From contig CP073750.1 of the NCBI GenBank assembly GCA_024398135.1, forward strand, positions 248,001-312,000: a stretch of 64,000 bases of DNA, in the 5' to 3' direction. Shown here piece by piece: positions 1 through 64,000 of this stretch. Each line of letters starts with the position of its first letter. Positions within the stretch are counted from its first letter, which is position 1. This DNA comes from a bacterium SCSIO 12643 (GTDB taxonomy: Bacteria > Bacteroidota > Bacteroidia > Flavobacteriales_G > Salibacteraceae). Position numbers and translations under genes: made by a program. Below the pieces are notes generated by a model. The model was not told where the DNA came from, made no database searches, and worked only from the letters and a program-made list of their open reading frames with translations.

Positions 1-2279
1 ATGAATTCTCCCAATCGGACGTCACCCACGCCCTTCAAATTTCAGGAATGGCTATCTGGGAATATGACATCATTTCTCGTGATGTTAAGTTTAATGAAAA
101 CTGGTTTGTAATTCTTGGTTACGGACTAGATGAACTTCCTCCTAAAACTTCTACATTTTATCAATTGCTTCACCCCGAAGATTATGATATTTTAAAAGAT
201 GCTGAAAAAGCGCATTTGATCCATAACCCACATGGTATTTTGGAGGTTCAATATAGAATGCGAACAAAGTCGGGCAAATGGAAATGGCTTCGTAATAGAA
301 GTAAGCTTATTTACGATGAGGATGACCACCCAATAAAATGGGTGGGCAGTATTCTGGATATCAGCCGACTTAAAGATTCGGAACATCAAGTGATTCAAAA
401 AAACCAGCATATCAATGCTGTAGTAAACTCTCTATCCGACATTATATATGAGATTGATGAAGATTACACTTTTATTAATTGTTGGGTTCCAAATAACAAT
501 CCGTTACATACCAGAATAAAATCTTATAAAGGAAAAAATGTTTCTGATGTGTTTAGTCGCACAGTCTATTCCTATTTTAAAAACCTGGTTGACGAAACTA
601 TTAATACCGGAAAACCGCAAGAACTCACTTACTATTCTCCTAAATTTGACAAATATTACCTGGCCCGAACCACCATGATTCCTCGGAATGATTCATTCAA
701 AAAGCATATCACAATGGTGGTTCAGGATATTACCAGTATCCAAAAGACCAGGAATAGATTAGAAAAAAATGAAGCCAATCTAAATGCTATTATTCAAAAT
801 ACATCTGATGTTTTTTGGGCAATTGATATTACGGGTAATATGATTATTTTCAATCAGGCTTTTGATGAATTGTACTACAACTTATCACATTTACATCCCG
901 AGATTGGAGCACCATTATATGACGGCTTTTTGTTAGATGAAACTGCCAAAAGGTGGCGCTTGATTCATGCTAAGTCTTTGAATGGGATAGACACTCAGTT
1001 CTCCAAACATGTACATTTCTTAGATGGAAGAAAAAGGTTTTACAAATTCCATATCAACCCATTGAAAAATCTGGAGGGAGAAATTATTGGAAGTGTGGTT
1101 ACAGGGCGAGATATTGATGACATCTACACTTCAAAAAAACAGGCAGAAAAAGCTGCGAGGTTAAAATCTAAATTCGTTTCTACGATCAGTCATGAAATTA
1201 GAACCCCATTAAATGCTATTCTGGGCACATGTCACCAGCTTGAATTAAATAATAAACAAGAAAACCTGAATGAGGATATTAATATATTACATCTAGCTTC
1301 TGAAAACCTATTATCTTTAATCAATGATGTACTTGATTTCACCAAGCTAGAATCTGGAAAATCCACATATAAACCATCTCATTTCAATCTAACACACTTA
1401 CTCAAAAACATCAGTCAGTTCTTACGGAACCTGGCGACCAATAAAGGATTGGAATTTAATATTGATATTACGGAAGATTTACCGGAATTTATTACCACAG
1501 ACAAAACAAAACTTCATCAAATACTAACTAACTTACTCAACAACGCCATAAAGTATACCGATAAGGGAATGGTAAACTTTAGGGTGACTTCAAATAAAAC
1601 ATCTAAAGATAAAGCTCTGATTGGGTTTGAAATTATAGATACAGGTGTTGGCATTCCAAAATCTGATCTAAAAAACATATTCGATAGTTTCACCCAATCA
1701 TCCACTTCATTTGATTTACAAAAAGGAGGTACAGGTTTAGGTTTAGCCATAACGAAAAACCTTGTAAATCTATTAAACGGAGAAATTACTGTCAAATCAA
1801 CTGTAGGAAAGGGTTCTATCTTCTATTTGGAATTGGAGTTTGATATCTATCATCAAAAAATGAAAACGACTGAACCGCATTATTTATCTGAAGATCTGGA
1901 AGGGATCAATATTTTGATTGCAGAGGACAATGAGATCAATGCTAAAATTATAACACGTCTGTTAGGCCAATGGAATGCTTCGTATGACTTGGCCTGTAAT
2001 GGACAAATTGCAGTGGATTATGCCAAGAAGACAAGCTACAACCTGATTCTTATGGACATTCAAATGCCGAAGAAAAATGGATTTGAAGCTTCTAGCGAAA
2101 TTCGGAATTTAAATATTGGAAATAACTGCTCCACTCCTATTCTAGCTTTAACCGCACAACCAGATTTTTCATTTGACCCAAGCTATCAGGAAGGTATTTT
2201 TAACGGATATATTTTAAAGCCCTTCCATCCGGATAATTTAAAATCTATTTTGCTCACGCATACAAAGCATTCTGCATAA
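1..2279 (+). CDS. Hybrid sensor histidine kinase, PAS-rich (5' end outside window)
   Basis: The reading frame is open from base 3 to the stop, and the first ATG at 48 lies inside a PAS domain, so the true start is upstream of the window. Counting from that Met there are three PAS domains (about 1-110, 115-235 and 240-365), a HisKA domain with the phospho-acceptor His near residue 382 in SHEIRTPLN, an HATPase_c domain (about 490-605, with DTGVGI and GGTGLGLAI motifs) and a C-terminal receiver (about 620-740) with phospho-acceptor Asp near 670 in LMDIQMP and a KPF lysine near the end. No Hpt or DNA-binding domain and no membrane segment is visible, so the visible part looks cytosolic. It probably relays phosphate to a partner encoded elsewhere. 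The signal it senses cannot be told. A strong hairpin follows the stop. Confidence 0.93.
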   Translation, partial: EFSQSDVTHALQISGMAIWEYDIISRDVKFNENWFVILGYGLDELPPKTSTFYQLLHPEDYDILKDAEKAHLIHNPHGILEVQYRMRTKSGKWKWLRNRSKLIYDEDDHPIKWVGSILDISRLKDSEHQVIQKNQHINAVVNSLSDIIYEIDEDYTFINCWVPNNNPLHTRIKSYKGKNVSDVFSRTVYSYFKNLVDETINTGKPQELTYYSPKFDKYYLARTTMIPRNDSFKKHITMVVQDITSIQKTRNRLEKNEANLNAIIQNTSDVFWAIDITGNMIIFNQAFDELYYNLSHLHPEIGAPLYDGFLLDETAKRWRLIHAKSLNGIDTQFSKHVHFLDGRKRFYKFHINPLKNLEGEIIGSVVTGRDIDDIYTSKKQAEKAARLKSKFVSTISHEIRTPLNAILGTCHQLELNNKQENLNEDINILHLASENLLSLINDVLDFTKLESGKSTYKPSHFNLTHLLKNISQFLRNLATNKGLEFNIDITEDLPEFITTDKTKLHQILTNLLNNAIKYTDKGMVNFRVTSNKTSKDKALIGFEIIDTGVGIPKSDLKNIFDSFTQSSTSFDLQKGGTGLGLAITKNLVNLLNGEITVKSTVGKGSIFYLELEFDIYHQKMKTTEPHYLSEDLEGINILIAEDNEINAKIITRLLGQWNASYDLACNGQIAVDYAKKTSYNLILMDIQMPKKNGFEASSEIRNLNIGNNCSTPILALTAQPDFSFDPSYQEGIFNGYILKPFHPDNLKSILLTHTKHSA

Positions 2280-2284
2280 AACAA

Positions 2285-2314
2285 AAACAGCCAATGAAAT
2301 TTCATTGGCTGTTT
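2285..2314. terminator. Bidirectional terminator between hybrid kinase and recQ
   Basis: A perfect 15+15 base palindrome lies between the convergent stops of the kinase (2279) and recQ (2337). The arms are 2285-2299 and 2300-2314, centred on AATT. T-rich sequence follows on the plus strand and an A-rich run precedes it, giving T's on the minus strand. It can therefore end transcription from both sides. Confidence 0.8.
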
Positions 2315-2336
2315 CTTTAATATCTATTTAAAACTT

Positions 2337-4523
2337 TTAAAGTGCGTATGTTGACATAAACTTAATACGCATTAATCGAATTTCTTCTAAAGTATAATCA
2401 TCTTCTCCTAACTCAGCTAAAGCATCTTCAACAGAATCTGTTTCCGCTTCCATAAAATACTCTACGATTTCTTCTTGATAGTCTTCATCTAAAACATCAT
2501 CTATATAATAATCGATGTTCACTTTTGTACCTGAAGCTACAATGTTTTCCAATTCTGTAATGAATTCATCATCTGTCATGCTTCTCGTTCTCGCTAAATC
2601 TCTCAAAGGGATTTTCTTATCAATTCCCTGAATGATTCCAATTTTAGATGCTGATTTATTGGCTACAGTTTTGACCACTACATCCTGAGGTCTTTCGATC
2701 TCATTTTCATTTACATAGTTTTCAATCAACGCTAAGAATTCAGCACCGAACTTTCTTGCCTTACCTTGTCCAACTCCCACAATATTCTGAAGTTCTTCCA
2801 TGGTAATCGGATACTGCGTAGCCATATCCTGCAACGAAGGATCTTGAAAAATCACAAATGGAGGTAAGTTCTTGGCATGACCAATTTCTTTACGGAGATC
2901 CTTCAACATGTCATACAATACAGGGTCTCCTGCTGAACCTCCTTTTTGTACCACGTTATTTCCACCTTTCATTAATTCATCATAATCATGATCCAGAATT
3001 AAATTGAAAGATCCAGGGTTCTTCATGAACTCCAAACCTTTTTCGGTTAGGAATAAAGTTCCGTATTCTTCAATTCGTTTACCAATGTAATTGTTTACAA
3101 AGCTCTGACGAACTGCAGCCATCCAATATTTTTCGTTGTGATCTTTTCCACTACCAAAATGTGGATTCATATGCAATCTATTGGCTTTTACCGTAGGACT
3201 TTCTTTACCTACTAAAACCTCAATGATCTGCTTGGTCTTAAATTGTTGTTTCAGATCATAAATTATCTGAAACATATGTGCCAACTCTTTTCCTGCTTCT
3301 ACATGTTCTTTGGGGTTTACCAGATTATCATCTAGTTCATCCTTACCAGCTGTTGTCTCATCCCACTCTTCTCCGAAGTAGTGTAATAAGAATTTACGTC
3401 TTGACATTGCAGTTTCGGCATAAGCAACCACCTCATGCAACAACTGCTTACCCACTTCCTGTTCAGCAACAGGTTTACCTGCCATGAACTTTTCAAGTTT
3501 CTCAATATCCTTGTAATCGTAATATGCAATACATCTTCCTTCTCCACCATCACGTCCAGCTCTTCCGGTTTCTTGATAATAACCTTCTAAACTCTTTGGG
3601 ATATCGTAATGCATCACGAATCTTACATCCGGCTTATCAATTCCCATTCCGAATGCAATTGTAGCTACAATTACATCTACATCCTCCATTAGGAACATAT
3701 CCTGATATTTCGCTCTTCTGGATGCTTCCATCCCGGCATGGTATGGCAATGCTGAAACTCCATTTACCTGTAACGTTTCTGCAACCTCTTCCACCTTCTT
3801 ACGGCTCAAGCAGTATATAATTCCCGATTTACCCGGATTTTCTTTGATGTATTTTATGATTTGTTTTTCAGGATGAATTTTTGGAAGTACTTCATAGTAC
3901 AAATTCGGTCTATTGAATGATGCTTTAAAAACACTCGCATCCGTCATTCCTAGATTTTTCTGGATATCCATCTGAACTTTTGGTGTCGCAGTTGCAGTTA
4001 AAGCCATAATTGGAATACCTGCATCAATCTGCTTAATCATTTCACGAATTCTTCGGTACTCCGGTCTGAAATCGTGCCCCCATTCAGAAATACAGTGTGC
4101 CTCATCAACCGCTACAAATGAAATCTTTAAACTTTTAAAGAAATCAACGTTTTCTTGCTTATTTAAAGACTCCGGTGCTACAAAAAGTATTTTTGTCACA
4201 CCATTTACAAGGTCCTCTCTTACTTTCCTTGCATCCCCTCTACTTAGAGATGAATTTAGATAGTGTGCGACACTATCATCAGTTAAAAACCCCCTCAGCG
4301 CATCTACCTGATTTTTCATTAATGCAATTAGTGGAGATATAATAATTGCGGTACCTTCTTGTAGCAAAGCTGGTAACTGGTATGTTAGAGATTTCCCTCC
4401 TCCAGTTGGCATAATTACAAAGGTGTCTTTACCTTCTAATATGCTCTTAATTATGTTCTCTTGATCACCTTTAAATTTATTGAAGCCAAAATACTTCTTT
4501 AACGGTATCTTTAAATCTTCCAT
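2337..4523 (-). CDS. recQ: ATP-dependent DNA helicase RecQ
   Basis: A 728-residue superfamily 2 3'-5' DNA helicase used in recombination and replication-fork repair. Walker A TGGGKS lies at 40-45, the DEAH box at 140-143 with the RecQ loop EWGHDFRPEY just after it, helicase C motifs including QETGRAGRDG near 320, a winged-helix RQC region (about 400-520) and one HRDC domain (about 537-605). About 120 residues follow, probably the helix-turn-helix tail seen in long RecQ proteins. The four zinc-binding Cys normally found after the helicase core are absent: the stretch reads SRRKFLLHYFGEEWDE and continues without a Cys cluster. The protein is longer than E. coli RecQ (about 610 aa) but matches Bacteroidota RecQ. 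It stands alone on the minus strand. Confidence 0.96.
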   Translation of the reverse strand: MEDLKIPLKKYFGFNKFKGDQENIIKSILEGKDTFVIMPTGGGKSLTYQLPALLQEGTAIIISPLIALMKNQVDALRGFLTDDSVAHYLNSSLSRGDARKVREDLVNGVTKILFVAPESLNKQENVDFFKSLKISFVAVDEAHCISEWGHDFRPEYRRIREMIKQIDAGIPIMALTATATPKVQMDIQKNLGMTDASVFKASFNRPNLYYEVLPKIHPEKQIIKYIKENPGKSGIIYCLSRKKVEEVAETLQVNGVSALPYHAGMEASRRAKYQDMFLMEDVDVIVATIAFGMGIDKPDVRFVMHYDIPKSLEGYYQETGRAGRDGGEGRCIAYYDYKDIEKLEKFMAGKPVAEQEVGKQLLHEVVAYAETAMSRRKFLLHYFGEEWDETTAGKDELDDNLVNPKEHVEAGKELAHMFQIIYDLKQQFKTKQIIEVLVGKESPTVKANRLHMNPHFGSGKDHNEKYWMAAVRQSFVNNYIGKRIEEYGTLFLTEKGLEFMKNPGSFNLILDHDYDELMKGGNNVVQKGGSAGDPVLYDMLKDLRKEIGHAKNLPPFVIFQDPSLQDMATQYPITMEELQNIVGVGQGKARKFGAEFLALIENYVNENEIERPQDVVVKTVANKSASKIGIIQGIDKKIPLRDLARTRSMTDDEFITELENIVASGTKVNIDYYIDDVLDEDYQEEIVEYFMEAETDSVEDALAELGEDDYTLEEIRLMRIKFMSTYAL

Positions 4524-4661
4524 TACCCTAAATTATACTAGAGACGAATATCATTTGCGTTCAGAGATTAAAAATATAATAATCCCCATTATTAGCAAAA
4601 CTATTTATGAGTTTAACTCATCTTAAAATTTAAATTACGAATTTATTAACAGAATGTTGGG

Positions 4662-7406
4662 TTAAACGACTAATTCCGCAATATATTTTTGACAAATCTC
4701 TTTAAACTTCTCTACATCTATTGGTTTTGTGAGGAAATCATCACAACCTACATTTTTTGCGCGCTCCTTATCTTCTACTCCTGAATATGCCGAAATAGCT
4801 ACGATTGGAATCTCAGGTTGTTCACTCTTAATTTGTTTAGTAGCCTGAAAACCATCTAAAATTGGCATTTTAAGATCCATAAAGACCAGATCTACATCAT
4901 GGTGATCCTGACAGTATTCTACCGCATTTTTTCCATTCCTAACATTCACAATGTGAATATCACTTGTCATATCCTGTAAAAGGAATTCTAAAAACATGAA
5001 ATTTACTTCTTCATCTTCAGCAATCAATACTTTAAATTGATCATTTTCTAATATTTCCTCTACATCAGCTTTATGATCCAAATTAACCGGATTATATGGG
5101 ATAATTACATTAAAGGTAGCTCCTTTATTCAACTCCGATTCAATGGTAATCTCTCCCCCCAGAAGATTCGTATTTTCTTTTGCTATGGATAATCCCAGGC
5201 CTAATCCTCCATAAACTTTAGAAGTGTTTTTTTCCGCTTGAGAAAAGCGTTCGAAAATGATTTTCTGATTCTCAGCAGGCACACCTATTCCGGAATCTTT
5301 CACCCATATTCTCAGCTGACCATTATTCAACCTATAACCAATTTCCACTTCTCCCTGATGAGTGAATTTTAGTGCATTTTCCACCAGATTATTCAATACT
5401 TTGAGTAGCTTGGTTTTATCTGTGTATATCATACTATCATGATCACTTAGTCCCTTGATCAGATGTAATGACAAATTCATTTCTTTAGCCTTTAACTCAA
5501 ATATGGAGAATAGTTCTAACAACAATGAATTCAAATTCACCTCCTCATAGATCGGTTTAACCTGCTTCGTTTCAAGCTTCGATATTTCAATGATGTCATC
5601 AATAATACGTACCAATTGATTACTACTGCTCTGAATAATGCTAATGAAATGTTTCTTCTTTTCATCAGATAATTCAGGATCATCCAAAAACTGCGTAAAA
5701 CCCACAATACCATTTAACGGAGTGCGTATTTCATGAGACATATTATTCAAAAATTGTGTCTTCAATTTATTACTCTCTTCCGCTTTATTTTTCTGTCTAA
5801 TCAGCTCTTTCTCCGCTTCTTTTCTTTCGGTAATATCTCGAATGGCAACTACTCTTAATACTTCATTATCATATGAAATACTCTTGGCCTTTACTTCTAC
5901 CGGAATGATATCCCCATTTTTCTTTCGCGCCTGAATCTCGTAAGCTTTTGGATTCTTTACTTTTAAATTCTCGTAAACTCCTTCATGGTACTCTGGTAAG
6001 ACAATTAGGTTAATAATATTCACTCCAATAAGTTCATCTAAACTATACTGAAACAACTGACTAAAAGCTTCATTGGCATCACTTACAATTCCTTGTTCGT
6101 GAATAATAATTCCTTCGACCGTAATCGTAGACAGTTTACGAAACTTCGCCTCACTTGCCTTGAGGGAAATTTCATTCTCCTTTTTTGATGAAACATCCGT
6201 TACGGTTTCTAATCTTACCCATTTATTATCAATCCATTTGATGGCCTTTACCTGACAATTATAAAAGACATCATTCGATTGACTAAAGAACTCCCATTCC
6301 CTTGTATCAGCAGGTTCTCCACTCCCCGATAATAATAAAGTATTATCTATATATTCTTTTGGTAAATCTCCATCAATATCTAATACATCTGTAAAAGACT
6401 TACCTACTACACTTCCTAATGTATTCTGGCCGTATTTATTCAAATAAATAACCTCATTCGATTGCAAATCAGATACGATTATAATGGATTCAATTGCATC
6501 CATTGTGGCTTGAAATCGTAAGTTCTGATTTTTAAGCGCCTCTAAAGTTTTAGATCGAATGATTCGCTGCTCCAGGTTTTTCACCGCAGCTTTCAAAAAC
6601 TCCAATTCAGAATATGTCCACTCTCTTTCTGTTTCACGGTTATCAAAACCGATAAAGCCAAAAAACTCTTCATCTACAATGATTGGAATTAATAAGATCG
6701 CTTTAATATTCAACTCTGAAAAAAATTCTTGTTCCCATTTAGGAAACGATGATGTTCTCAGATTAATCACCTCTCCGGATTTTAACTTATCCGTTAATTC
6801 TGTAGCAAATTCATTGACCACCAAATACTTTAATCCGGGAAGATCGTCATCATTGTCCAGGAACATATTCCGCCCCCACTCACTGACCTTATTCGCTGAG
6901 ATTTTCCCGTCTTCATCATAGGTATTTAAAAATATATAGGTATGATCTGCATTCCCCGCATCTCCTACTAAACGTACAAATTCTTTGTATGGAACTTCCG
7001 GACTATAATCCAGAAGTAAAGAAGAAATTTTGTGTAATGTGGTCAGGTAATTTTCATGTTTGGTTATATCATCACCAATACATACGTAACTCAAGATATC
7101 CCCACTTTCTTCATCATAAATCGTGGTTTTCTGCCAGGATATCATTCTTTCTTTCCCATACTTTGTCAAAACAGGAGTGTCGTAAAACTCATCCATTTTT
7201 TCCACACTATAACTGTTCAATGGAGAATCCTCATCCGGGACAAAATGATTAAACCAGTTTTTTCCTAGCATCTCAGCTTTGGTGTACCCCAAAACCTTAC
7301 ATGTATCTGCGTTTACATCAATTACTCTATAATCTGCATCAATGTGAACGAGCATTTTGCCAAGCAGGTCAAGCATATCGGTTTTTTCGAATCTATCTAT
7401 GTACAT
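4662..7406 (-). CDS. Hybrid sensor histidine kinase, PAS-GAF-PAS-PAS
   Basis: A 914-residue orphan hybrid kinase. The order is an N-terminal PAS (about 10-115), a GAF-like region (about 120-290, with the GFIGFDNRE strand), PAS (about 295-410), PAS with PAC (about 420-535, ending RDITERKEAEKE), a short coiled linker, HisKA with His near 558 in MSHEIRTPLNG, HATPase_c (about 660-775, GGLGLGLSIA) and a receiver with phospho-acceptor Asp near 844 in FMDLKMP and a C-terminal KPI lysine. No transmembrane segment is visible, so it is probably cytosolic. With the kinase at the left edge it flanks recQ, but the two differ in sensor layout and orientation. Its partner and ligand are unknown. Confidence 0.95.
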   Translation of the reverse strand: MYIDRFEKTDMLDLLGKMLVHIDADYRVIDVNADTCKVLGYTKAEMLGKNWFNHFVPDEDSPLNSYSVEKMDEFYDTPVLTKYGKERMISWQKTTIYDEESGDILSYVCIGDDITKHENYLTTLHKISSLLLDYSPEVPYKEFVRLVGDAGNADHTYIFLNTYDEDGKISANKVSEWGRNMFLDNDDDLPGLKYLVVNEFATELTDKLKSGEVINLRTSSFPKWEQEFFSELNIKAILLIPIIVDEEFFGFIGFDNRETEREWTYSELEFLKAAVKNLEQRIIRSKTLEALKNQNLRFQATMDAIESIIIVSDLQSNEVIYLNKYGQNTLGSVVGKSFTDVLDIDGDLPKEYIDNTLLLSGSGEPADTREWEFFSQSNDVFYNCQVKAIKWIDNKWVRLETVTDVSSKKENEISLKASEAKFRKLSTITVEGIIIHEQGIVSDANEAFSQLFQYSLDELIGVNIINLIVLPEYHEGVYENLKVKNPKAYEIQARKKNGDIIPVEVKAKSISYDNEVLRVVAIRDITERKEAEKELIRQKNKAEESNKLKTQFLNNMSHEIRTPLNGIVGFTQFLDDPELSDEKKKHFISIIQSSSNQLVRIIDDIIEISKLETKQVKPIYEEVNLNSLLLELFSIFELKAKEMNLSLHLIKGLSDHDSMIYTDKTKLLKVLNNLVENALKFTHQGEVEIGYRLNNGQLRIWVKDSGIGVPAENQKIIFERFSQAEKNTSKVYGGLGLGLSIAKENTNLLGGEITIESELNKGATFNVIIPYNPVNLDHKADVEEILENDQFKVLIAEDEEVNFMFLEFLLQDMTSDIHIVNVRNGKNAVEYCQDHHDVDLVFMDLKMPILDGFQATKQIKSEQPEIPIVAISAYSGVEDKERAKNVGCDDFLTKPIDVEKFKEICQKYIAELVV

Positions 7407-7581
7407 GCATTTTCGGAATTAGTGTCCTTTATTTTACTGCAATATGCAGAACATCCTTAGCCAAAGTTATTATATTCTTTATCAAAGTTATATATATCGA
7501 AACTATCCTTTTGGTATTAAGAGTTTGGTTCTACGATTTCAATAAATTATATCTCAATTCTTGATTAAAGAATTTGTTGAC

Positions 7582-7589
7582 TATTTTTG
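7582..7589 (+). promoter_or_regulatory. Bacteroidota -7 promoter box for the DUF6580-like gene
   Basis: TATTTTTG fits the Bacteroidota -7 consensus TAnnTTTG exactly, with a TTG 18 bases upstream (7561-7563) as a possible -33 element. The predicted transcript starts near 7595. This rules out the TTG at 7561 as a translation start, because it would lie in the promoter. Confidence 0.6.
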
Positions 7590-7605
7590 CCAAAATTATA
7601 CAATT

Positions 7606-8172
7606 ATGCTTTCAAAAATGAATCCAAAAATTTCTGTTTTATTCATTACTGTTTTTGCAGTAGCAATGTCGCGTATTATTCCTCACTGGCCAAATGTTAC
7701 TGCCGTAGCTGCAATAGCTATTTTAGGTGGAGCAACAATGCGTAATTCTTTAACAGTAATTTTGATTCCTGTTTCTGCAATTTTCGTTAGTGATTTAATC
7801 ATCAATAACGTTTTTTACAGCACATATTATGATAGTTTCGTATTATTCGGTGAATCTTCTGGATGGATTTATGCTGCATTTATCTTAATGGCAGTGATCT
7901 CTCACTTTACGATTAAAAGCTTTAAAGCATTACCTATTGTGAGCGTAACAATTATCAGTACCTTATTGTTCTTCGTGCTTACTAACTTCGGTACATGGTT
8001 ACACAGTCCTTTTTATTCTCAGGACATGGCTGGTTTGATGTTAGCATTTGAAGCGGGGTTACCATTCTTGTTAAATAGTATTTTAGGTAACTTATTTTTC
8101 GTTGGAGTATTCTTCTATGGTTACTCTAAAATATCTGAAAGACAATTAAACTGGTTATTTATTGAAAAATAA
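7606..8172 (+). CDS. DUF6580-like integral membrane protein, putative transporter subunit
   Basis: About 188 residues, almost entirely hydrophobic, with five or six predicted membrane helices. The N-terminal signature SRIIPHWPNVTAVAAIA, then GGA and a later SDLIINN, matches the Bacteroidota family labelled DUF6580 (putative transport protein), which resembles the S subunits of energy-coupling factor transporters. The substrate is unknown. The start is taken at ATG 7606, with ATG 7618 (MNPKIS) equally possible; the longer frame from TTG 7561 would begin inside the promoter. It is followed by a good hairpin terminator and so is probably monocistronic. No ATPase component is nearby, so any transport role would need a shared module. 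Family recognised from memory only. Confidence 0.75.
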   Translation: MLSKMNPKISVLFITVFAVAMSRIIPHWPNVTAVAAIAILGGATMRNSLTVILIPVSAIFVSDLIINNVFYSTYYDSFVLFGESSGWIYAAFILMAVISHFTIKSFKALPIVSVTIISTLLFFVLTNFGTWLHSPFYSQDMAGLMLAFEAGLPFLLNSILGNLFFVGVFFYGYSKISERQLNWLFIEK

Positions 8173-8193
8173 ACAACCTTCAAAATCATATTT

Positions 8194-8228
8194 AAAAGCC
8201 TTTTCTAGCATTTATGGAAAAGGCTTTT
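8194..8228 (+). terminator. Rho-independent terminator after the DUF6580-like gene
   Basis: A 12-bp stem, AAAAGCCTTTTC (8194-8205) with GAAAAGGCTTTT (8217-8228), has an 11-base loop and runs into further T's. It lies 20 bases after the stop. Confidence 0.8.
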
Positions 8229-8251
8229 TTTATTTCAAATAATTTGAATCA

Positions 8252-8698
8252 ATGGACTGGATAGAACTCGGATACTGGGGAATGTTTTTCTCCGCTATAC
8301 TTGCCGCAACTATCCTTCCATTAGGGTCTGAGGCCGTTTTTTTAGCTCTGCTCTATTCTAAATATGATATGAATTATCTGATCATTATTGCGGGTGTCGG
8401 AAATACTATTGGTGGGATGATCACCTATTACATGGGGAAACTTGGGAAATGGTCCTGGTTGGAAAAATGGTTTAAAATCCCGCAAGACAAAATTGAAGTG
8501 CAAATGATTCGCGCACAAAAATATGGCTTTATCTATGCCTTATTCACATGGCTTCCCGGAATTGGAGATCCAATGGCTGCTGCTATCGGTTTTGCCCGAA
8601 TTCATCCTCTAAAAGCCCTTACTGGTATGTTTATCGGGAAGACATTACGCTTTTTAGTCATTGCTTTAATGTGGAAATATAGTATAGAACTTTTTTAA
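8252..8698 (+). CDS. YqaA/DedA-like small membrane protein
   Basis: A 148-residue integral membrane protein of the YqaA branch of the VTT/SNARE-associated (DedA) superfamily. Seen are an N-terminal hydrophobic segment, the re-entrant-like ATILPLGSEAVFLALL, a glycine-rich GNTIGGMITYYMGKLG segment, and the family hallmark FTWLPGIGDPMAAAIGFAR followed by a last membrane helix. Relatives are linked to lipid scrambling or envelope homeostasis, but YqaA proteins have no firmly assigned role. The ribH promoter starts 14 bases after the stop, so the two genes are probably separate units. Confidence 0.85.
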   Translation: MDWIELGYWGMFFSAILAATILPLGSEAVFLALLYSKYDMNYLIIIAGVGNTIGGMITYYMGKLGKWSWLEKWFKIPQDKIEVQMIRAQKYGFIYALFTWLPGIGDPMAAAIGFARIHPLKALTGMFIGKTLRFLVIALMWKYSIELF

Positions 8699-8712
8699 AG
8701 CGTACAACAATG

Positions 8713-8720
8713 TATTTTTG
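8713..8720 (+). promoter_or_regulatory. -7 promoter box for ribH
   Basis: TATTTTTG matches TAnnTTTG exactly and lies 19 bases before the ribH ATG. No convincing -33 box was found. Confidence 0.55.
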
Positions 8721-8739
8721 CAGCTAAAACAATCGTAAA

Positions 8740-9228
8740 ATGGCAACTATACATCAAAACCTATCTGACTATTCTTCTGAAGATGTTCCAAACGGCAATA
8801 AATACACTATTGCCATTATTAGAAGTGAATGGAATGAAGATATTACTCAAAATCTGGCAGACGGAGCCGAAAGCGCATTGTTAGATAATGGTGTATTAGA
8901 AGAAAATATCATCAGGCATGATGTTCCCGGTGCTTACGAATTACCCCTTGCTGCCCAATGGATGGCTAATAAACCTGAAATTGATGCCGTGGTATGTATT
9001 GGTACTGTTATTCGTGGAGAAACGTCTCATTTCGACTTTGTGAGCCAGGCAGTTTCCCAAGGTGTTAAAGATGTTAGTTTAAAAACAAATAAACCGATCA
9101 TCTTTGGAGTACTTACTGATGATACCAAACAACAATCTATTGATCGATCTGGAGGTATTTTAGGAAATAAAGGTGTTGAAGCGGGGGTTACAGCTTTAAA
9201 AATGCTAGGTCTAAGAGACCAGCTCTAA
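8740..9228 (+). CDS. ribH: 6,7-dimethyl-8-ribityllumazine synthase
   Basis: Condenses 5-amino-6-ribitylamino-uracil with 3,4-dihydroxy-2-butanone 4-phosphate, the penultimate step of riboflavin synthesis. The 162-residue length is normal for the family. Visible motifs are the substrate-pocket SEWNEDIT, DVPGAYELPLAAQ, and GTVIRGETSHFDFV with the catalytic His, then a C-terminal GNKGVEAG helix. It has its own promoter. Its stop codon overlaps the stop of the convergent PKD-repeat gene by four bases. The riboflavin gene ribB is about 19 kb away on the same strand, so the pathway is dispersed here. Confidence 0.97.
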   Translation: MATIHQNLSDYSSEDVPNGNKYTIAIIRSEWNEDITQNLADGAESALLDNGVLEENIIRHDVPGAYELPLAAQWMANKPEIDAVVCIGTVIRGETSHFDFVSQAVSQGVKDVSLKTNKPIIFGVLTDDTKQQSIDRSGGILGNKGVEAGVTALKMLGLRDQL

Positions 9229-12200
9229 CGGGAAACTAAAACTACCATTCCCACGTAATCTTCGATCATTCCATTAAATCGTTTTACGCTGATTTTATAG
9301 GAAAACACAGAGTTGTGCGCTGTGATTCTACCATTTACTCTTCCATCCCATCCCTGGTTAAGGTCGGTTGTTTCATAGACCTGTACTCCCCATCTATCAA
9401 AGATGCGCATGTACACCAATTCTTTAATACCATAAGTTACAGGCATAAATAAATCATTATCTCCATCCCAATTAGGTGTAAACGAATTTGGGATGTATAC
9501 TGAAAAATCTTCTTCTACGTGTACAAAAAATGAGGTGTCACTAACAAAACACATATTGGTATCCTGATACGTGAGGGTGTATACGGTTGGTGTAGTAGGT
9601 GATACCAACGGTTCCGCACAATCACTACAACTTGCTGAGTTTGCCGGATTCCAGGAATAAAGCAACGGCATATTTGAAGACATATACACCTGATAATCTC
9701 CTCCAATAAAAATTGAGGTATCTGACGGGAAGAATAAAATTTGTGGTTTATGTTGTACTATAATTTCAACCGTATCGGTATTCTGACATAGGTTAGAATC
9801 CGTTGCAGTAACCACATATTGAATATCGCTGGTAGGCGTAGTAACCGGATTTTTAATATTCGGATTATCTAACCAGGTATTCGGTCCCCATTGATAGGTC
9901 AATCCGGCAGGATTCGCATTTAATTGGTAACTGTCTCCAATACATACTGCTTTATCATCAATAGCCTGAACATCAGGAAGCGGGAAAACTTCAATTATAT
10001 GCGTAGAAGTATCTGAACACTGCGTTTGCGAATCCCATGCAACCAATTTAATTTCATGCATTCCTGCAGAATCTAAATGAAATCCGGTTGTAAAATTTGT
10101 TGAGACCTGATTCCCATTTAAAAACCATCTCCAACTATCTTCACCAAAAGATTGATTAATAACCCCTAAACTTAAAGGGACACATCCATCATCTTGTGAC
10201 GTTAAAAAGTGTGATTCCACATGATCCACTTCCAAAATAATACTATCACTTTTCTGACATAAACCGGAAGAATCAGCATATAAAAGAATGATTGGATAAT
10301 TTCCGGGTTGGGTATACATATGTCCTATCATAGATTGAGGGTATGATGATGTATCGACTACTCCATCTCCAAAATCCCAGGTAAATAATCGTGCTCCAGA
10401 GTTATTTATGGCATCAAAGAATACGGTATCTCCCACACAACCAATTGCCGGATTCACTGTAATATTAGCCACAGGACCTCCTATATTTATAAAATTAGGT
10501 TTCGTAATTGTATCTGTACATCCATAGGTTGTTTTCACTACCAAAGTCACATCATACTGTCCCGGGTTATTATATAAGTTCTGTGCGGTAGTCCCACTTA
10601 GCGTAACAAAATTCGGTGAATCACCAAAGTTCCAGGTCCATGTAGCTCCATTCTGAACAATACTGGAATCCGTAAACATGACACTGGCCGGGTAACAAGT
10701 CGCAACGGTAGGATTTGCGATAAAATTTGCTATCGGTAAACTTTGAACATCAATATTTTGAGGCATTACATAAGTCGAATCACAACCCATCCCGTCAGTT
10801 ACGGTTAAAGAAACAGTATAGTTTCCTGAAGAATAGGCATGTTGCGGTTGATATAATGTACTGGTGGTCCCATCTCCAAAATCCCAGAAATAAGTAAAAT
10901 TCGTTCCTGTGGGTGCACTATGGAAATATGCTGAATCTCCGTCACATAGTAGATTATTGACTACTGCAAAGCTCGCTGGTGGCTGGGTAGTATGAATGTA
11001 ATTCGTTTTTTCATGTTCGTTAGTACACCCGAAAGTATCTACCACTATCAATTCTACATCATAAGTATTATTGAGTACTCCATCATAAATATGCAACGGA
11101 TGTTGCAACGAAGAGGTTGAGCCATCCCCAAATTTCCAATGCCATGAGACAATGTTTGTATCAGTAACGGTCAAATCAGTAAACTGTACCGGTAACGGAT
11201 CACAACCAGAAGTAGGATTTCCGACAAAATCAACCACCGGGTGATATACGAATATATCATTGACCAATGTATCCGTACAGTCGTTTTGGTCACGTACAAC
11301 TGCAAATACATGATTTAATCCGGGTTGCGTAAACGTAAACTGATTATTGGTAAAACCCGAGGAATATGCCGTATCTGTATTGAATCCCCACCGGACATCT
11401 CCCAATGCATTTATAGACGAACCTGTATTAAAAAACACTACATCGCCCTTACAAATAGTGGTATCAGAATTCGTTAATATACCTTCTAAAAACCGTATAG
11501 CCAGTTCGACTTCTGCGTCCTGCCAACAGCCGGTAGTAGAGTCATAGACGGTTAAAATAGCCATATAATTGGAGTCCACAGGAGGATATAAATGTGATGT
11601 ATTCCAATTCACAGAATCTATAGTAGAACTATCTCCAAAATCCCACCAAAAGCTTGTTCCACCAAGCGCATGAGGAACAAATGTCATCAGGTTTGGTGTG
11701 TCACAATTTATAATATTATCAAATCCAATGACGGGACCTGAAATATGTATAATCGAGTCAATGGTAATAGTATCCTTACATCCGTTATAAGATGCCACTA
11801 ATGACACACTCATATATCCGGTATCCAAAAATAAATGGGCAGGTTCAAAATCACTTGAAGAAGTTCCATCTCCAAAGTCCCAGAAGTATTCATCCAATAA
11901 ATTGGTATCTTGTGATAGGTTAATAAAATTAACGGTATCAGAACCACATGCGACTATGGTATCAATAGTGAAATTAGCAGTTTGGACAGACCCTACCTCT
12001 ATCCATACCTGATAATTGGTTGTACAGCCATCTACAGAAATAACAGTCAATTCTACCTGATACTCCCCAGGGTTCATAAAAGTGTGATTTGGAGAGAAAC
12101 TATAATCTAGCGGAGAACCATCCGCAAAATCCCAAATAGTACTGTCTATTGAAGCTACTGGTGTTGTTAAATTAGTGAAGTCAACATAAAGCGGTGCACA

Positions 12201-13583
12201 TCCATTTGACACACTGGGCGTGAAATAAGCCTGAGTAATTTCAATAGTGTCATTGGCGGGTATGACAGCCATACTTTTACAACCATTTGCTGTAGTCACC
12301 ACTAAAGTATCATCAAATATACCTTCTCCGTAATACGTATGTGATGGGTTTTGTACATCACTAGAATCTCTTGGATATCCAGGATGAGTTCCAAAATACC
12401 ACTTCCATTCCACAATATTTCCAATAGACTGGTCTACAAAATTTGCTATTAAAAATGGTTCACATGAGAAATTTGGCGATGACGTAAAAGCAGCCTGAAC
12501 ATATTCCACCACAATATCTTGTGTTACTGTATCATCACAATTCAATCCTGCACTTGAAATCAAAGTCACGGTATAGGTACCTGGAGTCGTGTAGATATGA
12601 TCTACCACAGGACCAAAATCTGTAGAACCATCTCCGAAATCCCAATAAAAGTTACTTCCACCATTTGAAATATTGGTCATCGTAGTGGGTACCCCCGGAC
12701 AAGTAGTATCAGGAATATCCATTGCTGCCTGAATACTTCCAATCCATACGTAGTTTGGTATGGACAAGGTATCTGTACAACCTAGTGTGTTTGTCACAAT
12801 TAATTCCACATCATATCCCCCTGGTTGTGTAAAGGTGGATGTTACTGTAGGTGTGGTATAACTTGTACCGTCAATCGTCCAATTATAAGTTAATGTTCCG
12901 GTACCCGTTGATGAATTCAAAAAATTGACCGTTAAGGGAGGGGCGCATGCCGTTGCTGATCCCGTTGTATAAAAATTTGCACTTGGTTGCGGATGTACAT
13001 TCACAAGGTTAGGCTGCACACTTGTAGAACTACAACCTAGCGTATCAGTAACGATAAGTGTCACAGAATATGTTCCCGCATTGGCATAAACATGCGTTTG
13101 ATTTTGACCACTTACGATTGGGGTTCCATCATCAAAATCCCATTTCCAGGAGGAGATAGGTGCATTTGAAGGAATAGATAAATCCGTGACTTGAAATGGA
13201 AATGGCGCACAACCGGTTACCGTTGGCTGAAAAGTAAAAGCCGCATTTGGAGCCGCTAAAACATGAATGTAAGCTGCTTTGGTGATGCTAACCGTATCCA
13301 CCCCATCAGAAACGGTAAGCGTTACAGTATAAGTACCCGAAGAATTATAAGCCGCAGAAGGGTTCATATTATTCCCAACAGCTGTATTTCCATTGCCAAA
13401 ATCCCAGTGGCGATAAACTATTCCACCGGTGGACAAATCATTAAAATCTGCGATAAAGGGTACACATCCCACGGTAGAATCCGCATCAAAATCAGCCACA
13501 ATTTGAGCATAAGAAACCTCTACTGTAAAATACAGCAATAGCATTACCAACAACCTTTGAGTATAGCTATATATTTGGCTCAT
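9225..13583 (-). CDS. Giant PKD-repeat secreted protein with type B T9SS sorting domain
   Basis: 1452 residues. A signal peptide (about 1-26, ending SYAQ) is followed by about fourteen tandem PKD-like Ig domains, each with a variant of the WDFGDGT core (for example HWDFGNGN, YWDFGDGST, FWDFGDGTT, HWKFGDGST), spaced about 85-100 residues. Two further Ig-like modules follow, with CIGDSYQLNA and CSDCAEPLVSP. The C-terminal 90 residues (VYIPNSFTPNWDGDND, then MRIFDRWG) are the gliding-motility-associated, type B T9SS sorting domain. The protein is therefore probably exported by T9SS and surface-attached or released; PKD arrays of this sort act as spacers or adhesins. It ends against ribH, sharing a four-base stop overlap. 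No enzyme domain was seen. Confidence 0.93.
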   Translation of the reverse strand: MSQIYSYTQRLLVMLLLYFTVEVSYAQIVADFDADSTVGCVPFIADFNDLSTGGIVYRHWDFGNGNTAVGNNMNPSAAYNSSGTYTVTLTVSDGVDTVSITKAAYIHVLAAPNAAFTFQPTVTGCAPFPFQVTDLSIPSNAPISSWKWDFDDGTPIVSGQNQTHVYANAGTYSVTLIVTDTLGCSSTSVQPNLVNVHPQPSANFYTTGSATACAPPLTVNFLNSSTGTGTLTYNWTIDGTSYTTPTVTSTFTQPGGYDVELIVTNTLGCTDTLSIPNYVWIGSIQAAMDIPDTTCPGVPTTMTNISNGGSNFYWDFGDGSTDFGPVVDHIYTTPGTYTVTLISSAGLNCDDTVTQDIVVEYVQAAFTSSPNFSCEPFLIANFVDQSIGNIVEWKWYFGTHPGYPRDSSDVQNPSHTYYGEGIFDDTLVVTTANGCKSMAVIPANDTIEITQAYFTPSVSNGCAPLYVDFTNLTTPVASIDSTIWDFADGSPLDYSFSPNHTFMNPGEYQVELTVISVDGCTTNYQVWIEVGSVQTANFTIDTIVACGSDTVNFINLSQDTNLLDEYFWDFGDGTSSSDFEPAHLFLDTGYMSVSLVASYNGCKDTITIDSIIHISGPVIGFDNIINCDTPNLMTFVPHALGGTSFWWDFGDSSTIDSVNWNTSHLYPPVDSNYMAILTVYDSTTGCWQDAEVELAIRFLEGILTNSDTTICKGDVVFFNTGSSINALGDVRWGFNTDTAYSSGFTNNQFTFTQPGLNHVFAVVRDQNDCTDTLVNDIFVYHPVVDFVGNPTSGCDPLPVQFTDLTVTDTNIVSWHWKFGDGSTSSLQHPLHIYDGVLNNTYDVELIVVDTFGCTNEHEKTNYIHTTQPPASFAVVNNLLCDGDSAYFHSAPTGTNFTYFWDFGDGTTSTLYQPQHAYSSGNYTVSLTVTDGMGCDSTYVMPQNIDVQSLPIANFIANPTVATCYPASVMFTDSSIVQNGATWTWNFGDSPNFVTLSGTTAQNLYNNPGQYDVTLVVKTTYGCTDTITKPNFINIGGPVANITVNPAIGCVGDTVFFDAINNSGARLFTWDFGDGVVDTSSYPQSMIGHMYTQPGNYPIILLYADSSGLCQKSDSIILEVDHVESHFLTSQDDGCVPLSLGVINQSFGEDSWRWFLNGNQVSTNFTTGFHLDSAGMHEIKLVAWDSQTQCSDTSTHIIEVFPLPDVQAIDDKAVCIGDSYQLNANPAGLTYQWGPNTWLDNPNIKNPVTTPTSDIQYVVTATDSNLCQNTDTVEIIVQHKPQILFFPSDTSIFIGGDYQVYMSSNMPLLYSWNPANSASCSDCAEPLVSPTTPTVYTLTYQDTNMCFVSDTSFFVHVEEDFSVYIPNSFTPNWDGDNDLFMPVTYGIKELVYMRIFDRWGVQVYETTDLNQGWDGRVNGRITAHNSVFSYKISVKRFNGMIEDYVGMVVLVSR

Positions 13584-13720
13584 TTAGAATAATCTAGGTA
13601 TAGGACGTATTAATAATTAATATAGTTGGCTGGATATCGAAATATTTGTCAATATAAAATAAATAGACGGACCTTCCAAAAATGATTTGGAACTAGACTA
13701 TCTCGGAACTTTCAAACCTT

Positions 13721-13728
13721 TACATTTG
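13721..13728 (+). promoter_or_regulatory. -7 promoter box abutting the rlmL-like start
   Basis: TACATTTG matches TAnnTTTG and ends only four bases before the ATG at 13733. Transcription would begin at or near the start codon, predicting a leaderless mRNA. Confidence 0.55.
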
Positions 13729-13732
13729 CGCT

Positions 13733-14914
13733 ATGAATGTGAAGAAAATTTTTGATCCCAAATCTGAACAAACTATTGCCGTTACTACTCTTTACGGGTT
13801 AGAAGAACTACTTGCAGATGAAATAAAACAGCTCGGTGCAAAAAATGTTGAAGTAGGAAATCGTGTAGTACATTGTTCTGGAAATCTGAAATTTATTTAC
13901 AAGTCGTGTCTTCAGCTGAGGCATGCACTTCGCGTATTGGTTTATTTAGATGAATTTGAAGCATTCAACCCTGATCAATTATATGAAAAGGCGTATAACC
14001 TGAGTTGGGAAGATTTTATGGGTCATCAAAGCACTTTCGCTATTCATTACACGGTCAATTCTAAACACTTTACGCATACCAAATACGCTTCTTTAAAATT
14101 AAAAGACGCTATAGTAGATCGTATTCGTCAAAAAAGCGGGCAACGTCCTTCTATTGATAAGGATCGTCCGGATTATCAGTTTTTCCTGCATATTTCAGAT
14201 GAGTTTGTAAGTATTTATTTAGACGCTTCCGGTCCGACTTTAAATCGTAGAGGTTATCGAGAAGAAACAGTCGAAGCTCCTTTAAATGAAACCTTAGCAG
14301 CTGCTTTGGTTCGTTTAACGAAATGGGATGGTTCAGTTCCTTTAATTGACGGGATGTGTGGTTCTGGTACAATTCCAATCGAAGCAGTATATCAAGCCCG
14401 AAGAATTCCTTCGCAATGGTATCGTTCAAGATTCGGTTTTAATACCTGGAAAAACTTCGACAAAGATCTCATGTCTGAGGTTAGAAATGAAGCTAAATCT
14501 GCGGTAAAAGATTTGAAAGTTCCAGTATATGCCAGTGATATTTCCGATGTATCTCTTGCTTCAACAAATCACAATGTCAGAAATGCACGTTGCGATAAAC
14601 ATATAACTTCACAACTATCGGCATTTAAGGATTTAAAAAAGAAAGAAGATCAAGGGGTCATCATTATTAATCCGCCTTATGGAGAACGATTGACTCCTGA
14701 AGATATCAATCGTCTTTACAAAGAAATTGGGGATACATTAAAACAAAACTTTCAGGGTTGGGACGCCTGGATTATCACCTCAAATAAAGATGCTTTAAAA
14801 CATATTGGATTGCGTACCAGCAAACGAATTAAGCTATATAACGGACCTTTGGAAACCCGGTTTGTACATTATGAATTATATCGTGGATCCAAAAAAGCCA
14901 ATAAACAACATTAA
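13733..14914 (+). CDS. THUMP-domain class I rRNA methyltransferase, RlmL-like
   Basis: 393 residues. An N-terminal ferredoxin-like/THUMP RNA-binding part (about 10-160) precedes a Rossmann methyltransferase of the UPF0020 type. Motif I is seen as DGMCGSGTIPIEA and the amino-methyltransferase signature as INPPYGERL. This matches the N-terminal half of E. coli RlmL, which makes m2G2445 in 23S rRNA; the RlmK half is absent, as in many non-proteobacterial homologues. The exact target base is inferred. There is no alternative upstream Met. The gene overlaps the convergent XRE gene by four bases at the stops. Confidence 0.9.
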   Translation: MNVKKIFDPKSEQTIAVTTLYGLEELLADEIKQLGAKNVEVGNRVVHCSGNLKFIYKSCLQLRHALRVLVYLDEFEAFNPDQLYEKAYNLSWEDFMGHQSTFAIHYTVNSKHFTHTKYASLKLKDAIVDRIRQKSGQRPSIDKDRPDYQFFLHISDEFVSIYLDASGPTLNRRGYREETVEAPLNETLAAALVRLTKWDGSVPLIDGMCGSGTIPIEAVYQARRIPSQWYRSRFGFNTWKNFDKDLMSEVRNEAKSAVKDLKVPVYASDISDVSLASTNHNVRNARCDKHITSQLSAFKDLKKKEDQGVIIINPPYGERLTPEDINRLYKEIGDTLKQNFQGWDAWIITSNKDALKHIGLRTSKRIKLYNGPLETRFVHYELYRGSKKANKQH

Positions 14915-15387
14915 GAGTTTCGATCGGGGAACTTCTTTTTAAGAAGTTTCTCCTTCCATTTATCACCGAAAAAATCAAAATTGCTGATTCCATATATCAC
15001 AAAAAATACAGACCAGGAAAAAAGCATCCACCCAATTACGGTCCATGACATATCTCCTCGAATTACGCTAATCACCGGATAAATTAAACTCAAAACTGCC
15101 CACATAACCCATTGATATAATCCCTTAATGCTCTGAATATACTTCTCCTCTTTTTCTTTTTGAGCTGTGCCATCAGTATCCTGCTCAACAATCTCAATTT
15201 CAAATACCGCAGACAATGCCTTAATAGATTCTAATCCGGCTTTATGATCATGTTCTATTCTCTGAATGGTACGCACACTCAACCCCGTCATTTCAGCCAA
15301 CTGTTCTTGAGACCATTGTCTTTCTTGTCTCATCTTTTTGATCAAAGAGAGAAAGACTTCTTTGCTATATGTTTTCATACTTTTCAT
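14911..15387 (-). CDS. XRE-family HTH regulator fused to a 2TM domain
   Basis: 158 residues. The N-terminal third (about 8-70) is a Cro/CI-type helix-turn-helix with MRQERQWSQEQLAEMTGLSVRTIQRIE. An acidic linker then leads to a C-terminal module with two membrane helices (about 95-115 and 120-140) ending FFGDKWKEKLLKKKF, which looks like the Bacteroidota '2TM' domain. The DNA-binding part should therefore be held at the inner membrane. Two in-frame starts, 15387 and 15378, cannot be separated. The target is unknown; autoregulation is a guess. The gene is divergent from nothing and converges on the rlmL-like gene. Confidence 0.85.
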   Translation of the reverse strand: MKSMKTYSKEVFLSLIKKMRQERQWSQEQLAEMTGLSVRTIQRIEHDHKAGLESIKALSAVFEIEIVEQDTDGTAQKEKEEKYIQSIKGLYQWVMWAVLSLIYPVISVIRGDMSWTVIGWMLFSWSVFFVIYGISNFDFFGDKWKEKLLKKKFPDRNS

Positions 15388-15395
15388 TTCTCCAA

Positions 15396-15403
15396 CAAAA
15401 GTA
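15396..15403 (-). promoter_or_regulatory. -7 promoter box for the XRE-2TM gene
   Basis: On the minus strand this reads TACTTTTG, matching TAnnTTTG, eight bases before the ATG at 15387. Confidence 0.5.
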
Positions 15404-15495
15404 TTTACAACTGCTTTTTTGCTCTAAGCATCTACACGACAGCCACCCGACAAACAGGTGACATCAACTAAAAATCAACCCCTTGCAGTCCCTGA

Positions 15496-16542
15496 TTATT
15501 TGCTACTCAAATCATTCTCGACACTCAATCTTGCCAAAGGAGCATTCCCTTTTGAAGCAAAATCTCCAGACAGGAATTTTAAATACGCAGTAATTGCAAT
15601 CATTGCCCCATTATCAGTCGTATATTCCATTTTAGGAATAAATACATTCCAGGATTTTGATTTTTGAAGATCTAATAAACCTCTTCTTAAACCACTATTT
15701 GCAGATACTCCACCTGCTACAGCTACATTCTTAATTCCAGTTTCCCTTACGGCACGTTTAACCTTTCCCAATAATGTTTCTACGATGGTATACTGAACCG
15801 AAGCACAGATATCTGCTTTATTTTTATTAATAAAGTCCGGATTTTTGGCGATTTCCTTTTGCAGAAAATATAGAACTGAAGTCTTTAATCCACTAAAACT
15901 AAAATTTAACCCCTGCATTTTTGATCTTGGAAATTCAAAAGCATCCGGATTACCTTCTTGTGCATATTTATCAATCAAAGGCCCTCCCGGATAAGGTAAT
16001 CCCATGATTTTAGCAATTTTATCAAATGCTTCTCCGGCTGCATCATCTTGCGTTTGACCTAACAATTCCATATCAAAATGATTGTTCACTTTTACGATTT
16101 GGGTATGTCCTCCCGAAACCGTTAAACATAAAAATGGGAATTCAGGAATATTTGATGAACCATCAGATTCTGTAATAAAATGAGCCAAAATGTGCGCTTG
16201 CATATGATTCACTTCAATCAAAGGAATGTCTAAACTCATAGACAATCCTTTAGCAAATGAACTTCCAACCAATAATGAACCTAATAAACCCGGACCACGC
16301 GTATAGCCTATAGCGGATATCTCTTCCACTTTAACATCCGCCTTTTTCAGAGCCATTTCCACAGTTGGAACAATGTTTTGTTGATGCGCTCTGGAAGCCA
16401 GTTCCGGAACAACTCCTCCAAACTCTTCATGTACGGTTTGACCGGAAATTACGTTTGAACATCGTACACCATCTTTTATAACTGCAACGGAGGTATCATC
16501 GCACGAAGACTCTATTCCTAATATGATAATTGGTGCACTCAT
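15496..16542 (-). CDS. tsaD: tRNA N6-adenosine threonylcarbamoyltransferase TsaD
   Basis: 348 residues, normal for the family. TsaD transfers the threonylcarbamoyl group from threonylcarbamoyl-AMP to A37 of ANN-reading tRNAs, working with TsaB and TsaE. Visible are the ASKHA nucleotide-binding start GIESSCDDTSVA, the metal-binding HMQAH (His 113 and 117) in the family signature, the GGHTQ loop near 160, AGGVSAN near 280 and the C-terminal YTTDNGAMIA metal site. It is a single gene on the minus strand, divergent from the TamB-like gene with about 65 bases between the two starts. Confidence 0.98.
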   Translation of the reverse strand: MSAPIIILGIESSCDDTSVAVIKDGVRCSNVISGQTVHEEFGGVVPELASRAHQQNIVPTVEMALKKADVKVEEISAIGYTRGPGLLGSLLVGSSFAKGLSMSLDIPLIEVNHMQAHILAHFITESDGSSNIPEFPFLCLTVSGGHTQIVKVNNHFDMELLGQTQDDAAGEAFDKIAKIMGLPYPGGPLIDKYAQEGNPDAFEFPRSKMQGLNFSFSGLKTSVLYFLQKEIAKNPDFINKNKADICASVQYTIVETLLGKVKRAVRETGIKNVAVAGGVSANSGLRRGLLDLQKSKSWNVFIPKMEYTTDNGAMIAITAYLKFLSGDFASKGNAPLARLSVENDLSSK

Positions 16543-16547
16543 TTAAT

Positions 16548-16555
16548 TAATTTTG
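16548..16555 (+). promoter_or_regulatory. -7 promoter box for the TamB-like gene
   Basis: TAATTTTG matches TAnnTTTG and predicts a transcript starting near 16561, downstream of the divergent tsaD start. This places the whole missing-start region of the TamB-like gene inside the mRNA. Confidence 0.5.
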
Positions 16556-16607
16556 CAAACGATTTTAGCCAGTAGTTTTTGGCACTATTTTTAAAGAAAA
16601 CAAAACT

Positions 16608-19600
16608 ATCAAAAAAGTCCTCAAAATACTTAAGTACATTGCAATTGTACTCGTCCTGTTCATTCTTTTGATACAGTTCTTTTTGTGGACCTCCTTTGGG
16701 CAGACTCTAATTGCAAAACAAGCAGCATCCTATCTTGAAAAAAAACTCAATACTGTAGTTCAGGTGGATAAGGTGGACATCAGCTTTTTTAAATTTATTC
16801 GATTAGAGAAACTCTATATTGAAGATTTACAACATGATACTTTGTTTTATATCGATAATCTGGATGCTGAAATAGAGTCTTTTGATTTCAAAGAGGACAC
16901 TACGCTACTCCAATTTGGGCTGGTTCAAATTGATCAACCGGTATATAATCTTCAACAAACTATTGATAGTCAGCATACCAATTTGGCTTTTTTAATCGAT
17001 GCTTTTTCATCTAATGACACGACCTCAAGTGGCATGAATATTCTGATAAATGCTTCGAACATTATCGTCACCAACGGACACTTTATCTGGGATAATGATA
17101 ACTATGAGGTAATTCCATTTGGTGTGGATTGGAACCATATTGAATTGAATCAGATTAATTTGGATGTGACCAACTTTAAAATGGTCAATGATTCATTTAA
17201 CGGACACTTTGATACCTTTTCCTGGTCAGAAAGGTCTGGATTCGTATTAGATCATTTTTATGGAGATGCGATTTTCAGTCCAACCACTACTCAGGTGGAA
17301 AACTTAAAGATTAAAACCCCGTACTCTGATTTAGCATTAGATCTCGAGTATACTTACGATTCCATAGCTTCATATGCCGAATTTATTGATCAGGTATATA
17401 TGCAATACAAACTGGACACCTCTATCATCAACTTTAAAGACATCGCTTATTTTGCTCCTCCTTTGGAAGGCTTAGATTATGAAGTAACCGTATTTGGAAA
17501 AGAGCGTGGCCCGGTAAGTGATATGAAATTTCAGGATATTTTTCTGCAATATGGTGAAGCGACTACACTCTATGGGAGAATTTTCATTGTAGGATTACCG
17601 GATTTTGAGTCTACATCATTCACCTGCAAATTCAAACATCTTAGTAGTAATTACAATGATTTAACCTCGATAAAGGCCTATCCATTTAATGAAGGTAAAC
17701 AATTGGAAATCCCACACTTTCTGAATAATGCAGGCACCATTGATTTTAAAGGGAATTTCACTGGATTCTATAATGATTTTGTAACCTATGGGACTTTTAA
17801 ATCCGATAAAGAGATCATCAATACCGACTTACAACTGGCGCAAGAAGAATCCGGGACAGTAAGGTATAGTGGAGCCATTAAAACCACGAATTTTGATTTA
17901 GCGCGAATCATGAATAAACAAGATTTATTAGGCAAGGTCAGTATGGATATTCAGGTTAAAGGAGAAAACCTGGCCTTTGAAAAAATGGATCTGGAAGTGG
18001 AAGGAAAAGCATCTCGATTTGATTTTATGGGGTACACCTATAAGGATATCACATTTGATGGTACCATTATCGACCAAACCATTAAAGGGCTTTTGGACAT
18101 TGTAGATACCAATGTGAATCTCTCATTTGATGGCAGCATTGCTTTGGGGGGTGAAGTTCCCCGATATGAATTCTCCTCAAAAATTGAACATCTTCGCCCA
18201 GGACAACTTCATTTAATGGATAAAGACAGTTCTTCAACGGTGAGTACCGAAGTGGTCTTTAACTTCCAGGGAGATTCCTTTGACAATGTATTGGGTCGAG
18301 CGGGATTACGAAATTTCCATTATGTTGAAAATGGAAAACCGGTAACGTTGGAAAAAGTAGATTTTCTGGCATTTACTACCGGTAAGGACAAAACACTAGC
18401 GCTTAGTTCCGATAACATGACCATGCAAATCACAGGACAATTTTACTTTAAGGAACTACTCAAATCTCTTAATTATGTGATCTATAAATGGCTCCCTTCT
18501 GTTTATAGTGAACCACAAATCAAACCTGAAACTGTAGAGAATTTCCATTTGGTTTTAAAAGCCAAAAAATTCAGTGGGTTCTCTGCTATATTCATTCCAC
18601 AGGTTACATTCAAAAGTGATCTGAATATCGATTTCTCATTCAATTCTGAAGCAGAAGAGATTGAACTTTTAGCCAACTCTTCTCGAATGAATCTCATAGG
18701 TCAGGATGTTGCAGACCTGGATTTAAATGCAAAACTTACCACAGATACTTTTAACTTAAAAGCACGAATTGGTTCTGTATTGTTTACAGATAGTAACTAC
18801 ATCGAGAACTTTAATGTGAAGGCCGAAGCCATAGAAAACTTAATTCAATCCAACTTACATTGGGATAATTATCTGGATTCAAATAGAAATGCAGGTGATA
18901 TCAATTTTGACCTACAATTTATTGATCCTGAAAACTTCCAAATAGGGTTTACAGATTCCTGGGTAACCATCAAGGATACACTTTGGGCGCTGCATGATTC
19001 CAGTGAAATCATCAAACGCCAAAAAGAATATGTATTTAATGATGTGATGTTGGCGCAAAGCTATCAAAGCTTTAGGCTTAATGGTTTTATTAGTGAAGAC
19101 CCAGAAAAAGAATTAGAAATTGAAGTAGACAGTTTTAACCTGAAATTCCTCAACCCGTTATTCAATAAATACAACATTCATACTGAGGGTATTGTGGACG
19201 GCTCTACCATACTTAAAGATGTATATAATGATATTCGTCTCTACTCCAATTCTAATTTTAAAGACCTGACATTCAATCACCAAAAATTAGGTTCAGGTCA
19301 TCTTAAATCAGAATGGGATGCTGAAAATGAAAAGTTCGATCTGGACTTAAACTTCGAAAATGATACTTTAAAAACCATTTCTTTGGACGGATCTTACTAC
19401 CCTAAAAGAAAGGAAAACAAATTGGATGTTAAACTCTCATTAGATCATTTTCCAGCAAATGTTGTAGAACCGTTTTTTACCGAATTTATTGATCAGGTCT
19501 CCGGAACCGTTAATGGGACAGCCAGTTTAACAGGCACTTTTAATGAGCCTGTACTCCAGGGTAACTTCACGCTCAATGAAGTAAAAACCAGAGTGATTTA

Positions 19601-21194
19601 TTTGAACGAAGTTCTTTACGTAAATGATCAGGATGTTTTTATTCGCCCTAACCTCATCGGTGCAGATGCGATATATATTACCGATGCCGCAGGAAAAAAA
19701 GCGCAGGTCAACTTCTCTCTATTTCACAATAATTTTGACGATATAAATTTTGATTTGGCCGTTACATCTGTCAGTCTTTTTAGAGCATTTAATACGACCA
19801 AAGTTGACAATGATTATTTCTACGGAACGATCTATCTAAATCCCGGCTCCACAATTGGCATTGATTCCGATTACGATGGAAACCTCAATTTATCGGCCAA
19901 TGTTAAATCCGGTCCGGGCACACAGGTCTACATTCCGTTCTTTGAGGATGATGAAGTAGCGCAAAAGGATTATATCTATTTTAAAGATATCAATATTAAA
20001 ACTGAAGTTATCCCTGAGGAAGATTTGCATAAAGAAGAAACCTTTGGATTAAATCTGGATATGTCCATGGAGCTAAACAAAAATGCGATGGTACAATTAA
20101 TCTTTGATGAGTTTACTTCAGACAAGATTCAAGCGCGTGGGGATGGAACAATTAATCTAAAAATCAACGAGGATAACGATTTTAGCATTTATGGAAATTA
20201 TGAAATTTCAGAAGGATTCTATCTCTTTACCTTCTCAAAGGTAATCAGCAAGCGATTTGTTATTAACTCAGGAAGTCGCCTTACATGGAATGGTGACCCC
20301 TATAAAGGACAAGCAGATATTACAGCATCATATAACGTAAGAACCGCATTATTTGAACTTGGAATTACAGCGGCTTACGATACAGCAGAGTTGAAAAAGC
20401 GTGTTCCTGTGGACGTCATGCTAAAAATGACGGGGAATTATATGAATCCGGATTTATCCTTTTCATTTAAACTTCCGCCAAAGTATGATGAAATTCAAAC
20501 GCTTCTCAATAGCCTGGATGAAGGAGAGCGCAACAAGCAGGTTTTTGGATTACTGATTCTGAATAAGTTTATGCCCATCACCGGAAATGATGTGGCTGCA
20601 AGTTCTAATATGTTAGCGACCAATTCTACTGAAGTATTATCTAATCAGCTAAGTAACTGGCTTTCTAAAATTAGTAATGATTTTGATGTAGGGGTTCGAT
20701 ATAGTCCGGGAGATAATATTACCGCAGATGAAGTTGAAGTGGCACTTTCTACGCAGCTATTTAATGATCGGGTTTTGGTGGAAACCAACTTTGGAATCTC
20801 CGGAAATGTAAGCAGTAGTACTACCACCAAGACAAATAACTTCGTTGGTGAATTTACGGTTTCTTATAAAGTCAATCGCAAGGGGAATATTGTTGGAAAG
20901 GTATTCAATCGATCAAACGAACTCAATCCGGTATATCAAAATATTTCGCCATATACCCAGGGAATTGGTATTGCTTATACAGAACCTTTTAAAAGCTGGG
21001 ACAATCTAGGTTGTATCTTATCTAATCACTTGAAAAAAGCTGAAAACAAAAGAGATTGCGAAGCAGAATACTACAAACAACAAGAAGAGGAGCGTGAAGA
21101 GAATCTGGCTATTATCAATAAAAAAGTAGCTAGAAGTCGTAAAAAACAGGAAAAACGCAAGCTGAAAAAAGCCAAGAAAGGGCAGACAAATTAA
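16608..21194 (+). CDS. TamB-like translocation and assembly module protein (non-ATG start)
   Basis: About 1528 residues if started at ATC 16608. A signal-anchor (KYIAIVLVLFILLIQFFLW) is followed by the AsmA-like SFGQTLIAKQAASYLEKKL motif, long beta-rich repeats, and a C-terminal DUF490/TamB domain (about 1100-1470), ending in a Lys/Arg-rich tail. TamB proteins span the periplasm and help insert outer-membrane proteins or move lipids. No ATG, GTG or TTG precedes the signal-anchor in this frame: the frame opens after a TAG at 16566 and the first usual start, TTG 16668, would remove most of the anchor. ATC 16608, giving (M)KKVLKILKY, or ATT 16587 is the likeliest start. It overlaps the GNAT gene by four bases at the stops. 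Confidence 0.85.
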   Translation: MKKVLKILKYIAIVLVLFILLIQFFLWTSFGQTLIAKQAASYLEKKLNTVVQVDKVDISFFKFIRLEKLYIEDLQHDTLFYIDNLDAEIESFDFKEDTTLLQFGLVQIDQPVYNLQQTIDSQHTNLAFLIDAFSSNDTTSSGMNILINASNIIVTNGHFIWDNDNYEVIPFGVDWNHIELNQINLDVTNFKMVNDSFNGHFDTFSWSERSGFVLDHFYGDAIFSPTTTQVENLKIKTPYSDLALDLEYTYDSIASYAEFIDQVYMQYKLDTSIINFKDIAYFAPPLEGLDYEVTVFGKERGPVSDMKFQDIFLQYGEATTLYGRIFIVGLPDFESTSFTCKFKHLSSNYNDLTSIKAYPFNEGKQLEIPHFLNNAGTIDFKGNFTGFYNDFVTYGTFKSDKEIINTDLQLAQEESGTVRYSGAIKTTNFDLARIMNKQDLLGKVSMDIQVKGENLAFEKMDLEVEGKASRFDFMGYTYKDITFDGTIIDQTIKGLLDIVDTNVNLSFDGSIALGGEVPRYEFSSKIEHLRPGQLHLMDKDSSSTVSTEVVFNFQGDSFDNVLGRAGLRNFHYVENGKPVTLEKVDFLAFTTGKDKTLALSSDNMTMQITGQFYFKELLKSLNYVIYKWLPSVYSEPQIKPETVENFHLVLKAKKFSGFSAIFIPQVTFKSDLNIDFSFNSEAEEIELLANSSRMNLIGQDVADLDLNAKLTTDTFNLKARIGSVLFTDSNYIENFNVKAEAIENLIQSNLHWDNYLDSNRNAGDINFDLQFIDPENFQIGFTDSWVTIKDTLWALHDSSEIIKRQKEYVFNDVMLAQSYQSFRLNGFISEDPEKELEIEVDSFNLKFLNPLFNKYNIHTEGIVDGSTILKDVYNDIRLYSNSNFKDLTFNHQKLGSGHLKSEWDAENEKFDLDLNFENDTLKTISLDGSYYPKRKENKLDVKLSLDHFPANVVEPFFTEFIDQVSGTVNGTASLTGTFNEPVLQGNFTLNEVKTRVIYLNEVLYVNDQDVFIRPNLIGADAIYITDAAGKKAQVNFSLFHNNFDDINFDLAVTSVSLFRAFNTTKVDNDYFYGTIYLNPGSTIGIDSDYDGNLNLSANVKSGPGTQVYIPFFEDDEVAQKDYIYFKDINIKTEVIPEEDLHKEETFGLNLDMSMELNKNAMVQLIFDEFTSDKIQARGDGTINLKINEDNDFSIYGNYEISEGFYLFTFSKVISKRFVINSGSRLTWNGDPYKGQADITASYNVRTALFELGITAAYDTAELKKRVPVDVMLKMTGNYMNPDLSFSFKLPPKYDEIQTLLNSLDEGERNKQVFGLLILNKFMPITGNDVAASSNMLATNSTEVLSNQLSNWLSKISNDFDVGVRYSPGDNITADEVEVALSTQLFNDRVLVETNFGISGNVSSSTTTKTNNFVGEFTVSYKVNRKGNIVGKVFNRSNELNPVYQNISPYTQGIGIAYTEPFKSWDNLGCILSNHLKKAENKRDCEAEYYKQQEEEREENLAIINKKVARSRKKQEKRKLKKAKKGQTN

Positions 21195-21688
21195 GACTTA
21201 TCCAGACCAAATAAAAGTCCGGGTTTTCCTTCAAAATCAAACTTTCTTTCCAATTGGAATCCAAGCTTTTTTAGTACATGAACTGAAGCTTCGTTTCCTT
21301 CCTGTACCCTACCTATCAAACGGTCCAATTCTAAATCTGAGAAAGCATATGTAATGGCTCCTTGTGCAGATTCTGAAGCATATCCCCTCTTCCAATATTT
21401 TCTAAAAAAACGGAATCCTAAATCTACCTGATCCATATCAGAATGATATTTTAATCCACACCACCCTAAAAATACGCCATCCGATTTACGAATTACGGCC
21501 CAACGACCATATCCTTGCTTTTGGTATTCGGTATAGTTATTCAGGAAATCTTTGGCATCTGTAACTTGACTAAACGGTGTATCCCCGGTATATTTTAATA
21601 CTTCAGGATCTTCATTCAAATCAAAAAATGCTTGCGCATCAGCTGAGGTTAAGTTTCTACAATACAATCTTTCCGTTTCGAAAACCAT
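21191..21688 (-). CDS. GNAT family N-acetyltransferase
   Basis: 165 residues from ATG 21688. The start MVFETERLYCRNLTSADA is the classic RimJ/RimL-like opening, with GWCGLKYHSD, the acetyl-CoA region FFRKYWKRGYASES and a final NEASVHVLKKLGFQLER. Such enzymes acetylate N-termini or small molecules; the substrate is not predictable. A longer frame from 21739 would run back into the preceding gene and is rejected: the chosen ATG follows that gene's TAA by one base, so translational coupling is likely. It is the last gene of the Usp-YeeE operon. Confidence 0.88.
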   Translation of the reverse strand: MVFETERLYCRNLTSADAQAFFDLNEDPEVLKYTGDTPFSQVTDAKDFLNNYTEYQKQGYGRWAVIRKSDGVFLGWCGLKYHSDMDQVDLGFRFFRKYWKRGYASESAQGAITYAFSDLELDRLIGRVQEGNEASVHVLKKLGFQLERKFDFEGKPGLLFGLDKS

Positions 21689-21689
21689 A

Positions 21690-22103
21690 TTAATGAGGTA
21701 ATTTATCACTGAAATAGCCATATAACCATGTACCTGCAACTGCTGACAAAATAATCACTATAACCATTAAAGCTCCATTACCAATCAATACGTAAAGTGG
21801 TCCCGGGCATGCACCTGTTAAAGCCCATCCCATTCCGAAAATAGATCCTCCCATTAAATATCTGCGCCATCCTTTATCTTTTGGACTAAACACAATTGGA
21901 TTACCGCCAATGTCTTTAATACCCATTTTTTTTATGATCGTAGTACTAATGATGGACAATATTACAGCAGAACCTATAATACCGTACATATGAAAACTTT
22001 CAAAACGGAACATCTCATAAATTCTAAACCATGAAATGATCTCAGCTTTGGTAAACATGATCCCAAAAACGATTCCTAATCCTATATATTTTAAATACTG
22101 CAT
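21690..22103 (-). CDS. YeeE/YedE-family membrane protein (DUF6691-like), sulfur-importer half
   Basis: 137 residues with about four membrane helices. The conserved Cys lies in GWALTGACPGPLYVLIGNG, the hallmark of the C-terminal half of YeeE/YedE (TsuA-like) proteins, which import thiosulfate through a chain of membrane Cys residues. This polypeptide is half-size and is encoded three bases after its partner, so the two probably form a heteromer equal to one full YeeE. The substrate, thiosulfate or another sulfane sulfur species, is inferred from the family. Confidence 0.88.
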   Translation of the reverse strand: MQYLKYIGLGIVFGIMFTKAEIISWFRIYEMFRFESFHMYGIIGSAVILSIISTTIIKKMGIKDIGGNPIVFSPKDKGWRRYLMGGSIFGMGWALTGACPGPLYVLIGNGALMVIVIILSAVAGTWLYGYFSDKLPH

Positions 22104-22106
22104 AAA

Positions 22107-22670
22107 CTATAGACTTAAAATTACAGGTAATAAAAAATGAGTCATTACCAACCCTCCGATAAAAAAACCAATTACAGCAATCAAAGATGGTAACTGTAAA
22201 TTAGCTAATCCGCTAATGGCATGACCGGAAGTACAACCTCCCGCCCAGCGCGTTCCAAAACCAATCATTAATCCGCCCAAAATCATGATAATAAAACCTT
22301 TTAGCGAAAATAAAAGGTCCCAGTTGAACAACTCTTTTGGATAAATTCCTTCCTCATAACTGGTCAAATTCATCTCCTGTAATGATGCTACAGTAGAATC
22401 AGCCAAAATCATCCCTTCACCATTTGACATATACTGCGAAGCAATAAACCCTCCTATGATAGTTCCTAAAATAAATGTCAAATTCCACACTTGTGATTTC
22501 CAGTCAAAATCAAAAAATGGAATCTTCTTCCCTGCCCCAGCAATAGCGCACACTGTTCTTAGAGATGATGATATCCCAAAGCTCTTCCCAAACATGGCCA
22601 ACATGGTATAAACTAACGCAATAATGGGCCCGGCAACATACCATGGCCATGGATCTTTAATGAATTCCAT
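22107..22670 (-). CDS. YeeE/YedE-family membrane protein, sulfur-importer half
   Basis: 187 residues with five or so membrane helices. The family Cys motif is RWAGGCTSGHAISG near 150, the counterpart of the ACPGP motif in the next gene. An extra Cys (TVCAIAGAG) lies near 40. The start overlaps the end of the universal stress gene by 14 bases, consistent with translational coupling. Together with the downstream half it would make a complete sulfur-compound channel in the inner membrane. No rhodanese or sulfurtransferase gene is adjacent. Confidence 0.9.
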   Translation of the reverse strand: MEFIKDPWPWYVAGPIIALVYTMLAMFGKSFGISSSLRTVCAIAGAGKKIPFFDFDWKSQVWNLTFILGTIIGGFIASQYMSNGEGMILADSTVASLQEMNLTSYEEGIYPKELFNWDLLFSLKGFIIMILGGLMIGFGTRWAGGCTSGHAISGLANLQLPSLIAVIGFFIGGLVMTHFLLPVILSL

Positions 22671-23511
22671 ACGTATACTTTTTTCTTGATTTGGATCTGA
22701 ATGTCAATACCGGAAACTCCATTTGATTTACAATCTCCTTGGATGGACATCCTCTCATTACACTGATTAAACCTTTTCTCTGTTTTGAGCCGATAGTCAT
22801 CAAATCTATTTTGTAAATCTTACAAAAATCAATCAAAGCTCTATCGATCTTCTTATCATTAATATGATGAAACTCTACATTTTTCAAATCATGCGCTTTG
22901 GCAAAAGCTTCCATTCCAAACATCGCCTCATCATGACTCATAAACTTACGAGGTGTGTTTACCCTGATCAAATGCAATTTGGAATTAAAAGCTTCCTGAA
23001 TCTTTTTCACCATTCCAATTCTCACATCATATCGTCTGAAATTATTGGCGAACGCAATGTTATTAAAAGAATCAAAATAATCTTTAACCGTAAGTACCGG
23101 AACTTTAGAATTCAGTACGATGCGCTCTACAATTGGTCCATGCACCATTTTCTTTAAACCAGATGTAATGTCACTATGCATGATTACCATATCAATACGC
23201 TCCTCCTCAATCACTTTCAGAATCGACTCGATCATTAAACCTGATCTTACCAAAGGCTCTACCGAACATTCATGTTGTTTCGCCCAGTCCTGTACCTTTA
23301 TGGCGCCCTCTGCAACTTCTTTGCGATAGACGGAAGCATCAAACTCCTCATGATCTGTAAGTTCACCATTTTCATCAAACACCGCATCTACGGGCGCATT
23401 TACCACTTTAAGAGCTACGATTTCCACATCAAATTTCTGAGCCAACAACTTTGCAGGTTTTAATGCAATGGCTGCTAAATCTGAACAATCTGTTGGAACT
23501 AGAACTCTCAT
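22657..23511 (-). CDS. Universal stress protein, tandem UspA domains
   Basis: 284 residues holding two Usp folds. The first (about 1-145) starts MRVLVPTDCSDLAAIAL and ends with VPVLTVKDYF; the second (about 148-275) has IDLMTIGSKQRKGLISVM and ends FPVLTFRSK. The second half approximates the ATP-binding G-2x-G-9x-G loop imperfectly, so nucleotide binding is uncertain. It is the first gene of a four-gene minus-strand operon with the two YeeE halves and a GNAT enzyme, which suggests a role tied to sulfur uptake or redox stress, though this is inference. Confidence 0.92.
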   Translation of the reverse strand: MRVLVPTDCSDLAAIALKPAKLLAQKFDVEIVALKVVNAPVDAVFDENGELTDHEEFDASVYRKEVAEGAIKVQDWAKQHECSVEPLVRSGLMIESILKVIEEERIDMVIMHSDITSGLKKMVHGPIVERIVLNSKVPVLTVKDYFDSFNNIAFANNFRRYDVRIGMVKKIQEAFNSKLHLIRVNTPRKFMSHDEAMFGMEAFAKAHDLKNVEFHHINDKKIDRALIDFCKIYKIDLMTIGSKQRKGLISVMRGCPSKEIVNQMEFPVLTFRSKSRKKYTYGIH

Positions 23512-23643
23512 TTTTATCCGTTAAAATACGACTTCGATACGTTTTGAAAACGGGCGCAAATTATAACAAATAGTCCTATAATCAGACTATGCACATTTTA
23601 ATTTATACACGAACCACGTGGATATTTACAACTCTATGAGAAT

Positions 23644-26600
23644 CTATTTGCCAGAATTAAAATCTAAAATCCCCTGAAGTAAATCATTCGCAAAATGGAG
23701 TTCTGTAACTTGTTCAAATACCAAACTCAACTTTCCGGACTTTTCTTTTAATTGAGCTTTTTGCGGATAGCGCTGAACGAAATCCAAAACTCTATGGAAA
23801 TAAGGGCTTTCATAGTAACTGGACTGTTGGTTACTGACAAAATACCCAATCAATTTGTTGCTCTTCAACACCAATTTCTCAAAGCCGATATCTTTAGCTT
23901 TCCACTTTAACTTCACGGATTCGATCAATAATCGGGTTTCATCAGGTAATGGTCCGAATCTATCAATTAATTGTTTCGCAAAAACTTCTAAATCCTGTTC
24001 CGTCTTAGAATCAGCAAGTACTTTGTACAACTTTAAGCGTTCAGCAACGTTTTGAACGTATCGATCCGGAATCAGTATTTCCAAATCACTTTCTAAAGCA
24101 GTATCTCTGACATATTCTTTTTCTTCAGAAGCGTACATTTCCTTGAATTCGTTTTCTTTTAACTCCTCAATAGCTTCATCCAAGATTTTCTGATACATTT
24201 CAAAACCGATTTCACTTATAAAACCGGTCTGCTCTCCACCTAAAAGATCTCCTGCACCACGAATATCCAAATCACGCATCGCAATATTGATTCCGCTTCC
24301 CAAATCTGAAAACTGACTAATCGCCTCTAGCCTTTTACGACCTTCAGTGGTCAATGCCGACATCGGTGGCGCAATAAGATAACAAAATGCTTTACGATTG
24401 GAGCGTCCAACCCTTCCACGCATTTGATGCAGGTCACTTAATCCAAAATGATGTGCATTATTAATCAAAATGGTATTGGCATTTGGGATATCTAACCCAG
24501 ACTCAATAATAGTAGTCGCCACCAGCACATCATATTCTCCATTCACAAAAGCCATCATACGCTTTTCCAGTTCCTTTCCATCCAACTGTCCATGTCCGGT
24601 AACCACACGTGTTCCGGGTACCACTCTTCTCACCAGATTTGCGATTTCCTCTAGATTGGCCACACGATTATTAACGATAAAAACCTGTCCATCCCTGGCA
24701 ATTTCATAGCTAATCGCATCCTTAAATATTTGTTCGTTGAAGGTGTGCACTTCCGTTTCTACTGGTTGCCTATTCGGTGGTGGTGTACTGATCACAGATA
24801 AGTCCCTGGCCCCCATCATAGAGAATTGTAATGTCCTCGGAATGGGTGTAGCCGTTAGTGTTAAGGTATCTACATTGGCCTTCAATGTCTTCAATTTATC
24901 TTTTACTGCAACACCAAACTTTTGTTCCTCATCAATAATCAATAAACCCAGGTCTTTAAACTCAACATCTTTACCTACAATTCGATGGGTACCAATCAAA
25001 ATATCGACCTTACCGTCTTTTAGCTTTCTTAAAACCTCTTTGGTTTGTCCGGCTGTTCTGAATCTATTCACATATTCAACCGTTACCGGAAAGTCTTTCA
25101 ATCTATTGGAAAAACTTTTATGATGTTGCATGGCCAAGATCGTTGTCGGCACTAAAACAGCGACTTGCTTTCCATTTACCGCAGCTTTAAATGCTGCACG
25201 AATGGCTACCTCAGTTTTTCCAAAACCAACATCTCCACACACCAATCGATCCATTGGGGTTTCTGATTCCATATCTGTTTTTACATCCAATGTAGATTTC
25301 TCCTGATCCGGTGTATCTTCATAAATAAAAGACGCTTCCAACTCATGTTGCAAATACGAATCCGGAGCATACTGAAAACCTTTTACCGATTTTCTTTGTG
25401 CATACAATTTGATCAAATCATATGCGATCTTCTTAATCCTGCTTTTGGTCTTACTCTTGGTATTCTTCCATGCTGGTGAACCAATTTTATGAACTTTTGG
25501 TTCAGTTCCATCTTTACCTGTGTAACGCGCAATTCTGTGTAGCGAGTGAATACTAACATACAACACATCATTATCACGATAAATCAACTTAATGGCTTCT
25601 TGTTTTTTGCCATTGTTGTCCACCTTTACCAGTCCGGCAAACTTTCCAATTCCATGATCCACATGAGTCACATAATCTCCGGTTTCCAGTTTTGCCAAAT
25701 CCTGGAGTGTAATATCCTGCTGGCTCTTCTTAAATCCTTCTTTAAGATGGAATCTGTGAAAGCGTTCAAAAATCTGGTGATCCGTATAACAGGCTATCTT
25801 AAGACTTTGATCCACAAACCCCTGATGCAAATCCAACAGAATCGGGGAGAATGTATGCTGACGCTCCAGATCTTCAAAAATGTTATGTAATCGATCGATT
25901 TGTTTTGCTGAAGAAGAAGCGATCACGTTCTGAATACCTGCTTTAGTATTCTCTTCAAACTGCTCGCTTAATAACTCAAAGTTCTTATTGAATACAGGTT
26001 GAGGCGCCTGTTTTACCTGTACTGCTGTAGCTTGGGTATAAAAGTTATTCAATCCATACTCTACGACCTTCTTTTGCGCACATATTTCGGCAACTTTTTT
26101 ACCCCAAATGTAAAGTTCCTCAGGCGGCAACATCACCGTTTCCTTGTTCTCCGTTTTAGGATATAATTCTACCGCCAGATTAAACTCTTTCTCTACTTTA
26201 TCAATCGCAAATTGTACATCCTTAAACCAAATGGTTGTTGATGGTGTAAAAAACTCCAATACATTAATTCGGTTTTCTACCAACATCTGGTCACGTACAT
26301 CAGGAACAATACTTATTTTCTGGTAATTATGATCGGATAACTGTGTAGCAGGATCAAATGTTCGAATAGAATCTACTTCATCTCCAAAAAACTCCACACG
26401 ATATGGCAAATCGTGGTTATAAGAGAAGATATCGACAATCCCCCCACGAATCGCATACTCACCTGGTTTTGAAACAAAGTCTTCTCTTTCAAATCGGTAT
26501 TCATCTAACAATTCATTGATAAAATCTAACGAAATCTCATCACCAATTTGGATATCCAGCGTTTTACTTTTTAACTCTTTTCGCGTAACTACACGCTCAG

Positions 26601-26985
26601 ACAACGCTTCCGGATAAGTGATCACCACAACTTCTTTACGGTGACTTACCGCATCCAAAGTTTCCGTGCGCTGTAATACATCCACATCGTTCACTTTATC
26701 TTCTCGATAAGGTGTTCTGGACGATGCAGGTAAAAAATGTAGTTTATTTTCTGGCAATAACGCTAAAAAATCATTATGCAGATATGCGGCTTCCTCCCTA
26801 TCGTTAGCCACAATCAAATGGCTTCCACGTAAATGGGAAATCACTCCGTTTATAAGCAATGAAGCTCCTGAACCTACCAATCCATTGATCTTGAATTGAC
26901 CTGAATCTGCGTCTCTCAGATACATCATCAATTCCATCGCTATCGGATGATCGGCAAATGCTTCTTTTATTGATTCTTTAGTCAT
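23644..26985 (-). CDS. mfd: Transcription-repair coupling factor Mfd
   Basis: 1113 residues from ATG 26985. Mfd releases RNA polymerase stalled at DNA lesions and recruits UvrA. In order: a UvrB-homology region (about 20-320), the RNA-polymerase-interacting CarD-like domain (about 420-500, GDYVTHVDHGIGKFAGL), a RecG-like helicase core with Walker A GDVGFGKTE and the DEEQ box (IIDEEQKFGV), LTATPIPRTL, MRGRVGRSNR, and the C-terminal TRCF domain (about 970-1080). A TTG five codons upstream (27000) is rejected because it lies against the T-run of the fbp terminator. It sits downstream of fbp but is separated by that terminator. Confidence 0.97.
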   Translation of the reverse strand: MTKESIKEAFADHPIAMELMMYLRDADSGQFKINGLVGSGASLLINGVISHLRGSHLIVANDREEAAYLHNDFLALLPENKLHFLPASSRTPYREDKVNDVDVLQRTETLDAVSHRKEVVVITYPEALSERVVTRKELKSKTLDIQIGDEISLDFINELLDEYRFEREDFVSKPGEYAIRGGIVDIFSYNHDLPYRVEFFGDEVDSIRTFDPATQLSDHNYQKISIVPDVRDQMLVENRINVLEFFTPSTTIWFKDVQFAIDKVEKEFNLAVELYPKTENKETVMLPPEELYIWGKKVAEICAQKKVVEYGLNNFYTQATAVQVKQAPQPVFNKNFELLSEQFEENTKAGIQNVIASSSAKQIDRLHNIFEDLERQHTFSPILLDLHQGFVDQSLKIACYTDHQIFERFHRFHLKEGFKKSQQDITLQDLAKLETGDYVTHVDHGIGKFAGLVKVDNNGKKQEAIKLIYRDNDVLYVSIHSLHRIARYTGKDGTEPKVHKIGSPAWKNTKSKTKSRIKKIAYDLIKLYAQRKSVKGFQYAPDSYLQHELEASFIYEDTPDQEKSTLDVKTDMESETPMDRLVCGDVGFGKTEVAIRAAFKAAVNGKQVAVLVPTTILAMQHHKSFSNRLKDFPVTVEYVNRFRTAGQTKEVLRKLKDGKVDILIGTHRIVGKDVEFKDLGLLIIDEEQKFGVAVKDKLKTLKANVDTLTLTATPIPRTLQFSMMGARDLSVISTPPPNRQPVETEVHTFNEQIFKDAISYEIARDGQVFIVNNRVANLEEIANLVRRVVPGTRVVTGHGQLDGKELEKRMMAFVNGEYDVLVATTIIESGLDIPNANTILINNAHHFGLSDLHQMRGRVGRSNRKAFCYLIAPPMSALTTEGRKRLEAISQFSDLGSGINIAMRDLDIRGAGDLLGGEQTGFISEIGFEMYQKILDEAIEELKENEFKEMYASEEKEYVRDTALESDLEILIPDRYVQNVAERLKLYKVLADSKTEQDLEVFAKQLIDRFGPLPDETRLLIESVKLKWKAKDIGFEKLVLKSNKLIGYFVSNQQSSYYESPYFHRVLDFVQRYPQKAQLKEKSGKLSLVFEQVTELHFANDLLQGILDFNSGK

Positions 26986-27006
26986 AGTTATTGATCTCAA
27001 AAAAAT

Positions 27007-27039
27007 AAGGGTCTCTAAAATCTACATCTAGAAACCCTT
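27007..27039 (-). terminator. Rho-independent terminator after fbp
   Basis: On the minus strand AAGGGTTTCTA (27039-27029) pairs with TAGAGACCCTT (27017-27007), an 11-bp stem with one G-U pair and an 11-base loop, followed by a T-rich tract at 27006-27000. It separates fbp from mfd. Confidence 0.75.
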
Positions 27040-27062
27040 GAATTATCATGTTGAAGTGGATT

Positions 27063-28079
27063 TTACTCAACCTCCAAAACGTCTTCTTTTAAAAACTCCA
27101 TCACCTCATCTACCATATCCGCTGATCCGGTAAAATACGGTACACGTTGGTGCAAACCATTTGGCTCCATGTCCATAATTCGATTCATACCATCAGTCGC
27201 TTTTCCTCCTGCTTGCTCCGCAATCATTGCAAACGGATTACACTCATACAACAATCTCAACTTTCCATTAGGAGCAGTATCTGTTGCAGGGTACATAAAG
27301 ATTCCTCCTTTTAGCATATTTCTATGGAAATCTGCCACTAAAGATCCAATGTAACGCGCACTATAAGGTCGGTTGGTTTCTTTGTTTAACTCCTTGCAGT
27401 AGGCGATATATTTTTTCATTCCATCAGAAAAGTGCGGGTAGTTCCCTTCATTAATCGAATAGATTTTTCCTTTTTTAGGAATCTGCATGTTCGGATGCGA
27501 TAAATAGAACGTTCCTAACGATGGATCCATGGTAAAACCATTTACCCCTTTACCCGTAGTATATACCAACATGGTTGAACTTCCGTAAATCACATATCCG
27601 GCAGCCACTTGTTGATCTCCTTTTTGTAAGAAATCACGCATTTCCAATGGCGAACCTACCGGAGAAACTCTTCTGTAAATGGAGAAGATTGTTCCAATAC
27701 TCACATTCACATCAATATTTGAAGATCCATCTAACGGATCAATCATTACTACATAATTTCCATCCTGTGCAATATGACTATCAAACTGAACAAAATCTTC
27801 TTGCTCTTCAGATGCCATTCCACATACTTGTCCCTGAGACTCTAATGCATGCATAAAAATCTCATCGGCATACACATCCAACTTTTGTTGTTGTTCTCCC
27901 TGCACATTCTCAGCTCCGTAAGCACCCGTAATATCAGCAATTCCGGCTTTATTCACTTCCCTGTTCACCACTTTCGCTGCCAATACAATGGCGCTCAATA
28001 AGCCTGTTAATTCTCCCGTTGCATAAGGGAAATCACTTTGTTTTTTAATGATATAATCTTCGAGTGTTACCAATTTCAT
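27063..28079 (-). CDS. fbp: Class I fructose-1,6-bisphosphatase
   Basis: 338 residues, normal length. Hydrolyses fructose 1,6-bisphosphate to fructose 6-phosphate, the committed step of gluconeogenesis. The metal- and phosphate-binding signature DPLDGSSN sits at 114-121, with the upstream SEEQEDF acidic site near 90-96 and the C-terminal [19 protein letters not shown] motif. A matched -7 box precedes it and a terminator follows it, so it is probably transcribed alone. Confidence 0.98.
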
Positions 28080-28113
28080 AACGCTATGTTTGATTTTCTG
28101 ATTTTAAAGCTGA

Positions 28114-28121
28114 CAAATATA
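28114..28121 (-). promoter_or_regulatory. -7 promoter box for fbp
   Basis: The minus strand reads TATATTTG, an exact TAnnTTTG match, about 34 bases before the fbp ATG. Confidence 0.55.
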
Positions 28122-28224
28122 ACAATGTGATGTCGGTTTACTGGATTTTACGGTTCACTTTTTACCCCTAAATATTGCTCAAATCCATTCTTTAAAAAAT
28201 TTAAATTCATTGCATTGAATAAAC

Positions 28225-28232
28225 TACTTTTG
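28225..28232 (+). promoter_or_regulatory. -7 promoter box for ribB-pyrD
   Basis: TACTTTTG matches TAnnTTTG and lies 20 bases before the ribB ATG. No FMN riboswitch is visible in the short leader. Confidence 0.55.
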
Positions 28233-28252
28233 CACCACCAAAATTTGAGCTT

Positions 28253-29377
28253 ATGAGTACGCCATTAAATACCATTGAAGAAGCAATTGAGGATATCAAA
28301 AAAGGGAAAGTTGTTATCGTTGTAGATGACGAAAACCGTGAAAATGAAGGAGACTTTGTTGCTGCTGCAGAATTGGTAACACCTGAGATGATCAATTATA
28401 TGGCGACATATGGTCGTGGTTTAATTTGTACTCCGGTGACAGAGGATCGAGCGAAAAGAGCTGGATTAGAGTTAATGGTTGGAAATACTTCCGATCCGCA
28501 AGAAACTGCATTTACCGTATCTATTGACCTATTGGGCGATGGAAATACAACAGGTATTTCTGCAGCAGATCGTGCAAATACTATTAAAGCTTTACTGGAT
28601 GATCATCCTGAGAAAAAGCGTTTCGGAAAACCTGGTCATGTTTTTCCTTTAATTGCGAAGAATGGTGGAGTATTGAGAAGAACCGGTCATACAGAAGCAG
28701 CTATTGATTTAGCTAGATTAGCCGGACTTGAACCTGCCGGGGTTATCGTGGAAATCATGAACGAAGATGGTACCATGGCACGTTTACCTCAATTGAAAGT
28801 TTTAGCTGAAAAATTAGACTTAAAACTGGTGAGCATTGAAGATTTAATTGCCTACAGAATGGAAAACGAATCTTTGATTGAGCGCATGTTTGAAGTGACT
28901 GAAACGGTAGGTAAACATGAATATAAGTTGATTACCTACGAACAAACCACAACCGGAGAAAAGCATATTGCATTGACTTTGGGTGAATTTGATCCAAATG
29001 TTCCGACATTAGTACGTGTACACTCTAGTTATGTACAGGGAAATGTATTTGATAGTTTAAATTGTAAAACAGGGCCTCAAATTCATGCGGCAATGAGACA
29101 AATCGAGAAAGAAGGTCGTGGCGCTATCTTGTATATGCAACACGGACACTCTTCTACTCCAAGCAATGGTATTACGGCAAGTGGAATTGATTCGGTAATT
29201 GCCAAAATGAATTCACCGGTTAAAATCGATTCTCGTGATTACGGAATTGGTGCTCAGATTTTACGAGATTTAGGAATTAGCAAAATGAAAGTAATGAGTA
29301 GTCGCTCCACCAAGCGTACCGGAATTGTAGGTTATGGTTTGGAAGTAGCTGAATACGTACCATTAGAACTCGCATAG
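28253..29377 (+). CDS. ribB: 3,4-dihydroxy-2-butanone-4-phosphate synthase with degenerate GTP-cyclohydrolase II-like domain
   Basis: 374 residues. The N-terminal part (about 1-205) is a complete RibB domain making the four-carbon riboflavin precursor from ribulose 5-phosphate: VDDENRENEGDF, the GRGLICTP loop, and RRTGHTEAAIDLARLAG are intact. The C-terminal part (about 208-374) has the fold signature of GTP cyclohydrolase II (YGIGAQILRDLGISKMKV) but has lost key residues. Two of the three zinc Cys are replaced (HSSYVQGNVF then LNCKTG), and the RQEGRG catalytic stretch reads MQHGHSS. So cyclohydrolase activity is unlikely and a separate ribA should exist. Similar degenerate tails occur in other Flavobacteriia. 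pyrD starts three bases after the stop. Confidence 0.93.
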   Translation: MSTPLNTIEEAIEDIKKGKVVIVVDDENRENEGDFVAAAELVTPEMINYMATYGRGLICTPVTEDRAKRAGLELMVGNTSDPQETAFTVSIDLLGDGNTTGISAADRANTIKALLDDHPEKKRFGKPGHVFPLIAKNGGVLRRTGHTEAAIDLARLAGLEPAGVIVEIMNEDGTMARLPQLKVLAEKLDLKLVSIEDLIAYRMENESLIERMFEVTETVGKHEYKLITYEQTTTGEKHIALTLGEFDPNVPTLVRVHSSYVQGNVFDSLNCKTGPQIHAAMRQIEKEGRGAILYMQHGHSSTPSNGITASGIDSVIAKMNSPVKIDSRDYGIGAQILRDLGISKMKVMSSRSTKRTGIVGYGLEVAEYVPLELA

Positions 29378-29380
29378 ATT

Positions 29381-30412
29381 ATGTACAAGTCGATCATTCG
29401 TCCGATTCTATTTCAATTCAATCCTGAAAAAGCGCACCACATGGTGATGGGGATTGTGAAAGTTAAACTGGCTATCCCAGGTGTAAAATCTATTTTTAAT
29501 GCGATGTTTAAGTCTACAGATAAAAGACTTGAGCGTACCGTATTTGGCATCAAGTTCCCAAATCCAGTTGGATTGGCTGCAGGATTTGACAAAAACGCGG
29601 ATTACTACAAACAACTAGCACATTTAGGATTTGGTTTTATTGAAATCGGTACGGTAACTCCGGTAGCACAGCCTGGAAACCCAAAACCAAGAATGTTTCG
29701 ACTTCCTGAAGATTCCGGATTAATTAATCGAATGGGATTTAATAATGGAGGCTTGGAACTCGCGATTGAAAATCTAAAGAGTCGTCCCAAAAACTTAATT
29801 ATTGGAGGGAATATTGGTAAAAACAAAGTCACTCCGAATGCTGAAGCATTAAACGATTATATCAAAGCATTTAACGGTCTGTATGACTATGTAGATTACT
29901 TTGTGGTGAATGTAAGTTCTCCGAATACTCCTGGACTAAGAGAATTACAAGACAAAGGTCCTTTGACTGAGATTCTGAACGCTCTACAGATTGAGAACAA
30001 AAAAAGACCTCAAACCAAACCGATTTTATTGAAAATTGCTCCGGATTTAACACCGGAACAATTGGACGACATCATTGATATCATTCAAACTACAAAAACC
30101 GATGGAGTCATTGCAACCAATACCACAATCAGTAGAGACGGATTAAAAACCGACCCTAAAATCACTTCTGAAATGGGTGGATTAAGTGGCAAACCGGTAA
30201 AAAGCAGATCAACCGAAGTCATCAAATATTTATATCAAAAATCAAATGGTTCTTTCCCAATTATTGGTGTGGGAGGAATTCAAACTGCTCAGGATGCCAT
30301 TGAAAAGCTGGAAGCTGGTGCTTCATTGGTTCAGGTCTACACGGGGTTTATTTACGAAGGACCATATATGATTAAGCGAATTTGTGATGGAATTTTGAAA
30401 CATACTTCCTGA
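29381..30412 (+). CDS. pyrD: Quinone-dependent dihydroorotate dehydrogenase (class 2)
   Basis: 343 residues. Oxidises dihydroorotate to orotate in pyrimidine synthesis, passing electrons to membrane quinone. The N-terminal amphipathic region ([18 protein letters not shown]) that docks on the membrane marks class 2. Further motifs are [34 protein letters not shown], the [15 protein letters not shown] active-site loop with the class 2 catalytic Ser, and the FMN-binding [11 protein letters not shown] near the end. It begins three bases after ribB and shares its promoter, so the operon couples flavin and pyrimidine steps; DHODH itself uses FMN. Confidence 0.97.
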
Positions 30413-30413
30413 T

Positions 30414-30441
30414 AATTAGAGCTCTAGTATCCACTCTAATT
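30414..30441 (+). terminator. Weak hairpin after pyrD
   Basis: AATTAGAG (30414-30421) pairs with CTCTAATT (30434-30441) across a 12-base loop, directly after the pyrD stop. There is no real T-run behind it, so termination would be inefficient. Confidence 0.35.
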
Positions 30442-30469
30442 TAAACTGGAAAATATCCTTTCTTCTCAC

Positions 30470-30477
30470 TAAATTTG
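30470..30477 (+). promoter_or_regulatory. -7 promoter box abutting the HMG-CoA lyase start
   Basis: TAAATTTG matches TAnnTTTG and ends four bases before the ATG at 30482. The protein's N-terminus is fixed by homology (MKIIECPRDAMQG), so a leaderless transcript is predicted. Confidence 0.6.
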
Positions 30478-30481
30478 CACC

Positions 30482-31333
30482 ATGAAAATTATCGAATGTC
30501 CTCGTGATGCCATGCAAGGTTTGCATGACTTTATACCTACTGCACAAAAGATCAAATACATTAACCAATTACTAAAAGTAGGTTTTGACACATTGGATAT
30601 GGGGAGTTTTGTTTCTCCCAAAGCTATTCCGCAAATGCGTGATACGCAAGAGGTTATTAAAAATCTGGATTTAAGTGATACCGATACGAAACTACTCACC
30701 ATTATCGGGAATACACGAGGAGCTAAAGAAGCCACTCAATTTGATGAGATACATTACTTAGGTTTTCCTTTTTCAATTTCGGATACTTTTCAGAAAAGAA
30801 ACATCAACAGTACCATTGAAGACTCTTTCCATCGTGCAGAGGACATTTTGAATTGCTGCGTGATCGGAAATAAAGAACTTGTTGTTTACATTTCAATGGC
30901 ATTCGGTAATCCGTATAATGATCCGTGGGATGCGGATATCGTTTTAGAATGGGCGCATCGATTACATAATGAATTGGGTGTGGATATTATCTCTTTATCT
31001 GATACCATTGGGGTCGCCAATCCTGAAACAATCGATTATCTGTTTACTTCTTTAATTCCTGAATTACCACAAGTAGAATTTGGGGCTCATTTGCATACCA
31101 CTCCGGATACCTGGAAAGAAAAAGTTCATGCAGCAGTCCATGCCGGTTGCGAACGATTTGATGGCGCTTTTAAAGGTTTTGGCGGCTGTCCTATGGCTAA
31201 AGACGATTTAACCGGAAATATGCCTACCGAAAACTTAATTTCTTATTTCAACGAAAAGAAAACTGATATTGGATTGGATATGGATGCCGTTCAGGCTTCG
31301 TTACAAATGACTACTGAAGTATTCCCGTTGTAG
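30482..31333 (+). CDS. Hydroxymethylglutaryl-CoA lyase
   Basis: 283 residues. Splits HMG-CoA into acetyl-CoA and acetoacetate, the last step of leucine degradation. It shows the family opening ECPRDAMQGL, where the usual Asp/Arg pair is kept (PRDAMQ), a TIM-barrel strand DTLDMGSFVSPKAIPQM, the metal-binding AHLHTTPDTW, and the catalytic-Cys loop FKGFGGCPMAKDDLTGNMPTE. It is close to mitochondrial-type HMG-CoA lyase (mvaB). No other leucine-degradation genes are adjacent. Its stop is three bases from the stop of the convergent methyltransferase. Confidence 0.95.
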   Translation: MKIIECPRDAMQGLHDFIPTAQKIKYINQLLKVGFDTLDMGSFVSPKAIPQMRDTQEVIKNLDLSDTDTKLLTIIGNTRGAKEATQFDEIHYLGFPFSISDTFQKRNINSTIEDSFHRAEDILNCCVIGNKELVVYISMAFGNPYNDPWDADIVLEWAHRLHNELGVDIISLSDTIGVANPETIDYLFTSLIPELPQVEFGAHLHTTPDTWKEKVHAAVHAGCERFDGAFKGFGGCPMAKDDLTGNMPTENLISYFNEKKTDIGLDMDAVQASLQMTTEVFPL

Positions 31334-31336
31334 GAA

Positions 31337-32005
31337 CTACTCTCCTTCCATCACACGATAGATAGTCGTTTTACTCATTCCCTTCGTCATTATCTTTATC
31401 GTCTTTAATTTCAAATGATGAAGTTTGGCTCTACGACAAATGGCGAATTGTTCTGCTTCTTCAGGTAATGCGATCAAGATTTGCGTTTCTCTTAAGGTTC
31501 TCACTTTGAGTTGTGAGAAAAGGTTTTCAAAATACTCAAAATCTTCACCGGCATCCACCGCACGTTCCTCGATACTGCCAGGGGCCTTACTTTGGAATGG
31601 AGGATTAATCAGAATATAATCAAAATGAAAATGTAAATTCTCAAATAAATCTGAATAGACTACAATAATGTTTTGTCTTTCATCTCTGGCGTGAACCGTT
31701 AATTCATCTAACGCTACAGGATTAATATCTGATGCGGTAACCAATGCCCCTTTACTTGCCGCCAACATGGATATAATTCCGGATCCACATCCCAATTCTA
31801 AAACTGTTTTTTGATCCAGATCGAGCTCATTTATATAGTCCAGAAAAGCTTCTGTAGATGGATACATCCTTGGAGAAAATACTCCCGGTAACACATTCAC
31901 ACTTAAATCTTGATAGGTATATACACATGTTTTCTGGTGCTTCCATCTCTGAAACTTTAGTTTCAATGGATTCCATATTGATTTAAGTATACTCGTTAAT
32001 CCCAT
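31337..32005 (-). CDS. Class I SAM-dependent methyltransferase, MTS/PrmC-like
   Basis: 222 residues. A Rossmann methyltransferase with motif I TVLELGCGSGIISMLAASKG near 80-100, an acidic SDINPVALDEL after it, and the N-methyltransferase tetrapeptide in LINPPFQSKAPG. NPPF/Y enzymes methylate amide or exocyclic nitrogens in proteins, rRNA or tRNA. The protein lacks the N-terminal helical domain of PrmC and is too short for RsmC, so its target is undecided. It follows the fatty acid hydroxylase gene by nine bases on the same strand, so the two probably share a transcript. Confidence 0.85.
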   Translation of the reverse strand: MGLTSILKSIWNPLKLKFQRWKHQKTCVYTYQDLSVNVLPGVFSPRMYPSTEAFLDYINELDLDQKTVLELGCGSGIISMLAASKGALVTASDINPVALDELTVHARDERQNIIVVYSDLFENLHFHFDYILINPPFQSKAPGSIEERAVDAGEDFEYFENLFSQLKVRTLRETQILIALPEEAEQFAICRRAKLHHLKLKTIKIMTKGMSKTTIYRVMEGE

Positions 32006-32014
32006 AAATTTGAT

Positions 32015-32878
32015 CTAAAACTTCCTAAATGGTAAATCACCAAACACTACTTTGAACCGTTCTGATAAAGATAATCCGGGTTGTTTCACCTCTCGCCAGA
32101 TAGAAATAAATTCATGCATGGTCACCACCCAGGGGTTTTCTGTTTCAATATTATTCGGAATTCCAAACTCTATCTTTTCATCCGTTCTGAGGTAGGTACC
32201 AAACAACCTATCCCAAATAACGAAAACTCCACCTAAATTCTTATCCAACTCATTAGATTTCACACTATGATGTACTGCATGATTCACCGGGGTTTGCATA
32301 AACTCTTCCAAAAATCCCAATCGCCCGATCAACTTGGTATGCACCCAAAACTGATAGAAATAAACAAATGAATCCATAAAGAACACATCCAATGGTTCAA
32401 AACCAAAAAATGGCATGACCGTCCACAATGGAAATTTAAATACCTGCAATAGAAACAATCCCCTGATGGAAACCGTAAAGTTGTATTCCTTAGAATTATG
32501 ATGTGCTACGTGAAGAGCCCAAAAGAAGCGACTTTTATGTGCGATCCAATGGAACACATAAAACATAAAGTCATTAAACAATAACAGGCCAAACCAATAC
32601 AAAACCCCGTAATACCATGGTTCCTTAGCAAAATCAAATAGTCGATGTTCATATACAAAATCAAACATGACAAATACCATCCCTTTTACTGAGGCTAAAG
32701 CGCCAAAAGTCAATAGACCTAAGAACATATTAGTCAGGGTATCAGGGGTAGAATATAACTTGGCATTTCGATAAGATGAAATGATCATTTCGCCTAAGAT
32801 AAAGGTTACAAAAATGATCACCATGATGATCTGATCAGGCCTGGCTGCCTGACCTTTAATAATTTCAATAACCGACAT
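32015..32878 (-). CDS. Sterol desaturase / fatty acid hydroxylase family membrane protein
   Basis: 287 residues with four or more membrane helices. The eight-histidine diiron site is spread over HWIAH (about 118-122), HVAHHNSKEYN (about 131-141), the later NHAVHHSVKSNELDKNLGG, and WDRLFGTY. Enzymes of this family hydroxylate or desaturate lipids such as sterols, carotenoids or fatty acyl chains at the membrane. The substrate here is unknown; in Bacteroidota similar proteins act on carotenoids or alkylglycerols. The downstream methyltransferase is nine bases away. Confidence 0.9.
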   Translation of the reverse strand: MSVIEIIKGQAARPDQIIMVIIFVTFILGEMIISSYRNAKLYSTPDTLTNMFLGLLTFGALASVKGMVFVMFDFVYEHRLFDFAKEPWYYGVLYWFGLLLFNDFMFYVFHWIAHKSRFFWALHVAHHNSKEYNFTVSIRGLFLLQVFKFPLWTVMPFFGFEPLDVFFMDSFVYFYQFWVHTKLIGRLGFLEEFMQTPVNHAVHHSVKSNELDKNLGGVFVIWDRLFGTYLRTDEKIEFGIPNNIETENPWVVTMHEFISIWREVKQPGLSLSERFKVVFGDLPFRKF

Positions 32879-32975
32879 ATTGTATACAGATTAGTAGTAC
32901 AAAACTAGAAAATTAAACATAACGTTATCATTGTATTGTTTGATTTTTGAACTGGTAAAATGTTAAAAATAATCC

Positions 32976-32983
32976 TACCTTCG
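32976..32983 (+). promoter_or_regulatory. -7-like promoter box for lgt
   Basis: TACCTTCG differs from TAnnTTTG at one base and fits the TAnnTTCG variant seen at other genes here. It ends five bases before the lgt ATG at 32989. Confidence 0.4.
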
Positions 32984-32988
32984 TCCGC

Positions 32989-33795
32989 ATGCATCCGGAA
33001 CTTTTCAAATTCAACACCCCTGATTTCCTCACAGGTTTACTCCCTAATGAAATCGTAATTTACTCGTATGGCGCTTTAATTCTAATTGGGGTTTTAGCTG
33101 CTTTTTCTTACCTGAAAAAATATGCTTATCAGGATTTCGGTTTATCCGAAGATACTTCTCAATCCTTATTGATGGGATTGATTATCATGTCGGTTGTTGG
33201 AGGTAAGTTCTTTATGATATTTGAAAATCCTTCATATTACCTCTCCAATCCAAAATCGTTAATCAGTAACTCCGGATTTGTATTCTATGGCTCTCTTATT
33301 TTTTCAATGGGCTTTGTGGTTTGGTTTATCAAAAAACATCAATTATCCACCTGGAAATTTCTGGATCTCATTGGGTTTGTTGCCATTATTGTTCACTTTT
33401 TTGGAAGATTGGGTTGCTTTATGGCAGGATGTTGTCATGGAATAGAAAGTCACGGACCTTTTGCCGTTACCTTTAATGATCCATTAAGTCAGGCCCATCC
33501 TTTAGGCGTTCCTTTACATCCCACACAATTGTATAGTTCGTTTATGTTGGCGAGTATTTTTCTGATTCTCACATTAGTCAGAAAACGTCAACAATTTGCG
33601 GGACAATTATTCCTCCTTTATTTGATTCTATATTCCACAGGGCGTTCTATCATTGAAGAATTTAGAGGTGATGAAGCGCGTGGTTTTTTATTTGACGGGT
33701 GGTATTCTAACTCTCAATTTATCTCTACCGTGATTATCACATTCGCCATCATTGCATATGTCTTGCAATATCGAAAATCTAAAACGAAAGGTTAG
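32989..33795 (+). CDS. lgt: Phosphatidylglycerol-prolipoprotein diacylglyceryl transferase
   Basis: 268 residues, with seven predicted membrane helices. Lgt moves a diacylglyceryl group from phosphatidylglycerol to the lipobox Cys of prolipoproteins, the first step of lipoprotein maturation. The family signature is clear: the HFFGRLGCFMAGCCHG loop with the essential Arg, then PLHPTQLYSS, and a final RSIIEEFRGDEARG. The GCFMAGCCHG form is the longer, Bacteroidota-like version. Its stop overlaps that of the convergent aroQ by four bases. One predicted lipoprotein of this window (39798-40247) would be a substrate. Confidence 0.97.
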   Translation: MHPELFKFNTPDFLTGLLPNEIVIYSYGALILIGVLAAFSYLKKYAYQDFGLSEDTSQSLLMGLIIMSVVGGKFFMIFENPSYYLSNPKSLISNSGFVFYGSLIFSMGFVVWFIKKHQLSTWKFLDLIGFVAIIVHFFGRLGCFMAGCCHGIESHGPFAVTFNDPLSQAHPLGVPLHPTQLYSSFMLASIFLILTLVRKRQQFAGQLFLLYLILYSTGRSIIEEFRGDEARGFLFDGWYSNSQFISTVIITFAIIAYVLQYRKSKTKG

Positions 33796-34211
33796 TTTCC
33801 TTTAAGAAAATTATGAATTGCCAGGCGGTAACCGTCTAATCCCAATCCGGAGATCACACCTTTGCTATTTCTGGCCGTTACCATCTTTTGGCGGAATTCT
33901 TCACGTGCATAAACATTGGATATATGCACTTCTATAACCGGAGTATCTATAGCAGCCATAGCATCCATAATCGCCACAGAAGTATGAGAGAAACCTGCAG
34001 GATTCATCACCACTCCATCCATACTTTCCGTATCGTGTAATTGATCAATAATTTCTCCTTCATGATTACTTTGAAAATACATCAACTCCACACCTTCAAA
34101 TTCTTTTTTCAGATCTTCTAGATAATGCTCAAAATTTTGGTTCCCATAGATATCCGTTTCTCTGGTGCCTAGCTTATTCAAATTTGGTCCGTTGATAATC
34201 AATATTTTCAT
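33792..34211 (-). CDS. aroQ: Type II 3-dehydroquinate dehydratase
   Basis: 139 residues, normal for the dodecameric type II enzyme that turns 3-dehydroquinate into 3-dehydroshikimate in aromatic amino-acid synthesis. Motifs are INGPNLNKLGTRE with the active-site Arg and the catalytic Tyr in DIYGN, SNHEGEIID, NPAGFSHTSVAI, and EVHISNVYAREEFR with the catalytic His. It follows the WYL regulator gene by 11 bases and is probably co-transcribed with it, an arrangement without an obvious functional reason. Confidence 0.97.
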   Translation of the reverse strand: MKILIINGPNLNKLGTRETDIYGNQNFEHYLEDLKKEFEGVELMYFQSNHEGEIIDQLHDTESMDGVVMNPAGFSHTSVAIMDAMAAIDTPVIEVHISNVYAREEFRQKMVTARNSKGVISGLGLDGYRLAIHNFLKGN

Positions 34212-34222
34212 GGTGAATCTAT

Positions 34223-35230
34223 TTATTTCTTATAATTCTCAATAGCTTTCTGATGCTTGTCTAACATTTTTTGAATCAGCGTAGTCGGTTGTAAAACCTT
34301 TACTTCATGTCCAAACCCCATAAGCAATTGTTCCAACTCAAAAGTAAGAATTACGTACAATGACACAATTCCTCCAAAATCTGTTTTTTCAATTTGCTGT
34401 GACTCATGAATGGGTTGCGACTCCAGGTACTGTACCAACACATGATTACATTCAAATACTACATTTTCCGGTATCAATGAAGGATTTGCTGTAATGCCAA
34501 TGGAATATTTAAAGAATTCATCTGCTTTAAAGCCTAAATCGCGTCTAAACGCTTCCTGTGTAACATTTACCTCATGCATACGTTCCAAACCAAAGACTTT
34601 ATACACTTCACTATTTTGTTCTTTAGCTACCAAATACCAACGATTTTTATGCTCTTTTAAAAGATACGGCTCCACGACTCTTTCCGATTCAGAATCCGCT
34701 TTAAAACTTTGATAGCTAAATGTCAATATGCTCTTCTTTCGAATCGCATTTAAGATGGGTGCCAAAAACTCATTCCCGGATACAGTGGGTGTATTCTCAA
34801 ATTGAATAAACTCTTTTTCGACCGTAGTATTCAAACCTGTAAGATTTACCTTATCCAATACCTTTTCTATTGCATTTTCATAATCCTTAAAAATCGCCAC
34901 GTTTTTAAATTGCGTTAGAATATTGGTCGCAAATTGTACGGCTTCTATTTCATCATCGTTCAATGGCACAGAATCTATACTATAATCCTCATCAGCATAA
35001 TAGTAGCCTCTATAATTTCGACTATATTCAATTGGTGCAAAATATCCCAATGCCTCGTCATTCTTCATCGCGCGAATATCCTTTTCAATACTGGATTTAG
35101 AAATGGGCTTTAAAAGCACATCGCTGCACTTTTCCATAATATCTTCCACCGAAGGATAGGGTTTGTATTTGTTTCTGAGCATTTTATCAATCACGTGGTA
35201 ACGGATTGTAGCGAATTTATTTGCCGGCAT
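34223..35230 (-). CDS. WYL-domain transcriptional regulator
   Basis: 335 residues. The N-terminal 70 residues form a winged helix (RYHVIDKMLRNKYKPY, then SKSSIEKDIRAMKND), followed by a linker and a WYL domain (about 165-245, with PYLLKEHKNRWYLVAKEQN and VFGLERMHEV) and a WCX C-terminal extension. WYL domains sense nucleic acid or nucleotide ligands and often control DNA-repair or defence genes. In this window no such target is adjacent. Its only co-directional neighbour is aroQ. Confidence 0.9.
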   Translation of the reverse strand: MPANKFATIRYHVIDKMLRNKYKPYPSVEDIMEKCSDVLLKPISKSSIEKDIRAMKNDEALGYFAPIEYSRNYRGYYYADEDYSIDSVPLNDDEIEAVQFATNILTQFKNVAIFKDYENAIEKVLDKVNLTGLNTTVEKEFIQFENTPTVSGNEFLAPILNAIRKKSILTFSYQSFKADSESERVVEPYLLKEHKNRWYLVAKEQNSEVYKVFGLERMHEVNVTQEAFRRDLGFKADEFFKYSIGITANPSLIPENVVFECNHVLVQYLESQPIHESQQIEKTDFGGIVSLYVILTFELEQLLMGFGHEVKVLQPTTLIQKMLDKHQKAIENYKK

Positions 35231-35247
35231 CTTTATGGTTTAAAACA

Positions 35248-35255
35248 CAAAGATA
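35248..35255 (-). promoter_or_regulatory. -7 promoter box for the WYL regulator
   Basis: The minus strand reads TATCTTTG, an exact TAnnTTTG match, 17 bases before the ATG at 35230. Confidence 0.5.
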
Positions 35256-35404
35256 TGTTTTGGACTACAAGTTTCCGCGTACAAATCGTATTCAAAAACT
35301 TAACAAATTTCAAATCCCTGACTATTTCGAATCAAACATTTAAAAAAGCGTTAAATTCTCTTCAGATTCAAAAAAAATAATCGAATCAGCCATCCTTTTC
35401 GTCT

Positions 35405-35412
35405 TATATTCG
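35405..35412 (+). promoter_or_regulatory. -7-like promoter box for the secreted protein at 35435
   Basis: TATATTCG fits the TAnnTTCG variant, 22 bases before the ATG. The same octamer precedes the DUF2911 gene and the NarL-type regulator gene in this window. Confidence 0.45.
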
Positions 35413-35434
35413 TATTCAAACTAAATTTTAAAAC

Positions 35435-36112
35435 ATGGGTAAATTCTTTCTCTCTGTCATCCTTTTATTTTTAGCATATCTCCCTCAAACCACTGCACAA
35501 TCAGTAAACTTTGAAGGTGAAATTCACTTTACCACAACCTATACCTATTTCCCAGAACATTTGTTAAGATACAGAGATCAGTTACCAAGAAACAGTGACG
35601 TTTATATCCGTGATAATTTGGTTTGCAAAAAAGGTCCAACTGGCCTGGTGAATGGTTATCAAATCTACATTAAGAATTTAGCCACCATGACAGGTTATAA
35701 TGCGATGCAGGTGGGGGAAACTTCAGTGGCTTACCGCCTTACAAATCAAGATTATCAAGCCGAAGAAAATAGCATGGTGACTCCTGTAAGTATTGAATAT
35801 TTAGATGAAACAAAACAGATCGCTGGATTTTTATGTAAAAAAGCACTGGTATATATGCCAGGTTCTACCAAGCCATTCATTGTGTACTATACCGAAAAAA
35901 TCCCGGCAGAGGCTTATGTCGTTTACAAAGGATTAAAAGGTTTTCCGCTGTATTTTGAAGGAAACATGAATGGAGTTACATTTTATTCTGAAGCATTTGC
36001 AGTAAATCCAACCAAACAAAGTGATGCACAATTTTTACTTCCTAAAAACTATAAAGTTTTAAGTAAAGAAGAATACAGAAATGCACTGATAAAAGACATT
36101 CCGCAACAGTAG
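35435..36112 (+). CDS. Secreted protein of unknown function
   Basis: 225 residues with a clear signal peptide (MGKFFLSVILLFLAYLPQ, cleavage after TTAQ). The mature part is beta-rich, opening with NFEGEIHFTTTYTYF. A middle section reads VSIEYLDETKQIAGFLCKKALVYMPG, with the pattern of Bacteroidota periplasmic lipocalin-like proteins (GLPGLI or DUF4412 type). That resemblance is weak and no function is claimed. There is no sorting domain or lipobox, so a periplasmic place is likely. The gene lies ahead of ftsK but 112 bases separate them. Confidence 0.75.
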   Translation: MGKFFLSVILLFLAYLPQTTAQSVNFEGEIHFTTTYTYFPEHLLRYRDQLPRNSDVYIRDNLVCKKGPTGLVNGYQIYIKNLATMTGYNAMQVGETSVAYRLTNQDYQAEENSMVTPVSIEYLDETKQIAGFLCKKALVYMPGSTKPFIVYYTEKIPAEAYVVYKGLKGFPLYFEGNMNGVTFYSEAFAVNPTKQSDAQFLLPKNYKVLSKEEYRNALIKDIPQQ

Positions 36113-36224
36113 AAATCACCCCTTAAAATTGTTAATAACCGTGCTGAAAACTATAGATTCTCCCAATAGAGATAGTGTTTTCAACGTTTACTTTTGAATG
36201 TAGGAGTAAATTGTAGCGCAGAGC

Positions 36225-38798
36225 ATGGCCAAAAAGACAAATAGACCAAAAGGAGAAAAGGATTTAGAAGAAAAATCTAAAAAAGAGAAGGCACCCAAGA
36301 AAAACAAAATCAACCTGTTTTCGAATTTAAAATCTGAAAAATTCAGATTAGGATTTGGACTATTCTTGATTCTTGTTTCGCTTATCTTTTTAATCGCCTT
36401 TACCTCATTTTTAGTTACCGGGAACTATGATCAGAATTTGCTTAAAACCGGTGTAGATGAATTAGGCAATACTGAAATCAGAAACTGGTTGGGAAAATTC
36501 GGTGCGGTCATTTCTCAAAAATTCATCGGAGATTGGTTCGGTCTGGCTGGATTCATTTTTGTTCCAATCATTTTCAGATTAGGAATCAAAGCACTGTTTA
36601 AAATCACTTTAATCAATGCAAAAGTTATATTCAAATACAGCGTTTTTATTCTGCTGTGGTTACCTCCTTTTTTATCTTATTTCTTTACCAGTGATGCTAC
36701 TCTAATCTTAGGTGGTGGAATTGGGTTAAGCATTATTAGCTATCTTAACGTAGCTGTAGGCTCTATGGGAGCATTAATGATTTTATTGTTTGTCTTAGCT
36801 GCATTTGTATTGATTAATTTCAATATTTCTTTAGAAGGGGTTTTCGATAAATCTGATACACCAGAGGTCGATCCTATAATGGATTCAAAAGAAGTAGAAA
36901 AAGTTAAACCAGTTACTCCAGGTCAACCTAAAGAAGATCCTCCTGTCGTGGAACCTACTCCACAGGAAGAAATCATCCCTCCTACTCCTGCACCGGTTCA
37001 AGAATTAAAACTAGATTTAGGTAGTTCAGAAGAACCTGCTAATAAGGAAGTTGAAGAAGTTTCTGAACCCGTAAGCGAAATGCCTCTTGAGGTCGTTACT
37101 CCTACGGTAAACGAACCTGAACCAGAATCGGTTCCTGCTGAACAGGTAACTGAAAACATTGTTTTATCTACTGACGCTCCTAAAGAAACACCTTCTGCTC
37201 CGGTGGATGAAAATGTGGCTTTAGAAGCGGTAGTTGGTGAAGAAGAGGAAACCTTAAAGGATAGTGAAATCCGTGATTTAGCGAAAGAATTTGGAGAATA
37301 TGATCCGGAACTAGATCTTTCCAAATATCAAAAACCAAGTCTGGATTTATTAAAAGATTTTGGGAATACCGGAATTGAAATTGACCGTACCGAACTGGAA
37401 AGTAATAAAAACCGAATTATTACTACGCTTAAAAATTACAAGATCGAAATCTCGGAGATTTCTGCAGTGATTGGGCCAACGGTTACATTATATGAAATCG
37501 TTCCTGCTCCGGGTGTTCGTATCTCTAAAATTAAAAATCTGGAAGATGATATTGCCTTGAGTTTATCCGCTTTAGGTATTCGTATTATCGCTCCGATTCC
37601 GGGTAGAGGTACTATTGGTATTGAGGTACCAAATAAAAAGTCGGAAATCGTATCGATGAAAACCATGCTGGCTTCTGATAAGTTCCAGAATACGGAGATG
37701 GTACTGCCTGTAGCTTTAGGTAAAACGATTTCAAACGAATCATTTATTGCTGACTTAGCTAAGATGCCTCACTTGTTGATGGCTGGTGCTACCGGGCAAG
37801 GTAAGTCGGTTGGATTGAATGCTATTCTGGTTTCATTACTCTATAAACTGCACCCGTCTCAACTAAAGTTTGTTTTGGTCGATCCTAAAAAGGTAGAGCT
37901 AACGCTCTATAACAAAATTGAACGTCACTATTTGGCAAAACTTCCTGGGGAGGAAGATGCGATTATTACAGATACACAGAAAGTGGTTGCGACTTTGAAT
38001 TCGCTATGTATTGAAATGGATCAGCGTTATGACCTGTTAAAGGATGCCATGGCGCGTACGATTATTGAATACAATCAAAAATTTGTTGCGAGAAAGTTAA
38101 ATCCTGAAAAAGGACACCGCTACTTACCATACATTGTTTTGGTGATTGATGAGTTTGCCGATTTGATTATGACCGCAGGAAAAGAAGTGGAAACACCTAT
38201 TGCGCGTTTAGCTCAATTGGCACGTGCTATTGGGATTCACCTAATTGTGGCTACACAAAGACCTTCAGTGAATGTAATTACCGGTATGATCAAGGCCAAC
38301 TTTCCAGCACGTCTGGCATTTAGAGTAACTTCTAAAATTGACTCCAGAACAATTTTGGATTCAGGTGGTGCAGATCAACTTATTGGCCGAGGTGACCTAC
38401 TCTTCTCTCCTGGAAACGAAATCATACGTTTACAATGTCCATTTGTAGATACGCCAGAAGTTGAACGAATTTGTGAGTTTATTGGTGAACAACAAGGGTA
38501 TTCTGATGCCTTCTTATTACCGGAATATGTTGGAGAAGCTGCTGCATCTCAAGGTTCAATGGCTGATGAAGATCGAGATGTACTTTTTGACGAAGCTGCT
38601 CAGATCGTGGTTCAGCACCAACAAGGTTCCGCATCTTTATTACAGAGAAGACTGAAATTGGGATACAATAGAGCCGGAAGAATCATTGACCAACTGGAAG
38701 CCGCTGGAATCATTGGCCCATTCTCCGGAAGTAAAGCCAGAGAGGTACTTATAGCTGACGAAATTAGTTTGGCTCAAAAATTGAAAGGGGGAGAATAA
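36225..38798 (+). CDS. ftsK: DNA translocase FtsK
   Basis: 857 residues. A DNA pump at the division septum that clears and dimer-resolves chromosome termini. Four membrane helices lie at about 45-205, followed by a Pro/Glu-rich linker (about 210-350), the alpha domain (about 360-480), and the RecA-like motor with Walker A GATGQGKS near 521-528 and Walker B LVIDEFADLIM. The DNA-orienting winged-helix gamma domain closes the protein (about 785-845, SASLLQRRLKLGYNRAGRIID). The linker is short compared with E. coli FtsK, as usual in Bacteroidota. A LolA-like gene follows after 48 bases. Confidence 0.97.
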   Translation: MAKKTNRPKGEKDLEEKSKKEKAPKKNKINLFSNLKSEKFRLGFGLFLILVSLIFLIAFTSFLVTGNYDQNLLKTGVDELGNTEIRNWLGKFGAVISQKFIGDWFGLAGFIFVPIIFRLGIKALFKITLINAKVIFKYSVFILLWLPPFLSYFFTSDATLILGGGIGLSIISYLNVAVGSMGALMILLFVLAAFVLINFNISLEGVFDKSDTPEVDPIMDSKEVEKVKPVTPGQPKEDPPVVEPTPQEEIIPPTPAPVQELKLDLGSSEEPANKEVEEVSEPVSEMPLEVVTPTVNEPEPESVPAEQVTENIVLSTDAPKETPSAPVDENVALEAVVGEEEETLKDSEIRDLAKEFGEYDPELDLSKYQKPSLDLLKDFGNTGIEIDRTELESNKNRIITTLKNYKIEISEISAVIGPTVTLYEIVPAPGVRISKIKNLEDDIALSLSALGIRIIAPIPGRGTIGIEVPNKKSEIVSMKTMLASDKFQNTEMVLPVALGKTISNESFIADLAKMPHLLMAGATGQGKSVGLNAILVSLLYKLHPSQLKFVLVDPKKVELTLYNKIERHYLAKLPGEEDAIITDTQKVVATLNSLCIEMDQRYDLLKDAMARTIIEYNQKFVARKLNPEKGHRYLPYIVLVIDEFADLIMTAGKEVETPIARLAQLARAIGIHLIVATQRPSVNVITGMIKANFPARLAFRVTSKIDSRTILDSGGADQLIGRGDLLFSPGNEIIRLQCPFVDTPEVERICEFIGEQQGYSDAFLLPEYVGEAAASQGSMADEDRDVLFDEAAQIVVQHQQGSASLLQRRLKLGYNRAGRIIDQLEAAGIIGPFSGSKAREVLIADEISLAQKLKGGE

Positions 38799-38825
38799 AT
38801 CCAATAATCATAACGGGTTTAATTA

Positions 38826-38833
38826 TAAATTTG
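38826..38833 (+). promoter_or_regulatory. -7 promoter box for the LolA-like gene
   Basis: TAAATTTG matches TAnnTTTG exactly, 14 bases before the ATG, so this gene has its own promoter in addition to any read-through from ftsK. Confidence 0.5.
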
Positions 38834-38846
38834 CAAAAAAATTAAA

Positions 38847-39509
38847 ATGAAAAAATCGCTATTTGCCTTAGTCTTATTACTATCATTTTCTTTGGGGACT
38901 TTCGCTCAAAATGAGAACCCAAAAGATCCTAAAGCCAAAAAGATTTTAGATAAAGTAAGCGCAACCAATAAATCATATTCTACGATGTATATCGAATTCG
39001 ATTATCGTTTGGTAAATAAACCAAATGGAATTGATGAAAAACAAGCTGGTAAAGTTTGGATCAAAGGAGATCGTTATAAATTGATGTTTCCCGGAATCGA
39101 AAGATATAGTGACGGAAAAGCTGTTTGGACCTATTTAGAAGATGATGACGAGTGCCAAATCTCTGATGCTACTTCTGAAGACGAAGAAGAAGGTTCAATT
39201 AGTCCATCTTCTCTTTTAACAATCTATGAGAGCGGATTCAATTACTTATACGGTTCTGTGGTAAGTGTGAACGGGAAAAAGACGGACATGATCAAATTGT
39301 TTCCTGAAGGTGGTGGAAAACCATACCATACAATCAAAATTTATGTGGATCAGGCATCTTCTCAAATCACAAGAATTGAAGTATTTGGTAAAGACGGCAA
39401 CACTTTCACTTATGATTTAAAAACAATCAAAAGCAACGAGGAAATGAACGATTCTATGTTTGTTTTCGATACCTCTAAAGCAGGTGATGTTGTGGATTTA
39501 AGAGATTAA
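38847..39509 (+). CDS. LolA-like outer-membrane lipoprotein carrier
   Basis: 220 residues with a signal peptide (MKKSLFALVLLLSFSLGTFAQ). The mature part follows the LolA pattern: an N-terminal helix KAKKILDKVSATNKSYSTMYIEF, a run of beta strands with GKVWIKGDRYKLMFPG and SDGKAVWTYLEDDDE, and a C-terminal VFDTSKAGDVVDLRD. LolA ferries lipoproteins across the periplasm to the outer membrane. Placement right after ftsK is a common Bacteroidota and proteobacterial arrangement, which supports the call. A strong terminator follows. Confidence 0.9.
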   Translation: MKKSLFALVLLLSFSLGTFAQNENPKDPKAKKILDKVSATNKSYSTMYIEFDYRLVNKPNGIDEKQAGKVWIKGDRYKLMFPGIERYSDGKAVWTYLEDDDECQISDATSEDEEEGSISPSSLLTIYESGFNYLYGSVVSVNGKKTDMIKLFPEGGGKPYHTIKIYVDQASSQITRIEVFGKDGNTFTYDLKTIKSNEEMNDSMFVFDTSKAGDVVDLRD

Positions 39510-39528
39510 TATTCAAAATATAAATAGT

Positions 39529-39556
39529 AAAGCCTGAGATTGAAATCTCAGGCTTT
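39529..39556 (+). terminator. Rho-independent terminator after the LolA-like gene
   Basis: A 12-bp perfect stem, AAAGCCTGAGAT (39529-39540) with ATCTCAGGCTTT (39545-39556), has a 4-base loop and a following T-run. It lies 19 bases after the stop. Confidence 0.85.
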
Positions 39557-39574
39557 TTTATGATTTTAAATTAA

Positions 39575-39793
39575 ATGATGGACCATAAAAATATTCCGGG
39601 GAATTTGCGAAAAAACATCTTTGTAGGCGGTTTAGTCCAAATTGTACAAAAGCACCACCAACGTTCAGGTGAACTCACAGAAGGCATCGTTTCACGTATC
39701 CTCACCAAATCTCCACAACATCCACATGGGATCAAAGTGCAAATAGAAACCGGGGAGATTGGTCGCGTAAAATGGGTGATTTTAGAAGAATAA
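39575..39793 (+). CDS. YwbE family protein (DUF2196)
   Basis: 72 residues. The small SH3-like barrel family YwbE is recognised from IFVGGLVQIVQKHHQRSGEL, TEGIVSRILTKSPQHPHGIKV and the closing GEIGRVKWVI. The function is not known in any organism; a nucleic-acid-binding role has been supposed. It begins 18 bases after the terminator of the LolA-like gene and ends four bases from the stop of the convergent lipoprotein gene, with no terminator between them. Confidence 0.9.
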   Translation: MMDHKNIPGNLRKNIFVGGLVQIVQKHHQRSGELTEGIVSRILTKSPQHPHGIKVQIETGEIGRVKWVILEE

Positions 39794-39797
39794 AACC

Positions 39798-40247
39798 TTA
39801 CTCAAAAAAGTAAACCGTACGCTTTTGTGTATCAGGTCTTCCGATAATATTATTGATATAGTCTTTTTGATGGACTAATTCTCCCTTTTTGATAAACCCC
39901 TCTGCAAAAGGCATACATGCGCCCCAAGAACCGGATGACTTACAATTCTCAAAATCATCTACCAGTACAATGGTATGATTTCCTGTAACGATCACACAAT
40001 GATCGTATTTTTTGGCTTGTTCAAAAACATCAGCTACGTTTTCTTTATCCAAAGACATTACTTTATCCGCAGATGCTTCCGCAGCAGCAATAAAGCTTTC
40101 TATTGGTTTTTCTACATTTTCCAGCGCATGGATATCATCTAAAAAATCATGAACAATTTGATTTTGATCTCCGCTTTGAGAATCAGAACCACATGCAATA
40201 AAAAGAATACTAATTAGCGTAAAAACGAATGTGTATACAATCTTCAT
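39798..40247 (-). CDS. Putative lipoprotein of unknown function
   Basis: 149 residues. The signal peptide MKIVYTFVFTLISILFIAC ends in a lipobox (FIAC with the Cys at 19), followed by GSDSQSGDQNQ, so Lgt should lipidate it and LolA should carry it. The rest is acidic and contains two further Cys (DDFENCKSSGSWGACMPF) that could form a disulfide in the periplasm. No family is recognised. It is close to YwbE (convergent) and 96 bases downstream of the DUF2911 gene on the same strand. Confidence 0.75.
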   Translation of the reverse strand: MKIVYTFVFTLISILFIACGSDSQSGDQNQIVHDFLDDIHALENVEKPIESFIAAAEASADKVMSLDKENVADVFEQAKKYDHCVIVTGNHTIVLVDDFENCKSSGSWGACMPFAEGFIKKGELVHQKDYINNIIGRPDTQKRTVYFFE

Positions 40248-40343
40248 AAGACTTAAGTTTTGAATTATTAGGTTGCAAACATTCTTTATTCCTTTAAAAC
40301 TTCAAAGAAATATTTCGTTTTTTATGTGTGTTGAATACCCTTC

Positions 40344-41210
40344 CTATTTGGACTTCAGTTTTTCAATCAGCAACTCACACTTGGCCACATATCCGTAATC
40401 TCCGGATGAACTTTCTCTGGCCATTCTCAAACTCTTTTGAACCATTTCATTGGCTGTGTCATAATCTCCCAAAGTAAAAGCCAATTCCGCTCTATAGTAC
40501 ACATACCAAAATGCATTAGGTCTTAGTTCCATAGCTTTCTCAAACCAAATCGCAGCTTGCTCTAAATCTCTATTCTTTTCATAATAAAACTGTGCGGCAT
40601 CAAAATATGTCTGCGCTTTCACCGGGTTCTGTCCACCATCAATAATTTTTTCCTGAATTTCCTTATAGATCTGATCATCTGAATCTACAAAAACCGGAAC
40701 CACTACTTTCGTATTTTCCCACATGATCACCAAATCAGCCCCATTGGCATGAAATGCTTCAAAGTGTATAGATAATGTTTCTACATAATCTTTTAGTTCT
40801 ATAACCGGAACTTCAACACGAAATAAATCTTCCTTTTCAGAATATCCCCCGGCACCCCACAATTCAGAATTCTTACTGATGATAATGGTCCAACTTGATT
40901 TTCCGGGAATACTATAAATTGCATAAACACCTTTTGGAACCACCTTCTCTGCCAGAGACACATCTCTATCAAAATGAATTTTTGTAGACGAATTTGCTCC
41001 AGTTCGCCATACTTTTCCATACGGAATTAAAGCTCCAAATATGGCCCTATCCCGTACACTGGGTTGCCCATATTCCAATTTTACATGCGTTAAACCCACC
41101 TGAAGTTCTTTGGTCACTTTAGGACTCAAACCCGGTTTATTAATTTGAGCTATTCCTAAAACGGGAAGAATACAGATCAAGAATACCAGAGATTGAATAG
41201 AGATTTTCAT
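40344..41210 (-). CDS. DUF2911 domain protein with C-terminal TPR-like helices
   Basis: 288 residues with a signal peptide (MKISIQSLVFLICILPVLGIAQ). The DUF2911 domain (about 30-170) is recognised from LEYGQPSVRDRAIFGALIPYG, WRTGANSSTKIHF, and VPKGVYAIYSIPG. The C-terminal quarter has tetratricopeptide-like helices (YYEKNRDLEQAAIWFEKAMEL, then YRAELAFTLGDYDTANEMV). DUF2911 proteins are exported and common in Bacteroidota, with no known activity. It is probably periplasmic. A TATATTCG promoter box precedes it. Confidence 0.9.
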   Translation of the reverse strand: MKISIQSLVFLICILPVLGIAQINKPGLSPKVTKELQVGLTHVKLEYGQPSVRDRAIFGALIPYGKVWRTGANSSTKIHFDRDVSLAEKVVPKGVYAIYSIPGKSSWTIIISKNSELWGAGGYSEKEDLFRVEVPVIELKDYVETLSIHFEAFHANGADLVIMWENTKVVVPVFVDSDDQIYKEIQEKIIDGGQNPVKAQTYFDAAQFYYEKNRDLEQAAIWFEKAMELRPNAFWYVYYRAELAFTLGDYDTANEMVQKSLRMARESSSGDYGYVAKCELLIEKLKSK

Positions 41211-41238
41211 AGGACGTTTTTATTTGATTTAAAACGAA

Positions 41239-41246
41239 CGAATATA
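41239..41246 (-). promoter_or_regulatory. -7-like promoter box for the DUF2911 gene
   Basis: The minus strand reads TATATTCG (TAnnTTCG variant), 28 bases before the ATG at 41210. Confidence 0.45.
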
Positions 41247-41270
41247 AATCTCGATTTAAAGAATTTCAGA

Positions 41271-41353
41271 GATTCTCAGAACATTAACAAAATTCTAAGA
41301 AAGGGTTATTTAACCTCAAACTGTATCGTTTGGGTTTGATCTTTCATTACCAG
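41271..41353 (-). pseudogene. Stranded 3' end of a T9SS cargo gene (left copy of 83-bp repeat)
   Basis: On the minus strand, 41353-41306 encode LVMKDQTQTIQFEVK followed by a TAA stop. This matches the last 15 residues of the intact cargo gene at 48112-48918 (LVMKDQIQTIQFEVK) with one substitution. The similarity carries on through the 3' flank to 41271. Over 83 bases I count about seven differences from 48077-48159. Nothing upstream of 41353 resembles the rest of that gene and there is no start codon, so this is the remnant of a second copy, cut off by rearrangement. It is not an independent coding sequence. Confidence 0.85.
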
Positions 41354-41439
41354 ATACTATGTTAAGAATTTTCCCTCTTAAACGTTTAAATTTACTTACT
41401 CACCTAGAAAGTACTTTTTGAATATAATATCATACGAGT

Positions 41440-42240
41440 TTAATATACTTTCATCGTATTTTCTATGTATTCATCGCTAAATGGGAAACTTTTGAATCCC
41501 TCATTGCTATATGCTATTTTTTCAATTTTAATTCCATCACTAAGCTTAATCAAACTTGGTAAATAAACTAGATTAAATTCACAACCAATAATTATTCTTT
41601 TAATAGACTTCTTAATAGATACATACTCATCTAAATCTGACTCAGTCGAAAATTTTAATAGTCTAGTTTCTCTTTCTGCCTCCCAGTCAACGAATTTTTT
41701 AAAAAATAGATAATCCATATTAGCTTTCTTAAATTCATTAAAATATCTTTCTTCTCCTACTTCTTTAAGTCTATCATAATAAATCCAGGGATAATCAAAT
41801 TTATAGACATAGTCTATTGCCTTTAAAAAAGTATTTTTTAATCTATCGCTATTTTCATCCATAAAAATATTTTTATCGATTTCAAAACAAACTCCAGTAT
41901 GATTATGTCCATAATGAGCCCACATCCTTGGTAGATTATATCCATCAAACCATTCCTCATCTATTTTATAATCTTGAGAAAAGCATAAAACCTTCACTCC
42001 CTTTCTAATCAAATTAGTTGCTTTTGAATCCCATTCTTGATGTTCTCTAATTTCTTTTCCACTCGAAAACTTTCCATTTATAGCACCAAAACCAAATGAT
42101 TTGTATTCTCTGGGGTCATTTGTATTTACAATTGAATTAAGCCTTAATTCAAAATTAGGTAAAATGTGTTCCAAAGCGACCTTAAAATTAGTAAAATGGT
42201 ATAACGAATTTGACGGTTCCTTTTCGTAGTTTTCTTTCAT
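41440..42240 (-). CDS. DUF2971 domain protein, possible phage-defence component
   Basis: 266 residues with no signal peptide or membrane segment. The DUF2971 family is recognised from YHFTNFKVALEHILPN, the NTNDPREYKSFGFG motif, CFSQDYKIDEEWFDGYNLPRMWAHYGHNHTG (split motifs around the conserved WAHYG), VCFEIDK, and the late VDWEAERETRLLKF. The family's biochemical activity is unknown; it often lies in accessory or defence-linked loci. The gene is A+T-rich compared with its neighbours. It has its own TAAATTTG box and lies 97 bases downstream of a putAbiC-family gene on the same strand. The pair sits just inside the left copy of the 83-bp repeat, pointing to acquisition. Confidence 0.85.
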   Translation of the reverse strand: MKENYEKEPSNSLYHFTNFKVALEHILPNFELRLNSIVNTNDPREYKSFGFGAINGKFSSGKEIREHQEWDSKATNLIRKGVKVLCFSQDYKIDEEWFDGYNLPRMWAHYGHNHTGVCFEIDKNIFMDENSDRLKNTFLKAIDYVYKFDYPWIYYDRLKEVGEERYFNEFKKANMDYLFFKKFVDWEAERETRLLKFSTESDLDEYVSIKKSIKRIIIGCEFNLVYLPSLIKLSDGIKIEKIAYSNEGFKSFPFSDEYIENTMKVY

Positions 42241-42249
42241 CTTTTATAT

Positions 42250-42257
42250 CAAATTTA
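42250..42257 (-). promoter_or_regulatory. -7 promoter box for the DUF2971 gene
   Basis: The minus strand reads TAAATTTG, an exact TAnnTTTG match, nine bases before the ATG. The acquired gene thus carries a promoter its host lineage can read. Confidence 0.5.
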
Positions 42258-42336
42258 AAGTCTGAATGAATTAAATTTTGGAAGGTTTAAATACCAGTAT
42301 TAATCACAGCGCATTTTGATTTAAGAATTAATACTA

Positions 42337-43437
42337 TTATTCCCAGTCTTGAAACTCAAACAATGGGTCCTTTTGTCTATTCTTTTCCGTTCTATATCCA
42401 ATTTGTAAATCAAATATTTCGTGGAATTGAAAGTCGTCCACTAAAGCATCTCGTTCAATATTGTGAATCATACGGTAATCTGTAAAAAATTTATTTCTCT
42501 CATCTTCCCATTGGCTTCCATATCCTGACAGCCAATTATAAAAGAGTAACATTTGCTCTTGGTTTGATAATTCCGCCCTAAGGATTCGTAAGTATCTTCT
42601 TTTTTCTTCATATGTAATGAAGGACTCATCTTGATTTGCTACAAACTTTACGATTTGAAATAATTGTCTATAATAATGTGCTAACTGATTTGAATGACCG
42701 AGAAACATATCATACTTTGGAGTAACCAAAAAATTATATGGAGGCCCCAATCTCATTTCCAATAACAAATCCAAATTCCAATAGTATTTCCTTCGGTGAT
42801 CCGAGTTAATTCTCTTTAAATATTCTCTAAAAATCGGATAATCATAATAATTTTCAATTCCACGAAAGAAATAACTATATGCTATATTAATAAGTGATTT
42901 GTCAGTTTTATCAGACAATTCTTTTTTAACTAATTCATAAGCTATTTCAAACTCTGTTAGTAAGTAAACTAAGGCCTTAATACCTCTAATTGTTGTAACG
43001 GTATATTTTTCATCACTTTCATAATTCTTTTGAGTAATTTCAATATTATTTACGTTCTGGTTATGTAATTTAAGCATTTCATAAAACTGATTCTCAAATC
43101 TATTTTTATGGAACTGATCTTTTTGTAAATCTAGCTCTTGACGAAATTGTTCTTTTTCTTTATTTAGTTGAATATTAAACTGATCTCTTTGATAGTGATT
43201 TGCTTTGTATTGCATATAGAAAGCTAAAAAAGTTACAGCTACACCTGCCATAGCAATAAAGGGGTTCATAATTCCACCTAACGTATCTCCAATTTCACCC
43301 GTATCAGTAAAATCTACAATCGAATATTGCGTAAATATTAAAGGAGCAATAATTGATAAAATAATAAGTGAAATCGCTATTGCAAGAAATATAATTATTA
43401 ATCTTCTTATTTCTTCTTCCTGATTTTGGTTTTCCAT
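42337..43437 (-). CDS. Putative phage abortive infection protein, putAbiC family
   Basis: 366 residues. Two membrane helices (about 13-35 and 56-76) surround the GEIGDTLGGIMNPFIAMAG turn typical of this family. A charged coiled coil (about 80-118) follows, leading into the putAbiC core: ENQFYEMLKLHNQNVNNIEI, then HYYRQLFQIVKFVANQDE, and LRILRAELSNQEQMLLFYNWLSG with a late DYRMIHNIERD. Members are annotated as putative abortive-infection proteins: membrane-anchored effectors thought to stop growth of phage-infected cells, largely on the strength of resemblance and context. It is A+T-rich and lies 97 bases upstream of the DUF2971 gene. Its own promoter is not obvious. Confidence 0.85.
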   Translation of the reverse strand: MENQNQEEEIRRLIIIFLAIAISLIILSIIAPLIFTQYSIVDFTDTGEIGDTLGGIMNPFIAMAGVAVTFLAFYMQYKANHYQRDQFNIQLNKEKEQFRQELDLQKDQFHKNRFENQFYEMLKLHNQNVNNIEITQKNYESDEKYTVTTIRGIKALVYLLTEFEIAYELVKKELSDKTDKSLINIAYSYFFRGIENYYDYPIFREYLKRINSDHRRKYYWNLDLLLEMRLGPPYNFLVTPKYDMFLGHSNQLAHYYRQLFQIVKFVANQDESFITYEEKRRYLRILRAELSNQEQMLLFYNWLSGYGSQWEDERNKFFTDYRMIHNIERDALVDDFQFHEIFDLQIGYRTEKNRQKDPLFEFQDWE

Positions 43438-43523
43438 TATTTAATAATTGAAGTTTTTAGAGTTCCATCGCATATACTTTCCAGATAGTGACTTTTGTTT
43501 TTTCAGAGTCTTAAATACATAAA

Positions 43524-44945
43524 TCACTCCTTCACAAAAGAGAACACATAGTTCTTATTCTTTGTGATCAATTCTCCAAAGTACATCCCTTTAGAAAGCT
43601 GGGATAAATCCAGTTGTAGCTTTTGATTGGCTAAATACTGAGAACGCTGGAACATCAACTGCCCTACCTGATTGTATACTAGAATTTCCACTTCTTGATT
43701 TTGCAATTCAGGGAGCATTAAATGAATTACATTACCGGCAGGATTTGGATACCCCACAATCTGTTTTCTTTCGGCTTCCAGTGTTTTAATCCCCACAGTG
43801 GTTGAACCACAGGTGTCTGCAAAATCATCTCCAATAAAACGTGCAATTTTAGCAATACTGTCTCCATCAATATGATTAAATCCACCACCAATATAGAGCG
43901 TATCTCTATAATGAGTCATAGCTACGATTTGACCATCAAAAGTTGAACCGCATCCACACCATTCATTTCCATCCCAACGGGCAATAGAATTCGCAGGAAT
44001 TCCTCCCGGGGTTTGAAATTGACCAGCGACATATAAATATCCATCATGAACGTGCATCACATCTATGGTTTCAGAACCAGGTGCGATGCCCCAACCAAAT
44101 CCTCCACCCACGGTTTTCCAGTTTTGTCCATCCCATCGAGCTATCATATTTTCTTTACTATGATTGGTTTGGTAAAACATTCCTCCAATATATAAATCTC
44201 CTTGATACTCGATCATATCATTGATTCCACCCAACTTTGAAACATCCGTAATCCCACTATCACAATCCGACCAGTTTTGTCCGTCCCACATCATCACGCC
44301 ATTCATCAAACTACCTGATACGTAACTACCTTTTCCACCCACATATAAATTCCCTTGATATTGGGTCATAGCAGAAATCCTGTCCCCTTTATAGGTCACA
44401 TCCGTAATGTTTTGAAACTCGGTAAATGTGGTATCTCCATCCCATTTTAAAAGTTGAGGTCTTTTCTTTAACGGATAAAAATAGCCTGATGCCAACAGAT
44501 AATAGTTTTTATATGGAATGATTTTCCGAAAACTATGATATAAATTATGGTGGTTATAAACCCATTGACCGTTTTTATATATGGAAATCCCAAAATCTCC
44601 AACCACAATCATGGAATCATGAGAAAATAATACATCATGAACCGTGGAAATGCCAACGATATTATAATCATGAGGGGCTAAAATTTCCACGCCATTTTCT
44701 GGTGTCCATTTTAAAATAGACGAAGACGAAACACCATTTACTTCTGTTAAATAATCTGTCCCTCCTAAAACCAGTTTGTCTTGAGTAGAATCTACTGATA
44801 AGTGATTAAAATAGGCTAATCGAATATCTCCAATTCCTAACCCTTCCCATTTTTGAGCAAAAGAGGTTTGGATCAAAAAGAAGAAACTGATACCACAAAG
44901 TGGTATCAGTTTAGTTAGTTTATTGTTTAATAAATGAATACACAT
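43524..44945 (-). CDS. Beta-propeller-like secreted protein with type A T9SS sorting domain
   Basis: 473 residues from ATG 44945. A signal peptide (hydrophobic LIPLCGISFFFLIQTSFA, cleavage after AQ) is followed by five or six repeats of the pattern YQGDLYIGG ... IARWDGQNWK, spaced about 45-55 residues, which suggests a beta-propeller. A C-terminal type A T9SS sorting domain (about 395-473) starts GYPNPAGNVIHLMLP and ends with YVFSFVKE. So it is a T9SS cargo protein for the cell surface or medium. A longer start at 44978 is possible but less likely. The start overlaps the end of the upstream cargo gene by 26 bases, so the two are translated from one mRNA. Function unknown. Confidence 0.88.
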   Translation of the reverse strand: MCIHLLNNKLTKLIPLCGISFFFLIQTSFAQKWEGLGIGDIRLAYFNHLSVDSTQDKLVLGGTDYLTEVNGVSSSSILKWTPENGVEILAPHDYNIVGISTVHDVLFSHDSMIVVGDFGISIYKNGQWVYNHHNLYHSFRKIIPYKNYYLLASGYFYPLKKRPQLLKWDGDTTFTEFQNITDVTYKGDRISAMTQYQGNLYVGGKGSYVSGSLMNGVMMWDGQNWSDCDSGITDVSKLGGINDMIEYQGDLYIGGMFYQTNHSKENMIARWDGQNWKTVGGGFGWGIAPGSETIDVMHVHDGYLYVAGQFQTPGGIPANSIARWDGNEWCGCGSTFDGQIVAMTHYRDTLYIGGGFNHIDGDSIAKIARFIGDDFADTCGSTTVGIKTLEAERKQIVGYPNPAGNVIHLMLPELQNQEVEILVYNQVGQLMFQRSQYLANQKLQLDLSQLSKGMYFGELITKNKNYVFSFVKE

Positions 44946-47691
44946 ATTTTTTAGTGTTTGGATCATTTTTCGGTTCAATTCTCATAAAATACACCCCACT
45001 TTTGAGTGAAGTAATATCGAGATTTAGACGGTTTCCTTCGGTAAAGGTAGCTATTCGTTGGATTTCTTGGCCTCCATTATTGTAAATTATCAATTCTACT
45101 TCGATAGATTGAGTAAAAGGCATCTGTACCTGAATATTATTTATTGCAGGATTTGGATAGCCTTCCAAATAATCAATCGTCCCTTTTTGCGTCAACTCTT
45201 CTAAAAAGAGCGCTAAATCCGTCACATTCACTTTGGCAATATATCCATCATTGACTCTGGTATTACTTAAAATAGATCCTTGTTGATCATCATAGTATGC
45301 TCCTGCCCAGGACTGATGGCGTGGCGTGTTTAAACTTCTGGTATTGCCCCCAAAATAAATCCATTCCGAATTAAACACGGTTAATGCCTCGACATATTCA
45401 TCTCCCTGATCATCGGTACATCCTGAACATCCACCCCCATAATAAGTAGACCATAATCGGGTATTGTCTTCATCAAACATCAACAAGATATTATCTGAAC
45501 CATTTCCACTTTCAGTGATATGTTGGTTATCGAACTGATAATACACCCCACCAGGATCATTTGTGCTCATGTTACTTGGACTCGAAGGATTCGGTAACGA
45601 ATTGGCAGTTACATAAACATTATCTTCCTGATCAGATACGCAGTTTACAAATCCGTAATAGGCTTCTTGTCCGGTACCGCCATAACAGGTAGACCAATGT
45701 AAGACTCCAGCATCATTAAACTGGGTAATCAAAACATCACGCATCCCTTGATTCGAAGCCGTATAAGCCGTTGGAGATGTGGCACATTTAGGGATGTCTC
45801 CATTTAAATTCGTGGTACATGTTCCTGAGTTATCAGTACTGGATTCAGTATACCCTACTACAGTGACCCCGTTACCATTAGTCGCAATATCGGAAAACTG
45901 ATCATCACCATCGCCTCCATAAAAAGTTGACCAAACCAATTGGCGTTGATCATTGAATTTCGCTAAAAAACCATCTGCAACACTGGTAGATGCAGTTGCC
46001 CCCAATACAGACTGGAAGTATGCGCCTCCCTGTGGATCAGCCAAAGGGAAACTGCCATTAGAATTGGCACTAACAGGCGAAGTATATGAACCTGTGGTTT
46101 GAGAAGTACTGGTTTTTCCGGCCAAATAAATATCATTTTCTTGGGTGGCACTATTGTACTTGTAGGCTATGGAATAGGCTCTATCATTTTGATCTCCCCC
46201 TAAAAATGTACTCCATTCTAATTGGATTTGTTGTAATGGTTTGGCACTAAACTGCGCCACAAAAGCTTCTTTTCCTCCTTGATTTGAGTTTTGATAAAAA
46301 CTATTTCCCAAACTGTTGCACATCGGCATTCCGGCAGAACCTGAACAATTTCCAGTATTAGTAGATGAAGTAACTCCACAGATATAGAGTTCTTCAACGG
46401 AAGCTTTCATATCCATAATAAACTCTGATCCATTTCCGCCAAAATAAGAGACCCAAAGTTTTAATCCTAAACTAGCTTCAAACTTCATCAAAAGGCCATC
46501 TAATCCTTGTTGCTTGGTTTGGTTAAATGTAGAAGTACTTTGTCCATTCTCTAAATTATCGCTAAGCGTATATCCTCCTATGTAAATATTCCCTTCTGCA
46601 TCCGGTACAACCTGATACGCTATGGCCATTCCATTATCGTCTTCCGTACCACCGATATAAGTGGCATACTCTCTCTCTTCATACGGATAGAATTTAGAAA
46701 TCATAATATTGAATGATAGATTATTGGGGTAAGTTACACCATCAAGAGCCGGAAAAGAAGCGCCACTCCCTTTCACATTGCTCAGGGTATAAAAGTTACC
46801 AACCTGATCAATATCAAAGTCTTTGTTTTCATCAATCCCTTCGCCCCCATAATACGTTCCCCAATGTGCAGGCGTACTTGATCCTGATAATCCGGATGGA
46901 GACGCCAAATCAGGACCACCCATTTCAATGATTAAAGGCAAATCCGCATTATATGATCCAGTCGTAATAGAGACAATTCCATTTCCGTCATGTACCCATA
47001 GAGGTGTCCAATTCACTAAAAACGGTTGTCCGTTACTGACTTGATAGGCATAGGCTTGTTTGAATTTGAGTTCCCAGGAACTCAATAAGAATTCAATGTC
47101 TCCATTCGGATGTTCCGTGATGTTGTCTTGTCCTGTGAATTTCAAAAGGATATCGTCAGGGTCTGCGCTAGGCTGTACGATGAAACGTGCTTTTAGACCG
47201 GATATATTACTGGTAAACTCCACATCAATATCAGGGTAGGCATCTTCGTATACCAACCGTTCATAACCATGAACTTGCTCTATCCCTTCAGAACAATGGG
47301 GCAAATAGTAGTTTAAATGTTCTTCTTTTTGATTTTTAGGTACAGGATTATCTACAGCTTCATTCACATTTATACTTGGAGTTCCCTGATAAAATTCCAT
47401 ATCAATCCGTAGACTGGTATCGGGGTTGATCGAATCCAATCGCAATGTGGTAAAGCTGACTTTGTTATTATGAAAATAGTAGGATGGGGAAGTCATTTCG
47501 GTATAAAACAAAACTTCGGGGTGTAAATTTCCATCGTCATCGGCAATCTGTCCTTGATTGGGATAATAAAAGTGGGACGGATTTACCGGATCGTTACTTA
47601 AAAAAGGTATTTCAGTTTCTTGTGCTTGAATATTTGCACTAAAGAGAGCTACAAGGCTAAATGTAATGGCTCTCGAAAAATAAGAGTTCAT
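44920..47691 (-). CDS. SBBP-repeat secreted protein with type A T9SS sorting domain
   Basis: 923 residues. Signal peptide (about 1-23, ending NIQAQ), then an N-terminal domain (about 35-260) opening FYYPNQGQIADDDGN, of the type found ahead of SBBP repeats in Bacteroidota (DUF7948-like). From about 280 to 830 come repeats built on WSTYYGG / WSTFLGG / WSTFYGGDGDDQFSDIA, matching SBBP beta-propeller repeats, at least six copies. The type A sorting domain starts EGYPNPAINNIQVQMP and ends YVYSFIKQ, close to that of the next gene. The mature protein is likely surface-exposed or released, with no catalytic domain visible. First gene of a two-gene cargo operon. Confidence 0.9.
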   Translation of the reverse strand: MNSYFSRAITFSLVALFSANIQAQETEIPFLSNDPVNPSHFYYPNQGQIADDDGNLHPEVLFYTEMTSPSYYFHNNKVSFTTLRLDSINPDTSLRIDMEFYQGTPSINVNEAVDNPVPKNQKEEHLNYYLPHCSEGIEQVHGYERLVYEDAYPDIDVEFTSNISGLKARFIVQPSADPDDILLKFTGQDNITEHPNGDIEFLLSSWELKFKQAYAYQVSNGQPFLVNWTPLWVHDGNGIVSITTGSYNADLPLIIEMGGPDLASPSGLSGSSTPAHWGTYYGGEGIDENKDFDIDQVGNFYTLSNVKGSGASFPALDGVTYPNNLSFNIMISKFYPYEEREYATYIGGTEDDNGMAIAYQVVPDAEGNIYIGGYTLSDNLENGQSTSTFNQTKQQGLDGLLMKFEASLGLKLWVSYFGGNGSEFIMDMKASVEELYICGVTSSTNTGNCSGSAGMPMCNSLGNSFYQNSNQGGKEAFVAQFSAKPLQQIQLEWSTFLGGDQNDRAYSIAYKYNSATQENDIYLAGKTSTSQTTGSYTSPVSANSNGSFPLADPQGGAYFQSVLGATASTSVADGFLAKFNDQRQLVWSTFYGGDGDDQFSDIATNGNGVTVVGYTESSTDNSGTCTTNLNGDIPKCATSPTAYTASNQGMRDVLITQFNDAGVLHWSTCYGGTGQEAYYGFVNCVSDQEDNVYVTANSLPNPSSPSNMSTNDPGGVYYQFDNQHITESGNGSDNILLMFDEDNTRLWSTYYGGGCSGCTDDQGDEYVEALTVFNSEWIYFGGNTRSLNTPRHQSWAGAYYDDQQGSILSNTRVNDGYIAKVNVTDLALFLEELTQKGTIDYLEGYPNPAINNIQVQMPFTQSIEVELIIYNNGGQEIQRIATFTEGNRLNLDITSLKSGVYFMRIEPKNDPNTKKYVYSFIKQ

Positions 47692-48111
47692 GTTCTAAAT
47701 AGTTAATGAATAAAATTTGTGTGATGGTAGGTGCTTTAGCTTTATTTGATTCAAGCTAAGTGAATCCTGAAAGGGATAATATTCTCTTTTGAGTGGTGTT
47801 TTTCGAAAACATTATTTTAAATTAAAAATTTCCTTTAAAACAAATAAGGAAACATACATTTCACAACAATCACAAATCTATAACTTAAATATTTAATTTT
47901 ATATCCGCATAAACACGTATTTTATCAATGTGGTAAACACGTACATAAAACTCGTTAGACATTGATATTAAAGCAAAAAAGCCTTGATGTAAAATACACC
48001 AAGGCTTTTCATAAAGTGATTTTTAATCCAAATTCGTTTTAATAAAATATCAAAACATCATACGATAGATTTTTACGATTCTTAGTACATTAACAAAATT
48101 CTAAGAAAAGG
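47692..48111. other. 420-bp A+T-rich intergenic stretch
   Basis: Lies between the SBBP-repeat gene and the 3' end of the choice-of-anchor J gene. It contains the latter's terminator (47977-48009) and, at 48077-48111, the non-coding end of the right copy of the 83-bp repeat. The part at 47692-47976 should hold the promoter of the SBBP gene, but no convincing TAnnTTTG box was found. No small gene was seen. Confidence 0.7.
47977..48009 (-). terminator. Rho-independent terminator after the choice-of-anchor J cargo gene
   Basis: AAAAGCCTTG (47977-47986) pairs with CAAGGCTTTT (48000-48009), with three more pairs possible past one mismatch. Read on the minus strand it is followed by a T-run. Confidence 0.75.
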
Positions 48112-48159
48112 TTATTTAACCTCAAATTGAATCGTTTGGATTTGATCTTTCATTACCAA
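48077..48159. repeat. Right copy of the 83-bp direct repeat
   Basis: The last 48 bases of the coding part (48112-48159) plus 35 bases of 3' flank of the intact cargo gene. About seven mismatches separate it from 41271-41353 in the same orientation. The two copies bracket 6.7 kb holding the DUF2971/putAbiC pair and two T9SS cargo genes. Confidence 0.85.
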
Positions 48160-48918
48160 TTGTAAAACATATACTCCTGTATTAAGTTCTTCGATATTCA
48201 AGCTTCTTTCATTTGCGGTATAACGTTTTACTTCTCTTCCATTTAAGTCCCAAATACTGATTTGATCTATCAGGATATTCTGATCAAAATCCAGATTTAA
48301 ATATTGAGATGTCGGATTGGGATACACCTGAACCTGATTCAAAGTATTTTCGATTTCTACTCCACCCACAGTACTGGATACGCTTATATTGTCGATCGAT
48401 ACATCCAACCAATTTGACGTGGTTTGATACCTGATTCCAAGGTAAAAACTATTCGAAGCATTTACCGATACCGGAATATTGTAAAATGTTCGCCAGGTAT
48501 TATCATTCGCATAGGTAGAATCAGTGAATAACTTCAACAAAGTCATAGATGTTGCCTGCTCCGGGTCGTTACTTCCTTCAAGGACATATAACGCAATAGT
48601 ATCTTCTCCCATCGGCATTCCAAATCCACCTGCTTTAAACATAATGGAATCAATAATAGCTCCGGAAGTATAACTCAATTCGGGAGAAACCATCCAGTCA
48701 TTGGTGAGTTGTGAGCCTCCAACCGGATAACTATGGTTTAATTGATTCGAACCAAAGTTCCATTTATACAGAGGGTCTTTAGCCGGCCCTACTCTGAACT
48801 CAGTCCATTCAGACTGCTCCTGCACGGTTTCAAACCCCGTTGCATATGGTAATGTTTTTTGCGCATTTCCAAGAAGTGGTAGTAATAACGCTAAGGCGAA
48901 ATAGTATAGTTTTTTCAT
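48112..48918 (-). CDS. Choice-of-anchor J type secreted protein with type A T9SS sorting domain
   Basis: 268 residues from ATG 48918, where MKKLYYFALALLLPLLGNAQ is a good signal peptide. A longer frame to 48960 adds 14 residues ahead of it and is rejected. The mature part (about 20-185) is a jelly-roll module of the cleaved-adhesin/choice-of-anchor J kind: LPYATGFETVQEQSEW, NDWMVSPELSY, and SNWLDVSIDNISVSS. A type A sorting domain follows from VYPNPTSQYLNLDF to the end. T9SS cargo, probably a carbohydrate- or surface-binding protein. Its 3' end is duplicated as a remnant at 41271-41353. Confidence 0.88.
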   Translation of the reverse strand: MKKLYYFALALLLPLLGNAQKTLPYATGFETVQEQSEWTEFRVGPAKDPLYKWNFGSNQLNHSYPVGGSQLTNDWMVSPELSYTSGAIIDSIMFKAGGFGMPMGEDTIALYVLEGSNDPEQATSMTLLKLFTDSTYANDNTWRTFYNIPVSVNASNSFYLGIRYQTTSNWLDVSIDNISVSSTVGGVEIENTLNQVQVYPNPTSQYLNLDFDQNILIDQISIWDLNGREVKRYTANERSLNIEELNTGVYVLQLVMKDQIQTIQFEVK

Positions 48919-49139
48919 TTTGGTTGATTTATATGGTTTATCAATAAGACTGATAATCAAGTTAAATGGTTGGTTCGGTTTGAATACTTCTTGCCAACTT
49001 TAAATTATTTATCCACGTATAACAGATATAGTCTTACCTTTCCGCTGGAATGAACTTTATTTATTTCAATTGTTGGCATTTAACTTGTGACCATATTAGA
49101 TAGATTTTCCAGGAAGACCTATTGTTATTTCTTACCTCA

Positions 49140-52010
49140 ATGAAACTTTACATCATATCAGTTTTATATGCTCTATTGATCTGCTTCAAAATGTCAGCAC
49201 AAATTCTTCCGGTTAAACATTTCGGACAAGAGGATGGATTGTCCGATGAAAAGTGTTATGATATTCTACAGGATTCAAATGGTTTTATTTGGTTAGCTAC
49301 AAATTCCGGTATTATTAAATATGATGGTATAGAATTTAAAAATTTCCCATTTCCTCAAGATACCGAGGAAGATGCTTATAGAATTGTTCCATATAAAGAT
49401 TATTTTATCATCACTTCTGCAGACCATGGTTTCTATCTACTCAAAAACGATTCTCTGTTTCAACCTGAATACTTCACGCAACTACATAAGTCTAAATCAA
49501 AGCATCGATTTACAAAACGGGAATTTACACAGGATACTTATCAAAATTTATGGTTAACCTATCATGCCCAGGATACTTCTATCTTCAAATTCACTCAAAT
49601 CACTTCAAATAATCAAATCCAACAGATTTACATACCCGCAGACCAAAACGAAATAGGATACGCCAAAGTATTTGTCAATGAAAACATCCAGTTCTCGTCT
49701 TGTCAACCTCAAAATAAAGATGGCCATAACTTTACCCTAATAATAGAAGATCAACGCACGGATACTACATTTTATGTAGATCTTCCAAATCCACAGGTGA
49801 TCTATGATGTAAAATGCAACTCCAAAAATCTATTTGCGATTTCACAGGTAAGAAAACTCATTTTCACCAATGGTTTGACCACTAAAGTCATTGACACTAA
49901 AGAATTCATCCAAGTAGATGGTCTTTATTTTGAAAACGATTCCACCATTTGGTGCGCGTTTAGAAATGCCCCCACATTAAGGTTTATCATTAATAATCTT
50001 AAAACACTGGATTATAGCATCACAGAATATCCGGAACTCATTAACATAACCAACTATTACCTTTCAAAAAATCAGTTATGGTTGACTTCAGGTACACTGG
50101 GTTTTTATCAAATAGCGTCAAACAATATTCAACAAATCCGTACCAATACATTAGTTACAGACTTTACTTTTTTTCAAGATCAACTTATTTATGGAGATCA
50201 ACATCGGATATTTAAGCATCATACCACGACTCCTCCTGATACAATACTAAAGGTATCATCTACAATCAAAAAGCTGTACTCTACCTCCCAAAATATAATC
50301 CTTAGTACGAATTCCAGTAAAATTAAAATTAATCATCCCTTTATTTATCATATCCTTTTTCAAGGAAACAGAGAACACTTTATAAACTATGACAGTACAC
50401 TAGTCTTTTCTAAAAGAACCGCATCCAGATATCATAAAACCAAAGACAATATTCTCAAAACCACGTCTTTTGGAGATTATGACCAATTCGTCCAAATCAA
50501 TCGAAACTTGTTTTATGCACTAAAAGGAAATGAATTACTCCAAATATTTGCTTCCAATGATTCCATAAATAATATGGATATACTGGCACAAGATGTATAC
50601 AAAATTTATACGGCACAAAACGGAAGAGTTTTTTACACCACCTTAAATGGTGATTTATATGAGATTTTTGAAGATCAAACTTTAACACTGATCATAGAAC
50701 AACATCCTTTGTTTAAAGGACAAATCAAGCAGGTTGTTCCATATAAAGACTTCCTCTTCTTTTTACTTGGTAATGGTATGATTCGATATGACCAGAAAAA
50801 TCAACGACATCCACTCCAATATTATTTTGGATCTTCAAAATTATATAAGGGTCCTTTTCAAAAACTCAAAATCCATAAGGACACCTTGTATTGGCTTGCC
50901 GATGGTCAAATTTTCTATTCAAACAACCCTTTTGAAAAATCATCGCTCCCTCAATTTAATACCTATCTCACCGAAAACGGAAGTGAACGTAAAAAGGAAA
51001 GCTCAATTGATAAAACATTTTATGAAAATTCGATTCTACTCCATAGCTCATCTTTCAATTATTCTAAAAAACCTTATATCCGACAAATGATGAAGATTGT
51101 TTCCGATCGAAACGAAATTGTTTCTCCGGTTTATCAGAATAAAATCTTTCTTCCTGACCTTGATCCCGGAGCTCATACAATATTGACGTATCACCAAAAT
51201 ATCATTACTTCAGAAACTTCCGCACCTTCGAAAATTGTAATCTCCATCGAACGTCCGTTTTGGAAAGAGTGGTGGTTTTGGCTCATCATAGCTTGTGCAA
51301 CTATAGGCCCATTGGTTGTTTTTATTCGCCATCGTAACATTGCAAAAATTGAAAAACTCACTTTAACACATCAATTAAATCAGTTACATTCTCAAGCAAT
51401 TTCGTCCCAACTCAACCCTCATTTTATCTTTAATGCACTGGGTAGTATTCAGTTTCTGATCAATGATGAAAAAACGGAAAAGGCAGACGATTACTTAAGC
51501 ACATTTGCGCAGTTACTCCGATCGGTTTTAGAAAATTCAACGCATGACTGGTATTCCTTTTCTAAAGAACGAAAGGTTCTGGAACTCTATTTGTCTTTGG
51601 AAAATCTAAGATTCAAAAAAGACAATAAAATTGAATTCGTATATGGTTCTGGAATCACTGAAGAGCATATAATGATTCCTCCATTACTCCTTCAGGTAAT
51701 TGTCGAAAACTCGATTATTCATGGACTTCAACCATTGGAACAAGATGGTGTAATTCGAATAGAAATCCATAACTATGATCAGGGTATGATTCAAATATCC
51801 GTACTGGATAACGGAATTGGATTTGGAAATACGCCATCCCAGTCGAAAAACAAAAAATCATTAGGATTGGCAATGATTGCCGAACGTCTAGAAGTTATTT
51901 CTAAGATGGAAAATACAACTTGTCATATGACTTATGGAATCGTAGATCATCCCAACACGTTTAATTCTTTCGTTAAAATGACGATCCCCAAAAAATTATC
52001 ACATGAATAA
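49140..52010 (+). CDS. LytS-type sensor histidine kinase with beta-propeller sensor
   Basis: 956 residues from ATG 49140 (MKLYIISVLYALLICFKMSAQ, a signal peptide); a TTG at 49122 is rejected. The periplasmic part (about 22-705) opens with HFGQEDGLSDEKCYDILQDS and GFIWLATNSGIIKYDG, the two-component-regulator propeller repeat, then a Y_Y_Y-like Ig segment. One membrane helix (WWFWLIIACATIGPLVVFI, about 712-730) leads to a His_kinase (PF06580-type) domain with phospho-acceptor His near 761 in NPHFIFNAL and an ATPase domain with VLDNGIGFG. It should sense an outside ligand, possibly a polymer, and phosphorylate the LytTR regulator encoded next, which overlaps it by eight bases. Confidence 0.93.
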   Translation: MKLYIISVLYALLICFKMSAQILPVKHFGQEDGLSDEKCYDILQDSNGFIWLATNSGIIKYDGIEFKNFPFPQDTEEDAYRIVPYKDYFIITSADHGFYLLKNDSLFQPEYFTQLHKSKSKHRFTKREFTQDTYQNLWLTYHAQDTSIFKFTQITSNNQIQQIYIPADQNEIGYAKVFVNENIQFSSCQPQNKDGHNFTLIIEDQRTDTTFYVDLPNPQVIYDVKCNSKNLFAISQVRKLIFTNGLTTKVIDTKEFIQVDGLYFENDSTIWCAFRNAPTLRFIINNLKTLDYSITEYPELINITNYYLSKNQLWLTSGTLGFYQIASNNIQQIRTNTLVTDFTFFQDQLIYGDQHRIFKHHTTTPPDTILKVSSTIKKLYSTSQNIILSTNSSKIKINHPFIYHILFQGNREHFINYDSTLVFSKRTASRYHKTKDNILKTTSFGDYDQFVQINRNLFYALKGNELLQIFASNDSINNMDILAQDVYKIYTAQNGRVFYTTLNGDLYEIFEDQTLTLIIEQHPLFKGQIKQVVPYKDFLFFLLGNGMIRYDQKNQRHPLQYYFGSSKLYKGPFQKLKIHKDTLYWLADGQIFYSNNPFEKSSLPQFNTYLTENGSERKKESSIDKTFYENSILLHSSSFNYSKKPYIRQMMKIVSDRNEIVSPVYQNKIFLPDLDPGAHTILTYHQNIITSETSAPSKIVISIERPFWKEWWFWLIIACATIGPLVVFIRHRNIAKIEKLTLTHQLNQLHSQAISSQLNPHFIFNALGSIQFLINDEKTEKADDYLSTFAQLLRSVLENSTHDWYSFSKERKVLELYLSLENLRFKKDNKIEFVYGSGITEEHIMIPPLLLQVIVENSIIHGLQPLEQDGVIRIEIHNYDQGMIQISVLDNGIGFGNTPSQSKNKKSLGLAMIAERLEVISKMENTTCHMTYGIVDHPNTFNSFVKMTIPKKLSHE

Positions 52011-52731
52011 ACTTAAAACCATAATTGTAGACGATGAAATAGATGCCATTTCATTGATTCAAAAATATTTTCAGAAGTATTTTAAAGATGATATTGAGGT
52101 TATAGCAACTTTTACTCAGTCCACAGAAGCATTCTCATTTATCTCTTCACAAGATCAACTGGATTTAGTGATTTTTGATATTCAAATGCCAGAAATGGAT
52201 GGTTTAGAACTCATTGAATCTTTTCCTAACCGGAATTTTGAAGCGGTATTCATTACAGCTCATGTTGATTTCAGTTTAGAAGCATTTAAATCTAAAGCAT
52301 TGGATTACATCTTGAAACCCATCAACCGAAAAGAGTTTATTCAATCGATGCAAACCACCATTGAACGTGTAAGACAAATCAAATCCAAAACAGATTTGGG
52401 ACCTGATTCTAAAAGGTTTTCGATCGTCCATAAAGGAATTAATACGTATATCAACTACTCCGATTTGGTCTACTTACAAGCGGATGGCAGTTACACCAAA
52501 ATTCAAACGACCTCGGAAGATTATATAACCTCTAAAAATCTTAAAACTACATTTAGCGACCTTCATTATAAAAACCTACTTAAAGTCAATCGGTCATTTG
52601 TGATTAATCTGGACCATGTCGTGGGTTATTCGAAAAGTAATGATGGTCATATTGTATTATCCAATCAGTATGAAGTCGGAATTAGTAGAAAACTAAAAAA
52701 AGAAGTATTACAGGTTTTAGATCAACTTTAA
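52003..52731 (+). CDS. LytTR-family response regulator
   Basis: 242 residues. An N-terminal receiver (about 5-120) with phospho-acceptor Asp 59 in LVIFDIQMPEMDG and Lys in YILKPINRKEF is followed by a LytTR DNA-binding domain (about 143-240) with YINYSDLVYLQADGSYTKI and LLKVNRSFVINLDHV. LytTR domains bind short direct repeats upstream of target genes. The start overlaps the LytS-type kinase by eight bases, so the pair is surely one operon. Targets are unknown; the flanking T9SS cargo genes are plausible ones by position only. Confidence 0.96.
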   Translation: MNKLKTIIVDDEIDAISLIQKYFQKYFKDDIEVIATFTQSTEAFSFISSQDQLDLVIFDIQMPEMDGLELIESFPNRNFEAVFITAHVDFSLEAFKSKALDYILKPINRKEFIQSMQTTIERVRQIKSKTDLGPDSKRFSIVHKGINTYINYSDLVYLQADGSYTKIQTTSEDYITSKNLKTTFSDLHYKNLLKVNRSFVINLDHVVGYSKSNDGHIVLSNQYEVGISRKLKKEVLQVLDQL

Positions 52732-52739
52732 ATAAAAAA

Positions 52740-52761
52740 GCCGATGCTTCCCAGCATCGGC
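52740..52761. terminator. Terminator between the LytTR gene and the convergent T9SS gene
   Basis: GCCGATGCT (52740-52748) pairs with AGCATCGGC (52753-52761) around TCCC. The A-run at 52733-52739 gives a T-run on the minus strand, so it is strongest for the minus-strand gene, but it may act both ways. Confidence 0.8.
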
Positions 52762-52787
52762 TCTTCCCCTATTTATTCACTTCACCT

Positions 52788-55700
52788 TTATTTCACTACT
52801 TTTTCGGAACGCATTCCAGCTAAAGTCTCTACCTGGAAAATGTATACACCCGAAGGCATATGAGCCAAATTCACTTGCTGAGATGTGGAATTCTTATGGG
52901 TACTAAATACCAATTTTCCGATCATATCAAAAACTTTGATTGACTGAATATCTTCTTCTGATTTTACATTAAACACACCAGGATCTTCCGATCTCCATAC
53001 TTTAACATCAATCTCTTCTTTTTGAGTAATTATATCAAAGATCGATGTGGTCGAAGTTGGTTTGGTTTGCATAGCTTTTTTATATGACACACCACTATTT
53101 TGATTACAGGCATAACGGTCCCCTAATTCTGCGGAATTGTTAATAGTAATCGGGTATTCATTGAAGTTGTCTGTCACCACACTAAACGGACGTTGAATCA
53201 CATTAAAAATCAAAGGGTTACTATTAACTGTAAATTCTTCCACACAAGGATGTCCATCTATTTTATTTGGATCGGGAGATGTCAAGATCAAAGACTTACC
53301 AAAATCATTACCATTTACTCCCATTAAAATGTTCTCTTGTCCATTTTGTTGGTTTGTTATCATTGCGGAACTTAAAACTCTACTGGTACTATTCTGATTG
53401 TCATATATATAGTTTTGAGGGTTTGCAATTCCGGTATTTCCATCAACATTTATCATTATAATCTTATCCGTTCCATTAAAACTAATGGTCGCTGGATACA
53501 TAATGTTTGGATTACCCGGAATACTTAATAGCTGTCCTGAATGCCCATTTATCACTCCGGTAATATTTGGGGTATAGTAATAAGAACCCGCTGGATTCAG
53601 ATTTGAATTCAACAATAGCATTCCCGGCCATAACATTCCGGAATTATCAGAAATCGCGTATCCAATTCTGACTTCATTATTAATCATTGTTACCGTAATT
53701 TCAGCAGGTACTATTCTCTGTACGGGTCCTTGTTGACCTGTAGGTGTATAATATTTTATCGGTGATGCAGGTAACCCACTCGACAAATTAATTTTACACG
53801 TAAAGATGCTTGAACTTGTATTAGATACAGTAGAACCTACAATTAATAGTTCATTACCCATAACCAAAGCTCTGCAAGGAACCAAATGTACATTTGGCAT
53901 CATAGGATCTTCTATGTGACTAATTGCAGATACCGCATTTAATGTATTTAATAAGACCAAACTAGGTCTAATCATAATACTAGGATTACTATGAAAGGCC
54001 AACATTATTTTTTGACCTCCTGCTTGAATAAATTCCACAGGATGTGTTTCTACCCCATCTGTAGAATTCCCTAAAGACATCATCACATCCACCTGACTTC
54101 CATTAATTGCATCTCCAGTTAATTTGTTAATCTCATATTTGACGAAACCACTTGACATATTATTTCCAGCAACCAATAAATCAAGGGGAAAATCTTTAAT
54201 CACCGGGAAATCTCCAATATTACCTGGAAAATCATGATGTCTGGATTTATAGGTATGCCCACTGGTCTTATCTACACCAAGCAACCAGTATCCATACTGA
54301 TCCACCTGAGAAATATCCCAAAAATAATCGTCTCCTTCAGCAATACTATGAGACCAAATTCTATTTTCTGACCATATATTATTTGCTTCATATTGATTAT
54401 CCCAATAGGCGCTATTGAATAACTTTACCATCCAACCATCTGCCATTCCATTGTTGGGTGTTGTTTTATTTGATGGTGGTAGACCTGCAGGGGAAAAAGA
54501 TTGACCGCCAACCAAAATATGATCATCAAAAGTTTGAATTACATCGTTGTTGAAATCTGTTGCAGACCCGCCCAATGACTTTTGCCAACAAATTGATGCA
54601 TTTGAATTCATTTTAAATACCCAGGTATCCATAACGCCAATTAATGGCATGCTTTTATTTCCGGTTTGGCCAGAAAATGAAGAACATGAAATTACATAGT
54701 TATTATCCGAAGTTTTAATAAAACTACCTAGTTGTTCATCACTATTACCTCCGATAACATCTTGTGGTAAAACTCCTCCGGAGGATGTCAGTTTTACTAA
54801 CCAAATATCACTGGAACCATTGATATTGGATGGAATTTTATTTCCAGACATCCCAGGTGAATCTGAGGTACCTGCCACCCAAAAATCTCCACTAGGCATT
54901 TCAACAGCTATGGGGTTTTCATCAATATCATTCCCCCCATAAGTTCTATCCCAAAGTAGATTTAAATTTTGATCTAGCTTAATCACCCAATAATCTTCCA
55001 AACCATAAGCCCCGGAAGTTTTATAGCTGGCATTAGATCCAGATTGTGTTGTTCCGGTAATAACGAATTCATTATTACTGGTTAAAATAATCTTATGAGC
55101 GATATCATCTGCAGTTCCTCCGTACACTTTTTCATTTGTAACATTCCCAGAAAAATCTGTTTCTACCACCCAAATATCATATCCTCCTAAATTCGGGACT
55201 GTCTTATTATTTGTAGGAGAAATAAGCCCTGCAGGCGAATTAGATGAAATCACAAAAACATAACCTGTACTGGTCTCTACCATATCCGCCATGATTTCAT
55301 TTCCTGATCCTCCGTAAGACCTTTGGATGACGGCACCTCCTGTTCTAGCCATCAATATAACCCATCCATCGCTGATACCTTTTAGAGGAATAGTTCTTCC
55401 ACTCCCTCCAACTCCGCCAATACCACCGTATGAAGTTCCTCCTGCTACAATATTGGTAGTCGCAGAATAGGCAAAACTTAATTCATCATTTGCAGTGGAA
55501 CCATAACACCTTTCCCATATAAATGCTGATCCAGAAGTTCCATCACCCTTAGAATCAGTTATACCAATCCAGTAATCGGATAATCCGTGATTCGGGGTGT
55601 TTTTCAATCCAGAACTAAAATTAGATGCTGATCTCATTCCCAATAGAATGTCATTGTTAGGCTCTTCGTTCAGAGATATTATCTCATCCATATTGGCAGC

Positions 55701-55808
55701 GCCAAATCCTCGTTGCCATTTAATGTCTGGAGTACCTTGTGCCCATGCTCCAGATGCACATGCCCATAAGCAGGCTGCGGTAAGTAAATGTTTTGTTCGG
55801 TTTTTCAT
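52788..55808 (-). CDS. Repeat-containing secreted protein with type A T9SS sorting domain
   Basis: 1006 residues. The signal peptide (MKNRTKHLLTAACLWACASGAWAQ) precedes an N-terminal region (about 25-450) with at least six tandem units of about 55-60 residues, each with a core such as RSYGGSGNEIMADMV, KVYGGTADDIAHKII, RTYGGNDIDENPIAV or KSLGGSATDFNNDVI. These suggest a beta-propeller. The rest (about 450-900) is beta-rich without a named family. The last 80 residues form a type A sorting domain, ending PSGVYIFQVETLAGMRSEKVVK. No enzyme motif is seen. It converges on the LytTR gene and lies downstream of the NarL-type regulator gene on the same strand, with 137 bases between. Confidence 0.9.
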   Translation of the reverse strand: MKNRTKHLLTAACLWACASGAWAQGTPDIKWQRGFGAANMDEIISLNEEPNNDILLGMRSASNFSSGLKNTPNHGLSDYWIGITDSKGDGTSGSAFIWERCYGSTANDELSFAYSATTNIVAGGTSYGGIGGVGGSGRTIPLKGISDGWVILMARTGGAVIQRSYGGSGNEIMADMVETSTGYVFVISSNSPAGLISPTNNKTVPNLGGYDIWVVETDFSGNVTNEKVYGGTADDIAHKIILTSNNEFVITGTTQSGSNASYKTSGAYGLEDYWVIKLDQNLNLLWDRTYGGNDIDENPIAVEMPSGDFWVAGTSDSPGMSGNKIPSNINGSSDIWLVKLTSSGGVLPQDVIGGNSDEQLGSFIKTSDNNYVISCSSFSGQTGNKSMPLIGVMDTWVFKMNSNASICWQKSLGGSATDFNNDVIQTFDDHILVGGQSFSPAGLPPSNKTTPNNGMADGWMVKLFNSAYWDNQYEANNIWSENRIWSHSIAEGDDYFWDISQVDQYGYWLLGVDKTSGHTYKSRHHDFPGNIGDFPVIKDFPLDLLVAGNNMSSGFVKYEINKLTGDAINGSQVDVMMSLGNSTDGVETHPVEFIQAGGQKIMLAFHSNPSIMIRPSLVLLNTLNAVSAISHIEDPMMPNVHLVPCRALVMGNELLIVGSTVSNTSSSIFTCKINLSSGLPASPIKYYTPTGQQGPVQRIVPAEITVTMINNEVRIGYAISDNSGMLWPGMLLLNSNLNPAGSYYYTPNITGVINGHSGQLLSIPGNPNIMYPATISFNGTDKIIMINVDGNTGIANPQNYIYDNQNSTSRVLSSAMITNQQNGQENILMGVNGNDFGKSLILTSPDPNKIDGHPCVEEFTVNSNPLIFNVIQRPFSVVTDNFNEYPITINNSAELGDRYACNQNSGVSYKKAMQTKPTSTTSIFDIITQKEEIDVKVWRSEDPGVFNVKSEEDIQSIKVFDMIGKLVFSTHKNSTSQQVNLAHMPSGVYIFQVETLAGMRSEKVVK

Positions 55809-55945
55809 AAAAATTAAATTTTAAGTTAATAATCCACCGAAAATTACTTTGTGCGCTAATTACAAATTGTTCAATTTATGTAGGCTGTAGGGTTTCTTTT
55901 GTGAGTCGTAGGTTTTATTTTATAAATGGTAATTTAGGTATAATT

Positions 55946-56611
55946 CTAAATCCGTTCTGGCTTATCCACCTCATACAAACCATTTCGAATCGCATATAAA
56001 ACTATTCCCACAACACTATTTACTCCAATTTTAGTATATATGTTCTTTTTGTAAATCTCAACGGTCCTTCTGGTCACAGATAGTTTTTCTGCCATTTCTA
56101 AAGTTGTCAGCTCATTACAAATCATCTTAATAATCTCCAATTCTCGCTCTGAGAATTCATGTTCTGTTGCTTCTTTCTTTCCTGTTCTTAAGAAAAAATC
56201 GATCAGTTTTTTTGATTCCCGTTCTCCTAAGTAATACCCCGTTTCCAAAACCGATTTCACGGCTAACAAAAACTCTTCTCTACTAGCTCCTTTACTGACA
56301 TATCCGCTCACCCCAATTTCAAATAGTTTCTTCACCAATCGAATGGATTCATCTATGGATATAACCAATATTTTTTGATCCGGATTTTGAGATAAAATAA
56401 TTTCTGACGCTTCAATACCATTTAAATTAGGCATATACGTATCCATTATGACCAAATCTACCTGATGGTGCTCACAAAAATTAATAGCTTTTAAACCATC
56501 CCCCACAGTGCCGACCACCTGATATTCATCTGAATTACCATCAGTTAGAAACAACTTCAAACCCAGGCTAATCAACTCGTGATCTTCAACAATCAATACA
56601 CTTTGGCTCAT
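55946..56611 (-). CDS. NarL/LuxR-family response regulator
   Basis: 221 residues. The receiver (about 1-120) has phospho-acceptor Asp 57 in LVIMDTYMPNLNG and Lys in GYVSKGASREE. The C-terminal HTH (about 155-215) reads ELTTLEMAEKLSVTRRTVEIYKKNIYTKIGV, a LuxR-type motif. No histidine kinase is adjacent, so it is an orphan. Its promoter region holds a TATATTCG box inside an inverted repeat, so autoregulation is possible. The T9SS cargo gene downstream is a candidate target by position only. Confidence 0.94.
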   Translation of the reverse strand: MSQSVLIVEDHELISLGLKLFLTDGNSDEYQVVGTVGDGLKAINFCEHHQVDLVIMDTYMPNLNGIEASEIILSQNPDQKILVISIDESIRLVKKLFEIGVSGYVSKGASREEFLLAVKSVLETGYYLGERESKKLIDFFLRTGKKEATEHEFSERELEIIKMICNELTTLEMAEKLSVTRRTVEIYKKNIYTKIGVNSVVGIVLYAIRNGLYEVDKPERI

Positions 56612-56623
56612 AAATATTCGTTT

Positions 56624-56643
56624 TCACGAATATACAATACTCC
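56624..56643. promoter_or_regulatory. Inverted repeat overlapping the promoter of the NarL-type gene
   Basis: ATATTCG (56624-56630) and CGAATAT (56637-56643) form a perfect 7-bp inverted repeat with a six-base spacer. The minus-strand TATATTCG at 56644-56637 overlaps the distal arm. A dimeric regulator binding here would block or drive the 55946-56611 gene. Confidence 0.4.
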
Positions 56644-56696
56644 TTAAATAGAATATTCTATTTCGTAAAAACGCAAACATAAATTCTACGTTACTC

Positions 56697-56888
56697 CTAT
56701 ATGCTATTTCTTGGTGTTTGTCTTTTTAGCTCATTTTCCTTCCAGATTTTTTCTTGTAAGTCACCTTTTCGTTTTAATGAAATACCATAAAACACCAACC
56801 CCATAGGAATAATGACTATAAAACCATCGAATAAAGTCATGCTAAATAGTGTAATCCCGATTCCAATAAAAATCCACAAAATACCCAT
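56697..56888 (-). CDS. Small membrane protein
   Basis: 63 residues with two closely spaced membrane helices (GILWIFIGIGITLFSMTLF and FIVIIPMGLVFYGISL), then a charged tail KRKGDLQEKIWKENELKR. No named family is recognised; short two-helix proteins of this sort are common in Bacteroidota. The gene before it on the same strand overlaps its start by 52 bases in another frame, which looks like the result of a frameshift. It could be a separate gene or the C-terminal part of a broken fusion. Confidence 0.7.
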   Translation of the reverse strand: MGILWIFIGIGITLFSMTLFDGFIVIIPMGLVFYGISLKRKGDLQEKIWKENELKRQTPRNSI

Positions 56889-57115
56889 ACCTTATTCTTT
56901 TGGTAATTCAAGGGATCTCCTTCTGACATATGTCCAGCCCTCGACATTTTCCTTTCAAAATGAGCAACTACCTCATCTTTATCTTCATCATAATCATTAC
57001 AATTACCTTCAAAAGTGGCATGTTCACCGGTTAAACTGCACAATAATCCTTTTTTAATGTTTGGTTTTCTCTTGGTACATACCAGACAAAACTCTAAACG
57101 CTCTTCTCTTGTCAT
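56837..57115 (-). CDS. Small Cys-containing protein, probably frameshifted near its end
   Basis: 92 residues as read. The N-terminal half MTREERLEFCLVCTKRKPN, then GLLCSLTGEHATFEGNCNDY, is a Cys4 motif (C-x2-C, C, C) found at the N-terminus of many small Bacteroidota proteins and is likely metal-binding. The C-terminal 35 residues overlap the next gene out of frame and look non-native (KNKVWVFCGFLLESGLHYLA). A one-base insertion in the A4 run at 56947-56950 would give an ending RRRSLELPKE with a TAA at 56892-56894, three bases before the next ATG. The function is unknown. Starting ATG is clear. Confidence 0.6.
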   Translation of the reverse strand: MTREERLEFCLVCTKRKPNIKKGLLCSLTGEHATFEGNCNDYDEDKDEVVAHFERKMSRAGHMSEGDPLNYQKNKVWVFCGFLLESGLHYLA

Positions 57116-57153
57116 ATTCTAGAGTTAATTTCAAAATAGTAATTAGAGTTAAA

Positions 57154-57182
57154 AAAGGTCTGAAAATATACATCAGACCTTT
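57154..57182 (-). terminator. Rho-independent terminator after the AsmA-like gene
   Basis: AAAGGTCTGA (57154-57163) pairs with TCAGACCTTT (57173-57182) with a nine-base loop. On the minus strand it is followed by a T-run. It lies 14 bases past the stop. Confidence 0.8.
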
Positions 57183-57196
57183 ATTTATATTTTATT

Positions 57197-60142
57197 CTAA
57201 GCCGCTTCTATTTTAGCATCCGCCTTTTTCTTGGCGTCTTCTAAAATCTTATCTGATTTCTTTTGGGCTGCATCAATTAGTTTTTTACCCTGCGCATCTG
57301 CTTCTTTTTCCAGTTGTTTGGCTTTGGCATCTGCTTGTTTATTCAACTCCGCGGCACCTTTTTCAGCTGCAATCTTAGCAAATGGATTTGTGGCTTGTTT
57401 AATCAACTCTTTACCTTGTTTATCTGCTTCAGCTTTAAGCTGCGCTCCCAGTTTTTTCGCTTCCTGATTCAGTTCATCCGCTTTCTTTTTTGCCTCATCC
57501 ATTAATTCTTTCTGCTGCTTACGGGCATCTTCCATAATCTTATCCGCTTCCTTTTGCGCATCTTTCTTCAGGTCTTTTTTCACCTCTTCTATTTTCTCTT
57601 TGGCAATCTCTTTCACCTGGTCTTTAACCTCATCCGAAGCTTCTCCTTTTCCAAATACCGGTTTGAACTTAGGATCATCCATTTTCCCGGTTACGGCTAT
57701 AACTACAGGAATCGTCTCCGGCATTTTCGCATCTACCCCATTGCTTTTCAGAAATCCACTGACCTGACTCATTACGGCATCCGCTCCTGCACCCATTTCA
57801 GAGGTTTTGATCTTTGTATCAATTAAATAATTGATATCCTGATCCAATGTAGTATAACCGGAAATCTTCGCTTTTTGTGTTCCAATCTTCACATCAAAAG
57901 GCTCTACCTCCAGGACTCCATTTGTACACTTATACTTCAACGTTAAATCCTCAGCTTTTAATGGATTGTAATTTTTGGTTTTTGTGATACTGTTTAGTTT
58001 TTCCAGGTTATCACTTTTCAGCATCAAATCTTTGGTGGTAGAAACACCACTAAATGACAATTCATTTAAGATCGGTTCCAAATTCGCATCTAAAGTTCCG
58101 GTTGTATGAATTTCCGTACTAAATGTTCCCGAAGCTGTTTTCAAAATCGGAGCCAATTTATCTATGGTATTGAATGTATTCGCTACGGGACTAATCGCCC
58201 AGTCTTTAATACCCATATTAAAATCAAACGATGGCTTTTCCGGATGTGTTGTTGGATCAAATACCCCATCCATAGATGCAGTACCCTCAAACATTCTTAA
58301 CCCTGCATCTTTAAAGATCACTTGCCCATCTCTGATGATAATCGACCCTTTTAAATCCTCAATCTTCATGCTATCATAAGCGATAAGCTTCATATAGGCA
58401 TTCATCGTAAAATCAATATTGGTTGGAATTTCATAGGTCTCAGCAGCTGCTGTATCCATAACAGGAGCTTCAACGGCCTCAGTTTCTTCCACTACCTCTT
58501 CTTTAGCCACTTCTGTCTCCGCAACTTCTTCCTCTTCTGTCATCCATTCATCTACATCAAAATAATTGGAATTAAAGTCCAGAACACCAACTAAAGTGGA
58601 CTCACTCATGTACCATGGAATAAAGTTTTCCAATGCACCAGTGGCATGTACATCTGATTTACCCACCATGGCATCAAATGCGGTTAAATCCACCTTATTC
58701 ATATCAAAATTCATGGCGACATGCTCAATCTTCATAGGTACACCTCCGGTTCCATCATCATATTGAATACCCCATGCTTCGAATAAACCATGAGCTTCTA
58801 CTTTATCGTATTGCTCATGATCGAGGCTATTCATGTCTGCCTTGAAATTCAAATCAGTTTTCATTTTTCCGGCATACTGTTCTTCCTCTTCTACTGGCAT
58901 CATAGTTGGAATCGTAGCCAAATCAAAATCCATTTTAAAATTACCCGTCATTACCGGATTTGTCATAGAATTTTGAATCAACAAACGCATATCAAAATAG
59001 TTCTCAGCCAACTCTAAATGGGCTTTCTTTAAATCCACAACCAGTCTATCCATATCTCCTGCTGGTGAGTTGATATGTAAATCAATTCCAATATTCTCAG
59101 CTGTGGCAGGTAAATCAGGATATTTCACCATACCATTTTGTACTCCTAAATCAATCTTAAATGCCGGCATTAACTCTTCATAATACACACCTTTAAATTC
59201 AGCTCCAAAAGACATTTTTCCGGTTACTTTAACATCTTCATAGCCTTCGATATATGCATCTGGAATCAGAGAGAATAATTCTTTAAACGAATTATTTCTT
59301 GAAGACATTTTAATATCCATATCAATAGAATCATTTGGCATTGCCAACCATCCTTCCAGATTTAATACCAGTGCATTTAGTTGAACAAAAGTTGTATCAA
59401 ACTGAAATCTCATTTGATCCATATCCATGGCCATATTAATACTGGAATTTAAACTGGCCTTCTTCAATAGTTTATCCCCTTCCATCGCAAAGCTCATAGA
59501 CTCTACGGTAGTTTTAGTTTCCAATATGAATTGAGAAAGGGTAAAATCGCCCTTACCATCATGATTCATATTTTTCATTTCAAAATACATGTCTCCTTGC
59601 TGGTCGTCATAGATCAAATTGAAATTATGAATGTAATATCGTTGTAACTTGATTTGTAACTCGGTTTCCGCACTACTGGTCTCTTCAACCGGAGCACTTT
59701 CCTCAGCTTCTTCTGTCTCTGTTTCAGTTTCGGTAGTACCCGATTCATCTTCAATTGCAATATCATAATTTGCTGTTCCATCTTTCAGGACGATCACATT
59801 CACATCCATTCCATCTATACCCACTTCTCCGATTTCAACATTTCCATCAATCAATTTCATTAAATCGACTGTTGTTGTAATGGTTTGCGCACCAAATAAA
59901 GTAACACCTTCAAACTCATCTTTTCCGGATACTTTTAATCCCGATATTTCTGCAGTAAGATTTGGGAAATTTGGAATTAAACTCAGATCAAAATCTGCCA
60001 TTTCAATCCTGGCATTTACAGTTTTATTGGCCTCATCCATAGCCATTTGCTGTAATTCAGCTTTAAATAACATAGGGATCGCTACTATCGCTACGATAAT
60101 TAATAACATAATCGTACCGATGATGATAAGAAACTTTTTCAT
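57197..60142 (-). CDS. AsmA-family envelope protein with Lys/Ala/Glu-rich helical tail
   Basis: 981 residues from ATG 60142, giving MKKFLIIIGTIMLLIIVAIVAIP as signal-anchor. A longer frame to 60175 would start inside the promoter box and is rejected. The body shows the AsmA pattern: FKAELQQMAMDEANKTVNARIEM and DFDLSLIPNFPNLTAEISGL at the N-terminus and AsmA_2-like VEPFDVKIGTQKAKISGYT near 790. Two acidic low-complexity segments (about 140-165 and 545-575) interrupt it. The last about 145 residues are a repetitive charged helix (KKKADELNQEAKK and similar), probably a coiled coil. AsmA proteins help shape the outer membrane or move phospholipids across the periplasm. Confidence 0.88.
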   Translation of the reverse strand: MKKFLIIIGTIMLLIIVAIVAIPMLFKAELQQMAMDEANKTVNARIEMADFDLSLIPNFPNLTAEISGLKVSGKDEFEGVTLFGAQTITTTVDLMKLIDGNVEIGEVGIDGMDVNVIVLKDGTANYDIAIEDESGTTETETETEEAEESAPVEETSSAETELQIKLQRYYIHNFNLIYDDQQGDMYFEMKNMNHDGKGDFTLSQFILETKTTVESMSFAMEGDKLLKKASLNSSINMAMDMDQMRFQFDTTFVQLNALVLNLEGWLAMPNDSIDMDIKMSSRNNSFKELFSLIPDAYIEGYEDVKVTGKMSFGAEFKGVYYEELMPAFKIDLGVQNGMVKYPDLPATAENIGIDLHINSPAGDMDRLVVDLKKAHLELAENYFDMRLLIQNSMTNPVMTGNFKMDFDLATIPTMMPVEEEEQYAGKMKTDLNFKADMNSLDHEQYDKVEAHGLFEAWGIQYDDGTGGVPMKIEHVAMNFDMNKVDLTAFDAMVGKSDVHATGALENFIPWYMSESTLVGVLDFNSNYFDVDEWMTEEEEVAETEVAKEEVVEETEAVEAPVMDTAAAETYEIPTNIDFTMNAYMKLIAYDSMKIEDLKGSIIIRDGQVIFKDAGLRMFEGTASMDGVFDPTTHPEKPSFDFNMGIKDWAISPVANTFNTIDKLAPILKTASGTFSTEIHTTGTLDANLEPILNELSFSGVSTTKDLMLKSDNLEKLNSITKTKNYNPLKAEDLTLKYKCTNGVLEVEPFDVKIGTQKAKISGYTTLDQDINYLIDTKIKTSEMGAGADAVMSQVSGFLKSNGVDAKMPETIPVVIAVTGKMDDPKFKPVFGKGEASDEVKDQVKEIAKEKIEEVKKDLKKDAQKEADKIMEDARKQQKELMDEAKKKADELNQEAKKLGAQLKAEADKQGKELIKQATNPFAKIAAEKGAAELNKQADAKAKQLEKEADAQGKKLIDAAQKKSDKILEDAKKKADAKIEAA

Positions 60143-60172
60143 ATTGAAAGTGAATAAGGTTTTAATTACGCT

Positions 60173-60180
60173 CAAAAGTA
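60173..60180 (-). promoter_or_regulatory. -7 promoter box for the AsmA-like gene
   Basis: The minus strand reads TACTTTTG, an exact TAnnTTTG match, 30 bases before ATG 60142. This excludes the alternative start at 60175. Confidence 0.55.
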
Positions 60181-60305
60181 ATTTAGTTTTTGAGATGTAG
60201 AACTATTTTAAGGCTTTCATCAGTATAGAAATTTATTGTGTACCACTGTGAATTAAAAATGATTTTACGGTCAATTATTTTGGAACTTTATTCAATGTCA
60301 AAACC

Positions 60306-60313
60306 TAACTTTG
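60306..60313 (+). promoter_or_regulatory. -7 promoter box for the RmlD-like gene
   Basis: TAACTTTG matches TAnnTTTG, with a TTTG at 60279-60282 as a possible -33 element 23 bases upstream. It lies 20 bases before the ATG. Confidence 0.6.
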
Positions 60314-60333
60314 ACGCCTAATTAACTTATGAC

Positions 60334-61224
60334 ATGAAAATTCTAATTTTTGGCGCCTCAGGTTTAGTTGGAGGCAATATGCTTAAATACTTTAAATCAT
60401 TACCTGATGTTGAAGTTGTGGGAACACACTTTTCTTATGAAACTCCTGATACGGTTCCTTTCAACACGTTAGATTTAGATGCTGAATCGAATTTTGATGC
60501 GCATAGTTATAACCCTGATGTGATTATCAATTGCGGAGCACTTACCTGGGTGGATTACTGTGAAGAAAACATTGATGAAAGCTATACCAAAACTGTTGTT
60601 TCAACCATCAATACCTTAAAAATATGCAATGCTGTAAATGCCAAGTATCTGTACATCGGGACAGATTATGTTTTTGATGGTGAAGCTGGACCTTATACGG
60701 AAGATGCTCATCCACATCCGCTAAACGTATACGCACGACATAAACAAGAGGCAGAAACTTTGGTTTTTAACACCAGTAAAAAGAACCTATCACTTCGTAT
60801 CACCAATGTATATGGAGACGAACTAAGAGATAAGAATTTTGTTGCCCGATTAATGAACCTTGCAAAAAGCGGAGAACCACAACATTTAAAATTACCATTT
60901 GATCAATATGCAACTCCTGTAAACGCATGGGATATCGCCAGAGCTGCTTACCTTCTTTTAAGAGATGACAAAAACGGCATTTACAATATCGCATCTACGG
61001 ATTTTGTCAACCGGGTACAATTGGCACAAATGGTTTTGAATAGATTTCCCGGACATCAGGTGACCATTGAACCTATTTCTACGGAAGATTTAAATCCACC
61101 GGCAAAACGTCCATTGACCGGAGGATTAATCACGGCTAAGTTTCTATCAGAATACCCTGATTTTCAATTTGACAATGTGAGTTCTTATCTTACCAGAAAG
61201 TTGGAAGAACAGGCTGTTTCATAG
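60334..61224 (+). CDS. RmlD-like NAD(P)-dependent sugar-nucleotide reductase
   Basis: 296 residues, an extended short-chain dehydrogenase. The Rossmann glycine motif FGASGLVGGNML lies at the start, then NCGALTWVDYCEEN, the STDYVFDG-like IGTDYVFDGEAGPYTED, and the catalytic YARHK of the YxxxK motif. This is the layout of dTDP-4-dehydrorhamnose reductase, the last step of dTDP-rhamnose synthesis. None of rmlA, B or C is nearby, so it may instead be a lineage-specific reductase of the RmlD subfamily. It has its own promoter and no strong terminator. Confidence 0.88.
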   Translation: MKILIFGASGLVGGNMLKYFKSLPDVEVVGTHFSYETPDTVPFNTLDLDAESNFDAHSYNPDVIINCGALTWVDYCEENIDESYTKTVVSTINTLKICNAVNAKYLYIGTDYVFDGEAGPYTEDAHPHPLNVYARHKQEAETLVFNTSKKNLSLRITNVYGDELRDKNFVARLMNLAKSGEPQHLKLPFDQYATPVNAWDIARAAYLLLRDDKNGIYNIASTDFVNRVQLAQMVLNRFPGHQVTIEPISTEDLNPPAKRPLTGGLITAKFLSEYPDFQFDNVSSYLTRKLEEQAVS

Positions 61225-61356
61225 AAATTTACCGCCTCTTTTTTTAGAAAAAGAATTACATCCTGACATTTCATCCCCTTAATCCTACGTTTCGGTCAGA
61301 ACAATTTTAGGTTGGACTGATCTGATTTCATATTTGCCTCTGTAAATGAAACGAAT

Positions 61357-63516
61357 ATGAAAACAACTATACTATTTCTCTTCTCTTTATTCACTTTCCA
61401 GGTAATGGCTCAGACCATTTCAGGAACAGTTGCAGACAAAGACGGAATCGGACTGCCTGGAGCAAATGTATATATCGAAAACACTTTCTCGGGTGCTTCT
61501 ACAGATGCCAACGGACACTACTCTTTTACATTTGATAAAAAGGGCACCCATAACCTAATTGTAGAATTTGTTGGATTTGAAGATTATAAAAAAGAAATTC
61601 AGCTCGATGGTCAAGATCATCAATTTCAAATTGAGCTCAAGGAAAAATTCAACCAGCTAAAAGCGGTAACCATAACTGCCGGAAACTATGGAACGGGCAA
61701 ATCGGAAACCGCAGTAGTAATGAGTTCACTTGAAATGGTCACTACAGCAGGTTCTTTAGGAGATATTAATGCAGCTATGCGTTCTCTACCTGGAACCAGT
61801 AATAATGGTGAATCGGGTAAACTATTTGTACATGGTGGCGAAGGCACAGAAACCGGAACTTACATTGACGGAATTTATGTGCACCAACCTTATACCACAT
61901 CAGCACCCAATATGGCCGTGCGTGGTCGATTTAACCCTTTTATGTTTAGTGGAACATCGTTCAGCACAGGTGGTTATTCAGCTGAATACGGTCAGGCTTT
62001 ATCATCTGTTCTTACCCTAAATACGAATGATATGCCAGCCGAAGACGCATTGAATATTTCGTTAATGACAGTTGGTGGTGATGTAGCCGGAACCAAAATG
62101 TGGAAGAATGGTGCCATCACGGGTTCTTTTAATTACATCAATCTAAAACCCTATATGCAGCTAATTCCTCAAAACTACGAATGGAATCAGGAACCTGAAG
62201 CTTATGGTGGTTCAATCAATTTCAGACAAAAAACCAAAGGCTCCGGGATGTTTAAAATCTATGCTTCCATGGATCAATCTAACTTGTCTCAATTTGCCAT
62301 CACCAGTGACGGAACCAATGCACCATCAAGTACTGATATTCGAAATGATAACAAGTTCATCAATCTGAACTGGCATGGGTCTCCATCTAAAAAGTGGTTC
62401 ACTACAGTGGGAAGTTCATATACCTATAACAATGATCGCTACACGCAAGGAGATTTGGTTTTAAATCAAAAATTAGAAGGGAATCACCTAAAAGCAACAG
62501 CTAAATATGAATTAACTGAGAAAACCAGATTTAGATTGGGAATCGAAAACTTCTATACTGATTTTGAAAATCAATATTCTCAAGCTCAGATTGAAGGTGA
62601 TAGTACTGTGGGGTATCAGGAAAATTTAACTGCTGCATTTATAGAAGCTCAAATCTATACTTCTCCTAAGTTCTTAATTAATGCAGGGTTAAGAGGCGAA
62701 CATTCGCAATACCTAAACGGCAACACGCTGGCACCAAGAATCTCGGCTGCATACAAATTGGATGAAAACACCAGTTTATCTGCCGCATATGGATGGTTTT
62801 ATCAAAATCCATTAAACGAACAATTACTTAATAGAAATTACCTGAAAAACGAAAGAGCTGAACATTACATTCTAAGTCTTTCAAGAAACGTGAACAAACG
62901 TACTTTCAGAACTGAGGCTTACTATAAAAAATATTCTGATTTGGTAAAGTATGGAGCTTCATTTCAAGATCCATATAAAAACACAGGTTCGGGATATGCT
63001 TACGGTTTTGACCTGTATTTCAAGGACACCAAAACCATTAAAAACGGTACTTATTGGGTTTCTTATTCTTTCTTACAATCCGAGCGGGATTTCAGATATT
63101 ATCCGCATGCCGCTACTCCAACCTTTACGGTTCCACATAGTGTAACAGTTGTTTACAAACATTGGATTGGAGACTGGAGATCATATGTAGGTGCATCATT
63201 CAGATATGGAAGTCCGAGAGTTTATAATGACAAAAACAGTCCGGAGTTTAATGCTGCTAAATTACCATCCAATGCCAGTCTGGATGTGAACTGGAGTTTT
63301 CTATACCGTCAAAATGTAATTTTCTATGCTTCAGCTACGAATATCCTGGGATTCGATCAGGTTTTCGGATACCGATATGATGCCGTTCCGGATAATAATG
63401 GCATCTATGGTAGAACACCTATTCTACCGGCTGCGAAAAGTTTCTTCTTTATTGGTTGTTTCATCACTTTAACGAAAAATGGCGAAACCAATCAAATGGA
63501 TAAAATCAATATGTAA
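61357..63516 (+). CDS. TonB-dependent outer-membrane receptor with carboxypeptidase-like N-terminus
   Basis: 719 residues. Signal peptide (MKTTILFLFSLFTFQVMAQ), then a carboxypeptidase-regulatory-like beta-sandwich (about 20-100, TISGTVADKDGIGLPGANVYIE and GASTDANGHYSF), a TonB plug (about 105-220, with MRSLPGTSNNGESGKLFVHGG and YIDGIYVHQPY), and a C-terminal 22-strand-type barrel ending near AKSFFFIGCFITL. It should import a substrate across the outer membrane using TonB energy. At 719 residues it is short for SusC and no SusD follows, so it is more like a siderophore, metal or peptide receptor. The next gene (21 bases on) encodes an exported helical protein and is likely its partner. Confidence 0.92.
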   Translation: MKTTILFLFSLFTFQVMAQTISGTVADKDGIGLPGANVYIENTFSGASTDANGHYSFTFDKKGTHNLIVEFVGFEDYKKEIQLDGQDHQFQIELKEKFNQLKAVTITAGNYGTGKSETAVVMSSLEMVTTAGSLGDINAAMRSLPGTSNNGESGKLFVHGGEGTETGTYIDGIYVHQPYTTSAPNMAVRGRFNPFMFSGTSFSTGGYSAEYGQALSSVLTLNTNDMPAEDALNISLMTVGGDVAGTKMWKNGAITGSFNYINLKPYMQLIPQNYEWNQEPEAYGGSINFRQKTKGSGMFKIYASMDQSNLSQFAITSDGTNAPSSTDIRNDNKFINLNWHGSPSKKWFTTVGSSYTYNNDRYTQGDLVLNQKLEGNHLKATAKYELTEKTRFRLGIENFYTDFENQYSQAQIEGDSTVGYQENLTAAFIEAQIYTSPKFLINAGLRGEHSQYLNGNTLAPRISAAYKLDENTSLSAAYGWFYQNPLNEQLLNRNYLKNERAEHYILSLSRNVNKRTFRTEAYYKKYSDLVKYGASFQDPYKNTGSGYAYGFDLYFKDTKTIKNGTYWVSYSFLQSERDFRYYPHAATPTFTVPHSVTVVYKHWIGDWRSYVGASFRYGSPRVYNDKNSPEFNAAKLPSNASLDVNWSFLYRQNVIFYASATNILGFDQVFGYRYDAVPDNNGIYGRTPILPAAKSFFFIGCFITLTKNGETNQMDKINM

Positions 63517-63536
63517 CAACTTAAAACATCAATACC

Positions 63537-64000
63537 ATGAAAACAATGACACTCGCATTCACAATTTTTATAGGCTTCAGTTCTTTTGCAGGTACACCTG
63601 CATTTAACGAAGCCATGAAAAATGCTTTAACACAATTTGGACAATCTAAAAATGTAGCTGATTTCCAAAGTACTGCAAATACGTTCCAACGAATTGCCAA
63701 TTCTGCTAAAGACGAATGGCTTCCCGAATATTACCAGGCACAATGTTACATCCTAATGAGTTTTATGGATCAAGATAAAATCCAGAAAGACGCTTATTTG
63801 GATATTGCAGAAAAAGCAATCAACAGTATACTTTCTAAAGTTCCGGAAAACTCGGAGGTTTACGCTATTCAAGGGTTTATGTATACCGCAAGACTGGTGG
63901 TAGACCCCGTAAATCGTGGACGAGAATATTCCATCTTATCCATGGAATCATTAAAGAAATCCTTACATTTCAATCCACAAAATCCTCGTGCTCTATACCT
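63537..64000 (+). CDS. Exported TPR-like protein (3' end outside window)
   Basis: Open from ATG 63537 to the right edge, 154 codons visible. A short signal peptide (MKTMTLAFTIFIGFSSFA, then GTPAF) is followed by helical repeats: FQRIANSAKDEWLPEYYQAQ, the pair YLDIAEKAINSILSKVPENS, and SLKKSLHFNPQNPRALYL, which are tetratricopeptide-like. It begins 20 bases after the TonB receptor stop and is probably in its operon. Similar periplasmic proteins occur next to TonB-dependent receptors in other Bacteroidota, which makes a supporting role in uptake plausible. The function is otherwise unknown. Confidence 0.8.
   Translation, partial: MKTMTLAFTIFIGFSSFAGTPAFNEAMKNALTQFGQSKNVADFQSTANTFQRIANSAKDEWLPEYYQAQCYILMSFMDQDKIQKDAYLDIAEKAINSILSKVPENSEVYAIQGFMYTARLVVDPVNRGREYSILSMESLKKSLHFNPQNPRALY

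Follow-up and report, generated by a model that had tools for sequence, protein, structure and literature searches.

A conserved AUU or AUC codon as the likely translation start of tamB, overlapping a probable promoter of the divergent tsaD gene

Where does translation of tamB begin in bacterium SCSIO 12643? The gene lies in the window, i.e., the whole 64,000-nt stretch of DNA analysed here (contig CP073750.1, positions 248,001 to 312,000 of the forward strand). Its reading frame is bounded upstream by an in-frame stop (TAG, 16566..16568, plus strand) and is open as far as the TAA at 21192-21194. The product matches the Pfam TamB family PF04357 with E 2.4e-47 (162.4 bits, gathering cut-off 22.4) and scores below the cut-off of the NCBIfam equivalog NF047952 for autotransporter-assembly TamB (39.2 bits vs 825). 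A preliminary description of this DNA had noted that no usual start codon precedes the membrane anchor of the protein, and the letters of the window confirm this: no in-frame ATG, GTG or TTG is found between TAG 16566 and TTG 16668 (16668..16670, plus strand), the first canonical codon downstream. The further statement that the leader contains no plus-strand ATG in any frame also holds, over 16543 to 16720. Initiator-like codons in the frame are ATT 16587, ATC 16608, ATA 16626, ATT 16638, ATT 16644, CTG 16656, ATT 16662 and the same TTG 16668; out-of-frame TTGs, absent from the earlier account, occur at 16553, 16579, 16639 and 16645.

The candidate start codon is ATC at 16608..16610 (plus strand), proposed on the basis of codon conservation in relatives. 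If begun there, the coding sequence, as outlined by the Pfam match and the open frame, occupies 16608..21194 on the plus strand and encodes 1528 amino acids. Translation from 16608, read together with an alignment of 23 sequences, includes an N-terminal signal anchor, the hydrophobic part of which (16638..16688, plus strand) comes just after IKKVLKILKY; lysines 2 and 3 are each conserved in at least 90% of the aligned sequences. Initiation at TTG 16668 would cost codons 1-20, most of the anchor included. The divergent neighbour is tsaD, a gene of tRNA t6A synthesis (15496..16542, minus strand; Pfam TsaD, E 1e-93). Elsewhere in the window, at 9225-13583 on the minus strand, a 1452-residue PKD-domain protein is encoded, with 11 PKD_4 stretches and a CHU_C type IX secretion signal domain at its end.

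The codon aligned with ATC 16608 was examined in three sets of relatives. In the first, 100 related genomes of one class were searched, 92 matched, and 89 loci were read. These include a few second paralogues, such as L088 and L089, but most of that kind were passed over, together with fragments of the C-terminus and part of the N-terminal matches (for example, that in genome G074, which begins at residue 28). The second set, taken from genome contigs, covers 80 of 127 relatives and, minus 10 duplicates, adds 70 loci; its records are nearly all metagenome-assembled genomes, labelled mostly as Bacteroidota in general and in one case (L171) as Saccharibacteria. Together these make 159 loci, the window genome and 158 others. 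A phylum-wide search for the third set matched 95 of 148 genomes and gave 30 loci, of which 3 had already been counted and 27 were read, one of them (L229) from another class and one (L220) repeating L089. Thirteen of the 27 are linked to tsaD; the other 14 comprise 13 loci with frames of 1601-1714 residues and one fragment. We take the class to be Bacteroidia, since loci of the first set recur in the second under Flavobacteriales or Bacteroidetes labels. Loci within groups are related, so that the counts given below are not independent.

In the combined sample the aligned codon is ATC in 55 loci, ATT in 52, TTG in 8, ACC in 7, GTG in 5, ATA in 3 and ATG in 2, with other codons in the rest (first set alone: ATC 42, ATT 12, ATA 2, ATG 1; second set alone: ATT 40, ATC 13, ATA 1, ATG 1). 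ATC, ATT or ATA, collectively ATH, thus stands there in 110 of the 159 loci. Seventy of these 110 have no canonical in-frame codon from the last stop, which lies a median of 16.5 nt upstream (within 21 nt in 44 of the 70), to the aligned codon, and the remaining 40 have an upstream ATG, GTG or TTG in frame, which may serve as their start. Because 70 of 159 loci share this lack and have ATH at the aligned position, the missing start of the window gene is not a chance feature. In the third set, ATC or ATT is found in 11 of the 13 tsaD-linked loci, eight times without an alternative, and ATG in one; none of the 14 loci without the tsaD link has a match that opens with ATC or ATT and then two basic codons. 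Two of the paralogues of TamB2 length, L216 and L218, likewise have no clear canonical start, with ATA or CTG at the beginning of the match. The comparison of relatives that the preliminary description called for therefore shows ATC or ATT kept at the very codon aligned with 16608, in which it had placed an infC-like AUC start.

By family, ATH occurs in 28 of the 46 families of the first set (89 loci); in 18 of the 46 at least one locus has no alternative, in 10 ATH is found only with an upstream alternative, and the other 18 have no ATH at this column. The AUU/AUC codon of tamB is widespread in the class, and as a start it is probably old. As a control, tsaD itself gives 0 of 133 loci without an in-frame canonical codon before the conserved TsaD motif, a lenient measure, as it also counts codons within the first residues. 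Seven loci have neither an initiator-like codon at the tamB column nor an alternative within 60 nt upstream, so in some cases either the alignment or the reading of AUY (AUU or AUC) as the start fails. In Brumimicrobium salinarum (L178), the one named cultured strain, an ATG lies 3 nt upstream of the column. Plasmid records checked for annotated tamB starts contained no tamB match.

Several properties of the column make it likely to be the start codon. ATA makes up 3 of the 110 ATH codons, compared with 270 of 1011 (27%) isoleucine codons nearby within the gene (binomial p 1.6e-11, not a true probability, because the loci are related). A canonical in-frame codon within 60 nt upstream is present in 27 of the 34 loci in which the column is not initiator-like, vs 44 of the 125 others (Fisher p 5e-6). 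The 45 nt upstream are poor in out-of-frame ATG: the 110 ATH loci contain 16, where shuffling gives 56.9 (sd 6.9), and the 70 loci without an alternative contain 13, where it gives 35.0 (sd 5.5); there is no depletion in a control stretch from -145 to -100 (58 against 55.3, sd 7.0). Depletion of AUG around true starts has been reported for Bacteroidia (PMC8710568).

In a group of 23 loci ATT is invariant at the column, and the entropies at codon positions 1, 2 and 3 are 0.79, 0.20 and 1.12 over codons 2-16, compared with 1.18, 1.33 and 0.91 upstream. Among codons 2-11 of this group, codons that differ by one base show only a moderate skew, 437 differences being synonymous and 374 not. Five loci of one genus (g9) in the same family have ACC at the column, and each has GTG, and mostly TTG too, upstream. 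ACC is also found in L004, with an ATG nine bases downstream, and in L029, with an ATG immediately before.

Shine-Dalgarno-like 5-mers between -20 and -4 are found in 4 of the 110 ATH loci, and there are none in the leader of the window gene. Five leaders were folded and gave no signal of RNA structure (z-scores from -0.93 to 1.28). T precedes the codon at -1 in 101 of the 110 ATH loci. We considered extended codon-anticodon pairing through this conserved U and rejected it, as CAAARNTA is the TAnnTTTG promoter box on the other strand; T stands at -1 in 14 of the 21 ATH loci that are tsaD-linked and have a poor box, which gives no clear signal. The strong preferences for T at -1, C at -7 and AAA are thus left out as translation signals, since the overlapping box explains them at least partly.

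A second gene of the class behaves in a similar way. The infC gene was found in 57 genomes, and 30 of its loci (L090-L119) were read, 20 of which are devoid of canonical codons from the last stop to a point 15 nt before the IF3_N match. The apparent infC starts in the class are ATA, ATT or ATC, and the infC of the window's own genome (L093) lies near position 889365 of contig G000:C1. GGAGG or AGGAG was seen near or in the infC frame in 17 of the 30 loci, although the class is generally without Shine-Dalgarno use; the stretch searched began 12 nt ahead of the open frame and ended at the domain, and some of these motifs may lie inside the gene. With 20 of 30 infC loci lacking canonical codons, initiation at AUH is probably in use in this class.

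The start codon is embedded in what appears to be a promoter of the other gene. In a flavobacterium, TAnnTTTG is the -7 box of the housekeeping sigma factor, located at -12 to -5 (PMC9723704). Positions -7 to +1 of tamB read CAAAnnTA, the reverse complement of this box, so that the predicted -7 box of the tsaD promoter, TAGTTTTG (16601..16608, minus strand), overlaps the first letter of the start codon. On the plus strand, TAATTTTG at 16548..16555 is the predicted -7 box of tamB. It fits a transcript start near 16560, close to the value of about 16561 given in the preliminary description, but such boxes occur in the 5-kb locus of the window at chance frequency (6 found vs 6.2 expected); a single box alone proves nothing, and the case rests on position. 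A divergent TsaD motif is found in 133 of the 155 loci that have at least 250 nt upstream. CAAAnnTA sits exactly at -7 in 77 of 135 tsaD-linked loci, compared with 14 of 135 that have it anywhere in a 130-nt window of the gene body. On the tamB side, a box between -130 and -20 occurs in 54 of 107 ATH loci, vs 4 of 107 in the gene body and 7.2 (sd 2.6) in shuffled sequences. We could not find a single conserved position for the -33 TTG element of tsaD, counted as CAA, in the tsaD-linked loci.

Around the codon, the DNA itself is conserved, in an element from -7 to +33 (16601..16640, not assigned to a strand) delineated by the identity of congeners and by same-codon rates. Three congeneric loci are 97-100% identical over +1 to +33 and 60-71% further in. 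Each of the five groups examined has an elevated same-codon rate at codons 2-3 and 7-9; the rate is back to background by codons 10-12 in three of these groups and by codons 13-20 in the other two. The box also survives loss of the start codon, being intact in six of the seven loci with ACC (L029 is the exception) and in locus L007 with AGG; conversely, 26 of the 107 ATH loci keep ATH despite a poor box, with under 5 of its 6 letters. We read the tsaD box and the tamB start codon as two separate constraints, as each occurs without the other, and the minus-strand box overlapping the start as probably that of the tsaD promoter.

Two variants at this site may be recorded here. In L004, L044, L050, L051, L052 and L062, ACC replaces ATY near another canonical codon and the CAAAnnTA box is intact. 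In one lineage (L017, L018, L153, L157, L159 and L164) TTG directly follows a box moved to -8, a pattern that a one-base insertion and a new start codon would produce if the promoter box were retained; these six loci also favour a start at the column. Since the predicted tamB and tsaD promoters point towards one another, the 5' ends of the two transcripts would also overlap in antisense by about 37 nt (16560-16596).

The overlap of the tsaD box with the start codon supplies the most serious of the alternatives, namely that AUY is fixed by the tsaD promoter, i.e., by its -7 box and upstream flank on the minus strand, and not by any advantage of weak translation. Such a view draws on the exact placement of the box at -7, on its persistence in the ACC and AGG loci where the start codon has been lost, and on the synonymous conservation in codons 2-3 and 7-9, which fits a -7 and -33 layout. 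Yet ATG is compatible with the box, the two being found together in L005, the loci with poor boxes still keep ATH, and ATH without any alternative start is seen in 18 tsaD-linked loci whose box is poor. The failure to find a -33 TTG at one standard distance and the AUH codons of infC, which has no such arrangement, also speak against it, and on balance we regard it as improbable.

Other explanations do away with the AUY start altogether. If translation began downstream, at the first canonical codon, the anchor would be truncated; TTG 16668 is available for this in the window, and relatives have canonical codons a median of 17 codons downstream, as close as 7-10 codons in 14 of the 70 loci without an alternative. 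In the other 56 of these 70, however, the first such codon is at least 11 codons away, and codons 2-16 show constraint by codon position in the 23-locus group, with the two lysines conserved, so that a downstream start seems very unlikely. Even less credible is entry from an upstream start in another frame, with a frameshift at the A-rich run: ATC AAA AAA does look slippery, and an out-of-frame TTG is present at 16579, but the leader in the window has no ATG in any frame, and in 54 of the 70 loci without an alternative the 45 nt before the codon likewise have none. A sequencing or assembly error that destroyed an ATG, which the preliminary description had offered as its other option, has nothing in its favour but the unusual codon itself; we reject it as next to impossible, for both congeners read (L002 and L003) carry ATC, as do many separate assemblies, and ATH is found in 110 of the 159 loci.

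We consider it likely, on comparative grounds, that tamB translation starts at AUC 16608 and that selection has preserved a weak AUU or AUC start, so that TamB is limited. A single base change turns any ATH codon into ATG, yet ATG occupies the tamB column in only 2 of 159 loci and in 1 of the 13 tsaD-linked loci of the third set, which argues for selection. As to mechanism, initiator fMet-tRNA would mispair with AUY at the third base, and IF3 would destabilise most of the resulting initiation complexes, letting a small share succeed; TamB, a very large envelope protein, would then be synthesised at a low rate that follows IF3 or initiation fidelity. Without a Shine-Dalgarno sequence, the start may be marked by its A-rich site and by the lack of any AUG close by. 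It is plausible that TamB is held at a low level in this way. Initiation in vivo at AUC, its low yield and its dependence on IF3 are what we infer, and repression by IF3 is suggested by analogy with infC and sigR.

A bolder version, which we think doubtful, would make TamB synthesis a sensor of initiation fidelity (free IF3, state of the initiator tRNA) that ties the capacity for outer-membrane assembly to the translation apparatus across much of the class and with no aid from Shine-Dalgarno sequences, the start being fused to the probable tsaD promoter so that both genes belong to one circuit. The two could form such a circuit because t6A limits non-AUG initiation in yeast (PMC4717488); against this link, the initiator tRNA of E. 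coli has an unmodified A37 (PMC4717488).

If the proposed start is correct, a weak start kept across many families would throttle a gene that is essential to the outer membrane in those Bacteroidota studied to date, and gene callers limited to ATG, GTG and TTG would misplace the N-terminus of TamB. It would also raise the question of how ribosomes working without Shine-Dalgarno sequences recognise AUU and AUC. With opposed promoters and overlapping 5' leaders, as predicted, tsaD and tamB would make a compact regulatory arrangement.

For Bacteroidota, tamB is described as essential in Flavobacterium johnsoniae and Capnocytophaga canimorsus, and the native tamB promoter of F. johnsoniae could not be replaced (PMC12045153). 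The F. johnsoniae gene, Fjoh_4592, lies apart from tamL (PMC12045153), and its product belongs to the same protein family as TamB of the window. The sole passage on a start codon in the main text of that paper concerns tamL2/tamB2 and not the start of tamB, and we found no report of a non-AUG tamB start in Bacteroidota among the open-licence papers searched.

Among known non-canonical starts, tamB would belong with the conserved ones, as there is no canonical start before its N-terminus and the codon is kept in relatives. AUH start codons are shared with infC, which begins with ATT in E. coli and ATC in Streptomyces (PMC5472188) and with AUA in S. aureus (PMC13009471). Unlike infC, tamB has almost no Shine-Dalgarno-like motifs and uses AUU or AUC, rarely AUA; and it closes no autoregulatory loop, as TamB is not a translation factor. 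In this last respect tamB resembles E. coli pcnB, a gene outside translation limited by its AUU start (according to a title cited in PMC13009471), but E. coli ribosomes use Shine-Dalgarno sequences, whereas the ribosomes of Bacteroidia fail to recognise them (PMC9976891). In S. aureus, cvfC1 (AUU) and ccpN (AUA) have conserved weak starts that give about 10% of the reporter expression of AUG, with ccpN reaching as much as 30% in rich medium (PMC13009471); both carry extended Shine-Dalgarno motifs, and strong or extended motifs of this kind are not a feature of tamB. In Streptomyces sigR, the GTC start is under IF3 repression and a canonical start leads to overproduction (PMC5472188). Of 34 Streptomyces, 32 have GTC and two have GTT; the gene also has a strong ribosome-binding site, and the authors did not see the non-canonical start in other actinobacteria (PMC5472188). 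Like that of sigR, which keeps the protein low, the proposed tamB start is conserved and non-canonical; unlike it, the tamB start is found across many families, in a class whose ribosomes do without Shine-Dalgarno recognition.
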